Assembly: GCA_001780895.1 (NCBI GenBank)
Contig: MFJJ01000033.1
Coordinates: forward strand, 1-44,038
Length of the DNA stretch: 44,038 nt
Origin: Candidatus Gottesmanbacteria bacterium RIFCSPHIGHO2_01_FULL_46_14
GTDB lineage: Bacteria; Patescibacteriota; Microgenomatia; UBA10105; UBA927
Direction of reading: 5' to 3'
Part shown: one piece after another, positions 1 through 44,038 of the stretch
Position numbering within the stretch: the first letter of the stretch is position 1
Layout of the letters: every line of letters begins with the position of its first letter
Notes under the pieces: model-generated
What the model was told of the DNA's origin: nothing
The model's database searches: none
The model's input: the letters and a program-made list of their open reading frames with translations, nothing else
Made by a program: the position numbers and the translations under genes

Positions 1-2
1 CA

Positions 3-1157
3 ACACGCATTCCCGGGTTGCTATTATCTTGTCCCAGTCAGAGGGCAATGCCTTGGTATTGCCAATATCTGCAAAACGACGAAACCGTTCGTCAAATCAC
101 ATCATACGCATCAGTTTCGTCGAGAAATCTCGCAATTTCCACTGTGCTATTTGTCACTACGGTTCTCTCGTTTTTCTACTTTCGACTGAACAGACGAATT
201 TTTTTTATCTCAGTTACCGGCCTTATGATTCTCTGGGTGAGTTACTATGCCAATAAACTACTTTACTTTTCCGATAGAGCAAACGAGTATCCGGCGATTC
301 CGGTTATTACCAGGCTAAAAGAACTCGCTGGTATAGACCGTGTCTGGAGTTATGGAGATGCACACATCATACGGAATATTCCTTCCGAATTTGGTCTATA
401 CTCCCCAGAGGGTTATGAAGCGCTCTTTTCACACCGCTACAATATGCTTCTTAATACTATTAGAACGAGGGGAGCGTTGTCATCTGATATTGCCCGTACC
501 GATGCAACGCTTTCCGAAACAGGACAGTTTGAGATCATGCCAAGCCATCCCTGGAGGCAGAGACTGCTGTCGCTTTTAGGAGTTAAGTATATATTGGAAT
601 ACAAAGGCAACAGTAACCCGGACCGTCCGGCAAGTGAACGATTTCCATCGAAAGTTTATTCTATATCCTGGGAAGATGATACCTGGAGAATTTGGGAATA
701 CAAAAAAGTGCTCCCAAGGGCATTTTTTGTGACTCATTATATCGTTGAGAACGATGATCAGAAAATTATTGACGCGCTCTACAGTCCCTCAGTCGACCTT
801 AGAAAAACGGTGGTTCTCGAGGAAACACCGCCTGGCTTTGCGGGTAATGTAGCAGACGATGCAACTGTTTCCATCACGAACTATGAACCGGAAAAGGTTG
901 AGCTGTCTGTTGAAGCTCAACGTGATGGGCTCGTATTTCTCTCCGATACGTATGATCCTGGATGGAAAGCGATGGTCGATGGGAAGGAAACAAAAATTTT
1001 CCGCGCAAACTTTACTTTCCGCGCCGTCGTTGTGCCGCGGGGTTCTCACCAGATACTGTTTACTTACGATCCACTCTCGTTTCGGATTGGTCTATGGACA
1101 AGCATTGTTTCGGTCATTATAGTTTGTATTGTAATAATCCGTAAGCATGAAGCGTAA
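3..1157 (+). CDS. YfhO family membrane protein, C-terminal part (truncated at window start)
   Basis: Frame is open to the window edge; C-terminus 'SDTYDPGWKAMVDGKETKIFRANFTFRAVVVPRGSHQILFTYDPLSFRIGLW' matches the end of the complete paralog at 7359-9497. Confidence 0.8.
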   Translation, partial: TRIPGLLLSCPSQRAMPWYCQYLQNDETVRQITSYASVSSRNLAISTVLFVTTVLSFFYFRLNRRIFFISVTGLMILWVSYYANKLLYFSDRANEYPAIPVITRLKELAGIDRVWSYGDAHIIRNIPSEFGLYSPEGYEALFSHRYNMLLNTIRTRGALSSDIARTDATLSETGQFEIMPSHPWRQRLLSLLGVKYILEYKGNSNPDRPASERFPSKVYSISWEDDTWRIWEYKKVLPRAFFVTHYIVENDDQKIIDALYSPSVDLRKTVVLEETPPGFAGNVADDATVSITNYEPEKVELSVEAQRDGLVFLSDTYDPGWKAMVDGKETKIFRANFTFRAVVVPRGSHQILFTYDPLSFRIGLWTSIVSVIIVCIVIIRKHEA

Positions 1158-2760
1158 TCTGTTGCTTGTCCTGATCGTTTTTGTTGGATTGTTTTTGCGA
1201 CTTTACAACCTGTCTGAGATTCCTGTTGGCCTTCATGGTGATGAGGTAAGCATAGGCTATAATGCGTATTCGCTTCTTAAAACCGCCCGGGACCAGGATG
1301 GTAATTTCCTCCCGCTTTCATTTGATCAGTTCGGAAATTTCAGAGCTCCGGGCTACGAGTATATAGATATTCCCTTTGTGGCCATTTTAGGGCTCAACGC
1401 ATTGGCTGTACGATTGCCTGCCGCGATTTTCGGATCATTAACAGTTTTAATTTTTTACTATTTTTTGCTTGAATTTTTTGGAAAAAAATCAAGTGCATTG
1501 CTGGGATCGTTTCTTCTGGCAATCTTGCCATGGCATATTAATATCTCGCGTGCAAGCTCTGAAGCGGTAATCGCCTCGTTTTTTGTAATTTTTGGCATAT
1601 ACCTTGTTTATAGGGATAAGTATATTTGGGGTTTTGCTTCGTTTCTCATAAGTTTTTTCTTTTATCATGCCGCAGGACCTTTTGTTTTGGTATTTTTACC
1701 CTTTCTGTTTGTATTATCAAAACGTAATCGTTGGAGATCTTGGATCGTTTATGCGGTACTCATTATTGGATTTGTGGTTTTTTTGACAGCTGGAAGCGGA
1801 AAGGGGCGCGTATCGCAAGTCAGTCTCCTCAATATTCCGGGAGGAACACGGGATCTCATTCAGTCAATGGACGAAGATGGATCTCAAAACCCGCTGCTTA
1901 CTCGCTTTTATCATAATAAACTTTATTTTTACGGCAGATTATTTACGACATTCTTCTCTCAACATATTTCACCGGATTTTTTGTTTGTTAATAACGGTAA
2001 ACCGGAACGGTATCGATTATATTGGGTAGGCAATTTATATTTTATTGAGGCGCCATTTCTTGTCTTTGGGTTTGCCGTGTTGCTGGTCGAAGGAATAAAA
2101 AAGAAAAAGTATCCTTGGTTACTGCCGCTTGTATGGCTTATCGCTGGTATTGTCCCGGCAGCGCTTACCTGGGAAGATATCCCAAACGTATTGCGCGCTA
2201 ACCTCATGATTCCGGCGCTTGTCATGATCATAGCATTTGGATTCTTTGAAGCATTAACACTGACGAGAGGATTCGTAAAAACCCTCTTTATCGGCATCTG
2301 TGCGTTTCTGCTTTTCCAAAATACTTCCGTATTTTTGCACAACTATTTTTACCATTCCAAAATCCATGAACCCTGGTTTCGGAGTGCGAGCGAGGAAGAT
2401 GTTGTGTTTACGGCGGATGAGTTATCCAGGCAATATCAGGAAGTAGTGATGAGCACTGAAAGAAATAATAATCTCATATTTCACCTTTTTTATCTTAAGT
2501 TTGACCCACTAGAGTTTCAACGCTTGGGTTCACCCAAAGAAGAGGATGGTCTCAGATTTAGCAAGCTCGTTTTTCGCTACGGACCGTGCCCCATTGAGCA
2601 GTTTAAGCTTGAAAGTGAAGAGCGCTTATTAAAAGCCGTTTTTATTGTTAAATCAAGCGAATGCGAGATTAATCCCCTCAAGTGGGAGACAATCAAAACG
2701 ATTTCGACTCCGGACGGTCTTCCTGCATTTTACGTTGTTCGTCGATTATCACAAGTTTGA
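1147..2760 (+). CDS. PMT/GT39-type GT-C glycosyltransferase
   Basis: Multi-TM protein; 'LRLYNLSEIPVGLHGDEVSIGYNAYSLLKTARDQDGNFLPLSF...LAVRLPAAIFG...LPWHINISR' matches the other window paralogs. Confidence 0.85.
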   Translation: MKRNLLLVLIVFVGLFLRLYNLSEIPVGLHGDEVSIGYNAYSLLKTARDQDGNFLPLSFDQFGNFRAPGYEYIDIPFVAILGLNALAVRLPAAIFGSLTVLIFYYFLLEFFGKKSSALLGSFLLAILPWHINISRASSEAVIASFFVIFGIYLVYRDKYIWGFASFLISFFFYHAAGPFVLVFLPFLFVLSKRNRWRSWIVYAVLIIGFVVFLTAGSGKGRVSQVSLLNIPGGTRDLIQSMDEDGSQNPLLTRFYHNKLYFYGRLFTTFFSQHISPDFLFVNNGKPERYRLYWVGNLYFIEAPFLVFGFAVLLVEGIKKKKYPWLLPLVWLIAGIVPAALTWEDIPNVLRANLMIPALVMIIAFGFFEALTLTRGFVKTLFIGICAFLLFQNTSVFLHNYFYHSKIHEPWFRSASEEDVVFTADELSRQYQEVVMSTERNNNLIFHLFYLKFDPLEFQRLGSPKEEDGLRFSKLVFRYGPCPIEQFKLESEERLLKAVFIVKSSECEINPLKWETIKTISTPDGLPAFYVVRRLSQV

Positions 2761-4312
2761 ACACGGCAGAACTATCTCCTCGTTTGACTGTCGAGAGGGT
2801 AATAGCGCCTGGTACATCTTCACAGGTTCCAAAGTTGGCATAGAGCGTGCCTGGACTGCCGGTGATTGTTTGTATACCGTCTTTTTTTACTAGTCGGATC
2901 GGGCATTCTTCGGTAGTAAAGACATAGTTATCAAACGATGTCCTGTCGCGATCATCACCGGGAAGTTCACGCGTTTCGGCAATAAATTTAGCCGGATCGT
3001 ACTTGTTGTAAAAGAGGAAAAAAACTGTGGGAGCCGTTTCTCGGTTGGTAATAACGAAGCTGGTAAATTGATTTTTCCGTTTCTGTACTTGCGCAACTAA
3101 CTCTTTATATCCCTCATGACGATACAAGGTACGATGAACTGGTAGATGGATATAGTAAGCATGAAGAAAAGCTATAAGGCTCACACAATAGCTTATTGTC
3201 ACGAAGTTTCGGAACTTCAATATTTTTTCTAAACCGATGGCGGCAATGATTGAAAGGGCGGGAAATGCCAATAGCGTCCGCTGAAGGTTTGGAACATCGT
3301 CAAAAGCCAAGCTGCTTCCGACGGGCGCGATGAGTATCCACCCGAGTAAAAGTTTTGATTCCCACGATCTCTTGTTGATAAGTGTGACAGCGCCGATTAT
3401 AAGTAGTGGAAGTTCAATAAGATAAATGAGTGGAGCACCGGGGATGCGGTAGCGTTCAGGAAGACCTTTATCGGTAAATAAAAACGCATATGAAAAATGC
3501 GAGAAGTAATTTTCTAAGAACTGCCCGGCAAATCCCAGTGGTTTGTTATGGAATATACGAGAGAAAATCGGTTTTACGCCACGAACACCATCCTCACGGA
3601 TCGCTTCTTCGGCGGTAAGCTGCACATTGCCGCTGGCTGGGATTCCAACGGTACGAAGTCGTAAGGATAATGCTGGCGAAGCGAGTATAAACGCGATTGG
3701 CAGGATAATGAAGATAAGAAAACGCACAATGTTTGTTCGAATATGCGATTTAGCTCCCAGGAAGATAAGAAGCGGGACAAAGAACGGCAAGAACGCTCGT
3801 GGTGCTTGATACAGGAGCATTGAAATACTAAAAGACATAAATGCAAGAATAAAACGCTTGCGCAAGAAGAGGAGACAGCCGACTGTAATAAGGAAAACGA
3901 CTACAACGTTTTCAATTGCGGTCCTCGAGAGATTAATATGCCAGGGAGAGATAGCAAGAAGAAAAGATGAGATAAGCGCCAATCGGTAGGATTTGAATAG
4001 TTCGAAGACAAGAAAATACGTTACCAAGATAGTGGCGATGCCGAACACAGCCGACGGAAGGCGGACCGAAAATTCATTAAGACCAAACATTGCGACAGGT
4101 GGAATCGCTAAGTACGAGTAGCCTGCAGGACTATTTATAAATGATCGCAAATGGAGAGGGAGGAAATTTCCATTCATGTCCCGGCCAGTCTTGAGGATCG
4201 AGTAGGCGTTATAGCCCAAGAATGCCTCATCTCGATGAAACCCAGCAGGAAGGGAGCCCAACAGGTATAATCGAAGTACAGTGGCCAAAAGCAATATAAG
4301 AAATAATTTCAC
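2693..4312 (-). CDS. PMT/GT39-type GT-C glycosyltransferase
   Basis: 'LRLYLLGSLPAGFHRDEAFLGYNAYSILKTGRDMNGNFLPLHL'. ORF track starts at 4480, but alignment of the N-terminus with paralogs supports one of the tandem GTG codons at 4315/4312. Confidence 0.8.
   Translation of the reverse strand: MKLFLILLLATVLRLYLLGSLPAGFHRDEAFLGYNAYSILKTGRDMNGNFLPLHLRSFINSPAGYSYLAIPPVAMFGLNEFSVRLPSAVFGIATILVTYFLVFELFKSYRLALISSFLLAISPWHINLSRTAIENVVVVFLITVGCLLFLRKRFILAFMSFSISMLLYQAPRAFLPFFVPLLIFLGAKSHIRTNIVRFLIFIILPIAFILASPALSLRLRTVGIPASGNVQLTAEEAIREDGVRGVKPIFSRIFHNKPLGFAGQFLENYFSHFSYAFLFTDKGLPERYRIPGAPLIYLIELPLLIIGAVTLINKRSWESKLLLGWILIAPVGSSLAFDDVPNLQRTLLAFPALSIIAAIGLEKILKFRNFVTISYCVSLIAFLHAYYIHLPVHRTLYRHEGYKELVAQVQKRKNQFTSFVITNRETAPTVFFLFYNKYDPAKFIAETRELPGDDRDRTSFDNYVFTTEECPIRLVKKDGIQTITGSPGTLYANFGTCEDVPGAITLSTVKRGDSSAVFKLVIIDEQRKMQEDRPESKSF
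4266..4271 (+). promoter_or_regulatory. Candidate -10 box (TATAAT) for the gene at 4281
   Basis: Perfect TATAAT 9 nt upstream of GTG 4281; lies inside the opposing CDS 2693-4312. Confidence 0.45.
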
Positions 4313-5795
4313 CACTCTTATTATAGTCTTTCTTGTAGCTATTAATATCTTCCTTTCCTCTTGGAGTGTCCTCCACGGTGACATTAATTTCATTTCGGAT
4401 GTTGCCCGCGATATGTTTTTGCTTGATGAAATACGACAAAAAACATTCGTTCTCATCGGGCCCAGAGCAAGCGGACTCATGTTTCATGGGCCGCTTTGGT
4501 CGTACCTCAACTATCCCGGATTTGTTATTGGCGGCGGTAATCCTGTTTTCGTAGGTTGGTACTGGATATTTCTCATCATTGTATTTCTGGTAGCCGGTTA
4601 TGTCATCGCCAAGCGTTTGTTTAATAAAATTACAGCGACGCTGTTTGTACTCATGGCGTCCTTGTACCTGGCGTTTCATGCAAATTCGCTGTCAAATCCA
4701 AACGGAGGCATGTTTGCCATTCCGTTCTTTTTCTTTTTTTTCATTCGATACATACAAACTTTAAGAATCCGATTTCTCATTTTTCATATAGTGACGGCCG
4801 CAGCAATGGTTCAGTTCCAGATTGCTATGGGAGTGCCCTTTCTTTTTCTCTCTGTTCTGTTTACAACAGTGTTTGTCATAAAAAAACGAAAAGCAAACCA
4901 TATTTTGGCATATGCGCTTGTTCCTCTGTTGCTTGGTAATTTTATTGTGTTTGACATAAGGCATGAATTTCTCATTGCAAAAAATGCATTTCGTCATCTG
5001 GGGACTATTGATTCAAACGTGACCATGTGGGACCTTGTTGTTGATCGCGCGAGGAATATTCTGACCGGAATGGAATTTTTGCGATTTGGGCCACCGAATG
5101 GCCAAACGTACGCAATTATCATATTTTTTGTTTTTATAACTATCCAAATTAAAAACAATATTCATCGCGGTATTTATCTTGTATTTCTCTATTTTTTCTT
5201 TGGGTTTTTCGTCTTGAGCCTTGCAAACAGATTTCCGCTTCTTTCCTTTTACGTTTTTCCGCTCCACCCATTTGTGTTTCTCATGTTTGCTTCTTTTATT
5301 ACGTCTCCTCATAAACGGGTGTTTGTCTGTATTTTTACGGTTATATATGTCCTCAATCTCGTTGGTATCTACAACTACATAAATGATTTGAATCATTTTA
5401 TTGGGAAGAATCAGTATTCATGGAAAGCAGTTTTTACTGCCGCAAGCACTATCTACCAAGACGACGAGAAAGAATTTGGGTATTTTATCTATTCCCCGGA
5501 TATTTTAGGATATGGTCCGCGATATGCTATGGAGTATGCAAAAAAAGTCTATGACAAAAACGGATTTGGATATCAGAAAAAACCGATTACATACCTGTTG
5601 ATTGAACCACCGGCTCGAGACAACCCTTTCACTTCAGAGGAGAAGTGGAAGCTCTACCAAATACATATCTATTCAACTCCCGTTATGGTAAAAACGTTTG
5701 ATAACGGATACAAAGTAGAAAAGCACCTCCTAAATGCCGGAGAAATAGTAGTTCCATTTGATCCGGGAATTAACCCCGGTCTTCATTATAGATAA
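4281..5795 (+). CDS. GT-C-like membrane glycosyltransferase ('LIGP' subfamily)
   Basis: GTG start; 'FISDVARDMFLLDEIRQKTFVLIGPRASGLMFHGPLWSYL' matches 11052-12464 and 19305-20696. Confidence 0.75.
   Translation: MAKSNIRNNFTTLIIVFLVAINIFLSSWSVLHGDINFISDVARDMFLLDEIRQKTFVLIGPRASGLMFHGPLWSYLNYPGFVIGGGNPVFVGWYWIFLIIVFLVAGYVIAKRLFNKITATLFVLMASLYLAFHANSLSNPNGGMFAIPFFFFFFIRYIQTLRIRFLIFHIVTAAAMVQFQIAMGVPFLFLSVLFTTVFVIKKRKANHILAYALVPLLLGNFIVFDIRHEFLIAKNAFRHLGTIDSNVTMWDLVVDRARNILTGMEFLRFGPPNGQTYAIIIFFVFITIQIKNNIHRGIYLVFLYFFFGFFVLSLANRFPLLSFYVFPLHPFVFLMFASFITSPHKRVFVCIFTVIYVLNLVGIYNYINDLNHFIGKNQYSWKAVFTAASTIYQDDEKEFGYFIYSPDILGYGPRYAMEYAKKVYDKNGFGYQKKPITYLLIEPPARDNPFTSEEKWKLYQIHIYSTPVMVKTFDNGYKVEKHLLNAGEIVVPFDPGINPGLHYR
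4320..4325 (-). promoter_or_regulatory. Candidate -10 box (TATAAT) for the gene ending at 2693
   Basis: Perfect TATAAT on the minus strand, 7 nt before GTG 4312 (4 nt before GTG 4315); lies inside the opposing CDS 4281-5795. Confidence 0.5.
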
Positions 5796-7372
5796 GAAGG
5801 AATCACGCCAAATTGTGCTACGCGAAGCATACGCGATTTATACTGATCAGGAATTCTTTCCGGGTAATCTACGAGAAGCGCATTCGGATAAAAAATATCC
5901 CGCTCCCAGTCTATCTGTCTGAATTGATAGCGACCAAACACACGGACGTGACAGAAGCCGTCGGGCGTGGGATCGTACCGTTCGACTTTTTTCTGAAAGA
6001 GCGCTGGGTTTTCTTTTCCGTAAAAAGCAAGAAAAATATACGGTGACGTTTCGGGATTGGCTATGATGATCGTTTTTGGTTGTTGTAGAGGAAGGTTAAT
6101 ATAGTGTAACAATTCTTTATATCCCACTCCCCACGCTGCTACCTCTGTTTTTGGAAAATGAACATAGTATCGATCGAGATAGAGAGCGATGTTGATTGAG
6201 TACAGGAACACTATAAGGATTAGGACAGTTCGTCGACGAAGAAGAATTTCTAATCCCATTGCGACAACGATGGGAAGAGCTGGGAAAATTGCGAACATTC
6301 GATTTGTATGCGGCGCATCTTTTGTGATACTTGCTGCGATGGGAGAAATCGCGATCCACCACAAGAGAAAAAGGTAGGATCGTTTTTTTCTGTTTATAAG
6401 ACATACAAAAAGTCCGATCAGGAGAAATGGTGCTTCGACGAGATACATGTTGCCGAAGTTTGGAATGTTGTGCGCTCCGTTTGTGCCCCCTGATATAAAG
6501 AGAAACTGTGGTGAAAAGGACCTGATGTAATTATCGGAAATTGTTTCTATCGAGTAAAAAAGACGGTTATGGAAAACAACGGCCAATAGCCCGGGAGTGG
6601 AATGTTCGGATCGGGGTAGTTCAATGCGCTCGTGAACAACAAACGGGTCTCCGAGCAGCCCAATGCCGGACAATTTCGTTGTGTCAGCCCCCAGCAGTGT
6701 GTGATAGAGAATAAATCCAACGAGAACAATAAATAGAAGAGCACCCATTATGGAGAATTTAGTTTTGTTAATCTGGGACCAATAGAGAGCAACAAATCCG
6801 ACGATAAGGAGTGTTGTTGATATATGGTTTCCGTGATAGGTGTAATAGGTAAGCGCGAGCAACACGGCTGCCGGTATAACAAGAAATTGTTTGCGAAAAC
6901 TTTTAAAAAGCAGGAAGAATCCAGTCGCCGTTAGCAGGACGGCGACGTTCGACTCGGATTCAACCCGCGAGAGATGAAGATCCCATGGCGCTATGGCAAC
7001 GAGAAAAGTTGAAAGAAGGGCTAATCGTTCTGATTTAAAAAGCTCCCGTACCAGGTAAAACGTTACAAGTACGGTGAGTATTCCGGCGATCGCCGAAGGC
7101 AAACGCACAGCTACTTCCGTCATTCCCAACGTAGCGACGAAAGGGACAGTAATATAGATATAGAGAGGGAGTTTCCAGTCCCCAAACGATTGAAAAGAAA
7201 TGGGCAAAAACTTTCCGTACTCGTCGCGTCCGGTTTGAAGAAGGCTATATGCTGTAAATCCTATGCTTGCCTCATCGCGGTTTACTCCGGGGGGAACTTG
7301 ATCCAACCGAAAGAAGCGAAGAAAAAGAGCAAGAGCCGTGATTATCAGGAGAATAATGCTATTTCTTTTCAT
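5786..7372 (-). CDS. PMT/GT39-type GT-C glycosyltransferase
   Basis: 'LRFFRLDQVPPGVNRDEASIGFTAYSLLQTGRDEYGKFLPISFQSFGDWKLPLYIYITVPFVA'; GGAG precedes the ATG. Confidence 0.85.
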   Translation of the reverse strand: MKRNSIILLIITALALFLRFFRLDQVPPGVNRDEASIGFTAYSLLQTGRDEYGKFLPISFQSFGDWKLPLYIYITVPFVATLGMTEVAVRLPSAIAGILTVLVTFYLVRELFKSERLALLSTFLVAIAPWDLHLSRVESESNVAVLLTATGFFLLFKSFRKQFLVIPAAVLLALTYYTYHGNHISTTLLIVGFVALYWSQINKTKFSIMGALLFIVLVGFILYHTLLGADTTKLSGIGLLGDPFVVHERIELPRSEHSTPGLLAVVFHNRLFYSIETISDNYIRSFSPQFLFISGGTNGAHNIPNFGNMYLVEAPFLLIGLFVCLINRKKRSYLFLLWWIAISPIAASITKDAPHTNRMFAIFPALPIVVAMGLEILLRRRTVLILIVFLYSINIALYLDRYYVHFPKTEVAAWGVGYKELLHYINLPLQQPKTIIIANPETSPYIFLAFYGKENPALFQKKVERYDPTPDGFCHVRVFGRYQFRQIDWERDIFYPNALLVDYPERIPDQYKSRMLRVAQFGVIPSYL

Positions 7373-9497
7373 ATCTCCATAATAAGGCAGCCAGAGTCAG
7401 AATGGAAATGATCGTTATCATAATTCCTAATCGAACGGATTGTGGTTCGTAGGAAAACATTACTTCATGACTGCCGGCAGGAATGACGACCGCGCGCATT
7501 GTGTGATTGGCCCTCCGAACCTCGGTTTTTTTGCCGTCGATTCTGGCAATCCAGCCGGGATAGTAGGTATCGGAGAGTACGAGCGTATCTGGCGCATTCG
7601 TACTTACGGTAAGATCGACACGATTTGGTGTATATGAATCTATATGCACGATACCAGTACGCGATTCAAGTACCGCACGAGGTACTGCGTCTTTATTTTC
7701 ATATACGATCCAGCCGTCGCTATCATAAATCTTGGTCAAACTTGCAGGAGCTACTGTCTGATTTTCCACTCGGTCAAGGATGTATTTGACACCCAAGTTG
7801 TTAAGTAGGGTAAGCCGATCGGTGTTGTTGATCAAATCTCGTGACCCATAGCCTGGTGTAACCTGTGCGTCTGATCGAGACGTTTTACCTCCTTTACTTG
7901 ACGTTAAATATTCGCCGTACCATGCCGGATAGAGAGGATCATACCCTTCAGGAGAATAGAGTCCGAGTTGGGTAGCAAAATTTGCTTCGATTGCCGCTGT
8001 TCCGAATCCCCAAATTCGATTAGTCTCGGCCCTATCTTTGAGGAACGTGACGATAGCGGTTGTTGGATAGAAGAGATCAGCCGGAACAAAAGGATTGAAT
8101 TTTTGAAATGCATAGAAGAGATCGGCTGTATGAATAAATAAGAGTATGGTGAGGGCCAGTACCATATACTTTTTTTTGCCAACTCCGATAAAAAACAGTG
8201 CGAGCGCGGCGGCAGAAAAAATTGCTCCGTAAATCAGTGATCTTGTTCCATACCCCAGAAGTCTTGTCATGAGAAAACCCAGTCCCAAAAGAATGATGAC
8301 TAGGAGAGATCGCTTCATAAGCTTTTTTATGGTATGTGGTTCCCGTAAAAAGAGATCAAGGCCAATGCCTGTTAAAATCGCGAGACACAATTGAAAAAGA
8401 AATATAAAAAGCGTAGGACTACTAGTTCTCAACTGAGGAATCCGGTAGAGGAGAATGGTGAGCGGGTTTTTTGTTGCCAGTAGGAGAATAACGCCAGCGG
8501 TGATCATAAATATATGTTTTAATTTATTTTTAGATCGGAGAATGGCCGGAAGGAAAAATAAAGGTACGAGTCCGATCGAGAGCACTTTTCCGATATAAGT
8601 GTCAGTGAGTATATAGTTGCGTGTTGCCGGGTTTCCAAAAAAGTCAGGAAAAACCAGCATGATAAGTTGTTGAGGTTGGATAAGGACATTGTTCACAAAA
8701 AACTCGTATGGATGCGCGTTTCGAGCAGAGTTAAGCGCCAGTTCGATGCCCGGAATAAGTTGAACAGCACTAATGCCAAGAGGAATCAGAATGACTGAAA
8801 TTTGTAGTCGACCGGTTCTAACTCTGAGGTATATGAGGGAAAATAAGTAGACCATTGTTGCAATCTGTGGATGTCCTGCAAAAAAAGGGAGAGACAGAGA
8901 AAGAATGAGTATAAGAGTCCAGCGATTTTCAATGGCTAAAAGTGCTAAGGGCAACCATACTATGACGTGGCCGATCGTATTATACTCAAGCCAGACAGTC
9001 ATGAATGAGCCATAGGAAAAGCTTATGGAAGCAAGAGCCGAGGCCATTGGGTGAAGACCGATTTTCCGGCAATACCAGTAGGAGAAAAAACTCGATAACG
9101 CCGGCTGCAAGAATACGAGAATGCTCCATGCCAGTGGCTGCGAAAAAAGAAAATAGAGTAGCGAAAGGGGGTAGAGTGCCGAGGACTGGAAGTTTGCCAG
9201 CAGCGGCGCGCCAGAAAAATTATGAGGATTCCACAAAGGAAGATTTCCAGATTTGAGTTGTTCGATGACTTGTGTTTTCCATGGATAGAGTTGCTTGAAG
9301 GTGTCCGGATACTGCGCTTTGTTGGGGTAACTTCCTGGATTGTATCCGAGGATTGAATATGAGCGCCACGGCTTGTATTCAGCAATGAGGAGGTCTCCGG
9401 GGAAGGGAAGTTGACCCAAAAGAAAAAACTTATAAAAAAATACTCCGGCAACGAGAGTGCTCGTGATTAATGATAGAAATATTTCTTTTTTACCCAT
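7359..9497 (-). CDS. YfhO family membrane protein
   Basis: 712 aa multi-TM; 'GDLLIAEYKPWRSY...YPWKTQVIEQLKSGNLPLWNPHNFSGAPLLANFQSSALYPLSLLY' and C-terminal 'SDTYYPGWIARIDGKKTEVRRANHTMRAVVIPAGSHEVMFSYEP'. Confidence 0.88.
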   Translation of the reverse strand: MGKKEIFLSLITSTLVAGVFFYKFFLLGQLPFPGDLLIAEYKPWRSYSILGYNPGSYPNKAQYPDTFKQLYPWKTQVIEQLKSGNLPLWNPHNFSGAPLLANFQSSALYPLSLLYFLFSQPLAWSILVFLQPALSSFFSYWYCRKIGLHPMASALASISFSYGSFMTVWLEYNTIGHVIVWLPLALLAIENRWTLILILSLSLPFFAGHPQIATMVYLFSLIYLRVRTGRLQISVILIPLGISAVQLIPGIELALNSARNAHPYEFFVNNVLIQPQQLIMLVFPDFFGNPATRNYILTDTYIGKVLSIGLVPLFFLPAILRSKNKLKHIFMITAGVILLLATKNPLTILLYRIPQLRTSSPTLFIFLFQLCLAILTGIGLDLFLREPHTIKKLMKRSLLVIILLGLGFLMTRLLGYGTRSLIYGAIFSAAALALFFIGVGKKKYMVLALTILLFIHTADLFYAFQKFNPFVPADLFYPTTAIVTFLKDRAETNRIWGFGTAAIEANFATQLGLYSPEGYDPLYPAWYGEYLTSSKGGKTSRSDAQVTPGYGSRDLINNTDRLTLLNNLGVKYILDRVENQTVAPASLTKIYDSDGWIVYENKDAVPRAVLESRTGIVHIDSYTPNRVDLTVSTNAPDTLVLSDTYYPGWIARIDGKKTEVRRANHTMRAVVIPAGSHEVMFSYEPQSVRLGIMITIISILTLAALLWRYEKK

Positions 9498-11050
9498 ATA
9501 AGTAATAAGAAGAGCAGTGTGCTGACACTTACTACGTTAGCAATCAAACGTACCGGCGTGTGACCAAAGGCAACGCGTACCGAATGTTGACCCGGGGGTA
9601 CTGAGAAGGTAATGAGACCGCGCCAATTAATATCCTGAAACTCTATAGGAACTTGCGTGCCATCGACGTATGCCCGCCAACCCGGAAAATACTGGGTATT
9701 ATCGACAATCGTGCTTTCCGTGGTTGATGAAACTTGAAACGTATGTTGTGTTGAACGCTTTTCAATATTCGTCACTATCGTATCTCCTGATGCAACTTGG
9801 ATTGGTGAGGGTGGGTAAGACTGGTGAGGACCAGCAGACCAAACCACGTCCGTTTCACCATAATACGTCGTATTTAAAGGATAGTTCCAGTAAAATCCTT
9901 CATCGCTGACGGTATCAAATCCAAGAGGCGGATTCCAAAAATAGAGCGTGGAGACAATAACCAACGCGAGAGTTCCACAATACATAAGAGGTTTTTGGAA
10001 TACGCGCATCCGCATAAGCAGTCCCGATGCGAGTGTCGTCATGATGACAAATATCGAGAGGAATCGCCAGGGGAATTGAAATTGGCGTAAGATCGGAAAA
10101 TATCTCCAGAGGAATGAAGAGATCGGTTGCATAAAAAATAAAGCAATGAGTGACCATAGAATTATGTAACGCCATAGGGTTTTGTCGCGGGCAAAAAAGA
10201 GAGCGATAACGTGGAAGATGCCAATTTGAACAGAAATGCCTTCTGTTAAAAAAGTTGGAGCGTTTGTAAAATTAGGGATAAAGAGTTGATAAAGTTGCGG
10301 AAAATGCATCTGAAATACGTCTTTCATAAATAAATCACCATAGGTGAATTTTCGCTCGACGATCGCCGGGAGCCAGTACGTCGCGGAAAGTGCAAGTGCC
10401 CCGGCGAGTGCTCCGGCTTGGTAAACCCGAACACGCCACGTCTTACTTGTCACAAATGCAAACGTAGCTGCGAGTGCAAAAAATAGGAGGCTCACCGAGT
10501 TATGGCTCAGGATAAGGAAAGCTCCAGCGACAGCAGTTATAAAAATATTTTTCCGAACTATGCCGTACAAGACAAATGGGAACGCCGCGTATGTGTACGC
10601 TTCACCAAAACTTCCCCGAACGTGCGTTTCCACGAGCCGAAACGGCGCAAACTGATAAAATACAGTGGCGAAAAATGCGATTCGGTCATTGCGCCAAAAC
10701 TCCCGCGAAAACATAAACATTCCAATTCCTGAAAAAACAAAGCTTAGAGCCAAAACAACTTTGAATGTATTGACGAGTCCTAAACCGAGAGAAATAAACG
10801 GCACAGAAACCAAATACGGCGTGTGGTAAATAAAGTTAAATAGCGGCATGCCATAACCATAATTGAGATCTGATGCCCACCTGGGGAGGATTTGACCACC
10901 GGTTATCGCTTTATAATAGGCAGCCATTCTGGCCAAATGTACGGGGCCATCGTGGGTATGAGGAATGTCATTTGTAGTGAAAAAAGGAATAAACGGGAGC
11001 AGTGAGATTGCAACAATGAGCAAATACTGATGTAATACTGATAATCTCAT
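9467..11050 (-). CDS. PTPS-related-domain multi-spanning membrane protein
   Basis: 'HTHDGPVHLARMAAYYKAITGGQILPRWASDLNYGYGMPLFNFIY' plus C-terminal 'YFPGWRAYVDGTQVPIEFQDINWRGLITFSVPPGQHSV'; paralogous to 20689-22206 and 27744-29189. Confidence 0.8.
   Translation of the reverse strand: MRLSVLHQYLLIVAISLLPFIPFFTTNDIPHTHDGPVHLARMAAYYKAITGGQILPRWASDLNYGYGMPLFNFIYHTPYLVSVPFISLGLGLVNTFKVVLALSFVFSGIGMFMFSREFWRNDRIAFFATVFYQFAPFRLVETHVRGSFGEAYTYAAFPFVLYGIVRKNIFITAVAGAFLILSHNSVSLLFFALAATFAFVTSKTWRVRVYQAGALAGALALSATYWLPAIVERKFTYGDLFMKDVFQMHFPQLYQLFIPNFTNAPTFLTEGISVQIGIFHVIALFFARDKTLWRYIILWSLIALFFMQPISSFLWRYFPILRQFQFPWRFLSIFVIMTTLASGLLMRMRVFQKPLMYCGTLALVIVSTLYFWNPPLGFDTVSDEGFYWNYPLNTTYYGETDVVWSAGPHQSYPPSPIQVASGDTIVTNIEKRSTQHTFQVSSTTESTIVDNTQYFPGWRAYVDGTQVPIEFQDINWRGLITFSVPPGQHSVRVAFGHTPVRLIANVVSVSTLLFLLLIWVKKKYFYH
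11040..11045 (+). promoter_or_regulatory. Candidate -10 box (GATAAT) for the gene at 11052
   Basis: 5/6 match to TATAAT, 6 nt before ATG 11052; inside the opposing CDS. Confidence 0.4.
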
Positions 11051-11051
11051 T

Positions 11052-12464
11052 ATGAGAATTATAGCAAAGATAGCACCATTTTTTATTGTACTGCTATCCT
11101 TGATTCTAAGACTCTATAACATAGAGCAGTTTGCGGAATTTTTGGGAGATCAGGGAAGGACCGGTATCATCGTCTATGAAGCCTGGCGCGACCGGACAAT
11201 TCCCCTTATCGGACCGACGGTGTTAACCGGTCAGCATTTGGGTCCGGCTTGGTATTACCTCATCGGCCCGTTTTATATCCTTTCGAGATTTAATCCTCTC
11301 GGACCGGCAGTTGGAATGGCACTTTATGGCGCTTTGGCTACACTTACACTCTACCTTCTCACAAAAAAATTGTATGGCCCTTTTATCGGATCACTCGTTG
11401 CACTTCTTTGGTCAGTATCGCCTTTAATAGTGCGACAGGATCAAACTATTTGGGAACCGAATCTCGTACCATTATTTGTTCTCGTGTTTCTTCTGGGTCT
11501 CAAAAATCGCAATTACCTTCTTCTTTGGGGAGCGTGTGGAGTACTTGTTCAACTCCATATACCCAATATTATTTTCATCCCGATTGCGATAGTCGTTTCG
11601 CGAAGATGGAAGCCTGCGTTTGCAGGCGTTCTGTTGTTTTTGCTCATTCAAGTGCCGTTTTTTGTGTATGAGACGCAACACGGATTTAGAGATATTGTCG
11701 GAGTTATGAATGTCATGAGTCAGCCGAGCGCGTTTTCAAAGACCCAGTTTCTTATGTCTTTTATTGACTACACATCTCGAGTGTTTTTTCGGGCAATACC
11801 TACGGGAAATCAAGTTGCCATGATCGTTATTCAGCTGATGTTGGGACTCCTCCTTCTGGTCAGCAAAAGTCGTTGGAATATTTTTTTATTGGCAATCTAT
11901 GTATTCGGAATTGCTGCAATGGCAAGATACCAGGGGCTCGTTCACGATCACTATCTTAATTTCCTACTGCCGTTTCCCTTTCTCTTTATTGCCAATGGGC
12001 TCCGCATCGTTCATAAATACTCGAAATTGGGAACAGTTCTTGTGGGGAGCATTCTTATTATCTGGCAAATAACAAAGCCCGGGTATTTTCCCCAACCCAG
12101 AGGCGATATTGATCGGGTTGGGGAGGGAGCAAGTGCCATTGTTCAAGATGCGCAGGGGTTTTCATATTCATTTACCGTGATCGGCTCGCCGTCATTTAAC
12201 GATCTTCACTACCGGTATTTTTTCTTACTCAACCATTCCGTTCCCGCTGACATTCGTACACATAATGTAGACAAACTTTATGTTATTTGTGAAATAGGGA
12301 ATATGTGCCCAAATCTCGACCAGCATGCAGTGATTAATGTGATGTGTTTTGATGCCCACTGTGAGGGCGAGTACCCAAAGCTCAACTTGTGGGAATGGAA
12401 TTATGAAAAAACTATTCCTGTTGGAAGTAGTTTTATCTTCGTCTTTGGTACAATAAAAGCATGA
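11052..12464 (+). CDS. GT-C-like membrane glycosyltransferase ('LIGP' subfamily)
   Basis: 'FLGDQGRTGIIVYEAWRDRTIPLIGPTVLTGQHLGPAWYYLIGPFYI'. Confidence 0.78.
   Translation: MRIIAKIAPFFIVLLSLILRLYNIEQFAEFLGDQGRTGIIVYEAWRDRTIPLIGPTVLTGQHLGPAWYYLIGPFYILSRFNPLGPAVGMALYGALATLTLYLLTKKLYGPFIGSLVALLWSVSPLIVRQDQTIWEPNLVPLFVLVFLLGLKNRNYLLLWGACGVLVQLHIPNIIFIPIAIVVSRRWKPAFAGVLLFLLIQVPFFVYETQHGFRDIVGVMNVMSQPSAFSKTQFLMSFIDYTSRVFFRAIPTGNQVAMIVIQLMLGLLLLVSKSRWNIFLLAIYVFGIAAMARYQGLVHDHYLNFLLPFPFLFIANGLRIVHKYSKLGTVLVGSILIIWQITKPGYFPQPRGDIDRVGEGASAIVQDAQGFSYSFTVIGSPSFNDLHYRYFFLLNHSVPADIRTHNVDKLYVICEIGNMCPNLDQHAVINVMCFDAHCEGEYPKLNLWEWNYEKTIPVGSSFIFVFGTIKA
11058..11066 (-). promoter_or_regulatory. Candidate extended -10 (TGCTATAAT) for the gene starting at 11050
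   Basis: Consensus TGnTATAAT, hexamer ends 7 nt before ATG 11050; inside the opposing CDS. Confidence 0.55.
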
Positions 12465-13678
12465 ACCTTGCCGCAATCAATGCCATTGTCCTGTTTGTCT
12501 TGGCTATTCCTATGGTCATGAAGTATCGCATCCTGCCGATTGAAGGAACACCATATTGGCTATTTGGTATCTTGTTTATCCTTCTTGTTGCTAATGTCGT
12601 TGTATCACTTTTTTCAAAAGAGAGGAGGCTTTCCTATATTTGTATATTTACGAGCATTGCAATTTCCCTTGGGGGTGTGCTTTGGACTTCTATGGTTGAT
12701 CGAAGCAGAACCGCACCTGCCTTGGGAGTTCACGACATTATTCTTCAGCAGGAGGCGGCGATGCGCTATGTAATTGAAGGAAAAAATCCGTATAAAGAAA
12801 CGTATTTCGGTACACCGGTTGAATCCTTTCATTATGCCGATAGTACGGGTAAATCGGCGATCAATCCGGCTCTTTACCATTTTGTGATGCCGCCGTGGTA
12901 TCTCATACTCCCTTTCCTCTTTTATTTTCCGGCAACTTCAATCCTCGGGTTTTTTGACGGACGGATGGTGTTGGGTGCCGGCATGATCGTGACGGTAATT
13001 CTCCTCTGGCGATGGTTTCGCGATAAAGAATTGGGAATTCTCACGATCCTTATTACCGCGTTGTCTCCGGCAACCGTTGATTATTTCATCGAGGGAAGAA
13101 GTGATGGATTTGTGCTCCCGTGGCTTGTCGGTGCATTGTTTGCACTTGACCGTAGAAAGTGGTTCGTGAGCGCGGTTCTTATGGGGTTTTCCCTTATGAG
13201 TAAACAAACGACGTGGATCCTCTTGCCCTATTTTGTTGGTTTTCTGTGGATGAAGCGAAAACGTATGCCGTTACTCGTTACAGCGAGCGTCGTTGCCTTA
13301 CTCTCTCTCCCGTTTTTTTTATGGGACGCAGGCGCATTTATCGAAAGCACGATCTTGTATCTAAGTGGCAACAGTGCTACCAGCTATCCAGTTTCAGGAT
13401 ACGGATTGGGAATGGTGTTATATGAACTGGGTTTCATAAAAGATCTCCACGCCTACTATCCATTTCTATTCTGGCAGATGCTCGTAACGATTCCAGCCTT
13501 AGTTTTGGGATTTCGATGGCTTAAAAAAACGATGAAAATATCCTCTCTCATTCTCGTGTATGCATTGACACTATTTCTCTTCTGGTACACGAGCCGGTAT
13601 TTTAATAATAGTCATGCAGGTTTTTTGTCTTGGATTTTTGTTCTTGGAACAATGAGGTATATCGATGAAAAATCTTAA
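12461..13678 (+). CDS. GT87-like (DUF2029-type) membrane mannosyltransferase
   Basis: Multi-TM; 'HDIILQQEAAMRYVIEGKNPYKETYFGTPVE...ALSPATVDYFIEGRSDGFVLPWLVGALFALDRRKWFVSAVLMGFSLMSKQTTWILLPYF'. Confidence 0.65.
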   Translation: MNLAAINAIVLFVLAIPMVMKYRILPIEGTPYWLFGILFILLVANVVVSLFSKERRLSYICIFTSIAISLGGVLWTSMVDRSRTAPALGVHDIILQQEAAMRYVIEGKNPYKETYFGTPVESFHYADSTGKSAINPALYHFVMPPWYLILPFLFYFPATSILGFFDGRMVLGAGMIVTVILLWRWFRDKELGILTILITALSPATVDYFIEGRSDGFVLPWLVGALFALDRRKWFVSAVLMGFSLMSKQTTWILLPYFVGFLWMKRKRMPLLVTASVVALLSLPFFLWDAGAFIESTILYLSGNSATSYPVSGYGLGMVLYELGFIKDLHAYYPFLFWQMLVTIPALVLGFRWLKKTMKISSLILVYALTLFLFWYTSRYFNNSHAGFLSWIFVLGTMRYIDEKS

Positions 13679-15230
13679 ATACGTTGCCCTTTTAGGAATT
13701 GTCCTGTTCGGATTCGTTTTACGAATCTATAAGGTTTCATCCATACCACCTTCCTTGACGTGGGACGAGGTGTCTATCGGATACAATGCCTATTCGATCC
13801 TCAAAACCGGACACGACGAGCACGGAAGGTATTTCCCTTTTGACACATTCGCGGCCTACGGTGACTACAAACCGCCAATTCCCATTTATCTCACTGTCCC
13901 GTTTGTTGCAGTATTTGGGCTCAATGAACTGGCGGTTCGATTGCCTTCGGTGCTGGCCGGGACGTTCACTATTTTATTCGTGTATTTTTTTGTCAAAGAA
14001 CTCTTTGGTAACGAGGAGGTATCAATGCTCACGTCGCTGCTTCTAACGATTTCTCCTTGGCACATTCAACTCTCACGGGCGGGGTTTGAAGCAAATATCG
14101 CGTTATTTTTTGTGGTTTTGGGTTCGTATCTCATTCTCAAGAAGAAGTTTTTAATCTGTTGGACTGGGTACGTCGCGGCGATTTATACGTTTAATAGCGC
14201 CAGATACGTCGTGCCGTTTTTGTCTATTATTTTCTTCGTCTACGTAAGAAAAGATCTTCTTGCCTATAAAGGAAAAATAGCCAAGGGTTTATTGATTGCA
14301 TTCATTTTAATTCTTCCCATAGTGCCGCACTTACTGTCGAAGGAGGCGAGGATTCGGTTTTCAGAAGTAAATATTTTTTCTGATCCAGGGCTAGTGCTAA
14401 CGGCAAATGACCGTATGGCCCTTGATGGTGGTCTATGGGCGAATATTTTTCATAATCGTCGGATAGGATATATGCGTTCCTATCTTTTGCATTTTTTTGA
14501 TAACCTCGAACCACGCTTTTTATTCACCCGGGGTGACGGCAATCCTAAATTCTCTCTCCAGGATGTTGGCGAGTTTTATCTCGTTGAGGTACCATTTTTT
14601 ATTTTGGGCTTTATTTGGTTATTTCGTAACCAGCGTCGTATCGTCTGGGTGCTTGTGGGATGGATCATTGCATCAATTATTCCGGCAGCCACAGCACGCG
14701 AAACACCGCACGCACTGCGCATTGAAAACACCTTACCTGCGTTTCTTATCGTCATCTCCTACGCAATTTCACAAATGACACGCAAGCGAATTTTTACCAT
14801 CGGTATTGTCGTCCTGTATGCAGCCAATTTTTCCTTTTTTTGGCACAACTACATGAATCACTACGCAACAGAATTTTCCGGCGAATGGCAGTATGGGTAT
14901 AAACAAGCACTTGTTGCGATTAGGCCCTACCGTGATCAATATAAACAAATAGTAATAACAGAAAGCATTGGAAGGCCGTATATGTATGTCTTGTTTTATG
15001 AAAAAATCGACCCTTCGACGATAAAAGATTTACTGTCATCGTATTTTGACGCAGATGGGTTTTATCATGTTACCCGCGTAGGCAAATATGCGTTTGTCAA
15101 AGAAGTGATCGGTTTTGAAAAAGATACACTGTATGTCTTGACGCCTCGTGAGGTCCACCCGAAGGCACAAATTCTCGGTGAAATTCAGCTTCTCAATGGT
15201 ACAAAATATCTCAGTATTTTTGATATATGA
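13665..15230 (+). CDS. PMT/GT39-type GT-C glycosyltransferase
   Basis: 'LRIYKVSSIPPSLTWDEVSIGYNAYSILKTGHDEHGRYFPFDTFAAYGDYKPPIPIYLTVPFVAVFGLNELAVRLPS'. Confidence 0.87.
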   Translation: MKNLKYVALLGIVLFGFVLRIYKVSSIPPSLTWDEVSIGYNAYSILKTGHDEHGRYFPFDTFAAYGDYKPPIPIYLTVPFVAVFGLNELAVRLPSVLAGTFTILFVYFFVKELFGNEEVSMLTSLLLTISPWHIQLSRAGFEANIALFFVVLGSYLILKKKFLICWTGYVAAIYTFNSARYVVPFLSIIFFVYVRKDLLAYKGKIAKGLLIAFILILPIVPHLLSKEARIRFSEVNIFSDPGLVLTANDRMALDGGLWANIFHNRRIGYMRSYLLHFFDNLEPRFLFTRGDGNPKFSLQDVGEFYLVEVPFFILGFIWLFRNQRRIVWVLVGWIIASIIPAATARETPHALRIENTLPAFLIVISYAISQMTRKRIFTIGIVVLYAANFSFFWHNYMNHYATEFSGEWQYGYKQALVAIRPYRDQYKQIVITESIGRPYMYVLFYEKIDPSTIKDLLSSYFDADGFYHVTRVGKYAFVKEVIGFEKDTLYVLTPREVHPKAQILGEIQLLNGTKYLSIFDI

Positions 15231-16801
15231 AAAAATATTTGTTTTTTGGAATTATTATGATTGCAGCCGCTTTGCGGCTTTGGCAGATTGGACAAGTGCC
15301 CGCAAGTCCGGACTGGGATGAAGCAGCGTTAGGCTACAATGCCTATTCCGTTCTTAAGACCGGTCGGGATGAGTATGGGACGTGGTTTCCCATGGTGCTT
15401 CGCTCCTTCGACGATTATAAACCGCCTTTATATATGTATTTGACTATTCCATCTGTTGCAATTTTTGGTCTCGAAACGTGGGCAGTGAGATTACCATCGG
15501 CGATAGCAGGGGTTTTGGCAGTGGTTGGTACGTATTGTTTGGTACTGGAGCTTTTTAAATCCCGGCGATTGGCTCTAATCGCCTCATTTCTGTTAGCGAT
15601 TTCTCCGTGGCATATCCAGTTTTCCCGGATTGCGTTTGAGGCAAACATTGGCGTGACCATTAATATCTGGGCCGTTTATTTGTTTCTCAAGGGTCTGCAA
15701 AAAGAAAAACTACTAATGATTTCAGCCTTTTTATTTGGTTTAGGTTTTTACGCGTATCATAGCGAACGTATATTTCTTCCGCTTCTCGTGGTGATATTAT
15801 CCTTGATATTTCGACAAGAGCTTGCCAAAAGGCGCCGAGAGGTATTGGTTGCGGCAATCATTGGGTTTATTACGATTGCTCCGATACTCTTTACATTTTT
15901 GGATCCGGCGACACTCTCGCGTCTTCGAGGAACGAGTTCATTTGCCGATCAAACACCACTTCTTTCTCGAAGCGTTGCAAAGCTCGAACAGGATCAAAGA
16001 ACCGGAAATCCGTGGGGAGTGATTTTTGATAATCGCCGTCTCGTATGGATGAGTACTGTAGTGGAAGGATATCTATCTCATTTTTCTCTCAAATGGATAT
16101 TTTTAACGGGTGATAATCCAAGGCATCACGCGCCAGATACCGGCCTCCTGTATCTTGTCGAGCTTCCGTTTGTTTTGTGGGGTTTGTATCATCTTGTTAT
16201 TGACTGGAAAGAAAAATCGTCTCGACTTATTCTCTTTTGGTTTTTAGCAGCTCCGATTGCAGCAGCCCCAACGACAGGGCTTCCCCATGCCATTCGGACT
16301 CTGGTATTTCTGCCGACGTTTCAGATCATGACGGCTATCGGAATCAAAAAACTTCCTTCTCGTTTTTTTCCGTTTTTCGTTTTGGTGTTTGTCCTCAATG
16401 TTATCTTCTATCTTCATATGTACTTTGGACATATGAATCGTGAATACTCACAGTTCTGGCAATACGGATATAAACAGGCGGTAGATTATGTTAAAGCCAA
16501 CAATAGAAAATATAAAAAAATTGTCGTCTCGATCCAGCTTGAGCAACCATACATATTTTTCCTCTATTATCTTGCATACGACCCCGCCAAATACTTGGCT
16601 CAAGGTGGTACAAAGTCAGGAGGATTTGAAGAAGTGCGAAACAAATTTGATATTTTTGAATTCCGTCCGATCGACTGGGACCGCGAAAAGCGAAACCGTG
16701 ATGAGCTTTACATCGGGACTCCAAAAGAAATCCGCGGGTCTGTTTTGCAGTCGATTCTGTATCTGGATGGAAGTGAAGCGATCCGTATTGCCCAGCAGTA
16801 A
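15227..16801 (+). CDS. PMT/GT39-type GT-C glycosyltransferase
   Basis: 'LRLWQIGQVPASPDWDEAALGYNAYSVLKTGRDEYGTWFPMVLRSFDDYKPPLYMYLTIPSVAIFGLETWAVRLPS'. Confidence 0.87.
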   Translation: MKKYLFFGIIMIAAALRLWQIGQVPASPDWDEAALGYNAYSVLKTGRDEYGTWFPMVLRSFDDYKPPLYMYLTIPSVAIFGLETWAVRLPSAIAGVLAVVGTYCLVLELFKSRRLALIASFLLAISPWHIQFSRIAFEANIGVTINIWAVYLFLKGLQKEKLLMISAFLFGLGFYAYHSERIFLPLLVVILSLIFRQELAKRRREVLVAAIIGFITIAPILFTFLDPATLSRLRGTSSFADQTPLLSRSVAKLEQDQRTGNPWGVIFDNRRLVWMSTVVEGYLSHFSLKWIFLTGDNPRHHAPDTGLLYLVELPFVLWGLYHLVIDWKEKSSRLILFWFLAAPIAAAPTTGLPHAIRTLVFLPTFQIMTAIGIKKLPSRFFPFFVLVFVLNVIFYLHMYFGHMNREYSQFWQYGYKQAVDYVKANNRKYKKIVVSIQLEQPYIFFLYYLAYDPAKYLAQGGTKSGGFEEVRNKFDIFEFRPIDWDREKRNRDELYIGTPKEIRGSVLQSILYLDGSEAIRIAQQ

Positions 16802-16804
16802 TAT

Positions 16805-17824
16805 ATGAAGATACTTATCACCGGAGGACAGGGATTTTTAGGTAGCTACCTCGTCGATTATCTAGCCAATAAAGGTCAGGAAGTGATTGTTTTCGACAAG
16901 CTCGCCCACGACGTTTCTGGGGATATTACGTCTCGAAAAGATGTACGCACAGTGTTTGAGAAATACGGCCCGTTTGATACTGTGTATCATTTGGCCTCTG
17001 CGATGCCTGACAAAGTGGTTAGTAACGACGTGACATGGAAAACAAATGTACATGGAACAATCAATGTGGTCTCTGAGGCTGTCAAAAACAAAGCGAAGTC
17101 ATTTGTGTTTACCTCAAGCAATGTGACATACGGTATTCCCAAAGAGCTTCCCGTAACAGAAGAAACACAACTCCATCCACTTGAGGTGTACGGGAAAAGC
17201 AAGGCACAAGCCGAAGCGGAGCTTGCAAAATTTGCGGGTCAGATCAATATTCAAATCTTTCGTTGTCCGGTCATCACCGGCGTCGGCAGATTGGGTCTGC
17301 AGGCAATTCTTTTTGAGTTTATTTCTGAGAACAGAAACGTCTACACACTGGGAGACGGATCAAATAAATATCAGTTTGTTGACGCGCAGGACGTGTGCCA
17401 GGCATTAGAAAAGGCGAGTCACATGCTTGGATTTGACATCTATACTATCGGGGGCGACGGTGTTATGACAATCAAGGAGGTTTACAAAAAGCTTATAGAA
17501 GCAGCGGGGAGCCGGTCAAAGGTAATACCTCTTCCCGCATTTTTGACACTTGGTGTTCTGGCGTTCCTCGACAGGTTTAATATTTCGCCCCTTGGTGTAT
17601 ATCAGTATTCAATGCTGGGTAGATCCCTTTATATGGATACGACAAAAATTAAGAAAAAGCTTAAATGGAAACCCAAAAAAACCAATGCACAGTCTTTTAT
17701 AGAAAATTATGAGTGGTATGTAAAACATAAAGGAACATTTACAGAAGTAGGATCCGGAAAAGCATCAAATAACAAAAGTCTTCCTAAGATGAAAATTTTT
17801 AAATTGTTAAAATTTCTCTCGTGA
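16805..17824 (+). CDS. NAD-dependent epimerase/dehydratase (SDR family, nucleotide-sugar type)
   Basis: N-terminal Rossmann 'MKILITGGQGFLGSYLVDYL', 'YHLAS', 'SSNVTYG', catalytic 'YGKSK'. Confidence 0.88.
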   Translation: MKILITGGQGFLGSYLVDYLANKGQEVIVFDKLAHDVSGDITSRKDVRTVFEKYGPFDTVYHLASAMPDKVVSNDVTWKTNVHGTINVVSEAVKNKAKSFVFTSSNVTYGIPKELPVTEETQLHPLEVYGKSKAQAEAELAKFAGQINIQIFRCPVITGVGRLGLQAILFEFISENRNVYTLGDGSNKYQFVDAQDVCQALEKASHMLGFDIYTIGGDGVMTIKEVYKKLIEAAGSRSKVIPLPAFLTLGVLAFLDRFNISPLGVYQYSMLGRSLYMDTTKIKKKLKWKPKKTNAQSFIENYEWYVKHKGTFTEVGSGKASNNKSLPKMKIFKLLKFLS

Positions 17825-19305
17825 ATAGATATCTTATTGCAATTCTCATTCTGGCTGCTTTTTTGCGTCTTTGGAAGTTAGGAAGCGTTCCGCCGAGTGC
17901 AAGCATGGACGAAGCTTCTGTTGGATGGAACGCATACTCTGTATTAAAAACCGGCGTTGATGAGTACGGAGAATTTCCGCTCATATCGCAGCGTGGGTAC
18001 GACGATTGGAGAAGATCAACATATCTGTTCCTTACGATCCCGTTTATAGCTTTTTTTGATTTACAGGTAATTTCAATACGTCTTCCGGCGGTAATTCTTT
18101 CTTTGTTTACTATTTGGGCAACGTACCATATTGTGTTGCGTTTGTTTTCAAAAGATAGAATTGCAATACTTTCCGCACTACTCCTTGCCATAAGTCCATG
18201 GCATATCTACATTTCCCGCCTTGGGCACGAGTCCAATGCGTATTTGTCATTTTTTGTTTTCGGGGTCCTGTTTTTTCTGGAAAGTCGATGGTTCGTGGCC
18301 ATCGTATTTTTTACTCTATCGATGATGAGTTACTATGCAGGGCAAGTATTGGTGCCGCTCTTTGGCTTAGGGCTTCTTATAATTTATCGCGATTCATTTA
18401 AGAAGTTTGTCGTTCCGATTATGGTATCTGTTCCATTTCTCGTTCCAATTTTTTGGACTATTTTTTCGCCAAGTGCAATGGTGCGTTTCCAAGGAACGAG
18501 TGCCTTTGATTTTACACAGAAGAAGATAACCAATGGAAAAATACTTATGAATAATTATCTGTCTCATTTTAGGCCTACATGGCTGTTTACGAATTCCGGA
18601 AGTGAGTCATTTAAAGTGCCGAATCTGGGACTTCTTTATGTGTGGGAACTGCCATTTATTGTCATCGGAATTATTTCATTGCTGCGTCGTCGTGATGTGG
18701 ATCACCGTGCAAAAAAACTAATATTTCTTTGGTTTTTTCTTGCTCCGCTACCGGCGTCGATTGCGACACAGGCGCCTCATGCAATGCGTTCATATGCATC
18801 TGTAGTTCCCTGGCAAATAATAACCGCCCTTGGACTTTATTGGACCGTATCAAATCTTAAAATTCCTTCGTTTATTATTGCGTTGACATTGCTCCTGGTC
18901 AGTTTGCGTTTGTTTTATCCGAATTATTTTATTGTTTTTCCAAGAGAACAGTCTGATTCATTTCATTTCGCACTATCCAAAGCACTTCCGAATATTTTTT
19001 CTAGAGAACAAGGGGTTAATAAAATCGTTTTTTCCAATAAAGACAATTTGTATCAATCATATATGTTGTATTTATACTATCGTCATTTTGATCCGTTCAC
19101 GTATCAGCGAATGGGCGGGACAAAATCAGGTGGGTTTGCCGAAACGCATGCAATCGGCAAATATGAATTTCGTCCGATTAATTGGAGCAATGAAGAACCG
19201 GGATTGTATGTTGGCAATGTATCCGAGTTTCCCGACGGGGTAACTGGTATCGGAATGACAAATAAAACAGGAAAAGAAGTGATTAAAATAGTAGAACGGA
19301 AATAA
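17821..19305 (+). CDS. PMT/GT39-type GT-C glycosyltransferase
   Basis: GTG start; 'LRLWKLGSVPPSASMDEASVGWNAYSVLKTGVDEYGEFPLISQRGYDDWRRSTYLFLTIPFIAFF'. Confidence 0.85.
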   Translation: MNRYLIAILILAAFLRLWKLGSVPPSASMDEASVGWNAYSVLKTGVDEYGEFPLISQRGYDDWRRSTYLFLTIPFIAFFDLQVISIRLPAVILSLFTIWATYHIVLRLFSKDRIAILSALLLAISPWHIYISRLGHESNAYLSFFVFGVLFFLESRWFVAIVFFTLSMMSYYAGQVLVPLFGLGLLIIYRDSFKKFVVPIMVSVPFLVPIFWTIFSPSAMVRFQGTSAFDFTQKKITNGKILMNNYLSHFRPTWLFTNSGSESFKVPNLGLLYVWELPFIVIGIISLLRRRDVDHRAKKLIFLWFFLAPLPASIATQAPHAMRSYASVVPWQIITALGLYWTVSNLKIPSFIIALTLLLVSLRLFYPNYFIVFPREQSDSFHFALSKALPNIFSREQGVNKIVFSNKDNLYQSYMLYLYYRHFDPFTYQRMGGTKSGGFAETHAIGKYEFRPINWSNEEPGLYVGNVSEFPDGVTGIGMTNKTGKEVIKIVERK

Positions 19306-20696
19306 TGGTGAAATGGACTCTTATCGCACTGCTGGTTTTAGGATTTTTTCTTCGCGGACAGGAATTATTAAGCGGCAACTTTCTATTCCTCAAAGATCAG
19401 GGCCGCGATATGCTTGCGGTCAAATCCATTGTTGTTGATAAAAAACTAACACTCATTGGCCCCTATACCGGACTTCAAGCTGTGTTTCAAGGTCCCCTCT
19501 ACTACTATCTTCTCGCCATACCGTTTGCCATATTCAGAGGAGATCCATGGGGCGTCATGCTCCTTTTGATGATCACAAGTCTTGCTTCGATCAGTATGGG
19601 ATTTTCTATTGGAGGAATTCTTACTGCTTTTCTTTTTGCAACGTCGCCTGCGCTAGGAGCAGCAGCAACATTTTTTTGGAGTCCGTTTTTTGTGATTCCT
19701 ATTATGTGTGGATATGTGTATTTTTTTATGCGGTGGGTCAAAAAAGGGGATAAGCATTCATTCGTATGGTTATCAATAACCCTTGCCCTTTTGTATCATT
19801 TTGAGCTTGCGTTTGCAGTGCCGTGGACGATAGTGAGTATTTTACTGTTTTTCCATGCTGGTGTTCGTTGGTATCCAAGAATACTATTCTTCCTGATTTT
19901 ATTTTCAATTTTTCCGCTTATTCTATTTGACGTTCGTCACGATTTTCTTACCACTCGATCAATTTTTGCTCTTGTAGGAGGATCAGCGCAGGGACTTACG
20001 TCAAGCTTCGAGCCGTATGACAAAATAATCCGTGATCATATCGTTAGTTTCGTCAGTAGTATTAATGCATCGTTTTTTATAAACGCGTCGATTGCTGGGC
20101 TTACGTCTGTCACCCTAATCGTAGGAGGAATTTGGTATCTCGCGTTCGGGAAAAGAGTTGAAATAAAGCTTCTGTTTGTGATGCCAGTCCTTTTGTGGTT
20201 TGTCTATCTTCTTTATCCTTTTCAGCTCTACAGCTGGTACCTCGTCGGGCTTTTTCCTGTCTATATGATTCTTTTGGGATATGGATTATCGAAACACAAA
20301 AATATTGCAGTTGGATGCATGATTCTCATATCGATATTTACCGTTCAAAAACTCCTAAAACTTTACACGGCAACAGATTGGGGTGGAACGGCAAAAATAC
20401 GGGGGAAACTTGCTGCGATTGACACAATTATCAAGGATTCACAAGGCAAGCTGTTTAATGTACTCGTTTTTACTCCTGTCGTCTTAACTGATGCCTATGA
20501 TTATCTGTTTTGGTGGAAGTATGGATCAATTCCTTCAAAAGAAAAACAAGATTTAACATATTTGCTCATTGAGCCGGATCCCTCAAAGCCGTGGTCGCAC
20601 GAGGGGTGGCTCGAGACGGTCGTCTCTGGCGGTGGTATCATTGAAACCAGGACCTTACCTTCCGGATTTATTATTCAAAAGCGATTGTATGACTAG
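19305..20696 (+). CDS. GT-C-like membrane glycosyltransferase ('LIGP' subfamily)
   Basis: 'NFLFLKDQGRDMLAVKSIVVDKKLTLIGPYTGLQAVFQGPLYYYLLAIPFAIF'. Confidence 0.78.
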   Translation: MVKWTLIALLVLGFFLRGQELLSGNFLFLKDQGRDMLAVKSIVVDKKLTLIGPYTGLQAVFQGPLYYYLLAIPFAIFRGDPWGVMLLLMITSLASISMGFSIGGILTAFLFATSPALGAAATFFWSPFFVIPIMCGYVYFFMRWVKKGDKHSFVWLSITLALLYHFELAFAVPWTIVSILLFFHAGVRWYPRILFFLILFSIFPLILFDVRHDFLTTRSIFALVGGSAQGLTSSFEPYDKIIRDHIVSFVSSINASFFINASIAGLTSVTLIVGGIWYLAFGKRVEIKLLFVMPVLLWFVYLLYPFQLYSWYLVGLFPVYMILLGYGLSKHKNIAVGCMILISIFTVQKLLKLYTATDWGGTAKIRGKLAAIDTIIKDSQGKLFNVLVFTPVVLTDAYDYLFWWKYGSIPSKEKQDLTYLLIEPDPSKPWSHEGWLETVVSGGGIIETRTLPSGFIIQKRLYD

Positions 20697-22206
20697 TTTT
20701 ATTTTATTGATATTTTCACTTATTCCCCTCTTCGATTTACTCCACCCCGGATTGCCGATAACCCATGATGGACAGGATCATGTGGCCAGAATTGCCAATT
20801 TTTACCAGTCTCTCACGGAGGGAAACATTATTCCAAGATGGGCGGGGAATCTTAATTGGGGCTATGGTCATCCCATTCTCATGTTTCTCTATCCGTTGCC
20901 CTCATACGTTGCGTCGCTGTTTCACTTTATAGGATTTTCCTTCGTTGACAGTACAAAGCTGGTGTTTGCAGTCGCCTATATTGCCAGTATTTTTGCGATG
21001 TATCTATGGAGTAAATCTCAATGGGGAGAACGAGCTGGTTTCGCCGCAGCGCTGCTGTATGGTTTTGCGCCGTATAGATTCGTCGACCTGTATGTTCGTG
21101 GCGCGATAGGCGAACACGTAGCATTCATTTTCCCACCGCTCATCCTCTGGGCGACTGATCGCAAACGATGGCTCATCGGAACACTCGCGGTAGCAGGACT
21201 TTTGTTATCTCACAACGCAGTCAGTCTTATGTTCGCACCGGTAATTATTTTGTATATTCTATACCATCGTCGATCCTTTTTACCTATCGTTTTGGGACTT
21301 TTGATATCTGCATTTTTCTGGATACCAGCGCTCTATGAGGGGAGATATACGCTTCGTGATATCGTGACCAATGAAGATTTTGCTGGTAGATTTGTACATT
21401 TTAGTCAATTTTTTTATACGAGGGGCAATGAGCTATCAAAAGAAATCGGTATTGTTGGGTTTCTCATTATAGTTTCTGCTATTGTTTTGTTTTTTCGGCG
21501 AAGAGAAAAATTTCTTGGTGGAGTACTTATTGTTCTCGGAATATCAATATTCTTGATGTTACCAACGTCTCAACCAATATGGCAAACAGTAACGATTCTG
21601 CAGAAGTTCCAGTTTCCGTGGCGTTTCTTACATCTGGTTGTATTTTGTGTCGCGGTTTTGGGTGGACTTGTCATGAGTAAAGTCAAAAATCAGTTGCCGG
21701 TAGCAATGTTTGTAGCGATTGGACTTTTAATACCTACATATTCTATGTGGAACGCTCAATATTATCGGGAGTATCCGGAGTCGTTCTTTACCTCGGTGTA
21801 TAAGGGGACAACCGATACCGGTGAAAGCAGCCCGATCTGGTCCGTGCGTTTCATGGAGCACGAGCCTTCTGTGCCAATCGAGGTTATAGATGGGAATGCA
21901 CAAGTCGAGTTTGGTTTGCGAAACACCACAAAACGGGAATATAAGGTCAATGCACAAGATAAAACGCGACTACTTGAAAATACACTCTATTTTCCGGGAT
22001 GGCAGGTATTGGTGGACGGTCAACAAGTCCCCATCGAATTCCAAGATCCAAATCACCGTGGCCTCATGACATTTGCCGTAGATTCAGGTGTACATATGAT
22101 ACTTGTACGGTTCACTCGGACAAAACTTCGTCTTTATGCTGAACTTGTGAGTTTGGGCGCTTTCGTATTATTAGGAGGCATGCTCATCTATAATAGGAAG
22201 TTATGA
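20689..22206 (+). CDS. PTPS-related-domain multi-spanning membrane protein
   Basis: 'PITHDGQDHVARIANFYQSLTEGNIIPRWAGNLNWGYGHPILMFLYPLPSY' and 'YFPGWQVLVDGQQVPIEFQDPNHRGLMTFAVDSGVH'. The ORF-track start at 20569 is too early; MTSFILLIF at 20689 is preferred. Confidence 0.8.
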   Translation: MTSFILLIFSLIPLFDLLHPGLPITHDGQDHVARIANFYQSLTEGNIIPRWAGNLNWGYGHPILMFLYPLPSYVASLFHFIGFSFVDSTKLVFAVAYIASIFAMYLWSKSQWGERAGFAAALLYGFAPYRFVDLYVRGAIGEHVAFIFPPLILWATDRKRWLIGTLAVAGLLLSHNAVSLMFAPVIILYILYHRRSFLPIVLGLLISAFFWIPALYEGRYTLRDIVTNEDFAGRFVHFSQFFYTRGNELSKEIGIVGFLIIVSAIVLFFRRREKFLGGVLIVLGISIFLMLPTSQPIWQTVTILQKFQFPWRFLHLVVFCVAVLGGLVMSKVKNQLPVAMFVAIGLLIPTYSMWNAQYYREYPESFFTSVYKGTTDTGESSPIWSVRFMEHEPSVPIEVIDGNAQVEFGLRNTTKREYKVNAQDKTRLLENTLYFPGWQVLVDGQQVPIEFQDPNHRGLMTFAVDSGVHMILVRFTRTKLRLYAELVSLGAFVLLGGMLIYNRKL

Positions 22207-23024
22207 AGCTTTCCGTAGTTCTGGCAGTCTTTAACGAGGAGGATGTGTTGGCGACGTGTCTTGAGTCAATCAAAGGTCTTGCTGATGAGATTATTATTGT
22301 GGATGGGGGATCAACGGATAAGACAGTGGAGATTGCCAAAAAATACGGTGCCAAAGTGTTTGTGACGGATAATCCGCCGATTTTTCATATCAATAAGCAA
22401 CGTGCGGTGGACAGGGCAAAAGGTGATTGGATCTTGCAGTTAGATGCAGATGAGGTTGTGCCGGAGGCACTGAGTATCGAAATTCGGACTGTCATCCCGG
22501 CCATCGAGCCGGGATCCAGGCAAGAAAAAGACTGGATTCCGGGTCAAGCCCGGAATGACAATGGATTTAATGGATATTATGTTTCAAGGAAAAATTATTT
22601 TCTCTGGTACTGGATGAGAAAAGGCGGGCAGTATCCGGATTATGTTGTGAGATTGTTCAAACGTGGAAAAGGAAGCTTTCCACAAAAAAGCGTCCATGAG
22701 CAAATTGTTGTGGATGGACCTATCGGATATTTAAAAACGCCGCTGGAGCACAGACCGTATACGTCGTTTGCCGAATATTGGCAAAAAGCACATACCTATG
22801 CAATGCTGCGGGCCAGAGAAATGGCAGGAGTGAAGCTTGAGGTTACTCCTGAGACATTCGTACAATACTATTTCCTGCGTCCGACGAAAACTTTTTTGAA
22901 TCTTTACGTACGCCATAAGGGATTTGTCGATGGTATATTTGGATTCCTTTTCGCATTATTTTCTGCATATCAAGAACCATTGGCGTTTAGGAAATACATA
23001 CAGTATGGAAAAAACTTCAACTAA
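22203..23024 (+). CDS. GT2 family glycosyltransferase (WaaE/KdtX-like), containing an in-frame palindromic repeat
   Basis: 'MKLSVVLAVFNEEDVLATCLESIKGLADEIIIVDGGSTDKTVEIAKKYGAKV...GDWILQLDADEVV'; repeat-derived peptide 'IPAIEPGSRQEKDWIPGQARND'. Confidence 0.9.
   Translation: MKLSVVLAVFNEEDVLATCLESIKGLADEIIIVDGGSTDKTVEIAKKYGAKVFVTDNPPIFHINKQRAVDRAKGDWILQLDADEVVPEALSIEIRTVIPAIEPGSRQEKDWIPGQARNDNGFNGYYVSRKNYFLWYWMRKGGQYPDYVVRLFKRGKGSFPQKSVHEQIVVDGPIGYLKTPLEHRPYTSFAEYWQKAHTYAMLRAREMAGVKLEVTPETFVQYYFLRPTKTFLNLYVRHKGFVDGIFGFLFALFSAYQEPLAFRKYIQYGKNFN
22490..22560. repeat. Palindromic repeat element (double hairpin, ~71 bp) inserted in frame within the GT2 CDS
   Basis: TGTCATCCCGGccatcgaGCCGGGATCCAG-gcaagaaaaaga-CTGGATTCCGGGtcaaGCCCGGAATGACA: outer inverted repeat (TGTCATyCCGG / CCGGrATGACA), each half itself a hairpin. 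Confidence 0.85.
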
Positions 23025-23712
23025 ACAACATTGGCAATCCTATTGGAAAACGCCCGACCATCAACCACCGGTAGTGCACGAAGAAATGCTTTCAGAGTTG
23101 CAACACATTACAAATATAAAGGGCAAGAAAATACTTGAAGTCGGAGCTGGAATGGGAGGAGATAGTGTTCGATTGGCGGAATTTGGTGCCTCGGTAACAG
23201 CTGTTGATTATACCCAGGAGTCTCTTGATGAAATTGATGAGTTTGCCAAAAAACATAACGTGAGTGTTGACACCGTCAGGGGAGATGCGCGAGAGCTTCC
23301 GTTCAAAGACGAAGTCTTTGATATCGTTTTCCATCAAGGACTTCTCGAGCATTTTAAAGATCCTTCGGTAATTCTCAGCGAACACGTTCGAGTACTAAAA
23401 AAGAGAGGCTATCTCGTTGTTGATGTTCCTCAAGCATTCACAACCTATACGATAAAAAAGAAAATTGCTATTGCACGGGGAGCATGGTTTGCCGGTTGGG
23501 AGCGGTCGTTTTCCATTGGGCAATTAGAGCATCTCATGAGAGAGGCGGGTCTTTCGATAGTGAGGGCATACGGGTGGGGTTACTACGGAAAACTCCATGC
23601 GATACGAAATCTAAATCTGGGGAAATGGTATGAACAACTTTGGGGTATTATCGAGAAATCCAGAATGAAACTGTATCTCAATTGGTGTATTGGAGTTATC
23701 GCACAGAAATGA
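23005..23712 (+). CDS. Class I SAM-dependent methyltransferase
   Basis: 'GKKILEVGAGMGGDSVRLAEFGASVTAVDYTQESLDEI...DIVFHQGLLEHFKDPSVILSEHVRVLKKRGYLVVDVP'. Start at MEKTSTKQHW. Confidence 0.9.
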   Translation: MEKTSTKQHWQSYWKTPDHQPPVVHEEMLSELQHITNIKGKKILEVGAGMGGDSVRLAEFGASVTAVDYTQESLDEIDEFAKKHNVSVDTVRGDARELPFKDEVFDIVFHQGLLEHFKDPSVILSEHVRVLKKRGYLVVDVPQAFTTYTIKKKIAIARGAWFAGWERSFSIGQLEHLMREAGLSIVRAYGWGYYGKLHAIRNLNLGKWYEQLWGIIEKSRMKLYLNWCIGVIAQK

Positions 23713-24152
23713 AACGATTTTTTATTATTCTTCTATTGCTCTTGACTGTGCGTGTGCCTGTATACGCAAATTATGTGCTTCCGTACCCTTCCTACATGCC
23801 CGGGCATACGCTATATAAGATTTCGCGAGTTCTTGACGACCTTAAGCGGTATTGGTATTGGGGCACGATTGCCCAGGCAAAATACCATCAAGGTCTTTCA
23901 GATAAATACCTCGTTGAGGCAAAAACGCTTTTTGAATATAAACAGTACCTGCTTGCGCTTGAGGCGCTCGTGCGATCTGACCAGCATTTTCCAAAAGGAA
24001 TACGAGAGTCGCGTGACGAGCATATTTCAGTCTTAACCAAGCTCAAGACCGAACTTCCGGAAGCGTTCGTCTGGCAGGATGAACATCAAGAACCACGTTC
24101 ATTAAACATTCATGAAGCACTTAACCGGTCCATGGGGATCCGCAATCAATAA
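23709..24152 (+). CDS. Small exported DUF5667-like protein
   Basis: Signal-like N-terminus 'MKRFFIILLLLLTVRVPVYA' then 'YVLPYPSYMPGHTLYKISRVLDDLKRYWYWGTIAQAKYHQGLSDKYLVEAKTLFEYKQYLLALEAL'. Confidence 0.6.
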   Translation: MKRFFIILLLLLTVRVPVYANYVLPYPSYMPGHTLYKISRVLDDLKRYWYWGTIAQAKYHQGLSDKYLVEAKTLFEYKQYLLALEALVRSDQHFPKGIRESRDEHISVLTKLKTELPEAFVWQDEHQEPRSLNIHEALNRSMGIRNQ

Positions 24153-25263
24153 ACTATTTATTATTCTCCTTTTGTGTGTACCCATTCTTAGTGTGGGAAG
24201 GGTAGTCGTGACTTCGTCTGGTGGATATTTTCGGCCGTATTATAACGATGGAATATACACACAGTTGGAAAACTTATTTAACAATTCACAATACCGACTA
24301 AAAAATCCAACTTCGATTATCGCCGATGAAATTGTATTTCGTTATGCTGCAGGAGCCTACATGCGTGGCGTTGACCCAATTCTTATTAACTCTGAACACA
24401 CGCCTCTGGGGAAATATATGATAGGAGCTTCGTATGTATTATTTAAAACAGATACACCGCTCATTCTGCTTTCCGGTGTGGCAGTCCTTGCGGCAATCTG
24501 GTGGCTTGGCCGATTAGTTCTTGGTAATACTACACAGGCGCTTGTCCCCGTAGCATTATTTTCTGTTGAACCATTATTTGTCAATCAATTTCGTTTCGTA
24601 CCGCTCCTCGATATTATTCAATTACCGTTTATTCTGTTGTCCTTAGTCGTTTTTTACCTGGAAACTAAAAAGAAGTATTTTTGGGCCACGATGATACTTG
24701 TAGGTCTGGTAGCTGCGACGAAATCGATTGTCCCTGCGGTTTTACTGTCTATTTGTTTTTTGTTCTATTTACTCCTTGCGAGAGACTATAAGCGCATCAA
24801 GATATTTATTGTAATGAGTCCATTGTCTGTTGGAGTTTTTACTCTCTCTTATCTTCGAACTTTTTTGAATGGATATTCGCTCAGTGACTTCGTTGGATTT
24901 CAAAAATGGATATTTCTGTATCAGCAAAGTAAATTGATACTTCCATTATCGTTCTGGCGACTCGTGATGTTAAATGAATGGCAGACGTGGTGGGGAGACC
25001 AGTCACTTCAGACCTCTAATGACTGGACAATCGTATGGCCACTCCTTATGATTCTCCCTTTTGTTTTTGTAATACTTTCGTACTTTCGCAAATTTACAAT
25101 GCCGGGCTTAGTTCGACTTCTTCTGTTGTGGATCCTTGTGTATGAGGCATTTTTATCAGTCGGTGCTGTAGTAACGAGATTTCTCTTGCCGCTCCTTCCT
25201 ATCCTCTATATTGTAGGAATCTATACGGTTCGGGAAATGTTTTTATCTAGAAAGCGTCTATGA
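24112..25263 (+). CDS. GT-C-like glycosyltransferase (phospholipid-carrier-dependent type)
   Basis: 'IIADEIVFRYAAGAYMRGVDPILINSEHTPLGKYMIGASYVLF' in the first extracytoplasmic loop, multiple TM segments. Confidence 0.65.
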   Translation: MKHLTGPWGSAINKLFIILLLCVPILSVGRVVVTSSGGYFRPYYNDGIYTQLENLFNNSQYRLKNPTSIIADEIVFRYAAGAYMRGVDPILINSEHTPLGKYMIGASYVLFKTDTPLILLSGVAVLAAIWWLGRLVLGNTTQALVPVALFSVEPLFVNQFRFVPLLDIIQLPFILLSLVVFYLETKKKYFWATMILVGLVAATKSIVPAVLLSICFLFYLLLARDYKRIKIFIVMSPLSVGVFTLSYLRTFLNGYSLSDFVGFQKWIFLYQQSKLILPLSFWRLVMLNEWQTWWGDQSLQTSNDWTIVWPLLMILPFVFVILSYFRKFTMPGLVRLLLLWILVYEAFLSVGAVVTRFLLPLLPILYIVGIYTVREMFLSRKRL

Positions 25264-26333
25264 AATTTATTTACATGTGTGCGCTCGTTGCCGTGGTGGT
25301 ATTAAGCTTCGGTTTTATAGATCCCAATTTTCCTTATCAACCGTTTCCGGAGTACTTTACCTATCTTCATTCACAAAGATTAGTCTCAACGACTATCTAC
25401 GTTGCCACTATTTGTGTCATGTTCGGATTTTATCTCAAGGTGTTGGTAGACGTCAGGCGGAATCGAATAAAACCATCTCAAGTTTGGCAATTGATTCTAT
25501 TGTCGGTTGTTATTCTGTTTTTTTCGTATCCTGCCGCGTTTACCTATGATATTTTTAATTACATAGCAACCGCTAAAGTAACATATTTGTACCACCAAAA
25601 CCCGTATCTCGTCATGCCGATTGAGATTCCCAACGAACCGATGCTTGCCTATATGCATGCGGCCAATAAAGTCGCTCTCTACGGAGGGTTCTGGATTTTT
25701 TTAACAGCAATTCCTCACGTTTTAGGATTGGGCAATATAATTCTCACTCTTGCCACATTTAAATTATTTATCGTTCTTTTTTACTTTTTGCTCCTTAAGC
25801 AATTAATTAATCTTTCTGACAACAAGATATGGACGCTTGCGTTTTTTGGACTCAATCCGCTCATTCTTCTTGAAACTGTGGTTAGTGCTCATAACGACGT
25901 TGTCATGATGTTTTTTGCCGTTTTTAGTTTTGCGCTTCTTCGGAAAAAACGATATTTTTTGTCGATTATTTTTTTCGTTCTTTCTATATGTATCAAGTAT
26001 TCGACAATACTGCTTCTACCGCTTATCCTCAAAAAATCTATGAATTGGCGATACGCCGCCATATTCATGTATATCGCGTTTTTACTCTCGCCGCTTCGGG
26101 AAGAGCTGTATGCGTGGTATTTTATTTGGGTATTGCCGTTTGTTGCCTTGATACCTGAGAGTCAACTTCTTGTCAATATCTCGCTCGCATTTTCATTTGG
26201 TCTCATGTTTCGGATTGCGCCGTATCTCTATACCTGGCGATGGGATGGGATAACGCCGATAATCAAACGGATCGTGTCATTTGTTCCACCGGCATTTGTT
26301 GCACTCTGGTATGGTTTCAGAAAAAAGAATTAA
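25260..26333 (+). CDS. GT87/MptB-like membrane mannosyltransferase
   Basis: 'TYDIFNYIATAKVTYLYHQNPYLVMPIEIPNEPMLAYMH...FGLNPLILLETVVSAHNDVVMMFFAVFSFALLRKKRYFLSIIFFVLSICIKYSTILLLPL'. Confidence 0.65.
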   Translation: MKFIYMCALVAVVVLSFGFIDPNFPYQPFPEYFTYLHSQRLVSTTIYVATICVMFGFYLKVLVDVRRNRIKPSQVWQLILLSVVILFFSYPAAFTYDIFNYIATAKVTYLYHQNPYLVMPIEIPNEPMLAYMHAANKVALYGGFWIFLTAIPHVLGLGNIILTLATFKLFIVLFYFLLLKQLINLSDNKIWTLAFFGLNPLILLETVVSAHNDVVMMFFAVFSFALLRKKRYFLSIIFFVLSICIKYSTILLLPLILKKSMNWRYAAIFMYIAFLLSPLREELYAWYFIWVLPFVALIPESQLLVNISLAFSFGLMFRIAPYLYTWRWDGITPIIKRIVSFVPPAFVALWYGFRKKN

Positions 26334-27747
26334 TATTTTTATCGTTACGTGCTGCTTTATTTTTTCCTGGTGGTTATTCGGGAAATCATTTGGATATGAT
26401 AATGTCAAGCATGCCTTTAGGATAGCCCGCAACGAGGTTGGCGATTTTGGGCTTCACCTGTCGATCATTCGCTCAATCTCATTAGGCAATAATTTTCCTC
26501 CCCAGTCTCCGTTTTTTCCGGGTAGACCATTGTCATATCACTGGGGGACTGATGTTTTTATCGGTATCCTTGAGAGGATTGGTGTTCCGATCGACTGGGC
26601 GATCAATGGAGTCAGTGCTGTCGGAATGACTATTCTTCTCTGGCAAATTTACGTTTTTTCGCAAATACTTTTTCGCCGTAAGCTCATAGGCTTAGCGTCA
26701 ATAGTGTTATTTCTTTTCCCCAGTACCCTTACGATCGTCAACTATCTTAGAGCACCAAGTAATATCTGGAGGCTCCCTGACTATATCGATAAGGGCCCCT
26801 TCGACGGTTCTTCTATTTCGATTTATCAGACCCTCAATCCGTATCTTAATCAAAGACATTTAGTTGTAGGACTGGCTATTGGTCTTTTTGTCATCAATTA
26901 TTTTCTGAGGAAAAAACCTATTTCGTCTCCCAAACTCATACTGCTTGGACTTCTCGTCGGTATGCTCTATAAAGTTCATAGTCTTATCGCTATTTCTACC
27001 GCCTCAATTATCTTTTTCCAGTGGTTGGTATTTCGGAAACAGTGGATAGTATTTTTTGTAATGACCTTATTGGTTTGGGTAACAATTGCCCTTTTCGAAG
27101 GCTTGCCAAAACCTCTGATTTCATTCTATTTTGGTTATCTCTCGACCGGCAACATACTTGCGTACTGGTGGATGAATATGGGATTAAGCCTCCCCTTTTT
27201 ACTTTTGGGTTTTTACATGGTTCCGAAAAAAGCAAGGCTGGTGTTTTTATCTTTCCTTCCTTTATTTATCATCGCCAATACCATACAACTGAGTTTTCGA
27301 ATAGAACACAATCACTCACTCATTAATTTTTTCTGGATTGTGGTTTCGACTATTGTCGCTTTTGTGTTAGTCAAAATTTTTGATCGATCGAAACTTGTTG
27401 CGGTTGTCCTTTTTGGATTTTTAATATCATCAGGGATTTTAAACCTCATGGCGGTTAAAAACGATTATCAGGCCTACTTTGACGATGGGCCACAACGGAT
27501 CAAAAAAAATACTGCGCCTAATGCTATATTTTTAACGACTCGCTCACTTTATGACCCCGCAGCTTTGGCGGGGCGGTTCACGTATGTTGGTCCGTCGTAT
27601 TACCTTGAGGTTATGGGCATAGATTACCAGGAACGTGCGCAATTTGCCGCTGATTTTTATAAGAATTCCCAGTTGTTCGCCCAAGAAGCCAGGGAGCGAG
27701 GGATTGATTATTATATATTGCCAGACGGCTCGATTCACGCGTTATGA
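26311..27747 (+). CDS. Large multi-spanning membrane protein, GT-C-like
   Basis: 'GDFGLHLSIIRSISLGNNFPPQSPFFPGRPLSYHWGTDVFIGILERIGVPIDWAINGVSAVG'; start MVSEKRINIF at 26311 preferred over 26281. Confidence 0.6.
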   Translation: MVSEKRINIFIVTCCFIFSWWLFGKSFGYDNVKHAFRIARNEVGDFGLHLSIIRSISLGNNFPPQSPFFPGRPLSYHWGTDVFIGILERIGVPIDWAINGVSAVGMTILLWQIYVFSQILFRRKLIGLASIVLFLFPSTLTIVNYLRAPSNIWRLPDYIDKGPFDGSSISIYQTLNPYLNQRHLVVGLAIGLFVINYFLRKKPISSPKLILLGLLVGMLYKVHSLIAISTASIIFFQWLVFRKQWIVFFVMTLLVWVTIALFEGLPKPLISFYFGYLSTGNILAYWWMNMGLSLPFLLLGFYMVPKKARLVFLSFLPLFIIANTIQLSFRIEHNHSLINFFWIVVSTIVAFVLVKIFDRSKLVAVVLFGFLISSGILNLMAVKNDYQAYFDDGPQRIKKNTAPNAIFLTTRSLYDPAALAGRFTYVGPSYYLEVMGIDYQERAQFAADFYKNSQLFAQEARERGIDYYILPDGSIHAL

Positions 27748-29189
27748 AATTACTAATTCTTCTTATCATCTCTATCTTCGCGGTACGCTACCTTTTGTTA
27801 CCTGGATTTATTCCTACTCACGATGGAGAATATCACATCATTCGATTTTGGCAGTTTGAAAATGAGATCCGTGCCGGGGATTATTTTCCCATCTGGGCTC
27901 CGGATCTTAACTCCGGATACGGATTGCCTCTGTTTTATTATCATTACCCGATGCCAAATTATTTTGGTGTTCTATTTCACCAGTTTGGTTTTTCGTATAC
28001 GGATTCCTTCAAGCTCGTACTTGCGACATTTTATATACTAGCGGTCCTCTTTTTTTACTTGTGGTCACGCAGTTTTTGGGGCACTATTCTATTTGCCTGG
28101 ACGCCCTACTGGTTTGTTAATCTTTTTGTCCGGGGATCAATCGGCGAAGTTATGGCAAGTGCGGGTTTTGCGTTTGTCCTTTGGACAAACGCTTCTCGCC
28201 GCAATATCCTTATCTCGCTGGGTGTTGCTTTTATTATCCTCTCGCACAACATTGCTGCGATGCTATTTGTCCCTATTGTTCTTTTATTAAATTTTCGATC
28301 AACGATTGTTGGAATACTACTGGCTGCGTATTTTTGGTTACCTGCAATTTTTTCCCGAGACTTCGTTTTGGGTCTAACAAGCGTTAATCTTTATGATCAT
28401 TTTTCCGAAATTTCCCAGCTGCTCATTCCATCATGGGGAACTGGATTTTCCCAACCTGGTGCTCCGTATAATGAAATGTCCCAACAGCTCGGATTAGGTT
28501 CAATCCTCGTTGGATTTGCCACAATACCGCGGTCGTTTATTCTCGTTCTTATAGCGTTCATGACTACAGCTGGTTCTCGGTTCATATGGAACACGTTACC
28601 ATTTCTGCAATTGGTTCAATATCCGTGGAGAATTTTGATGTTAGTTCCCTTTGTCGTTGGATACCTTGCCAGAAAAATGTCTGGGCGATTTGCAATGATC
28701 GTTGCCGCCATTTCCGTTCTTGCGGCTTTGCCCTATACAAAACCAGTCGTTTATGAACCGAGGGATGATCAATATTATTTATCCCGCAGGGAATTTACCG
28801 ACGGCACCTCGTCTTTGGGTAATAGCATGTCGACAGTTTGGTCACCATGGAAACAGGAGCGTACGAAAGAAAAAATTGAGATAGTCAGTGGCGAAGGAAA
28901 ACTTGAGATGCATGAACTCCTCCCAACGCGTTTGAGTTTCGCGGTCAATGCATCAACTCCCGTCACAGTAAGGATAAATACCGTGTACTTTCCGGGATGG
29001 GAAATCCAGCAACGTGGCCATTGGAGTCCGCTCGTCCCAGATCAAAATGGTCTCATGAGCGTAGAACTTTCGGCTGGAACAAGCCAAATACGAGTCGAAC
29101 TTCATAACACAGCGCTTCGAAAGGGAGCACTCATCGTCTCTCTTATTAGCTTCATTTGGGTGCTCGGATCAGGTATACTCAAGAGATGA
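27744..29189 (+). CDS. PTPS-related-domain multi-spanning membrane protein
   Basis: 'IPTHDGEYHIIRFWQFENEIRAGDYFPIWAPDLNSGYGLPLFYYHYPMPNYF', 'YFPGWEIQQRGHWSPLVPDQNGLMSVELSAGTSQIRV'. Confidence 0.75.
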   Translation: MKLLILLIISIFAVRYLLLPGFIPTHDGEYHIIRFWQFENEIRAGDYFPIWAPDLNSGYGLPLFYYHYPMPNYFGVLFHQFGFSYTDSFKLVLATFYILAVLFFYLWSRSFWGTILFAWTPYWFVNLFVRGSIGEVMASAGFAFVLWTNASRRNILISLGVAFIILSHNIAAMLFVPIVLLLNFRSTIVGILLAAYFWLPAIFSRDFVLGLTSVNLYDHFSEISQLLIPSWGTGFSQPGAPYNEMSQQLGLGSILVGFATIPRSFILVLIAFMTTAGSRFIWNTLPFLQLVQYPWRILMLVPFVVGYLARKMSGRFAMIVAAISVLAALPYTKPVVYEPRDDQYYLSRREFTDGTSSLGNSMSTVWSPWKQERTKEKIEIVSGEGKLEMHELLPTRLSFAVNASTPVTVRINTVYFPGWEIQQRGHWSPLVPDQNGLMSVELSAGTSQIRVELHNTALRKGALIVSLISFIWVLGSGILKR

Positions 29190-30196
29190 ATATCGCCATA
29201 GATACGTCGCCACTCAATTCCGGTCATAAAGTCCGGGGAGTCGGAAAATACACAAAGCTCCTTATTGAGTCGTTAAAAAAGTACGAATCACAACATTCGT
29301 ATACTTTAATTGAACGAGGGCAAAAAGTACCCAATAATGTTGATTTAGTTCACTATCCTTATTTCGACCCATTTTTTTTGACGTTGCCCCTCATTACGGC
29401 TAAACCAACTGTGATTACAGTTCACGATCTGATACCTCTTGTATTTCCTGACAAATTTCCCAGAGGCCTCCGGGGAGAATTAAAATGGAATATTCAGCGA
29501 CTTGCTTTACGAAATGCCAAAAAAATCATTACAGATTCCCAAAATTCAAAGCGGGATATAGTAAAAATCGTTGGGACTCCCGAGCGAAAAATTTCTGTCG
29601 TTCATTTAGCTCCCGATCCGGCAATTATTGCTGGATCAGCCAAAAGTAGCAAACCAGAGCGATTCTTTATCTATGTTGGGGATCTCAATTGGAACAAAAA
29701 TATACATGGGCTATTGGAGGGTTTTTCTCGGGTACAGACTGGAATAAAATTGATGATTGTAGGTCAGGCGTTTCTTAATAAGAATCTGTCTGAAGCAATC
29801 GCCGTTCGCGAGTACGTAATAAAACTTGGTATTGATGATAGGGTTAGGTTTTTTGGTTACGTTTCAGATGAAAAACTTGGCGTGTTATATGCGTCGTCTC
29901 TGGGGTGCATGCTGCCTTCGTTTTATGAAGGATTTGGACTCCCGGTTCTTGAGGCAATGGCCTGTGGAACGCCGGTTATTGTGAGTCACGGATCCAGTCT
30001 TGATGAGATTGCGGGGCCAGCCTTCCGTGTGGATCCCGCCAATCCCGATACGATAACCGATGCATGTACAAAATTAGCCAATGTATCTCGTCAGGAGAGA
30101 AGTACTATCGTTGAAAAAGGGCGTGTTTGGTCGGCAGAATTTACCTGGGAAAAAGTTGCGCAAAATACTGTACGCGTGTATGAATCGTGTATATGA
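29186..30196 (+). CDS. GT4 (GT-B) family glycosyltransferase
   Basis: 'MNIAIDTSPLNSGHKVRGVGKYTKLLIESL...FIYVGDLNWNKNIHGLLEGF...PSFYEGFGLPVLEAMACGTPVIVS'. Confidence 0.92.
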   Translation: MNIAIDTSPLNSGHKVRGVGKYTKLLIESLKKYESQHSYTLIERGQKVPNNVDLVHYPYFDPFFLTLPLITAKPTVITVHDLIPLVFPDKFPRGLRGELKWNIQRLALRNAKKIITDSQNSKRDIVKIVGTPERKISVVHLAPDPAIIAGSAKSSKPERFFIYVGDLNWNKNIHGLLEGFSRVQTGIKLMIVGQAFLNKNLSEAIAVREYVIKLGIDDRVRFFGYVSDEKLGVLYASSLGCMLPSFYEGFGLPVLEAMACGTPVIVSHGSSLDEIAGPAFRVDPANPDTITDACTKLANVSRQERSTIVEKGRVWSAEFTWEKVAQNTVRVYESCI

Positions 30197-30879
30197 AGAA
30201 AGTTTCTATTATCATTCCGGTATACAACGAAGCTCGTACTATAGATCTCATCATACCCAAAGTGCTCGCCGCTCATATTTCGGGTTGGACAAAGGAAGTT
30301 ATCGTTATCGATGATGGGTCTACCGACGGAACTGCCGATAAACTTGGGCGTTGGAAACGACAGTGCCGAATTTTTTTTGAGAGGCCAAATAGAGGAAAGG
30401 GAGCAGCTGTTACTGTTGGGTTAAAACACGCAACGGGAGATGTGATTCTTATTCAAGACGCTGATTTAGAATATGATCCGGCAGATTACCCCAAGTTATT
30501 GTCTCCATTTGATAATGCGCATGTGAATGTTGTCTATGGTTCTCGGTTTCTTGGTCCGCACTTATCAACCATGCTTGTCTACGAATTGGGAAATAAGTTT
30601 GTTACGCTTATGACGAATATTTTATTTAATACCAATATTACAGATATGGAAACCGGATATAAGGCATTCCGCCGGAGTGTGTTGGGTGGTCTCTTGCCGC
30701 TTCGGGCAAAGCGGTTCGATTTGGAGCCAGAGTTGTCAGCAAAGTTTTTAAAACTAGGGCTTCAAATATATGAAGTCCCCATTTCGTATTTCGGTCGTAA
30801 ATTTTCAGAGGGAAAAAAACTTACGTGGCGCGATGGAGTCATTGCGCTCTGGACACTTTTGTGGCTTAGATTCTTTTAG
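30193..30879 (+). CDS. GT2 glycosyltransferase, polyprenyl-phosphate sugar synthase (DPM1-like)
   Basis: 'KKVSIIIPVYNEARTIDLIIPKVL...KEVIVIDDGSTDGTADKLG...RGKGAAVTVGLKHATGDVILIQDADLEYDPADYPKLL...MTNILFNTNITDMETGYKAFRR'. Confidence 0.9.
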   Translation: MKKVSIIIPVYNEARTIDLIIPKVLAAHISGWTKEVIVIDDGSTDGTADKLGRWKRQCRIFFERPNRGKGAAVTVGLKHATGDVILIQDADLEYDPADYPKLLSPFDNAHVNVVYGSRFLGPHLSTMLVYELGNKFVTLMTNILFNTNITDMETGYKAFRRSVLGGLLPLRAKRFDLEPELSAKFLKLGLQIYEVPISYFGRKFSEGKKLTWRDGVIALWTLLWLRFF

Positions 30880-30881
30880 TT

Positions 30882-31586
30882 ATGGACTTTACCCTTATCC
30901 TTCCTTGTTATAATGAATCAGAGCATCTGGTTGCAAGTATTGAATTTATATTCCGGGTGCTTCGCCTGAGCCGTTTTACGTATGAAGTTCTGCTTATAGA
31001 TGATGCGAGTACCGACGGAACGCAAAAAATTATCGCAAAAGTCATACGGCGATATCAAAACGTTCGAGCCTTCTATCATAAACAAAACATGGGAAGAGGT
31101 TTCACCGTTAGCGAAGGCATTCGATTAGCGCGATCGAAGATAGTTGGATATATTGATGTAGACTGTGAGGTGTCACCTGTATATATTCCATTATTTGTTG
31201 ATACAATAATGCAAAACCACGCAGATATTGTTGTTGCCCATCGCTTTTATCTTTTTCATATTAATTTTCGAAGTATTATACGAACGATCTCGAGCAGGCT
31301 TTATGCCTGGCTTGTAGATTTGTTGCTTCCCATGCCTATTGGTGATACGGAGGCTGGATATAAATTTTTTAACCGTAGGAAAATAATAGGGATTTTAGAT
31401 ATAACGGAAGATCGCCGGTGGTTTTGGGACACAGAAATTTTGGCAAGGAGTAAAGGGCGTCTTATTGTACAAGAAATACCTGTGTTCTATTCCCGAAATC
31501 TTAATAAAACGTCCACCGTACACTTGGTACGTGACAGTATAAAACATCTTGTTTCATTGATTGCCTACAGAATGAAGTTTATATGA
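30882..31586 (+). CDS. GT2 glycosyltransferase (DPM1-like)
   Basis: 'DFTLILPCYNESEHLVASIEFIFRVL...LLIDDASTDGTQKIIAKV...MGRGFTVSEGIRLARSKIVGYIDVDCEV...IGDTEAGYKFFNRR'. Confidence 0.88.
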   Translation: MDFTLILPCYNESEHLVASIEFIFRVLRLSRFTYEVLLIDDASTDGTQKIIAKVIRRYQNVRAFYHKQNMGRGFTVSEGIRLARSKIVGYIDVDCEVSPVYIPLFVDTIMQNHADIVVAHRFYLFHINFRSIIRTISSRLYAWLVDLLLPMPIGDTEAGYKFFNRRKIIGILDITEDRRWFWDTEILARSKGRLIVQEIPVFYSRNLNKTSTVHLVRDSIKHLVSLIAYRMKFI

Positions 31587-32833
31587 AAAGAATTTTTTCG
31601 TATTTCAAAAATGACCGAACGGTAAAATCAGCGACACTCATGGTCGGTGGACACGGACTGGCTAACATCGGAGCCTATTTGTATCACCTCTTTATGGGTC
31701 GCCTCCTTGTGCCGAATGACTACGGGGCACTTCAGAGTCTTATTTCGCTTTCAAATTTATTAAACGTCCCCATAGCTTCCATGAATACGGTTGTAGCCAA
31801 GTTCGTGTCGAGATATGTGGGTCGCGACGAACCGCAAAAAATCGCCTCCCTGTATTATCAGTTGAGAAAACTATTTTTTATATTTTTGATTATCGGAGGA
31901 ACGGTGTTCCTTCTTTTTTCAGATATGATCATGAATTTTCTCCATCTGGATTCGTGGGTAAATGTACTCATTTTAGATATCGCTCTTTTTTTTGGTCTTG
32001 TTAATTTTCTTAACCGGGGAGTGCTTCAGGGGTTATCGCTTTTTGTTCCTCTCACGATCACTCAGTTTATCGAAGCCTTTGGAAAATTCTTTTTTGGTGT
32101 TGTGGCGGTCGTATTGGGTTTGCGTATACCGGGGGCGTTCGGAGCATTTGTACTTGTGATGTTTATTTCCTACGCATATATGATCCGTGTTCTTCATGGA
32201 AAATTAGGTACATTCACTCCACAATCCCTGCCCCTCCGGGAAATGGGTAGATACGCAATTCCCTCTGGTCTTATGACGATTGGGATTACTGCTCTTTACA
32301 ATACAGATGTAGTGTTGGTTCGTCATTTTATGACGGGGTATGAAGCGGGCCTCTATGCTGGGCTGTCGGTTTTAGGTAAAATCATTTTTTTCGGTACGGC
32401 TCCGGTGACAACAGTTATGTTTCCGCTTGTTTCTGAAGCGCACGCGAGAGGAGAGGCATTTCATAGGATATTCCTGTTGAGTTTGTTTTTTCTTTTGGGA
32501 ATTGCAGGAACTACAACACTGATTTTTGCTTTGGTTCCGACGTTGGCTATGAAGGCGCTCATAGGAGCCCAGTATTTAGATGCAGTTCCGTATCTTACTA
32601 CATTCAGTATTTTTATATCATTATGCGCCGTTATTTATCTTTTTGTTAATTTTTTTCTTTCGATCCATAAAACGCGATCAGTGTATGTTGTGCTTCTGGC
32701 AGCATTAATTCAGGCAGTTGCAATTTGGTTTTTTCATCCCACTATATGGGCAGTTATTTCTATTTCTCTTACCGTAACCACGATATGCGCAGTTCTTTTG
32801 ACGCTTTATTATATCTATGTCGCGCGTTCCTAA
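31583..32833 (+). CDS. Oligosaccharide flippase, Wzx/PST (MATE-fold) family
   Basis: 'TLMVGGHGLANIGAYLYHLFMGRLLVPNDYGALQSLISLSNLLNVPIASMNTVVAKFVS' with ~12 hydrophobic segments. Confidence 0.85.
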   Translation: MKRIFSYFKNDRTVKSATLMVGGHGLANIGAYLYHLFMGRLLVPNDYGALQSLISLSNLLNVPIASMNTVVAKFVSRYVGRDEPQKIASLYYQLRKLFFIFLIIGGTVFLLFSDMIMNFLHLDSWVNVLILDIALFFGLVNFLNRGVLQGLSLFVPLTITQFIEAFGKFFFGVVAVVLGLRIPGAFGAFVLVMFISYAYMIRVLHGKLGTFTPQSLPLREMGRYAIPSGLMTIGITALYNTDVVLVRHFMTGYEAGLYAGLSVLGKIIFFGTAPVTTVMFPLVSEAHARGEAFHRIFLLSLFFLLGIAGTTTLIFALVPTLAMKALIGAQYLDAVPYLTTFSIFISLCAVIYLFVNFFLSIHKTRSVYVVLLAALIQAVAIWFFHPTIWAVISISLTVTTICAVLLTLYYIYVARS

Positions 32834-33623
32834 ACTATTATCGGTTATTATCCCGGCCTATCATCAGGAAAAAACAATTAAAGAGGATATCACCGAGATA
32901 CTGATTGCACTTTCCCATTTGGAGGATATTTCTTTTGAAATAATTGTGGTTGTTGATGGAATGATGCAGGATAAAACATTTGAAAGAGCAAAAGAAATCC
33001 GTAAGGAAAACCTTCGGATCGTGGGATATGAGCACAATCGTGGCAAAGGATACGCGGTTCGGTATGGGATGGCACGGAGTAAAGGTGACCTTATCGCGTT
33101 TATCGATGCAGGAAGCGACATTAAGCCCGAGGGGATTTCAATGATGATATCTCATTTTCGGTGGTATAACGCTGACATTGTTATTGGAAGCAAGCGTCAT
33201 CCCGTGTCTAAGGTAAACTATCCTTGGTACAGGAAAATTATTTCTTTTGTGTATCAGTTGATTGTAAAGGTCCTCTTTGGTCTATCGATTCGTGATTCTC
33301 AAGTCGGTCTTAAGTTATTTCGAAGACAAGTTCTTGAGGATGTATTACCGAGACTCCTCGTGAAACGATTTGCTTTTGACATCGAAATGCTAGCAGTAGC
33401 TCGTTCACTTGGATATTCAAGGATTTTTGAAGCTCCTGTTGAGTTGGATTTTTCAGCACAGAGTTCCCTAACGTCAGTTAAACTATGGCGAGAAATTGCA
33501 AGTGTCCTGTGGGATACGGTTGCAGTGTTTTACCGTCTCCGAATTTTACGATATTACGATGCGACCAACAAAAGACGGTGGCGATATGATCCAGAACTTA
33601 ATTTCCGTATAAACTTGCCATAA
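32817..33623 (+). CDS. GT2 glycosyltransferase (DPM1-like)
   Basis: 'KLLSVIIPAYHQEKTIKEDITEIL...EIIVVVDGMMQDKTFERAKEI...NRGKGYAVRYGMARSKGDLIAFIDAGSDIKPEGISMM...IRDSQVGLKLFRR'. Confidence 0.88.
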   Translation: MSRVPKLLSVIIPAYHQEKTIKEDITEILIALSHLEDISFEIIVVVDGMMQDKTFERAKEIRKENLRIVGYEHNRGKGYAVRYGMARSKGDLIAFIDAGSDIKPEGISMMISHFRWYNADIVIGSKRHPVSKVNYPWYRKIISFVYQLIVKVLFGLSIRDSQVGLKLFRRQVLEDVLPRLLVKRFAFDIEMLAVARSLGYSRIFEAPVELDFSAQSSLTSVKLWREIASVLWDTVAVFYRLRILRYYDATNKRRWRYDPELNFRINLP

Positions 33624-34735
33624 TGAGAATTCTTATCCTCAATTGGCGTGATATTAATAATCCCGAGCATGGTGGGGCGGAGATTCTTACTCATGAAATA
33701 GCAAAGCGCTGGGTTGTTTGGGGACACGAAGTGACGCAGTTTTCGTCTTTCTTTGCAGGAGGGGTAAAGACAGAAAATCTTGACGGTGTACACGTAATAC
33801 GCCGGGGATCGAGCATGATCCGTTCATTTCATGTTCCTGTGCACGTCGCTGCATGGTATTGGTACCGTTTGCATAGCCGTGAATTTGATGTTGTAATCGA
33901 CGAAATTCACGGTATACCTTTTTTTTCGACTCTCTATGTGCGCCAGCCCGTGATTGCACTTATTTGTGAAGTTGCAGGCGACCTTTGGAATATTACTTTT
34001 TCCTGGCCCCTGAATCTCATAGGTGCCTTCATTGAACGCAATTATTTTCGTTACTATCAAACCACCCCGTTTATGACAATCTCGAAATCTTCAAAAAATG
34101 AACTCGTACAAAGAGGCGTTCGTGAGTCCCGCATAACGGTGCTTCCTATGGGGGTTACCGTTCCTCCGTTTGCAGGGCAAAAAAGAAAAGAGGAAGTCCC
34201 CACGCTTATATATGTGGGAAGATTGACTAAGGCAAAAGGAATTGAAGATGCAATAAACGTAGCTGGTCGCCTTAAAAATTCTCTCCCAAACATAAAACTT
34301 TGGGTTGTAGGTTCCGGAGATTCCGATTATATGTCGACGCTGACTAAGAAGATAAAATCGCAAGGCCTTTGGCCCAATATCCAGTTATTCGGATATATAA
34401 GCGAACATAAAAAGTATGATTTAATGGCTAGCGCTCATATTTTGATCGCCCCTTCGAGTAAAGAAGGATGGGGACTAACGCCAATTGAGGCAGGCTGTGT
34501 CGGAACACCATCCGTTGCATATAATGTTGATGGACTCAGGGACTCTGTGCTTCACAACAAAACCGGGCTTCTCACAGTGCCTTCGGTTTCTTCCATGGAG
34601 CAGGGAGTACGGAAGCTATTGGGTGACCAAATTTTATATAAAAAGTTAATGACTGGTGGGCAAATGCGTGCAAAAGAGTATTCCTGGGACAATACAGCCA
34701 AAGTTGCCATCGATGTTCTTACAAGGGTTGCATGA
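33623..34735 (+). CDS. GT4 (GT-B) family glycosyltransferase
   Basis: 'MRILILNWRDINNPEHGGAEILTHEIAKRW...LIYVGRLTKAKGIEDAINVAGRL...PSSKEGWGLTPIEAGCVGTPSVAYNVDGLRDSV'. Confidence 0.92.
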   Translation: MRILILNWRDINNPEHGGAEILTHEIAKRWVVWGHEVTQFSSFFAGGVKTENLDGVHVIRRGSSMIRSFHVPVHVAAWYWYRLHSREFDVVIDEIHGIPFFSTLYVRQPVIALICEVAGDLWNITFSWPLNLIGAFIERNYFRYYQTTPFMTISKSSKNELVQRGVRESRITVLPMGVTVPPFAGQKRKEEVPTLIYVGRLTKAKGIEDAINVAGRLKNSLPNIKLWVVGSGDSDYMSTLTKKIKSQGLWPNIQLFGYISEHKKYDLMASAHILIAPSSKEGWGLTPIEAGCVGTPSVAYNVDGLRDSVLHNKTGLLTVPSVSSMEQGVRKLLGDQILYKKLMTGGQMRAKEYSWDNTAKVAIDVLTRVA

Positions 34736-35958
34736 AGGTTTTATTTATTACCTCCACATTTCCAAGAAGCGATTCTGATACACAGGTCCCGTGGTTATCT
34801 CATCTTATCTTGGAGCTTTGCAAACGAGGAATTGCCCCTCTGGTGTTTGCGCCATCGTACAAAGGTCTCCCGTCACACACCTATCGTGGCATTCCCGTCG
34901 TTCGTTTTCGCTACGCTCCGGCGCCCCTTGAGATACTCACCCACGAGGAAGGTGCGGTGTTTAAACTTCGGCAGCGTCCGTGGTTATCTGTGCTTTCCAT
35001 TTTTTACCTTTGCGCGGGACTTATGGGGCTAATTAGGCTGCGGAAAAAACAATTTGATATTGTCCATGTGCAATGGCCATTTCCCAATGGCATTCTTGGA
35101 CTTTTTGCTAAGTTGGTTTTTGGCGCAAAACTTATTCTTACATTCCATGGGGCGGAGTTTACCCTGATTCGGAAAGTTCCACTGGGAAATTCGATTCTGC
35201 GATATATACTCTCCAAAGCCGATCAGGTAATTGCCAACTCCACCTTTACGCGCGACTTAATTCATCAAATTTTGAGGATTCCGGTATATATTATCCCTTT
35301 CGCATCTACTGTTTCGGTTGGCCAAAGAGCAACGTTCAAACGAATTTTATCCAAGAAAACATTCAACATACTTTTCGTTGGTCGACTCATTGAGCGAAAG
35401 GGCGTGCAATACCTCATTTGGGCATTTGAACGCCTCCACAAAAAAAATAGTAACGTCAGACTGGATGTAGTCGGAAATGGCCCGTTACTAACCCAGATCA
35501 AAGAGCAAGTGGATGCATGCGGATTGCATGGGGTAGTCAGGCTATATGAGAATATTGGCGAGAAGGAGTTGGTCCGATTTTACCAAAAGAGCGACCTATT
35601 TGTTCTTCCCTCCATTGTCGACCGGTGGAAGGACACGGAAGGGCTTGGCGTCGTCCTTATTGAAGCCATGAGTTTCGGTATACCAGTCATAGCTTCCAAT
35701 GTGGGAGGAATACCCAGCGTGGTGAAGCATTATGAAAATGGATTATTAGTTCCGCAAAAAGATCCAGTAGCACTTGCCAATGCAATCGACGAACTTATTC
35801 GCAACCCAAACCTTGCGAAGAGATTGGGGGAAAATGGCGTATCTTTTGTGAGAAAAAATTATAACTGGGAGTCGATAGTGGGCAAAACTATCCGTCTTTA
35901 TAACAATCCGTACGATAATATTACAGGAAGCTATGGTAAAAGGCGTCGCGCCACTTAA
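34732..35958 (+). CDS. GT4 (GT-B) family glycosyltransferase
   Basis: 'ILFVGRLIERKGVQYLIWAFERLHKKNSNVRLDVVGNGPLLTQIKE...EGLGVVLIEAMSFGIPVIASNVGGIPSVV'. Confidence 0.92.
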   Translation: MKVLFITSTFPRSDSDTQVPWLSHLILELCKRGIAPLVFAPSYKGLPSHTYRGIPVVRFRYAPAPLEILTHEEGAVFKLRQRPWLSVLSIFYLCAGLMGLIRLRKKQFDIVHVQWPFPNGILGLFAKLVFGAKLILTFHGAEFTLIRKVPLGNSILRYILSKADQVIANSTFTRDLIHQILRIPVYIIPFASTVSVGQRATFKRILSKKTFNILFVGRLIERKGVQYLIWAFERLHKKNSNVRLDVVGNGPLLTQIKEQVDACGLHGVVRLYENIGEKELVRFYQKSDLFVLPSIVDRWKDTEGLGVVLIEAMSFGIPVIASNVGGIPSVVKHYENGLLVPQKDPVALANAIDELIRNPNLAKRLGENGVSFVRKNYNWESIVGKTIRLYNNPYDNITGSYGKRRRAT

Positions 35959-38140
35959 TGGGGGATCGATATTCAGGTAGCTCTGGTAGCGCCTCGGGAG
36001 CAGGAGTCGATTCGAACACTTCCACGTTATCAATGTAGCTTGTGTACGGGTAAGCAGGGTTTTTACGCTGAAAACTCACCGTCATAAAGCGAGCGTTTTG
36101 GGGTGCTTTAGCGCTGACCTCTACCTTGTCCCACTGGCCGGAAGCGGTCGCTCTTTGAGAAATGGCTACATCCATGCTCATGAGTGAAAGAGTTTTGGCT
36201 GACGCATCGGGATAAAAATCGATGCGCAGGAACCCGTCTTCCTGTTCAGGCTGGCTCGTGACATTTTTTATCCATCCGGAAGCTGTATAGTGTTTGTCGG
36301 CAGTGACAGCAAGGGGATCAGAAACCACTTTGGTTGTTGCGTCGCCTCCTCCCGGGGGGACTTGCATGGAGCCGGTATCGTTTTTGCCCGTTGTAGTCCA
36401 CTGGGGGGTCATGGGTGATAGTTGAAACGGGTCTACCGGATGCCAGAGAGTCATTGCGTTCTCAAAGCGAAAACGACTTACCATAGCGTCAAGCGAAATG
36501 GGCGGGCGCGGAATTTTAAATACCAGATATCCAAATTCACGTCCTTGCCACGGTTTGTAAAATTCAGCGACAGTATGAGGGATGAGTTCCCGTAACGTCA
36601 ACCCGTAAAAGCTTTCGAGAATATAATCATAGGGTACTTCTCCATACTTGAGAAGCCAGGTTTGTCTCGGAAATTGCCTCCACCAGTAAGTGACACTCTG
36701 AAATTGTTGTATGAGAAGTATGGCAAAATCAGTTCTCTCCTTTGAAAATTCAGCTAACGAATTTGGGCCTTTGGAGTAGTCCCACTCCGAAACGTTTATG
36801 TTTTTGTTTTTGATCGCGTCCTGGCCCTTGAAGTTCATAAAAAAGAACAATTGATACGTTCGGACGTTGCTGTTCGCCGGTAATTTTTCAATAAACCAAT
36901 TGGCCAGATCGTTTATGTTCCAGTCCTTACGAAAGCTTTTGTCAAGGAGGATGACATTTTTGATAGGCTGCACATTAACCAACACTAAAAGTAATGCGAT
37001 GATGATCACAGAGATTTGTGACGATTTCAAAATCGGTTTAACGAGAGAATAAAATCCGTACGCCGCCAACAGCATAATATATGGCATTGGAGTAATAAAA
37101 TTTCTTGAAAATATGCCGCCATTACTAAAGTACGTCATAAAAACAATGAAAGAGCCGGCAAATGCCAGGATAAGAAAAAGTTTCAGTTTTTCTTTGAAAA
37201 ATAGGAAGATGGTACCTATCACGACGAGAACTGACGGCAATCGATCAACTCCCCAATGAAACAGGTAAAAATAGTGATACATGCGAAATCCGAGCGCTCC
37301 TATTTGATAGCGTCCCACGTCCTGCCGATTTCGAAAAAAGGCGTTTTCAATATTGGGAAAATAATACGGATTGATGATGACAAACGTAGCAAGCGCGGCA
37401 GCTACCGCCAACCAGGCATTTTTTCCTATAATATAGAAGAAATTTTTTTTTCGAATGGCCCATACGATATGCACAAGAAGTACCGGTAGGGCCGCAAATG
37501 GTTGGTATTTTAGTGAAAAGGTCAACGCAACAGCCATGCCAGCAAAGACGTATCGTTTGGCCTTATTTTTTTCCAGGAGGAGCACAGACGCATAAAGGGT
37601 CAAAAGTGCAGCAAACGCGTTAATTATATCGGGTAAACCAAAGAGACTGCCTAAGACATGCCTGTGGTTGATTGCTAGAAAAAATGCCGCAAACAGGCCA
37701 ACGGATGTATTAAATAATTTTTTCCCAACGACATAAAGAAGGATAATCGTCGCTGATCCGATGAAAGCAGAGATATATCGGGACCAATACATAGCGTATA
37801 CCATGCGCAAACCAAAAATAGATTTTTCATATATCTCAAAAACCCTGGGGTTGAGCGTAATAAAATTCCATAGACTATTGGGCTCTGTGACAAACAGATG
37901 CAATAAACTGATTGGAATGAAAATATTGCGATACACAAGTGCGTGAATGAGAGCCATGCCCGCCGGATAGTCGAATCGGTCGGGCTTCCAGTTATTGAGA
38001 TTCATGTAAATTGCAGTGACAAAACTCGTCGGCTCGTCTGGATGGTAGGGGTTATAGCCGGGATACACTGCGGCAAATCGCACCGCAAAGCCGATCATAA
38101 TGACGGCAACTACTAAAAGCACATTTTTTTTAAACCTCAT
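35921..38140 (-). CDS. GT39-like GT-C glycosyltransferase with C-terminal carbohydrate-binding-like (CBM_4_9-like) domain
   Basis: N-terminal 'VYPGYNPYHPDEPTSFVTAIYMNLNNWKPDRFDYPAGMALIHALVYR' and TM region; C-terminal 'TGSMQVPPGGGDATTKVVSDPLAVTADKHYTASGWIKNVTSQPEQEDGFLRIDFYPDAS...WDKVEVSAKAPQNARFMTVSFQRKNPAYPYTSYIDNVEVFES'. Confidence 0.8.
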   Translation of the reverse strand: MRFKKNVLLVVAVIMIGFAVRFAAVYPGYNPYHPDEPTSFVTAIYMNLNNWKPDRFDYPAGMALIHALVYRNIFIPISLLHLFVTEPNSLWNFITLNPRVFEIYEKSIFGLRMVYAMYWSRYISAFIGSATIILLYVVGKKLFNTSVGLFAAFFLAINHRHVLGSLFGLPDIINAFAALLTLYASVLLLEKNKAKRYVFAGMAVALTFSLKYQPFAALPVLLVHIVWAIRKKNFFYIIGKNAWLAVAAALATFVIINPYYFPNIENAFFRNRQDVGRYQIGALGFRMYHYFYLFHWGVDRLPSVLVVIGTIFLFFKEKLKLFLILAFAGSFIVFMTYFSNGGIFSRNFITPMPYIMLLAAYGFYSLVKPILKSSQISVIIIALLLVLVNVQPIKNVILLDKSFRKDWNINDLANWFIEKLPANSNVRTYQLFFFMNFKGQDAIKNKNINVSEWDYSKGPNSLAEFSKERTDFAILLIQQFQSVTYWWRQFPRQTWLLKYGEVPYDYILESFYGLTLRELIPHTVAEFYKPWQGREFGYLVFKIPRPPISLDAMVSRFRFENAMTLWHPVDPFQLSPMTPQWTTTGKNDTGSMQVPPGGGDATTKVVSDPLAVTADKHYTASGWIKNVTSQPEQEDGFLRIDFYPDASAKTLSLMSMDVAISQRATASGQWDKVEVSAKAPQNARFMTVSFQRKNPAYPYTSYIDNVEVFESTPAPEALPELPEYRSPIKWRDAFYHSFL

Positions 38141-40203
38141 AGTGGATTATTTTTCAGCCGATATACCCTTATGTCTTGGATTGCCGCTAAACAATCGTCG
38201 GATACATATGAATTTAGAGTAATTGACTTGGCCTCTTCTGCCGCTAGTAGGTAGAACGGCTTTGGGTAGAGAAATTCTTCAAATATTTTATACCTTCTCG
38301 CTGGAATAACAATAGGGCTCTTTTTATTATTTCCGGTTTGGAAGGTAAAGCTTCCAACTATAGTGTCTTCTCTGCTGCATGAATTTGGCAGGTCAAGTTC
38401 TAACCTCGTGACAAAACTTTGCTCCGGTAAGTTTACCTGCGCCCCATAGAGATTTGACGTAAAGGTTATTCCGGCGACGGCCTCTTCCTCTTGGAGATAC
38501 CCCTTTTTCGTATGCTCTTTGTCATTTTTCCATATTTTCATAAGCGGAATGCCGTCTTCAGTTATGATGTAGACAGGATTTAGAAAATTTTCAACATACC
38601 GCATCGGGTACCACATGAGCCTGTCTTCAATTTGGGCTGTACTAATAATGTATTCCCCTTTCCGAAGCGTCCCGCTTACCGGATCATCGGTATAGGCGAT
38701 ATCGTTTCGTACCCAAACTCTCGGTAAATTAGAGTTTAATTCATAGCCTAAGACTAATGTGGCGTTGGGTTCGGCATATCTATTTAGCCAAAGGACCGCT
38801 TGTCTATACTCGTTGCCTAAACTTTCGCCCGCACCCGGTATACTTTTTTCTTCCGCGCCTTTAAGACCACCGATCAGCGGATTGAAGTAGAGACTCTCGT
38901 TGGGGTGCATGGAGATCATCTTGAGGGTGATGGGGATAAACGAAAGAAAAATGAGGATCTGAAGTAAAAAACTATAATCTTTATACTGTTTATAACGAGT
39001 ATAGTTTTTATATATTTTTATCAAAAATCCTGCTCCTATCCCCGCGAGGATGGCCATGGGGGGGATGTACTCCATAATCTGTCGGACGCCGCTGTAGATA
39101 ACGGCTCGTGGAAACATGACACGAATTATTGGAACCAAGAACCAAAAGAGAACGAGGAAAAAGGCGTTTTTAGCTATTCCTTTGAGCTTAAATCCGAAAA
39201 TAATACCAAGGAGCCAATAAAGGAGAATTATCAAGGGTGTTGCAAACAGGACATAGTAGAGCGGGTATACCTTAAGTCCAGCGCTTGCAGATGTTCCGAT
39301 TTTTTTATAATACGCAATTGACGCCAACAGAAGTTTTGGTTCAAACCAACTTGCAGGATAGCTACCCACCCAAACGAGTACAAATATCAGCGGAATGAAC
39401 AAACACCATACAATGAATAGACGATTGTTACGTATAAATTCATGGATTTTGACCATACCGGTTTTACGAAACGCAGGGATGATCATGGTCGATATCCAAG
39501 GCAAAAATATAAAAATACTGAAAAGGAAATTAAATTTTGTCGCAAACGCCATAGCGCCTACGAGAGAGAATGCTATGAGATACTTGAGGCTCATTTTAGT
39601 TACTGCAAAAAAGAAGAGGTAGATACTTAAGCTGAAATAAACCGTTTCCGGAATATCTTTCACATTAAAATGCAGCTCTCCCCAATAGAGGGGAAACAAC
39701 GCAAGAGAGAGGGAGGCAATGAGACCGGAAAACCAGCCGAATATTTTCTCGACCCAAAGAAATGTGGCTAAAACCAACAATGCTCCGAGAAGCACCGAAT
39801 AGAAATTATACGAATAGACATCAGAAGCTATCCCGAGTTTTTGGAAAAAAATGTAATTGCTTACGGCGGCTATCATATCGCTAAATACCGGGTGATTGCC
39901 TCGATTTTCGATATCGTCTATGTAGAAAGAAAATGGCATGAACTGATACATGCTTCGGCGGATAACGGTGTGTGTTTTTTCGTCTTTGAACACATACCCA
40001 AAGTCTTGGACATAGCTTCCCCCCTCCAGGTCAGGTAAGTTAGAAAAATCCTTTTTACCCGTTAAAACATAGTTGAGAAACGTCTGTCCCCTGATAAAGT
40101 GGGCACCTTCATCCCAGTTGACTCCGTAGTTAGGAAGGGTTGCAATTGCTAGTATCAAGTAAAGAACGCAAAAGACGTATGGAAGCAGTCTAGATAATTT
40201 CAT
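38137..40203 (-). CDS. GT39-like GT-C glycosyltransferase with C-terminal beta-rich domain
   Basis: 'LPNYGVNWDEGAHFIRGQTFLNYVLTGKKDFSNL...FNVKDIPETVYFSLSIYLFFFAV'; paralog of 41921-43966. Confidence 0.82.
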   Translation of the reverse strand: MKLSRLLPYVFCVLYLILAIATLPNYGVNWDEGAHFIRGQTFLNYVLTGKKDFSNLPDLEGGSYVQDFGYVFKDEKTHTVIRRSMYQFMPFSFYIDDIENRGNHPVFSDMIAAVSNYIFFQKLGIASDVYSYNFYSVLLGALLVLATFLWVEKIFGWFSGLIASLSLALFPLYWGELHFNVKDIPETVYFSLSIYLFFFAVTKMSLKYLIAFSLVGAMAFATKFNFLFSIFIFLPWISTMIIPAFRKTGMVKIHEFIRNNRLFIVWCLFIPLIFVLVWVGSYPASWFEPKLLLASIAYYKKIGTSASAGLKVYPLYYVLFATPLIILLYWLLGIIFGFKLKGIAKNAFFLVLFWFLVPIIRVMFPRAVIYSGVRQIMEYIPPMAILAGIGAGFLIKIYKNYTRYKQYKDYSFLLQILIFLSFIPITLKMISMHPNESLYFNPLIGGLKGAEEKSIPGAGESLGNEYRQAVLWLNRYAEPNATLVLGYELNSNLPRVWVRNDIAYTDDPVSGTLRKGEYIISTAQIEDRLMWYPMRYVENFLNPVYIITEDGIPLMKIWKNDKEHTKKGYLQEEEAVAGITFTSNLYGAQVNLPEQSFVTRLELDLPNSCSREDTIVGSFTFQTGNNKKSPIVIPARRYKIFEEFLYPKPFYLLAAEEAKSITLNSYVSDDCLAAIQDIRVYRLKNNPL

Positions 40204-40221
40204 TGTTGGTAAGCGATGATT

Positions 40222-40231
40222 ATTGTATCAT
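40222..40231. promoter_or_regulatory. Overlapping bidirectional -10-like boxes: TACAAT (minus, 40227-40222) and TATCAT (plus, 40226-40231)
   Basis: Located in the longest clear gap (40204-40237) between divergent genes; TATCAT is 6 nt before ATG 40238. Confidence 0.4.
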
Positions 40232-40237
40232 GGACGT

Positions 40238-41401
40238 ATGAAAAAATTGTTAATAACAGCATTTATTGGTTCTGCAAATCTTGGGGACAATGCTATTTTT
40301 GTGGCTATATCCCAACATTTATTGAGTAATAAAACTATCAGCCTTTCAGCATTTACTTCAAATATACGAAGACATACTCATATGGAGCCTGTCCGTTTCA
40401 TTCAAACTATCAATCCTATAAGAATCATATCAGAGATCGCGCGTTGTGACCTGTTGGTTATCGGCGGTGGAGGTATCATTCAAGATGAAACAACAGCATA
40501 CAATCTCATTCGCCATACCTATAAAGCATTGATTGCAATACTCCTTCGAAAGAAATTCATGTTTTACGCAGTTGGCGTAAGCCGGCTTAGGTCTTTGGTT
40601 AATCGCATGCTCGCGCGTTTTGTCCTTGAGAGAGCTGTTGCCGTCACCGTGAGGGATGAAGAATCAAAAAATATTATTCGATCATTAGGAGTAGACCGAG
40701 AAGTATTCGTCACAGCCGATCCCGTAGTGAATTTACGCATCAACAAGCTCGCTCCGTTCCCAAAATCACCGAAGAGGTACATCGTCGTTTGTCTGCGGCA
40801 CTGGTTTGACATCAACCGGTATATCCCGGTGGCTGTGGTAAACAAAATACACTATAGATCCCAAACGAATAAAAAGAAATATGAAGCGTTTCTTGCGGTG
40901 ATCGCTCCATTTTTTGACTGGCTCGTGAGCCGGTATAACTATACCATTATGTTTATGCCTTTCTTCGATCAGCGGGATGACGTGGTGCACGCAGACGTTA
41001 TGAAACACATGAAGCAGCCAGACAGCTGTATAAACATAGGCAGACAGCCGTCGCTTGAAGAAGTGTATACTCGTATCGCCGGCGCCAGTTTTGTTTTAGG
41101 CATGCGTCTTCATTCGTTGATAATCTCCTCGACCCAAAATACGCCGTTTATCGCTCTGACGTACGCACGGAAAGTTTCTAGCTTTGTCGATGAACTATCG
41201 CTTTCAACGTATAGTCTAGGACTTGAAAAGCTTACGGTGTCAGAGCTTGAGGATGTGTGCATCAAGCTCCACTCTGAAAGGACTCATATACAATCTACGC
41301 TCAAACGCAGGTTCGCTGTTTTACAAAGGAGAGAGAAGAGCAATGTCAGAATTTTACGAAAAGTGCTTACTGCAGCGAGTATTCTGCCTCAAGAATGTTA
41401 A
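40238..41401 (+). CDS. Polysaccharide pyruvyl transferase family protein (CsaB-like)
   Basis: 'MKKLLITAFIGSANLGDNAIFVAISQHLL...CDLLVIGGGGIIQDETTAYNLIRHTYKALIAILLRKKFMFYAVGVSRLRSLVNRMLARFVLERAVAVTVRDEESKNIIRSLG...GASFVLGMRLHSLIISSTQNTPFIALTYARKVSSF'. Confidence 0.88.
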   Translation: MKKLLITAFIGSANLGDNAIFVAISQHLLSNKTISLSAFTSNIRRHTHMEPVRFIQTINPIRIISEIARCDLLVIGGGGIIQDETTAYNLIRHTYKALIAILLRKKFMFYAVGVSRLRSLVNRMLARFVLERAVAVTVRDEESKNIIRSLGVDREVFVTADPVVNLRINKLAPFPKSPKRYIVVCLRHWFDINRYIPVAVVNKIHYRSQTNKKKYEAFLAVIAPFFDWLVSRYNYTIMFMPFFDQRDDVVHADVMKHMKQPDSCINIGRQPSLEEVYTRIAGASFVLGMRLHSLIISSTQNTPFIALTYARKVSSFVDELSLSTYSLGLEKLTVSELEDVCIKLHSERTHIQSTLKRRFAVLQRREKSNVRILRKVLTAASILPQEC

Positions 41402-41918
41402 GCTCGTTCTCATTTCTTTGCGAAAATTCCAGAATTTTTTGTAGCTCTTGTTGGATGTCGCCGGAGGATTTATCGATCATTGATTGGATGACTTGGAGAT
41501 GATATGGATATGCGTCGTGTGCAAGCTTCGTTATGTTTAGATCCAGGGAGTCAGTGGAATCGGCCACGACCTTGAGTGTGTTGACAAATAAGGTCATGTA
41601 GTTCTCTCCCCGAAATGCGGTGTGAAGTGCAAGCGGACCGTTACCCTTCTCCAGCACTTTCACAGCAGTTGTCAGTTCCCGATCAGCCAATGCAACGTAT
41701 TTGCGTGCTTTGGTATACGGATTGGGTGATAAAATGAGTGAAATCCTGTCCAGAGCTAGTCTGATTTTATAAAGCGGGCTATCGGGTAAAAGGTTTGTTT
41801 CTGGTGCTTGGTAAACAACCTGCGGTTGCACCGAAGGAACAGGTGAGGGAGAAATCTGTGCGTTGGCCTGGGATGAAACCGTCAGAAGAATGAAAAAAGC
41901 AGCAAATAATCGTTTCAT
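41367..41918 (-). CDS. Small exported DUF5667-like protein
   Basis: Signal peptide 'MKRLFAAFFILLTVSSQANAQ', then 'NLLPDSPLYKIRLALDRISLILSPNPYTKARKYVALADRELTTAVKVLEKGN'. Confidence 0.65.
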   Translation of the reverse strand: MKRLFAAFFILLTVSSQANAQISPSPVPSVQPQVVYQAPETNLLPDSPLYKIRLALDRISLILSPNPYTKARKYVALADRELTTAVKVLEKGNGPLALHTAFRGENYMTLFVNTLKVVADSTDSLDLNITKLAHDAYPYHLQVIQSMIDKSSGDIQQELQKILEFSQRNENELNILEAEYSLQ

Positions 41919-41920
41919 AG

Positions 41921-43966
41921 ATGAACACTATCACAAAAATATTCTATAATCAAGCACCAGTTGGGTATATCCTTTCCCAAATATACATGAAAAGCAACCG
42001 AATGACACTATCTATACTTTTGGCGGTGGTATTTTTTGGAATTGGGCTCTCTAGTTTGCCCCACTATGGAGTGAATTGGGATGAACCGGTGCATTTTGGT
42101 CGAGGACAAGCGATACTTCATTATTTTTTTACCGGGAAAAAAGACTATGCTGATTTGGAAAAATTCCAGCCGGCGAGGAGAAGTTTTTATCAGAGCGAGG
42201 CATATACGTTTAACTTTTTTGAAAAAAAATTTACAGCCGCTGACCCTTTGACCGTTGGCGGCCACCCACCCTTGAGTGGTTTTTTGGCAACAATATCGAA
42301 TGTAATTTTTTACCAAAAATTGGGAATTTTGGGAGATATCGAAGCATATCATTTGTATGGTGTATTTGTTTCAGCGGTGTTTATTGGAATTATCTTTTAT
42401 TTTGTTCACGATATTTATGGGCCTTTCATAGCAATGGTTGCTACAATTTCTTTGATGACGTATCCGCTTTTTTTGGGAGAAAGCCGTTTTAATATCAAAG
42501 ATCCACCAGAGGCATGTTATTTCGGTATCACGTTAATTTGTTTTTACTATACTGTCGTGAGAAACAGACCGGGATGGATACTTTTCACAGCTATCTTTTT
42601 TGGATTAGGATTGGCGACTAAGCTCAATATTGTGTTTGCGTTACCCATTATGTTTTTTTGGGCCGTCGTCGTGGGTAGAAGAATATTACCCCGTTGGATT
42701 TTTGTAGTTCCTTTGATTGGAGCAGTAATTTTTTTCGTCGCTTGGCCGATGTTGTGGATGGATCCAGTGAGCCGAATCCTAAAAGTATTTGAGTACTATA
42801 CATCAATTGGGACTAATGCTGGTTTTGATCCGCGGTATTTGACCATTTTCCGTTTTAATACGTACGCGTTGCAATGGATTCTCTATACGACACCCGTAGG
42901 CACATTATTTTTTAGTTTCTTGGGTATATTTTATGCAGTACGAAGCGTAAAAAAAGATAAAAATAAACTTTCGCTCCTACTTCTCTTGTGGTTTTTCGTT
43001 CCGCTCGCAAGAGTTACCGTTCCTAACGCCAATATCTACGGCGGCGTCCGGCAGATCATGGAGTACATCCCCCCCATGGCTATCCTTGCGGGGATAGGAG
43101 CAGGATTTTTGATAAAAATATATAAAAATTATAGTTTTTTACTTCAAATCCTCATTCTTCTCTCGTTTGTCCCCATCACCCTCAAGATGATCTCCATGTA
43201 TCCCAACGAGAGTGTATACTTTAATCCATTAATAGGTGGGCTGAAGGGAGCTAAAGAGCGCAACATTCCTGGTTGGGGCAATTCTCTCGGGAGCACGTAC
43301 CGGCAGGGAATCAGATGGATCAATACCTACGCCCAGCGGGAGGCGAAGATTGCTACTCTTTTTGGCCTTCGTAGTAATATTGCTCTTACTGACATCCGAG
43401 CAGATATCGAGTTTGAAAGTCAATTTCGTAGCGGAATCATGCGTCAAGGAGAATACATCATTGGACCCACACATGAAGGAAGTCAAGAAGACTCATATCT
43501 GTATAAATATCTTGAACGCTTTCTTGAACCTGCCTATCAACTTAAGGCACAAGGGGTGCCTATTCTCAAGGTGTGGAAAAATGATCTCGCGCATACCAAA
43601 GAGGATTACCAAAATGAAAAAAAAATCATAGGGGCACCATCGTATTCCCAAAACGGGAAAACACTCATTGTTGATGCAGGCAGTTTGGTTAAGTTTACCA
43701 AAGTAGATATACGATACCCTCCCTCCTCTTGCTTACCGCCGAGAGAGGGTTATATTGAATATTCGACTGATGGAGAGCGCTGGTCGCGAGAAGGAAATGA
43801 TCTGGCCCACCGCCCCATCCCTTTTTGGTTTCAAACCGAACCCGATCCTGGGACGTTTCAGTTTTTGTTTGCAGCGGAACCCGCCCGTTATATCCAATTT
43901 GTTAACATAGATCCAAGCTCGTGTTTGTTTAAAAAACCGTTGCATGTGACTATCTCATATTTATGA
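41921..43966 (+). CDS. GT39-like GT-C glycosyltransferase with C-terminal F5/8C-like domain
   Basis: 'LPHYGVNWDEPVHFGRGQAILHYFFTGKKDYADL...FNIKDPPEACYFGITLICFYYTV'; C-terminus 'LVKFTKVDIRYPPSSC...GYIEYSTDGERWSREGN...EPARYIQFVNIDPSSC'. True start could be 41987 (MKSNRMTLSILL) or 42002. Confidence 0.82.
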   Translation: MNTITKIFYNQAPVGYILSQIYMKSNRMTLSILLAVVFFGIGLSSLPHYGVNWDEPVHFGRGQAILHYFFTGKKDYADLEKFQPARRSFYQSEAYTFNFFEKKFTAADPLTVGGHPPLSGFLATISNVIFYQKLGILGDIEAYHLYGVFVSAVFIGIIFYFVHDIYGPFIAMVATISLMTYPLFLGESRFNIKDPPEACYFGITLICFYYTVVRNRPGWILFTAIFFGLGLATKLNIVFALPIMFFWAVVVGRRILPRWIFVVPLIGAVIFFVAWPMLWMDPVSRILKVFEYYTSIGTNAGFDPRYLTIFRFNTYALQWILYTTPVGTLFFSFLGIFYAVRSVKKDKNKLSLLLLLWFFVPLARVTVPNANIYGGVRQIMEYIPPMAILAGIGAGFLIKIYKNYSFLLQILILLSFVPITLKMISMYPNESVYFNPLIGGLKGAKERNIPGWGNSLGSTYRQGIRWINTYAQREAKIATLFGLRSNIALTDIRADIEFESQFRSGIMRQGEYIIGPTHEGSQEDSYLYKYLERFLEPAYQLKAQGVPILKVWKNDLAHTKEDYQNEKKIIGAPSYSQNGKTLIVDAGSLVKFTKVDIRYPPSSCLPPREGYIEYSTDGERWSREGNDLAHRPIPFWFQTEPDPGTFQFLFAAEPARYIQFVNIDPSSCLFKKPLHVTISYL

Positions 43967-44038
43967 AACGTTGGTGTCTGTTTTTAGGAATTATATTTAT
44001 GGGGGCGTACTGCTTGATAAATGTTCGCTCGCTATCTG
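43963..44038 (+). CDS. Truncated CDS, N-terminal membrane/signal segment only
   Basis: ATGA overlap with the previous stop; 'MKRWCLFLGIIFMGAYCLINVRSL' runs off the window. Confidence 0.5.
   Translation, partial: MKRWCLFLGIIFMGAYCLINVRSLS

Follow-up and report, generated by a model that had tools for sequence, protein, structure and literature searches.

Divergent genes with overlapping 5' ends and candidate leaderless promoters nested in each other's coding sequence in a Microgenomatia genome

Two membrane protein genes overlapping at their 5' ends

The window, i.e. the whole stretch of 44,038 nucleotides that was analysed, belongs to a genome of the class Microgenomatia (Patescibacteria, near Gottesmanbacteria), the assembly of which comprises 943 kb in 63 contigs. 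Within the window, two genes encoding membrane proteins are arranged head-to-head with overlapping coding sequences, and each of them overlaps tail-to-tail with a further neighbour:

1147..2760, plus strand: PMT-family neighbour, overlapping tail-to-tail with the 3' end of the minus gene by 68 bp (2693-2760)
2693..4312, minus strand: coding sequence of the minus gene, a PMT/PMT_2 (PF02366/PF13231) glycosyltransferase-like membrane protein, with start codon GTG 4312 (or GTG 4315)
4281..4312, both strands: head-to-head overlap of the coding sequences, 32 bp (35 bp with the minus start at 4315)
4281..5795, plus strand: coding sequence of the plus gene, a 504-aa multi-TM membrane protein, with start codon GTG 4281
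5786..7372, minus strand: PMT-family neighbour, overlapping tail-to-tail with the 3' end of the plus gene by 10 bp

The plus protein shows no Pfam match and is GT-C-like as judged by composition and context; its N-terminal TM region is common to homologs in other Microgenomatia. As intergenic DNA is absent around both genes, each promoter must sit in coding sequence, most simply in that of the divergent partner. The surrounding region of the window (1147-16801) carries paralogous genes for PMT-family membrane glycosyltransferase-like proteins, which alternate in orientation and overlap tail-to-tail.

The start codons were analysed by a dicodon coding model that is blind to promoters and homologs, and by comparison with homologs. 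The model selected 4281 for the plus gene and 4315 for the minus gene. GTG 4281 is the single possible ATG/GTG/TTG start of the plus gene; the in-frame stop on its 5' side lies at 4236-4238 and the long stretch lacking an alternative start, which had been pointed out in the preliminary description, extends as far as ATG 4413. In the closest homolog of the plus gene (L131, 51% identity), the start is found at the corresponding residue, and the alignments of the minus gene to its homologs (52-56% identity) begin at query residues 56-58 of the long ORF, which correspond to 4315/4312. A true divergent overlap is expected to have both starts backed by orthologs of equal length; both are supported here, although most N-termini of the minus homologs extend a few residues further, and the coordinates of the head-to-head overlap of 32-35 bp that had initially been proposed were confirmed. 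A displacement of one of the starts in relatives, which had been named as one observation that would speak against the overlap, was looked for and the starts were found at equivalent positions, while the upstream neighbours differ.

Each of the two coding sequences contains, close to the start codon of the partner, a perfect match to the -10 consensus of sigma70-type promoters. The preliminary description had placed these hexamers 9 nt before the plus start and 4-7 nt before the minus start, and both were found there:

4266..4271, plus strand: TATAAT, candidate -10 element for the plus gene at a distance of 9 nt from GTG 4281; lies in the minus coding sequence at the Leu-Tyr codons TTA TAC
4320..4325, minus strand: TATAAT, candidate -10 element for the minus gene at a distance of 7 nt from GTG 4312 (4 nt from GTG 4315); lies in the plus coding sequence at the Ile-Ile codons ATT ATA
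4278..4313, both strands: putative complementary 5' ends of both transcripts, ~35 nt, assuming that transcription starts ~7 nt after each -10 element
4578..4583, minus strand: TACAAT, an alternative -10 element of the minus gene and rival promoter of a leadered transcript, 265 nt before GTG 4312

The start at 4312 fits the -10 element better than the start at 4315, because with an offset of 4 nt the latter would precede the position at which transcription is expected to begin. With a promoter matrix that was trained without the two focal genes, the sites score 6.7 (plus) and 6.2 (minus). Random 6-position windows reach these values in 0.7% and 0.9% of cases, respectively, and gene starts with an upstream gap or a divergent neighbour in 22%. 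Within 300 nt upstream, the plus site ranks best and the minus site second best. At neither of the two sites was an extended -10 motif (TGn), a match to a -35 element or the T at -23 that is typical of promoters in this genome found, and neither start codon is preceded by a purine-rich anti-SD match at the right spacing, i.e. by a Shine-Dalgarno (SD) sequence. TATAAT is not enriched in the window as a whole (35 found, 39 expected). High-scoring -10 elements were also detected before the own starts of homologs of the plus gene, namely TATAAT at offset 7 (L135), TATAAT at offset 8 (L168), CATAAT at offset 7 (L146) and TATTAT at offset 8 (L134).

Promoter elements at start codons throughout the genome

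The genome-wide analysis covered sampled stretches totalling 580 kb with 523 called genes, of which 258, either divergently oriented or preceded by a gap of ≥40 nt, were scored for a 5/6 match to TATAAT at each offset. Such a match is located exactly 6 nt before the start in 24 of the 258 genes (background 2.9 per offset, P = 1e-14) and 9 nt before the start in 14 (same background, P = 2.5e-6), while SD-like 4-mers occur at control level (22 vs 17). An iterated matrix without any TTGACA prior recovered TTGACA, a 17-bp spacer and TGn-TATAAT; therefore, these are ordinary sigma70-type promoters located right at the start codons, which means leaderless transcription of the kind known from other bacteria (PMC3160421). 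An ATG is used as start codon by 46 of 51 leaderless genes, whereas both focal genes start with GTG (Fisher p = 0.009). Beside the peak at offset 6, the peak at offset 9 corresponds to a leader of 3 nt, and an in-frame start codon 3 nt upstream accounts for only 2 of its 14 genes.

The same signal was found beyond this genome. In the complete genome G011 of the same family, 11 genes each have the match at offsets 6 and 7 (background 1.7), and the pattern of -10 element and start codon recurs in the genomes G057 and G042 from other families and, more weakly, in G052. Analysed with the same pipeline, E. coli shows a -10 element at offsets 6-9 for only 1 of 115 genes and a strong SD signal (43 vs 10). 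In G057 (L098-L104), a strong -10 peak at offset 6 is seen as well for tandem genes separated by gaps of <20 nt (10/34, background 0.17), which suggests internal leaderless promoters within apparent operons. For the genome under study, no 16S rRNA with which the anti-SD could be checked is contained in the assembly. Initiation factor IF3 (PF00707) was likewise not found in the assembly but occurs in 92 of 96 relatives, among them the leaderless G011, and its absence is probably due to assembly incompleteness; a loss of IF3 as the cause of leaderless translation was rejected, as IF3 is kept in these genomes.

Divergent gene pairs carry leaderless -10 elements more often than shifted controls do. 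At least one side is equipped with such an element in 38 of 60 pairs (8-14 in shifted controls) and both sides in 15 of 60 (0-1 in five shifted controls), and the median gap between divergent genes is 76 nt compared to 203 nt in E. coli (p = 0.002). Among these pairs, it is the focal one that combines a true overlap of the coding sequences with -10 elements that both lie inside the coding sequence of the partner. It would represent an extreme form of the leaderless architecture seen across the genome of this Microgenomatia lineage.

Several further pairs show related arrangements. In the same genome (C16), a DedA (VTT) gene on the minus strand and an RsmI-like TP_methylase gene on the plus strand start at 5363 and 5362 (L018:5340-5390), overlapping by 2 bp on CCATGG, and each -10 element is located inside the partner's coding sequence 6-7 nt from the start; this pair is a cleaner ATG/ATG version of the focal architecture. 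In the window itself, a second head-to-head pair has a gap of 1 nt (starts 11050/11052), and a strong -10 element is found on its minus side:

11058..11063, minus strand: TATAAT, 7 nt before ATG 11050 (minus), inside the coding sequence of the divergent gene starting with ATG 11052 (plus), score 11.1

The plus partner of this pair possesses only GATAAT at offset 6 (score -1.5). A third, abutting divergent pair of the window encodes a DUF5667 protein and a PMT_2 protein with a gap of 2 nt (41918/41921); here, TAGTGT at offset 6 on the minus side scores 9.0 and the plus side lacks a -10-like site. Moreover, near-palindromic -10 sequences (AGTATACT, ATGATATCAT) are common to divergent genes that are ~21-27 nt apart (L056:6961-6986, L021:6994-7020, L063:8172-8200, L115:1427-1449), i.e. 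these loci of Microgenomatia are candidate bidirectional promoters of the leaderless type. The L115 locus (genome G001) involves a homolog of the focal minus gene.

Origin of the overlap

The reading that we favour, and regard as probable, is that the focal locus consists of two face-to-face leaderless or near-leaderless promoters of the sigma70 type. The plus transcript would start near 4278, leaving a leader of ~3 nt before GTG 4281, and the minus transcript at ~4312-4313, so that GTG 4312 would be located at or beside its 5' end. The preliminary description had likewise suggested promoters nested in each other's coding sequence and near-leaderless starts, and given the genome-wide leaderless signal this is the expected reading. 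Neither a 5' UTR nor a ribosome-binding site would be required by such genes, and a -10 element might be written into the codons of the neighbour's first TM helix, whereby the divergent genes could have collapsed onto each other down to a coding overlap of 32 bp. Codons of TM helices may easily create -10 boxes on the antisense strand, which would aid compaction. Genome compaction permitted by leaderless initiation would be the simplest account, with the arrangement appearing as a by-product of this compaction and of transcription without leaders. Some mild interference between the two transcription units would follow physically and is probably a side effect. Directly observed are the anatomy of the sequence, the start codons, the lack of intergenic DNA and the genome-wide spacing of -10 element and start codon without SD sequences; the use of these two -10 elements and the ~35 nt of complementary 5' RNA are what we infer from them.

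Of the alternatives, the one that survives best holds that the two TATAAT hexamers are a coincidence of hydrophobic codons and that the true promoters are located farther upstream in the coding sequence of the neighbour, resulting in leadered mRNAs and a longer 5' overlap of the transcripts. A synonymous-codon null, which is stricter than the comparison with random windows, yields the exact hexamer in 4.6% (plus) and 10% (minus) of cases, ~0.5% jointly, and a 5/6 match in 20% and 58%, respectively, since TATAAT is what the complementary strand of Leu-Tyr and Ile-Ile codons in TM helices can read. In favour of this alternative are also the lack of TGn and -35 elements and the GTG starts, which are unusual among leaderless genes. 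For the minus gene a competing site is moreover available in the TACAAT 265 nt upstream, with a score of 7.7 that is within the range of the best site per random 300-nt stretch (75th percentile 6.9, 90th percentile 8.7). However, the plus gene has no better site inside 300 nt, leadered starts would be left without an obvious ribosome-binding site given that SD sequences are absent genome-wide, and both focal sites are located exactly at the offsets that are used throughout the genome. The evidence from the focal locus alone is real but modest, and it becomes strong only in combination with the genome-wide pattern. In view of the GTG starts, the missing TGn and -35 elements and the synonymous-codon expectation for the exact hexamer, the two leaderless promoters are therefore held as probable rather than certain, and leadered transcripts as conceivable, if rather unlikely.

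It was also considered whether the overlap constitutes a selected regulatory device, by which polymerase collision, antisense pairing or RNase III would bring about mutually exclusive expression. The predicted transcription starts are ~35 bp apart and would be directed at one another, the genome contains an RNase III-type gene, and in E. coli competition of opposed polymerases can repress one direction upon activation (PMC12825309). On the other hand, opposing E. coli promoters rarely interfere at basal activity (PMC12825309), and the compact arrangement is accounted for without regulation. The 5' ends of the RNAs show no special structure (z = +0.9 and +1.1). The pairing of the focal genes is absent from every relative examined and conservation therefore gives no support for a regulatory function. 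Judged from the sequence, mutual exclusion or antisense control of the two genes, which the preliminary description had raised, is possible; that the overlap was selected for it is improbable.

That the overlap is an annotation artefact, with one or both genes starting elsewhere, is very improbable, because homologs in other genomes back both starts: published long divergent overlaps were mostly due to mispredicted starts (PMC2478687), and most homologs of the minus protein extend a few residues further at the N-terminus, at a point where the focal genome reads ATA ATA AGA GTG in place of ATG, but with an upstream minus start the overlap would become larger, the downstream minus starts TTG 4294 or TTG 4288 would cut TM1 and still leave an overlap of 8-14 bp, the plus gene has no usable start before ATG 4413, which is past TM1, its start is identical in L131, and the focal overlap is below 60 bp.

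Returning to the two candidate leaderless promoters, transcription and translation initiation in uncultured Patescibacteria are poorly known, and no paper on leaderless genes in Patescibacteria was found in a literature search. From the locus and the genome-wide signal, a simple rule is obtained, namely that the -10 box precedes the start by 6-9 nt and that a ribosome-binding site is lacking. By this rule, gene starts in many metagenome assemblies could be corrected, and it accounts for the ability of divergent genes to overlap; such starts will be mis-called by gene finders that presuppose SD sites or bar divergent overlaps. As a speculation to which we assign a low probability, leaderless initiation may predominate among Microgenomatia genes that have a promoter of their own and may allow divergent genes to interlock physically, each promoter lying in the coding sequence of the partner, which at some loci might create a reciprocal switch between two membrane proteins of the surface-glycosylation type.

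Comparison with known systems

Leaderless (TA-led) bacterial genes were surveyed by Zheng et al. 2011 (PMC3160421) and are characterized by a TANNNT -10 element ~10-12 bp upstream of the start (a gap of 6-9 nt), the absence of an SD sequence, a 5'-terminal AUG and an mRNA 5' end at the start codon. The focal locus agrees with the spacing, having offsets of 9 (plus) and 7 (minus, GTG 4312), and with the absence of SD sequences at both starts. It differs in the start codon, which is GTG in place of AUG in both genes. GTG is tolerated as a leaderless start in some lineages such as the mycobacteria. The GTG starts weaken the membership of the focal genes in the leaderless group without excluding it. 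Candidate phyla are not named in the list of leaderless groups (PMC3160421), whereas the signal reported here is found in Microgenomatia, and the two focal genes combine GTG starts with a head-to-head overlap.

In the bidirectional promoters described by Warman et al. (PMC12825309), a symmetrical -10 element is shared by divergent mRNAs, with transcription starts flanking or within this element and 10, 18 or 23 bp apart. The close packing of opposed sigma70-type sites is similar, and other loci of the genome (AGTATACT and similar) fit this type well. The focal locus in contrast has separate -10 elements 48 bp apart, and the predicted transcription starts face each other at ~35 bp. The focal transcripts would hence overlap, unlike those from a shared -10 element, which leave back-to-back.

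Divergent overlaps were reported by Palleja et al. 2008 (PMC2478687) to represent ~1% of the well-characterised overlaps, and all those >60 bp in 338 genomes turned out to be mispredicted starts. As in divergent overlaps in general, the 5' coding ends overlap at the focal locus; it differs in that its overlap of 32 bp has homolog-supported starts, and in that the candidate promoters are located within the coding sequence of the partner.

Follow-up and report, generated by a model that had tools for sequence, protein, structure and literature searches.

Two genes of the window (the whole stretch of DNA analysed here, 44,038 nucleotides) face away from each other, and a single T at position 11051 makes up the whole gap between their start codons. 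Comparison of this site with its counterparts in related genomes and with the start signals of the genome itself makes it probable that we are dealing with a compressed divergent junction, in which a conserved extended -10 element of the minus-strand gene is embedded in the codons of the plus-strand gene and a weaker -10 element of the plus-strand gene is embedded in the codons of the minus-strand gene (Table 1).

Table 1. Features of the divergent junction and of the two genes that flank it.
Feature	Positions	Strand	Description and basis
Minus gene	9467..11050	-	527 aa, PTPS_related / GT-C-like membrane protein; open reading frame and orthologues
Plus gene	11052..12464	+	470 aa, GT-C (PMT_2-like) membrane protein; open reading frame and orthologues
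Start codon of the minus gene (CAT on the plus strand)	11048..11050	-	Sequence
Start codon of the plus gene, ATG	11052..11054	+	Sequence
Inverted repeat TCTCAT-T-ATGAGA	11045..11057	.	Exact; produced by the ATG-AGA openings of both genes; missing from the nine relatives
Putative extended -10 of the minus gene, TGCTATAAT	11058..11066	-	Within plus codons 3-5; 10.5 bits; an equivalent box at each of the nine orthologous junctions
Candidate -10 of the plus gene, GATAAT	11040..11045	+	Within the opening codons of the minus gene; 5/6 match, at chance level

Orthologues of both genes are held by nine genomes of the same family, belonging to three other genera, with 43-51% identity for the minus gene and 27-42% for the plus gene. 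In Pfam, the minus-gene orthologues match PF10131 (PTPS_related), GT-C_AftD and YfhO, and nine of the ten aligned members of the plus-gene family match PMT_2; neither window protein itself gave a Pfam match at threshold. The only alternative start of the minus gene is a TTG at codon 10, the use of which would cut off conserved residues, and the plus reading frame contains no other ATG, GTG or TTG from its upstream stop (11028) to the first membrane segment. Since neither reading frame offers a better alternative start, the assignment of the starts to 11050 (minus) and 11052 (plus), proposed in a preliminary description of this DNA, is well supported, as is the reality of both genes. The letters and coordinates given there for the junction, including the exact inverted repeat, were likewise borne out by the sequence. 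The coding sequences are separated by a 1-bp gap and thus do not overlap. GT-C-like membrane proteins form a long run across positions 1-34735 of the window, and two paralogues of the minus gene are found in the window at 20698-22200 and 27750-29180.

Our search of the literature on this Patescibacteria-like family found no start-site mapping. Gene starts were called in 0.89 Mb of the window genome and in 0.8 Mb of one relative (G011) with a simple gene caller, which probably misplaced one or more starts in G011. A motif fit seeded with TATAAT upstream of divergently placed genes yielded TGnTATAAT, the TG being learned from the data; this motif peaks 6 nt before the start codon and usually lies 6-9 nt before it, whereas the same fit upstream of within-operon genes drifted toward an A-rich consensus. 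In the window genome, a near-consensus hexamer was present 6-9 nt upstream of 68 of 182 divergently placed starts versus 33 of 342 within-operon starts (p = 9e-14), and the corresponding counts for G011 were 76 of 212 versus 34 of 310 (p = 2e-11). In both genomes, divergently placed genes have TGnTATAAT near the start codon as their principal upstream motif, and Shine-Dalgarno-like 4-mers are few. A -10 hexamer this close to the start is the recognized hallmark of leaderless genes, so that leaderless or near-leaderless starts appear to be common in the family.

Judged by this motif, a minus-strand promoter at TGCTATAAT is well supported. The letters ATTATA at 11058-11063 of the plus strand are read as part of this element on the minus strand (11066-11058), where it ends 7 nt before the minus start, within the spacing of about 6-7 nt between -10 box and start codon that marks leaderless genes. 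Its score on the genome's own motif is as high in only 0.6% of divergent first-gene starts and is equalled or exceeded in 0.3% of within-operon starts; about 99% of divergently placed genes match the promoter motif of the genome less well than this element does. Leaderless genes in which a -10 box (TANNNT) adjoins the start codon have been described (Zheng et al. 2011, PMC3160421), and the '-10-motif ORFs' of Deinococcus-Thermus are leaderless genes with a start-adjacent -10 (PMC12340547). As in these genes, 6-7 nt separate the -10 hexamer from the start here, and the signature is widespread in the window genome; unlike in them, the box is of the extended type and falls within the codons of a divergently oriented partner gene. 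A text search of PMC12340547 turned up no reference to divergent or bidirectional pairs.

We compared the orthologous junctions, a check that the preliminary description had proposed, and found the pair arranged head to head in all nine relatives, with the minus extended -10 retained in every one of them (9.2-11.1 bits, 21-23 nt from the minus ATG). The extended -10 placed earlier 7 nt upstream of the minus ATG is thus both above chance and conserved. Seven of the nine relatives belong to one genus, and with this and the common ancestry of all of them the junctions do not count as independent events. In five relatives (G011, G014, G020, G021, and G022) the two start codons have two bases in common and form CATG, and in G011 and G021 the plus gene has no other possible start. 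In the other four (G007, G017, G019, and G023) the plus start lies 45-49 bp further downstream. The equivalent extended -10 is found in 10 of 10 loci, plus-coding or non-coding alike, and in the alignment of the junctions it is the block that stays invariant beyond the coding sequence of the minus gene. In five loci (the window, G011, G020, G021, and G022) the Ile-Ile of the plus gene that lies over the -10 is always encoded as ATT ATA, a choice that accounts for 4.5-5.9% of Ile-Ile pairs, and the box is still present in the four loci where it is non-coding. The constant use of this rare codon pair, together with the presence of the box outside coding sequence, indicates that the DNA element, and not the peptide, has been kept.

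The window lineage differs from the relatives in spacing. Compared with most relatives, its minus gene starts two codons further upstream, and the stretch between start and -10 is shorter, with a spacer of 7 nt versus 21-23 nt. As the shifted start and the shorter stretch together leave only these 7 nt, the minus gene looks leaderless in the window lineage alone; in the relatives, to judge from the spacing, a minus mRNA made from the same promoter would carry a leader of only about 14-16 nt.

In the window lineage the plus ATG now lies one base from the minus ATG, and both proteins begin with Met-Arg encoded as ATG AGA, hence the palindrome at the center of the junction. Its arms consist of ATG and the second codon AGA common to the two genes (found as second codon in 15 of 861 genes of the window genome), and only three bases per arm coincide. 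The preliminary description had drawn attention to the repeat, and a perfect 6-bp inverted repeat between the two boxes would suit an operator for a dimeric regulator of both genes. However, the 13-mer is unique in the window and missing from all nine orthologous junctions, and the two ATG-AGA starts account for it, so that we rejected the operator as highly improbable. From its letters and its distribution, the palindrome is best taken as a chance result of the shared first two codons, without function.

With the starts one base apart, any promoter would have to lie in the partner gene, a point of the preliminary description that we uphold. The promoter of the plus gene would accordingly lie among the opening codons of the minus gene, where several candidate boxes are found. 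GATAAT ends 6 nt before the plus ATG, which is the favored spacing of the genome, and is our leading candidate for the plus-gene -10 at leaderless spacing, with a likelihood that we place slightly below even. Within the leaderless range, no extended -10 of the plus gene scores above 4.5 bits, a value reached by 9.7% of within-operon starts, and in a plain hexamer count a 5/6 match was present 5-8 nt upstream of 30 of 340 within-operon starts; sites as good as GATAAT with its 6-nt spacer are thus found at approximately 9-10% of within-operon starts. Of the 'mirrored -10 boxes' described earlier, the minus box stands as strong and conserved, whereas the plus box does not stand out from chance matches.

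The same frequency bears on a symmetrical arrangement of two equal, interlocked leaderless promoters, placed in each other's codons with start sites 2 bp apart and with a functional palindrome between them. Both boxes do have leaderless spacing, and among 265 CATnATG sites in the sampled genome both boxes are this good only here, but a plus box matched at about one within-operon start in ten and relatives that carry neither the palindrome nor a plus box at that position render this arrangement unlikely. Because the relatives start the plus gene elsewhere, the conservation comparison bears on the minus box alone. Alternatively, the plus gene may be leadered, with its promoter deeper in the minus gene, for example at TGCAACAAT (last base of the hexamer 34 nt upstream, 6.0 bits) or TGATGTAAT (15 nt upstream, 4.6 bits), and with a 5' UTR antisense to the first codons of the minus gene. 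These sites score equal to or above GATAAT, and several relatives possess a -10-like GGATATAAT or a similar site in the minus gene, either 14 nt upstream of the CATG or, where the plus gene starts later, 61-65 nt before its start codon. The scores are modest, however, and the candidate sites coincide with conserved codons of the minus gene (His-Tyr), so that the protein can explain their conservation. We therefore consider a leadered plus gene possible, with the balance tilted against it.

In the compressed junction that we favor, an RNA polymerase carrying the housekeeping sigma factor would use TGCTATAAT, inside plus codons 3-5, to transcribe the minus gene, and the minus mRNA would start on the minus ATG or no more than one base away from it, resulting in a leaderless mRNA that would be translated as such. 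The plus gene would be transcribed from a weaker -10 in the first codons of the minus gene, with GATAAT leading and TGATGTAAT and TGCAACAAT as alternatives. The footprints of the two polymerases would overlap, so that initiation at one gene is expected to exclude initiation at the other and only one gene would be initiated at a time. Such a tight junction would be tolerable because promoters here seem to need little beyond a 9-bp element near the start. A more far-reaching proposal, that touching or overlapping starts (CATG or CATnATG) with promoters in the partner's codons constitute a recurrent switch of the family, mutually exclusive and leaderless on both strands, strikes us as quite improbable.

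Closely spaced divergent starts were also seen elsewhere. A second divergent pair in the window (41367-41918 on the minus strand and 41921-43966 on the plus strand) has starts 2 bp apart and weak -10 matches on both sides. Two further divergent pairs of the window genome have CATG-overlapping starts (L052 5362-5363 and L053 6258-6259), the former with -10-like boxes at leaderless spacing on both sides (TATAAT at 6 nt and TAAAAT at 7 nt). One of two CATG calls in G011, at 19041, was set aside as a probably miscalled start, because 84 bp separate the orthologous pair in the window genome and the alignment of the G011 protein begins at residue 18. The reading frames at 2693-4480 (minus strand, 595 aa) and 4281-5795 (plus strand, 504 aa, GTG start) overlap head to head by 200 bp (4281-4480), and at least one of their true starts probably lies further in. 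Among 207 divergent pairs of the window genome and G011, gaps of 3-13 bp occurred once, gaps of 14-24 bp 12 times and gaps of -2 to 2 bp six times; these numbers rest on the simple start calls and were left out of the evidence. The scarcity of 3-13 bp gaps possibly arises because a leaderless -10 would collide with the start codon of the partner. A class-wide scan of 382 genomes for the doubly symmetrical CATG pattern yielded no locus with reading frames of at least 100 aa on both sides among the 30 inspected, and its backwards control was also well populated, which makes the scan uninformative on the class.

The window genome, 0.94 Mb in size, is as small as expected of Patescibacteria. The ribosomal protein uL30 (PF00327) is absent in all 24 genomes of the class (the window genome and 23 relatives) and present in 13 of 14 controls; loss of uL30 is a mark of Patescibacteria. 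No 16S gene was found in the assembly.

Among known systems, the bidirectional promoters of Warman and colleagues use one shared -10, and the distance between their start sites is most often 10, 18 or 23 bp (PMC12825309). The junction resembles them in its divergent transcription, overlapping polymerase sites and the expected mutual exclusion of initiation, but has two -10s 12 bp apart that flank predicted start sites about 2 bp apart. A shared -10 of this type was thus discarded, as the boxes are separate (11040-11045 and 11058-11063) and the geometry does not fit. Divergent overlapping genes are reported to be strongly under-represented because of the room that upstream signals require (PMC2174442). 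Such an overlap, of two bases (CATG), is seen at five of the nine orthologous junctions, with the window itself having a 1-bp gap. As to room, the conserved promoter inside the partner's codons appears to be the way in which it is saved here, since near-leaderless transcription from an extended -10 would remove the need for it upstream.

The site is a compact, conserved divergent junction using a near-leaderless extended -10, and not a new kind of element. It provides a conserved, testable case of a promoter read simultaneously as the codons of another gene and suggests a way to pack divergent genes without intergenic DNA. It also points to a common use of near-leaderless promoters of the extended -10 type in this uncultured, Patescibacteria-like family.
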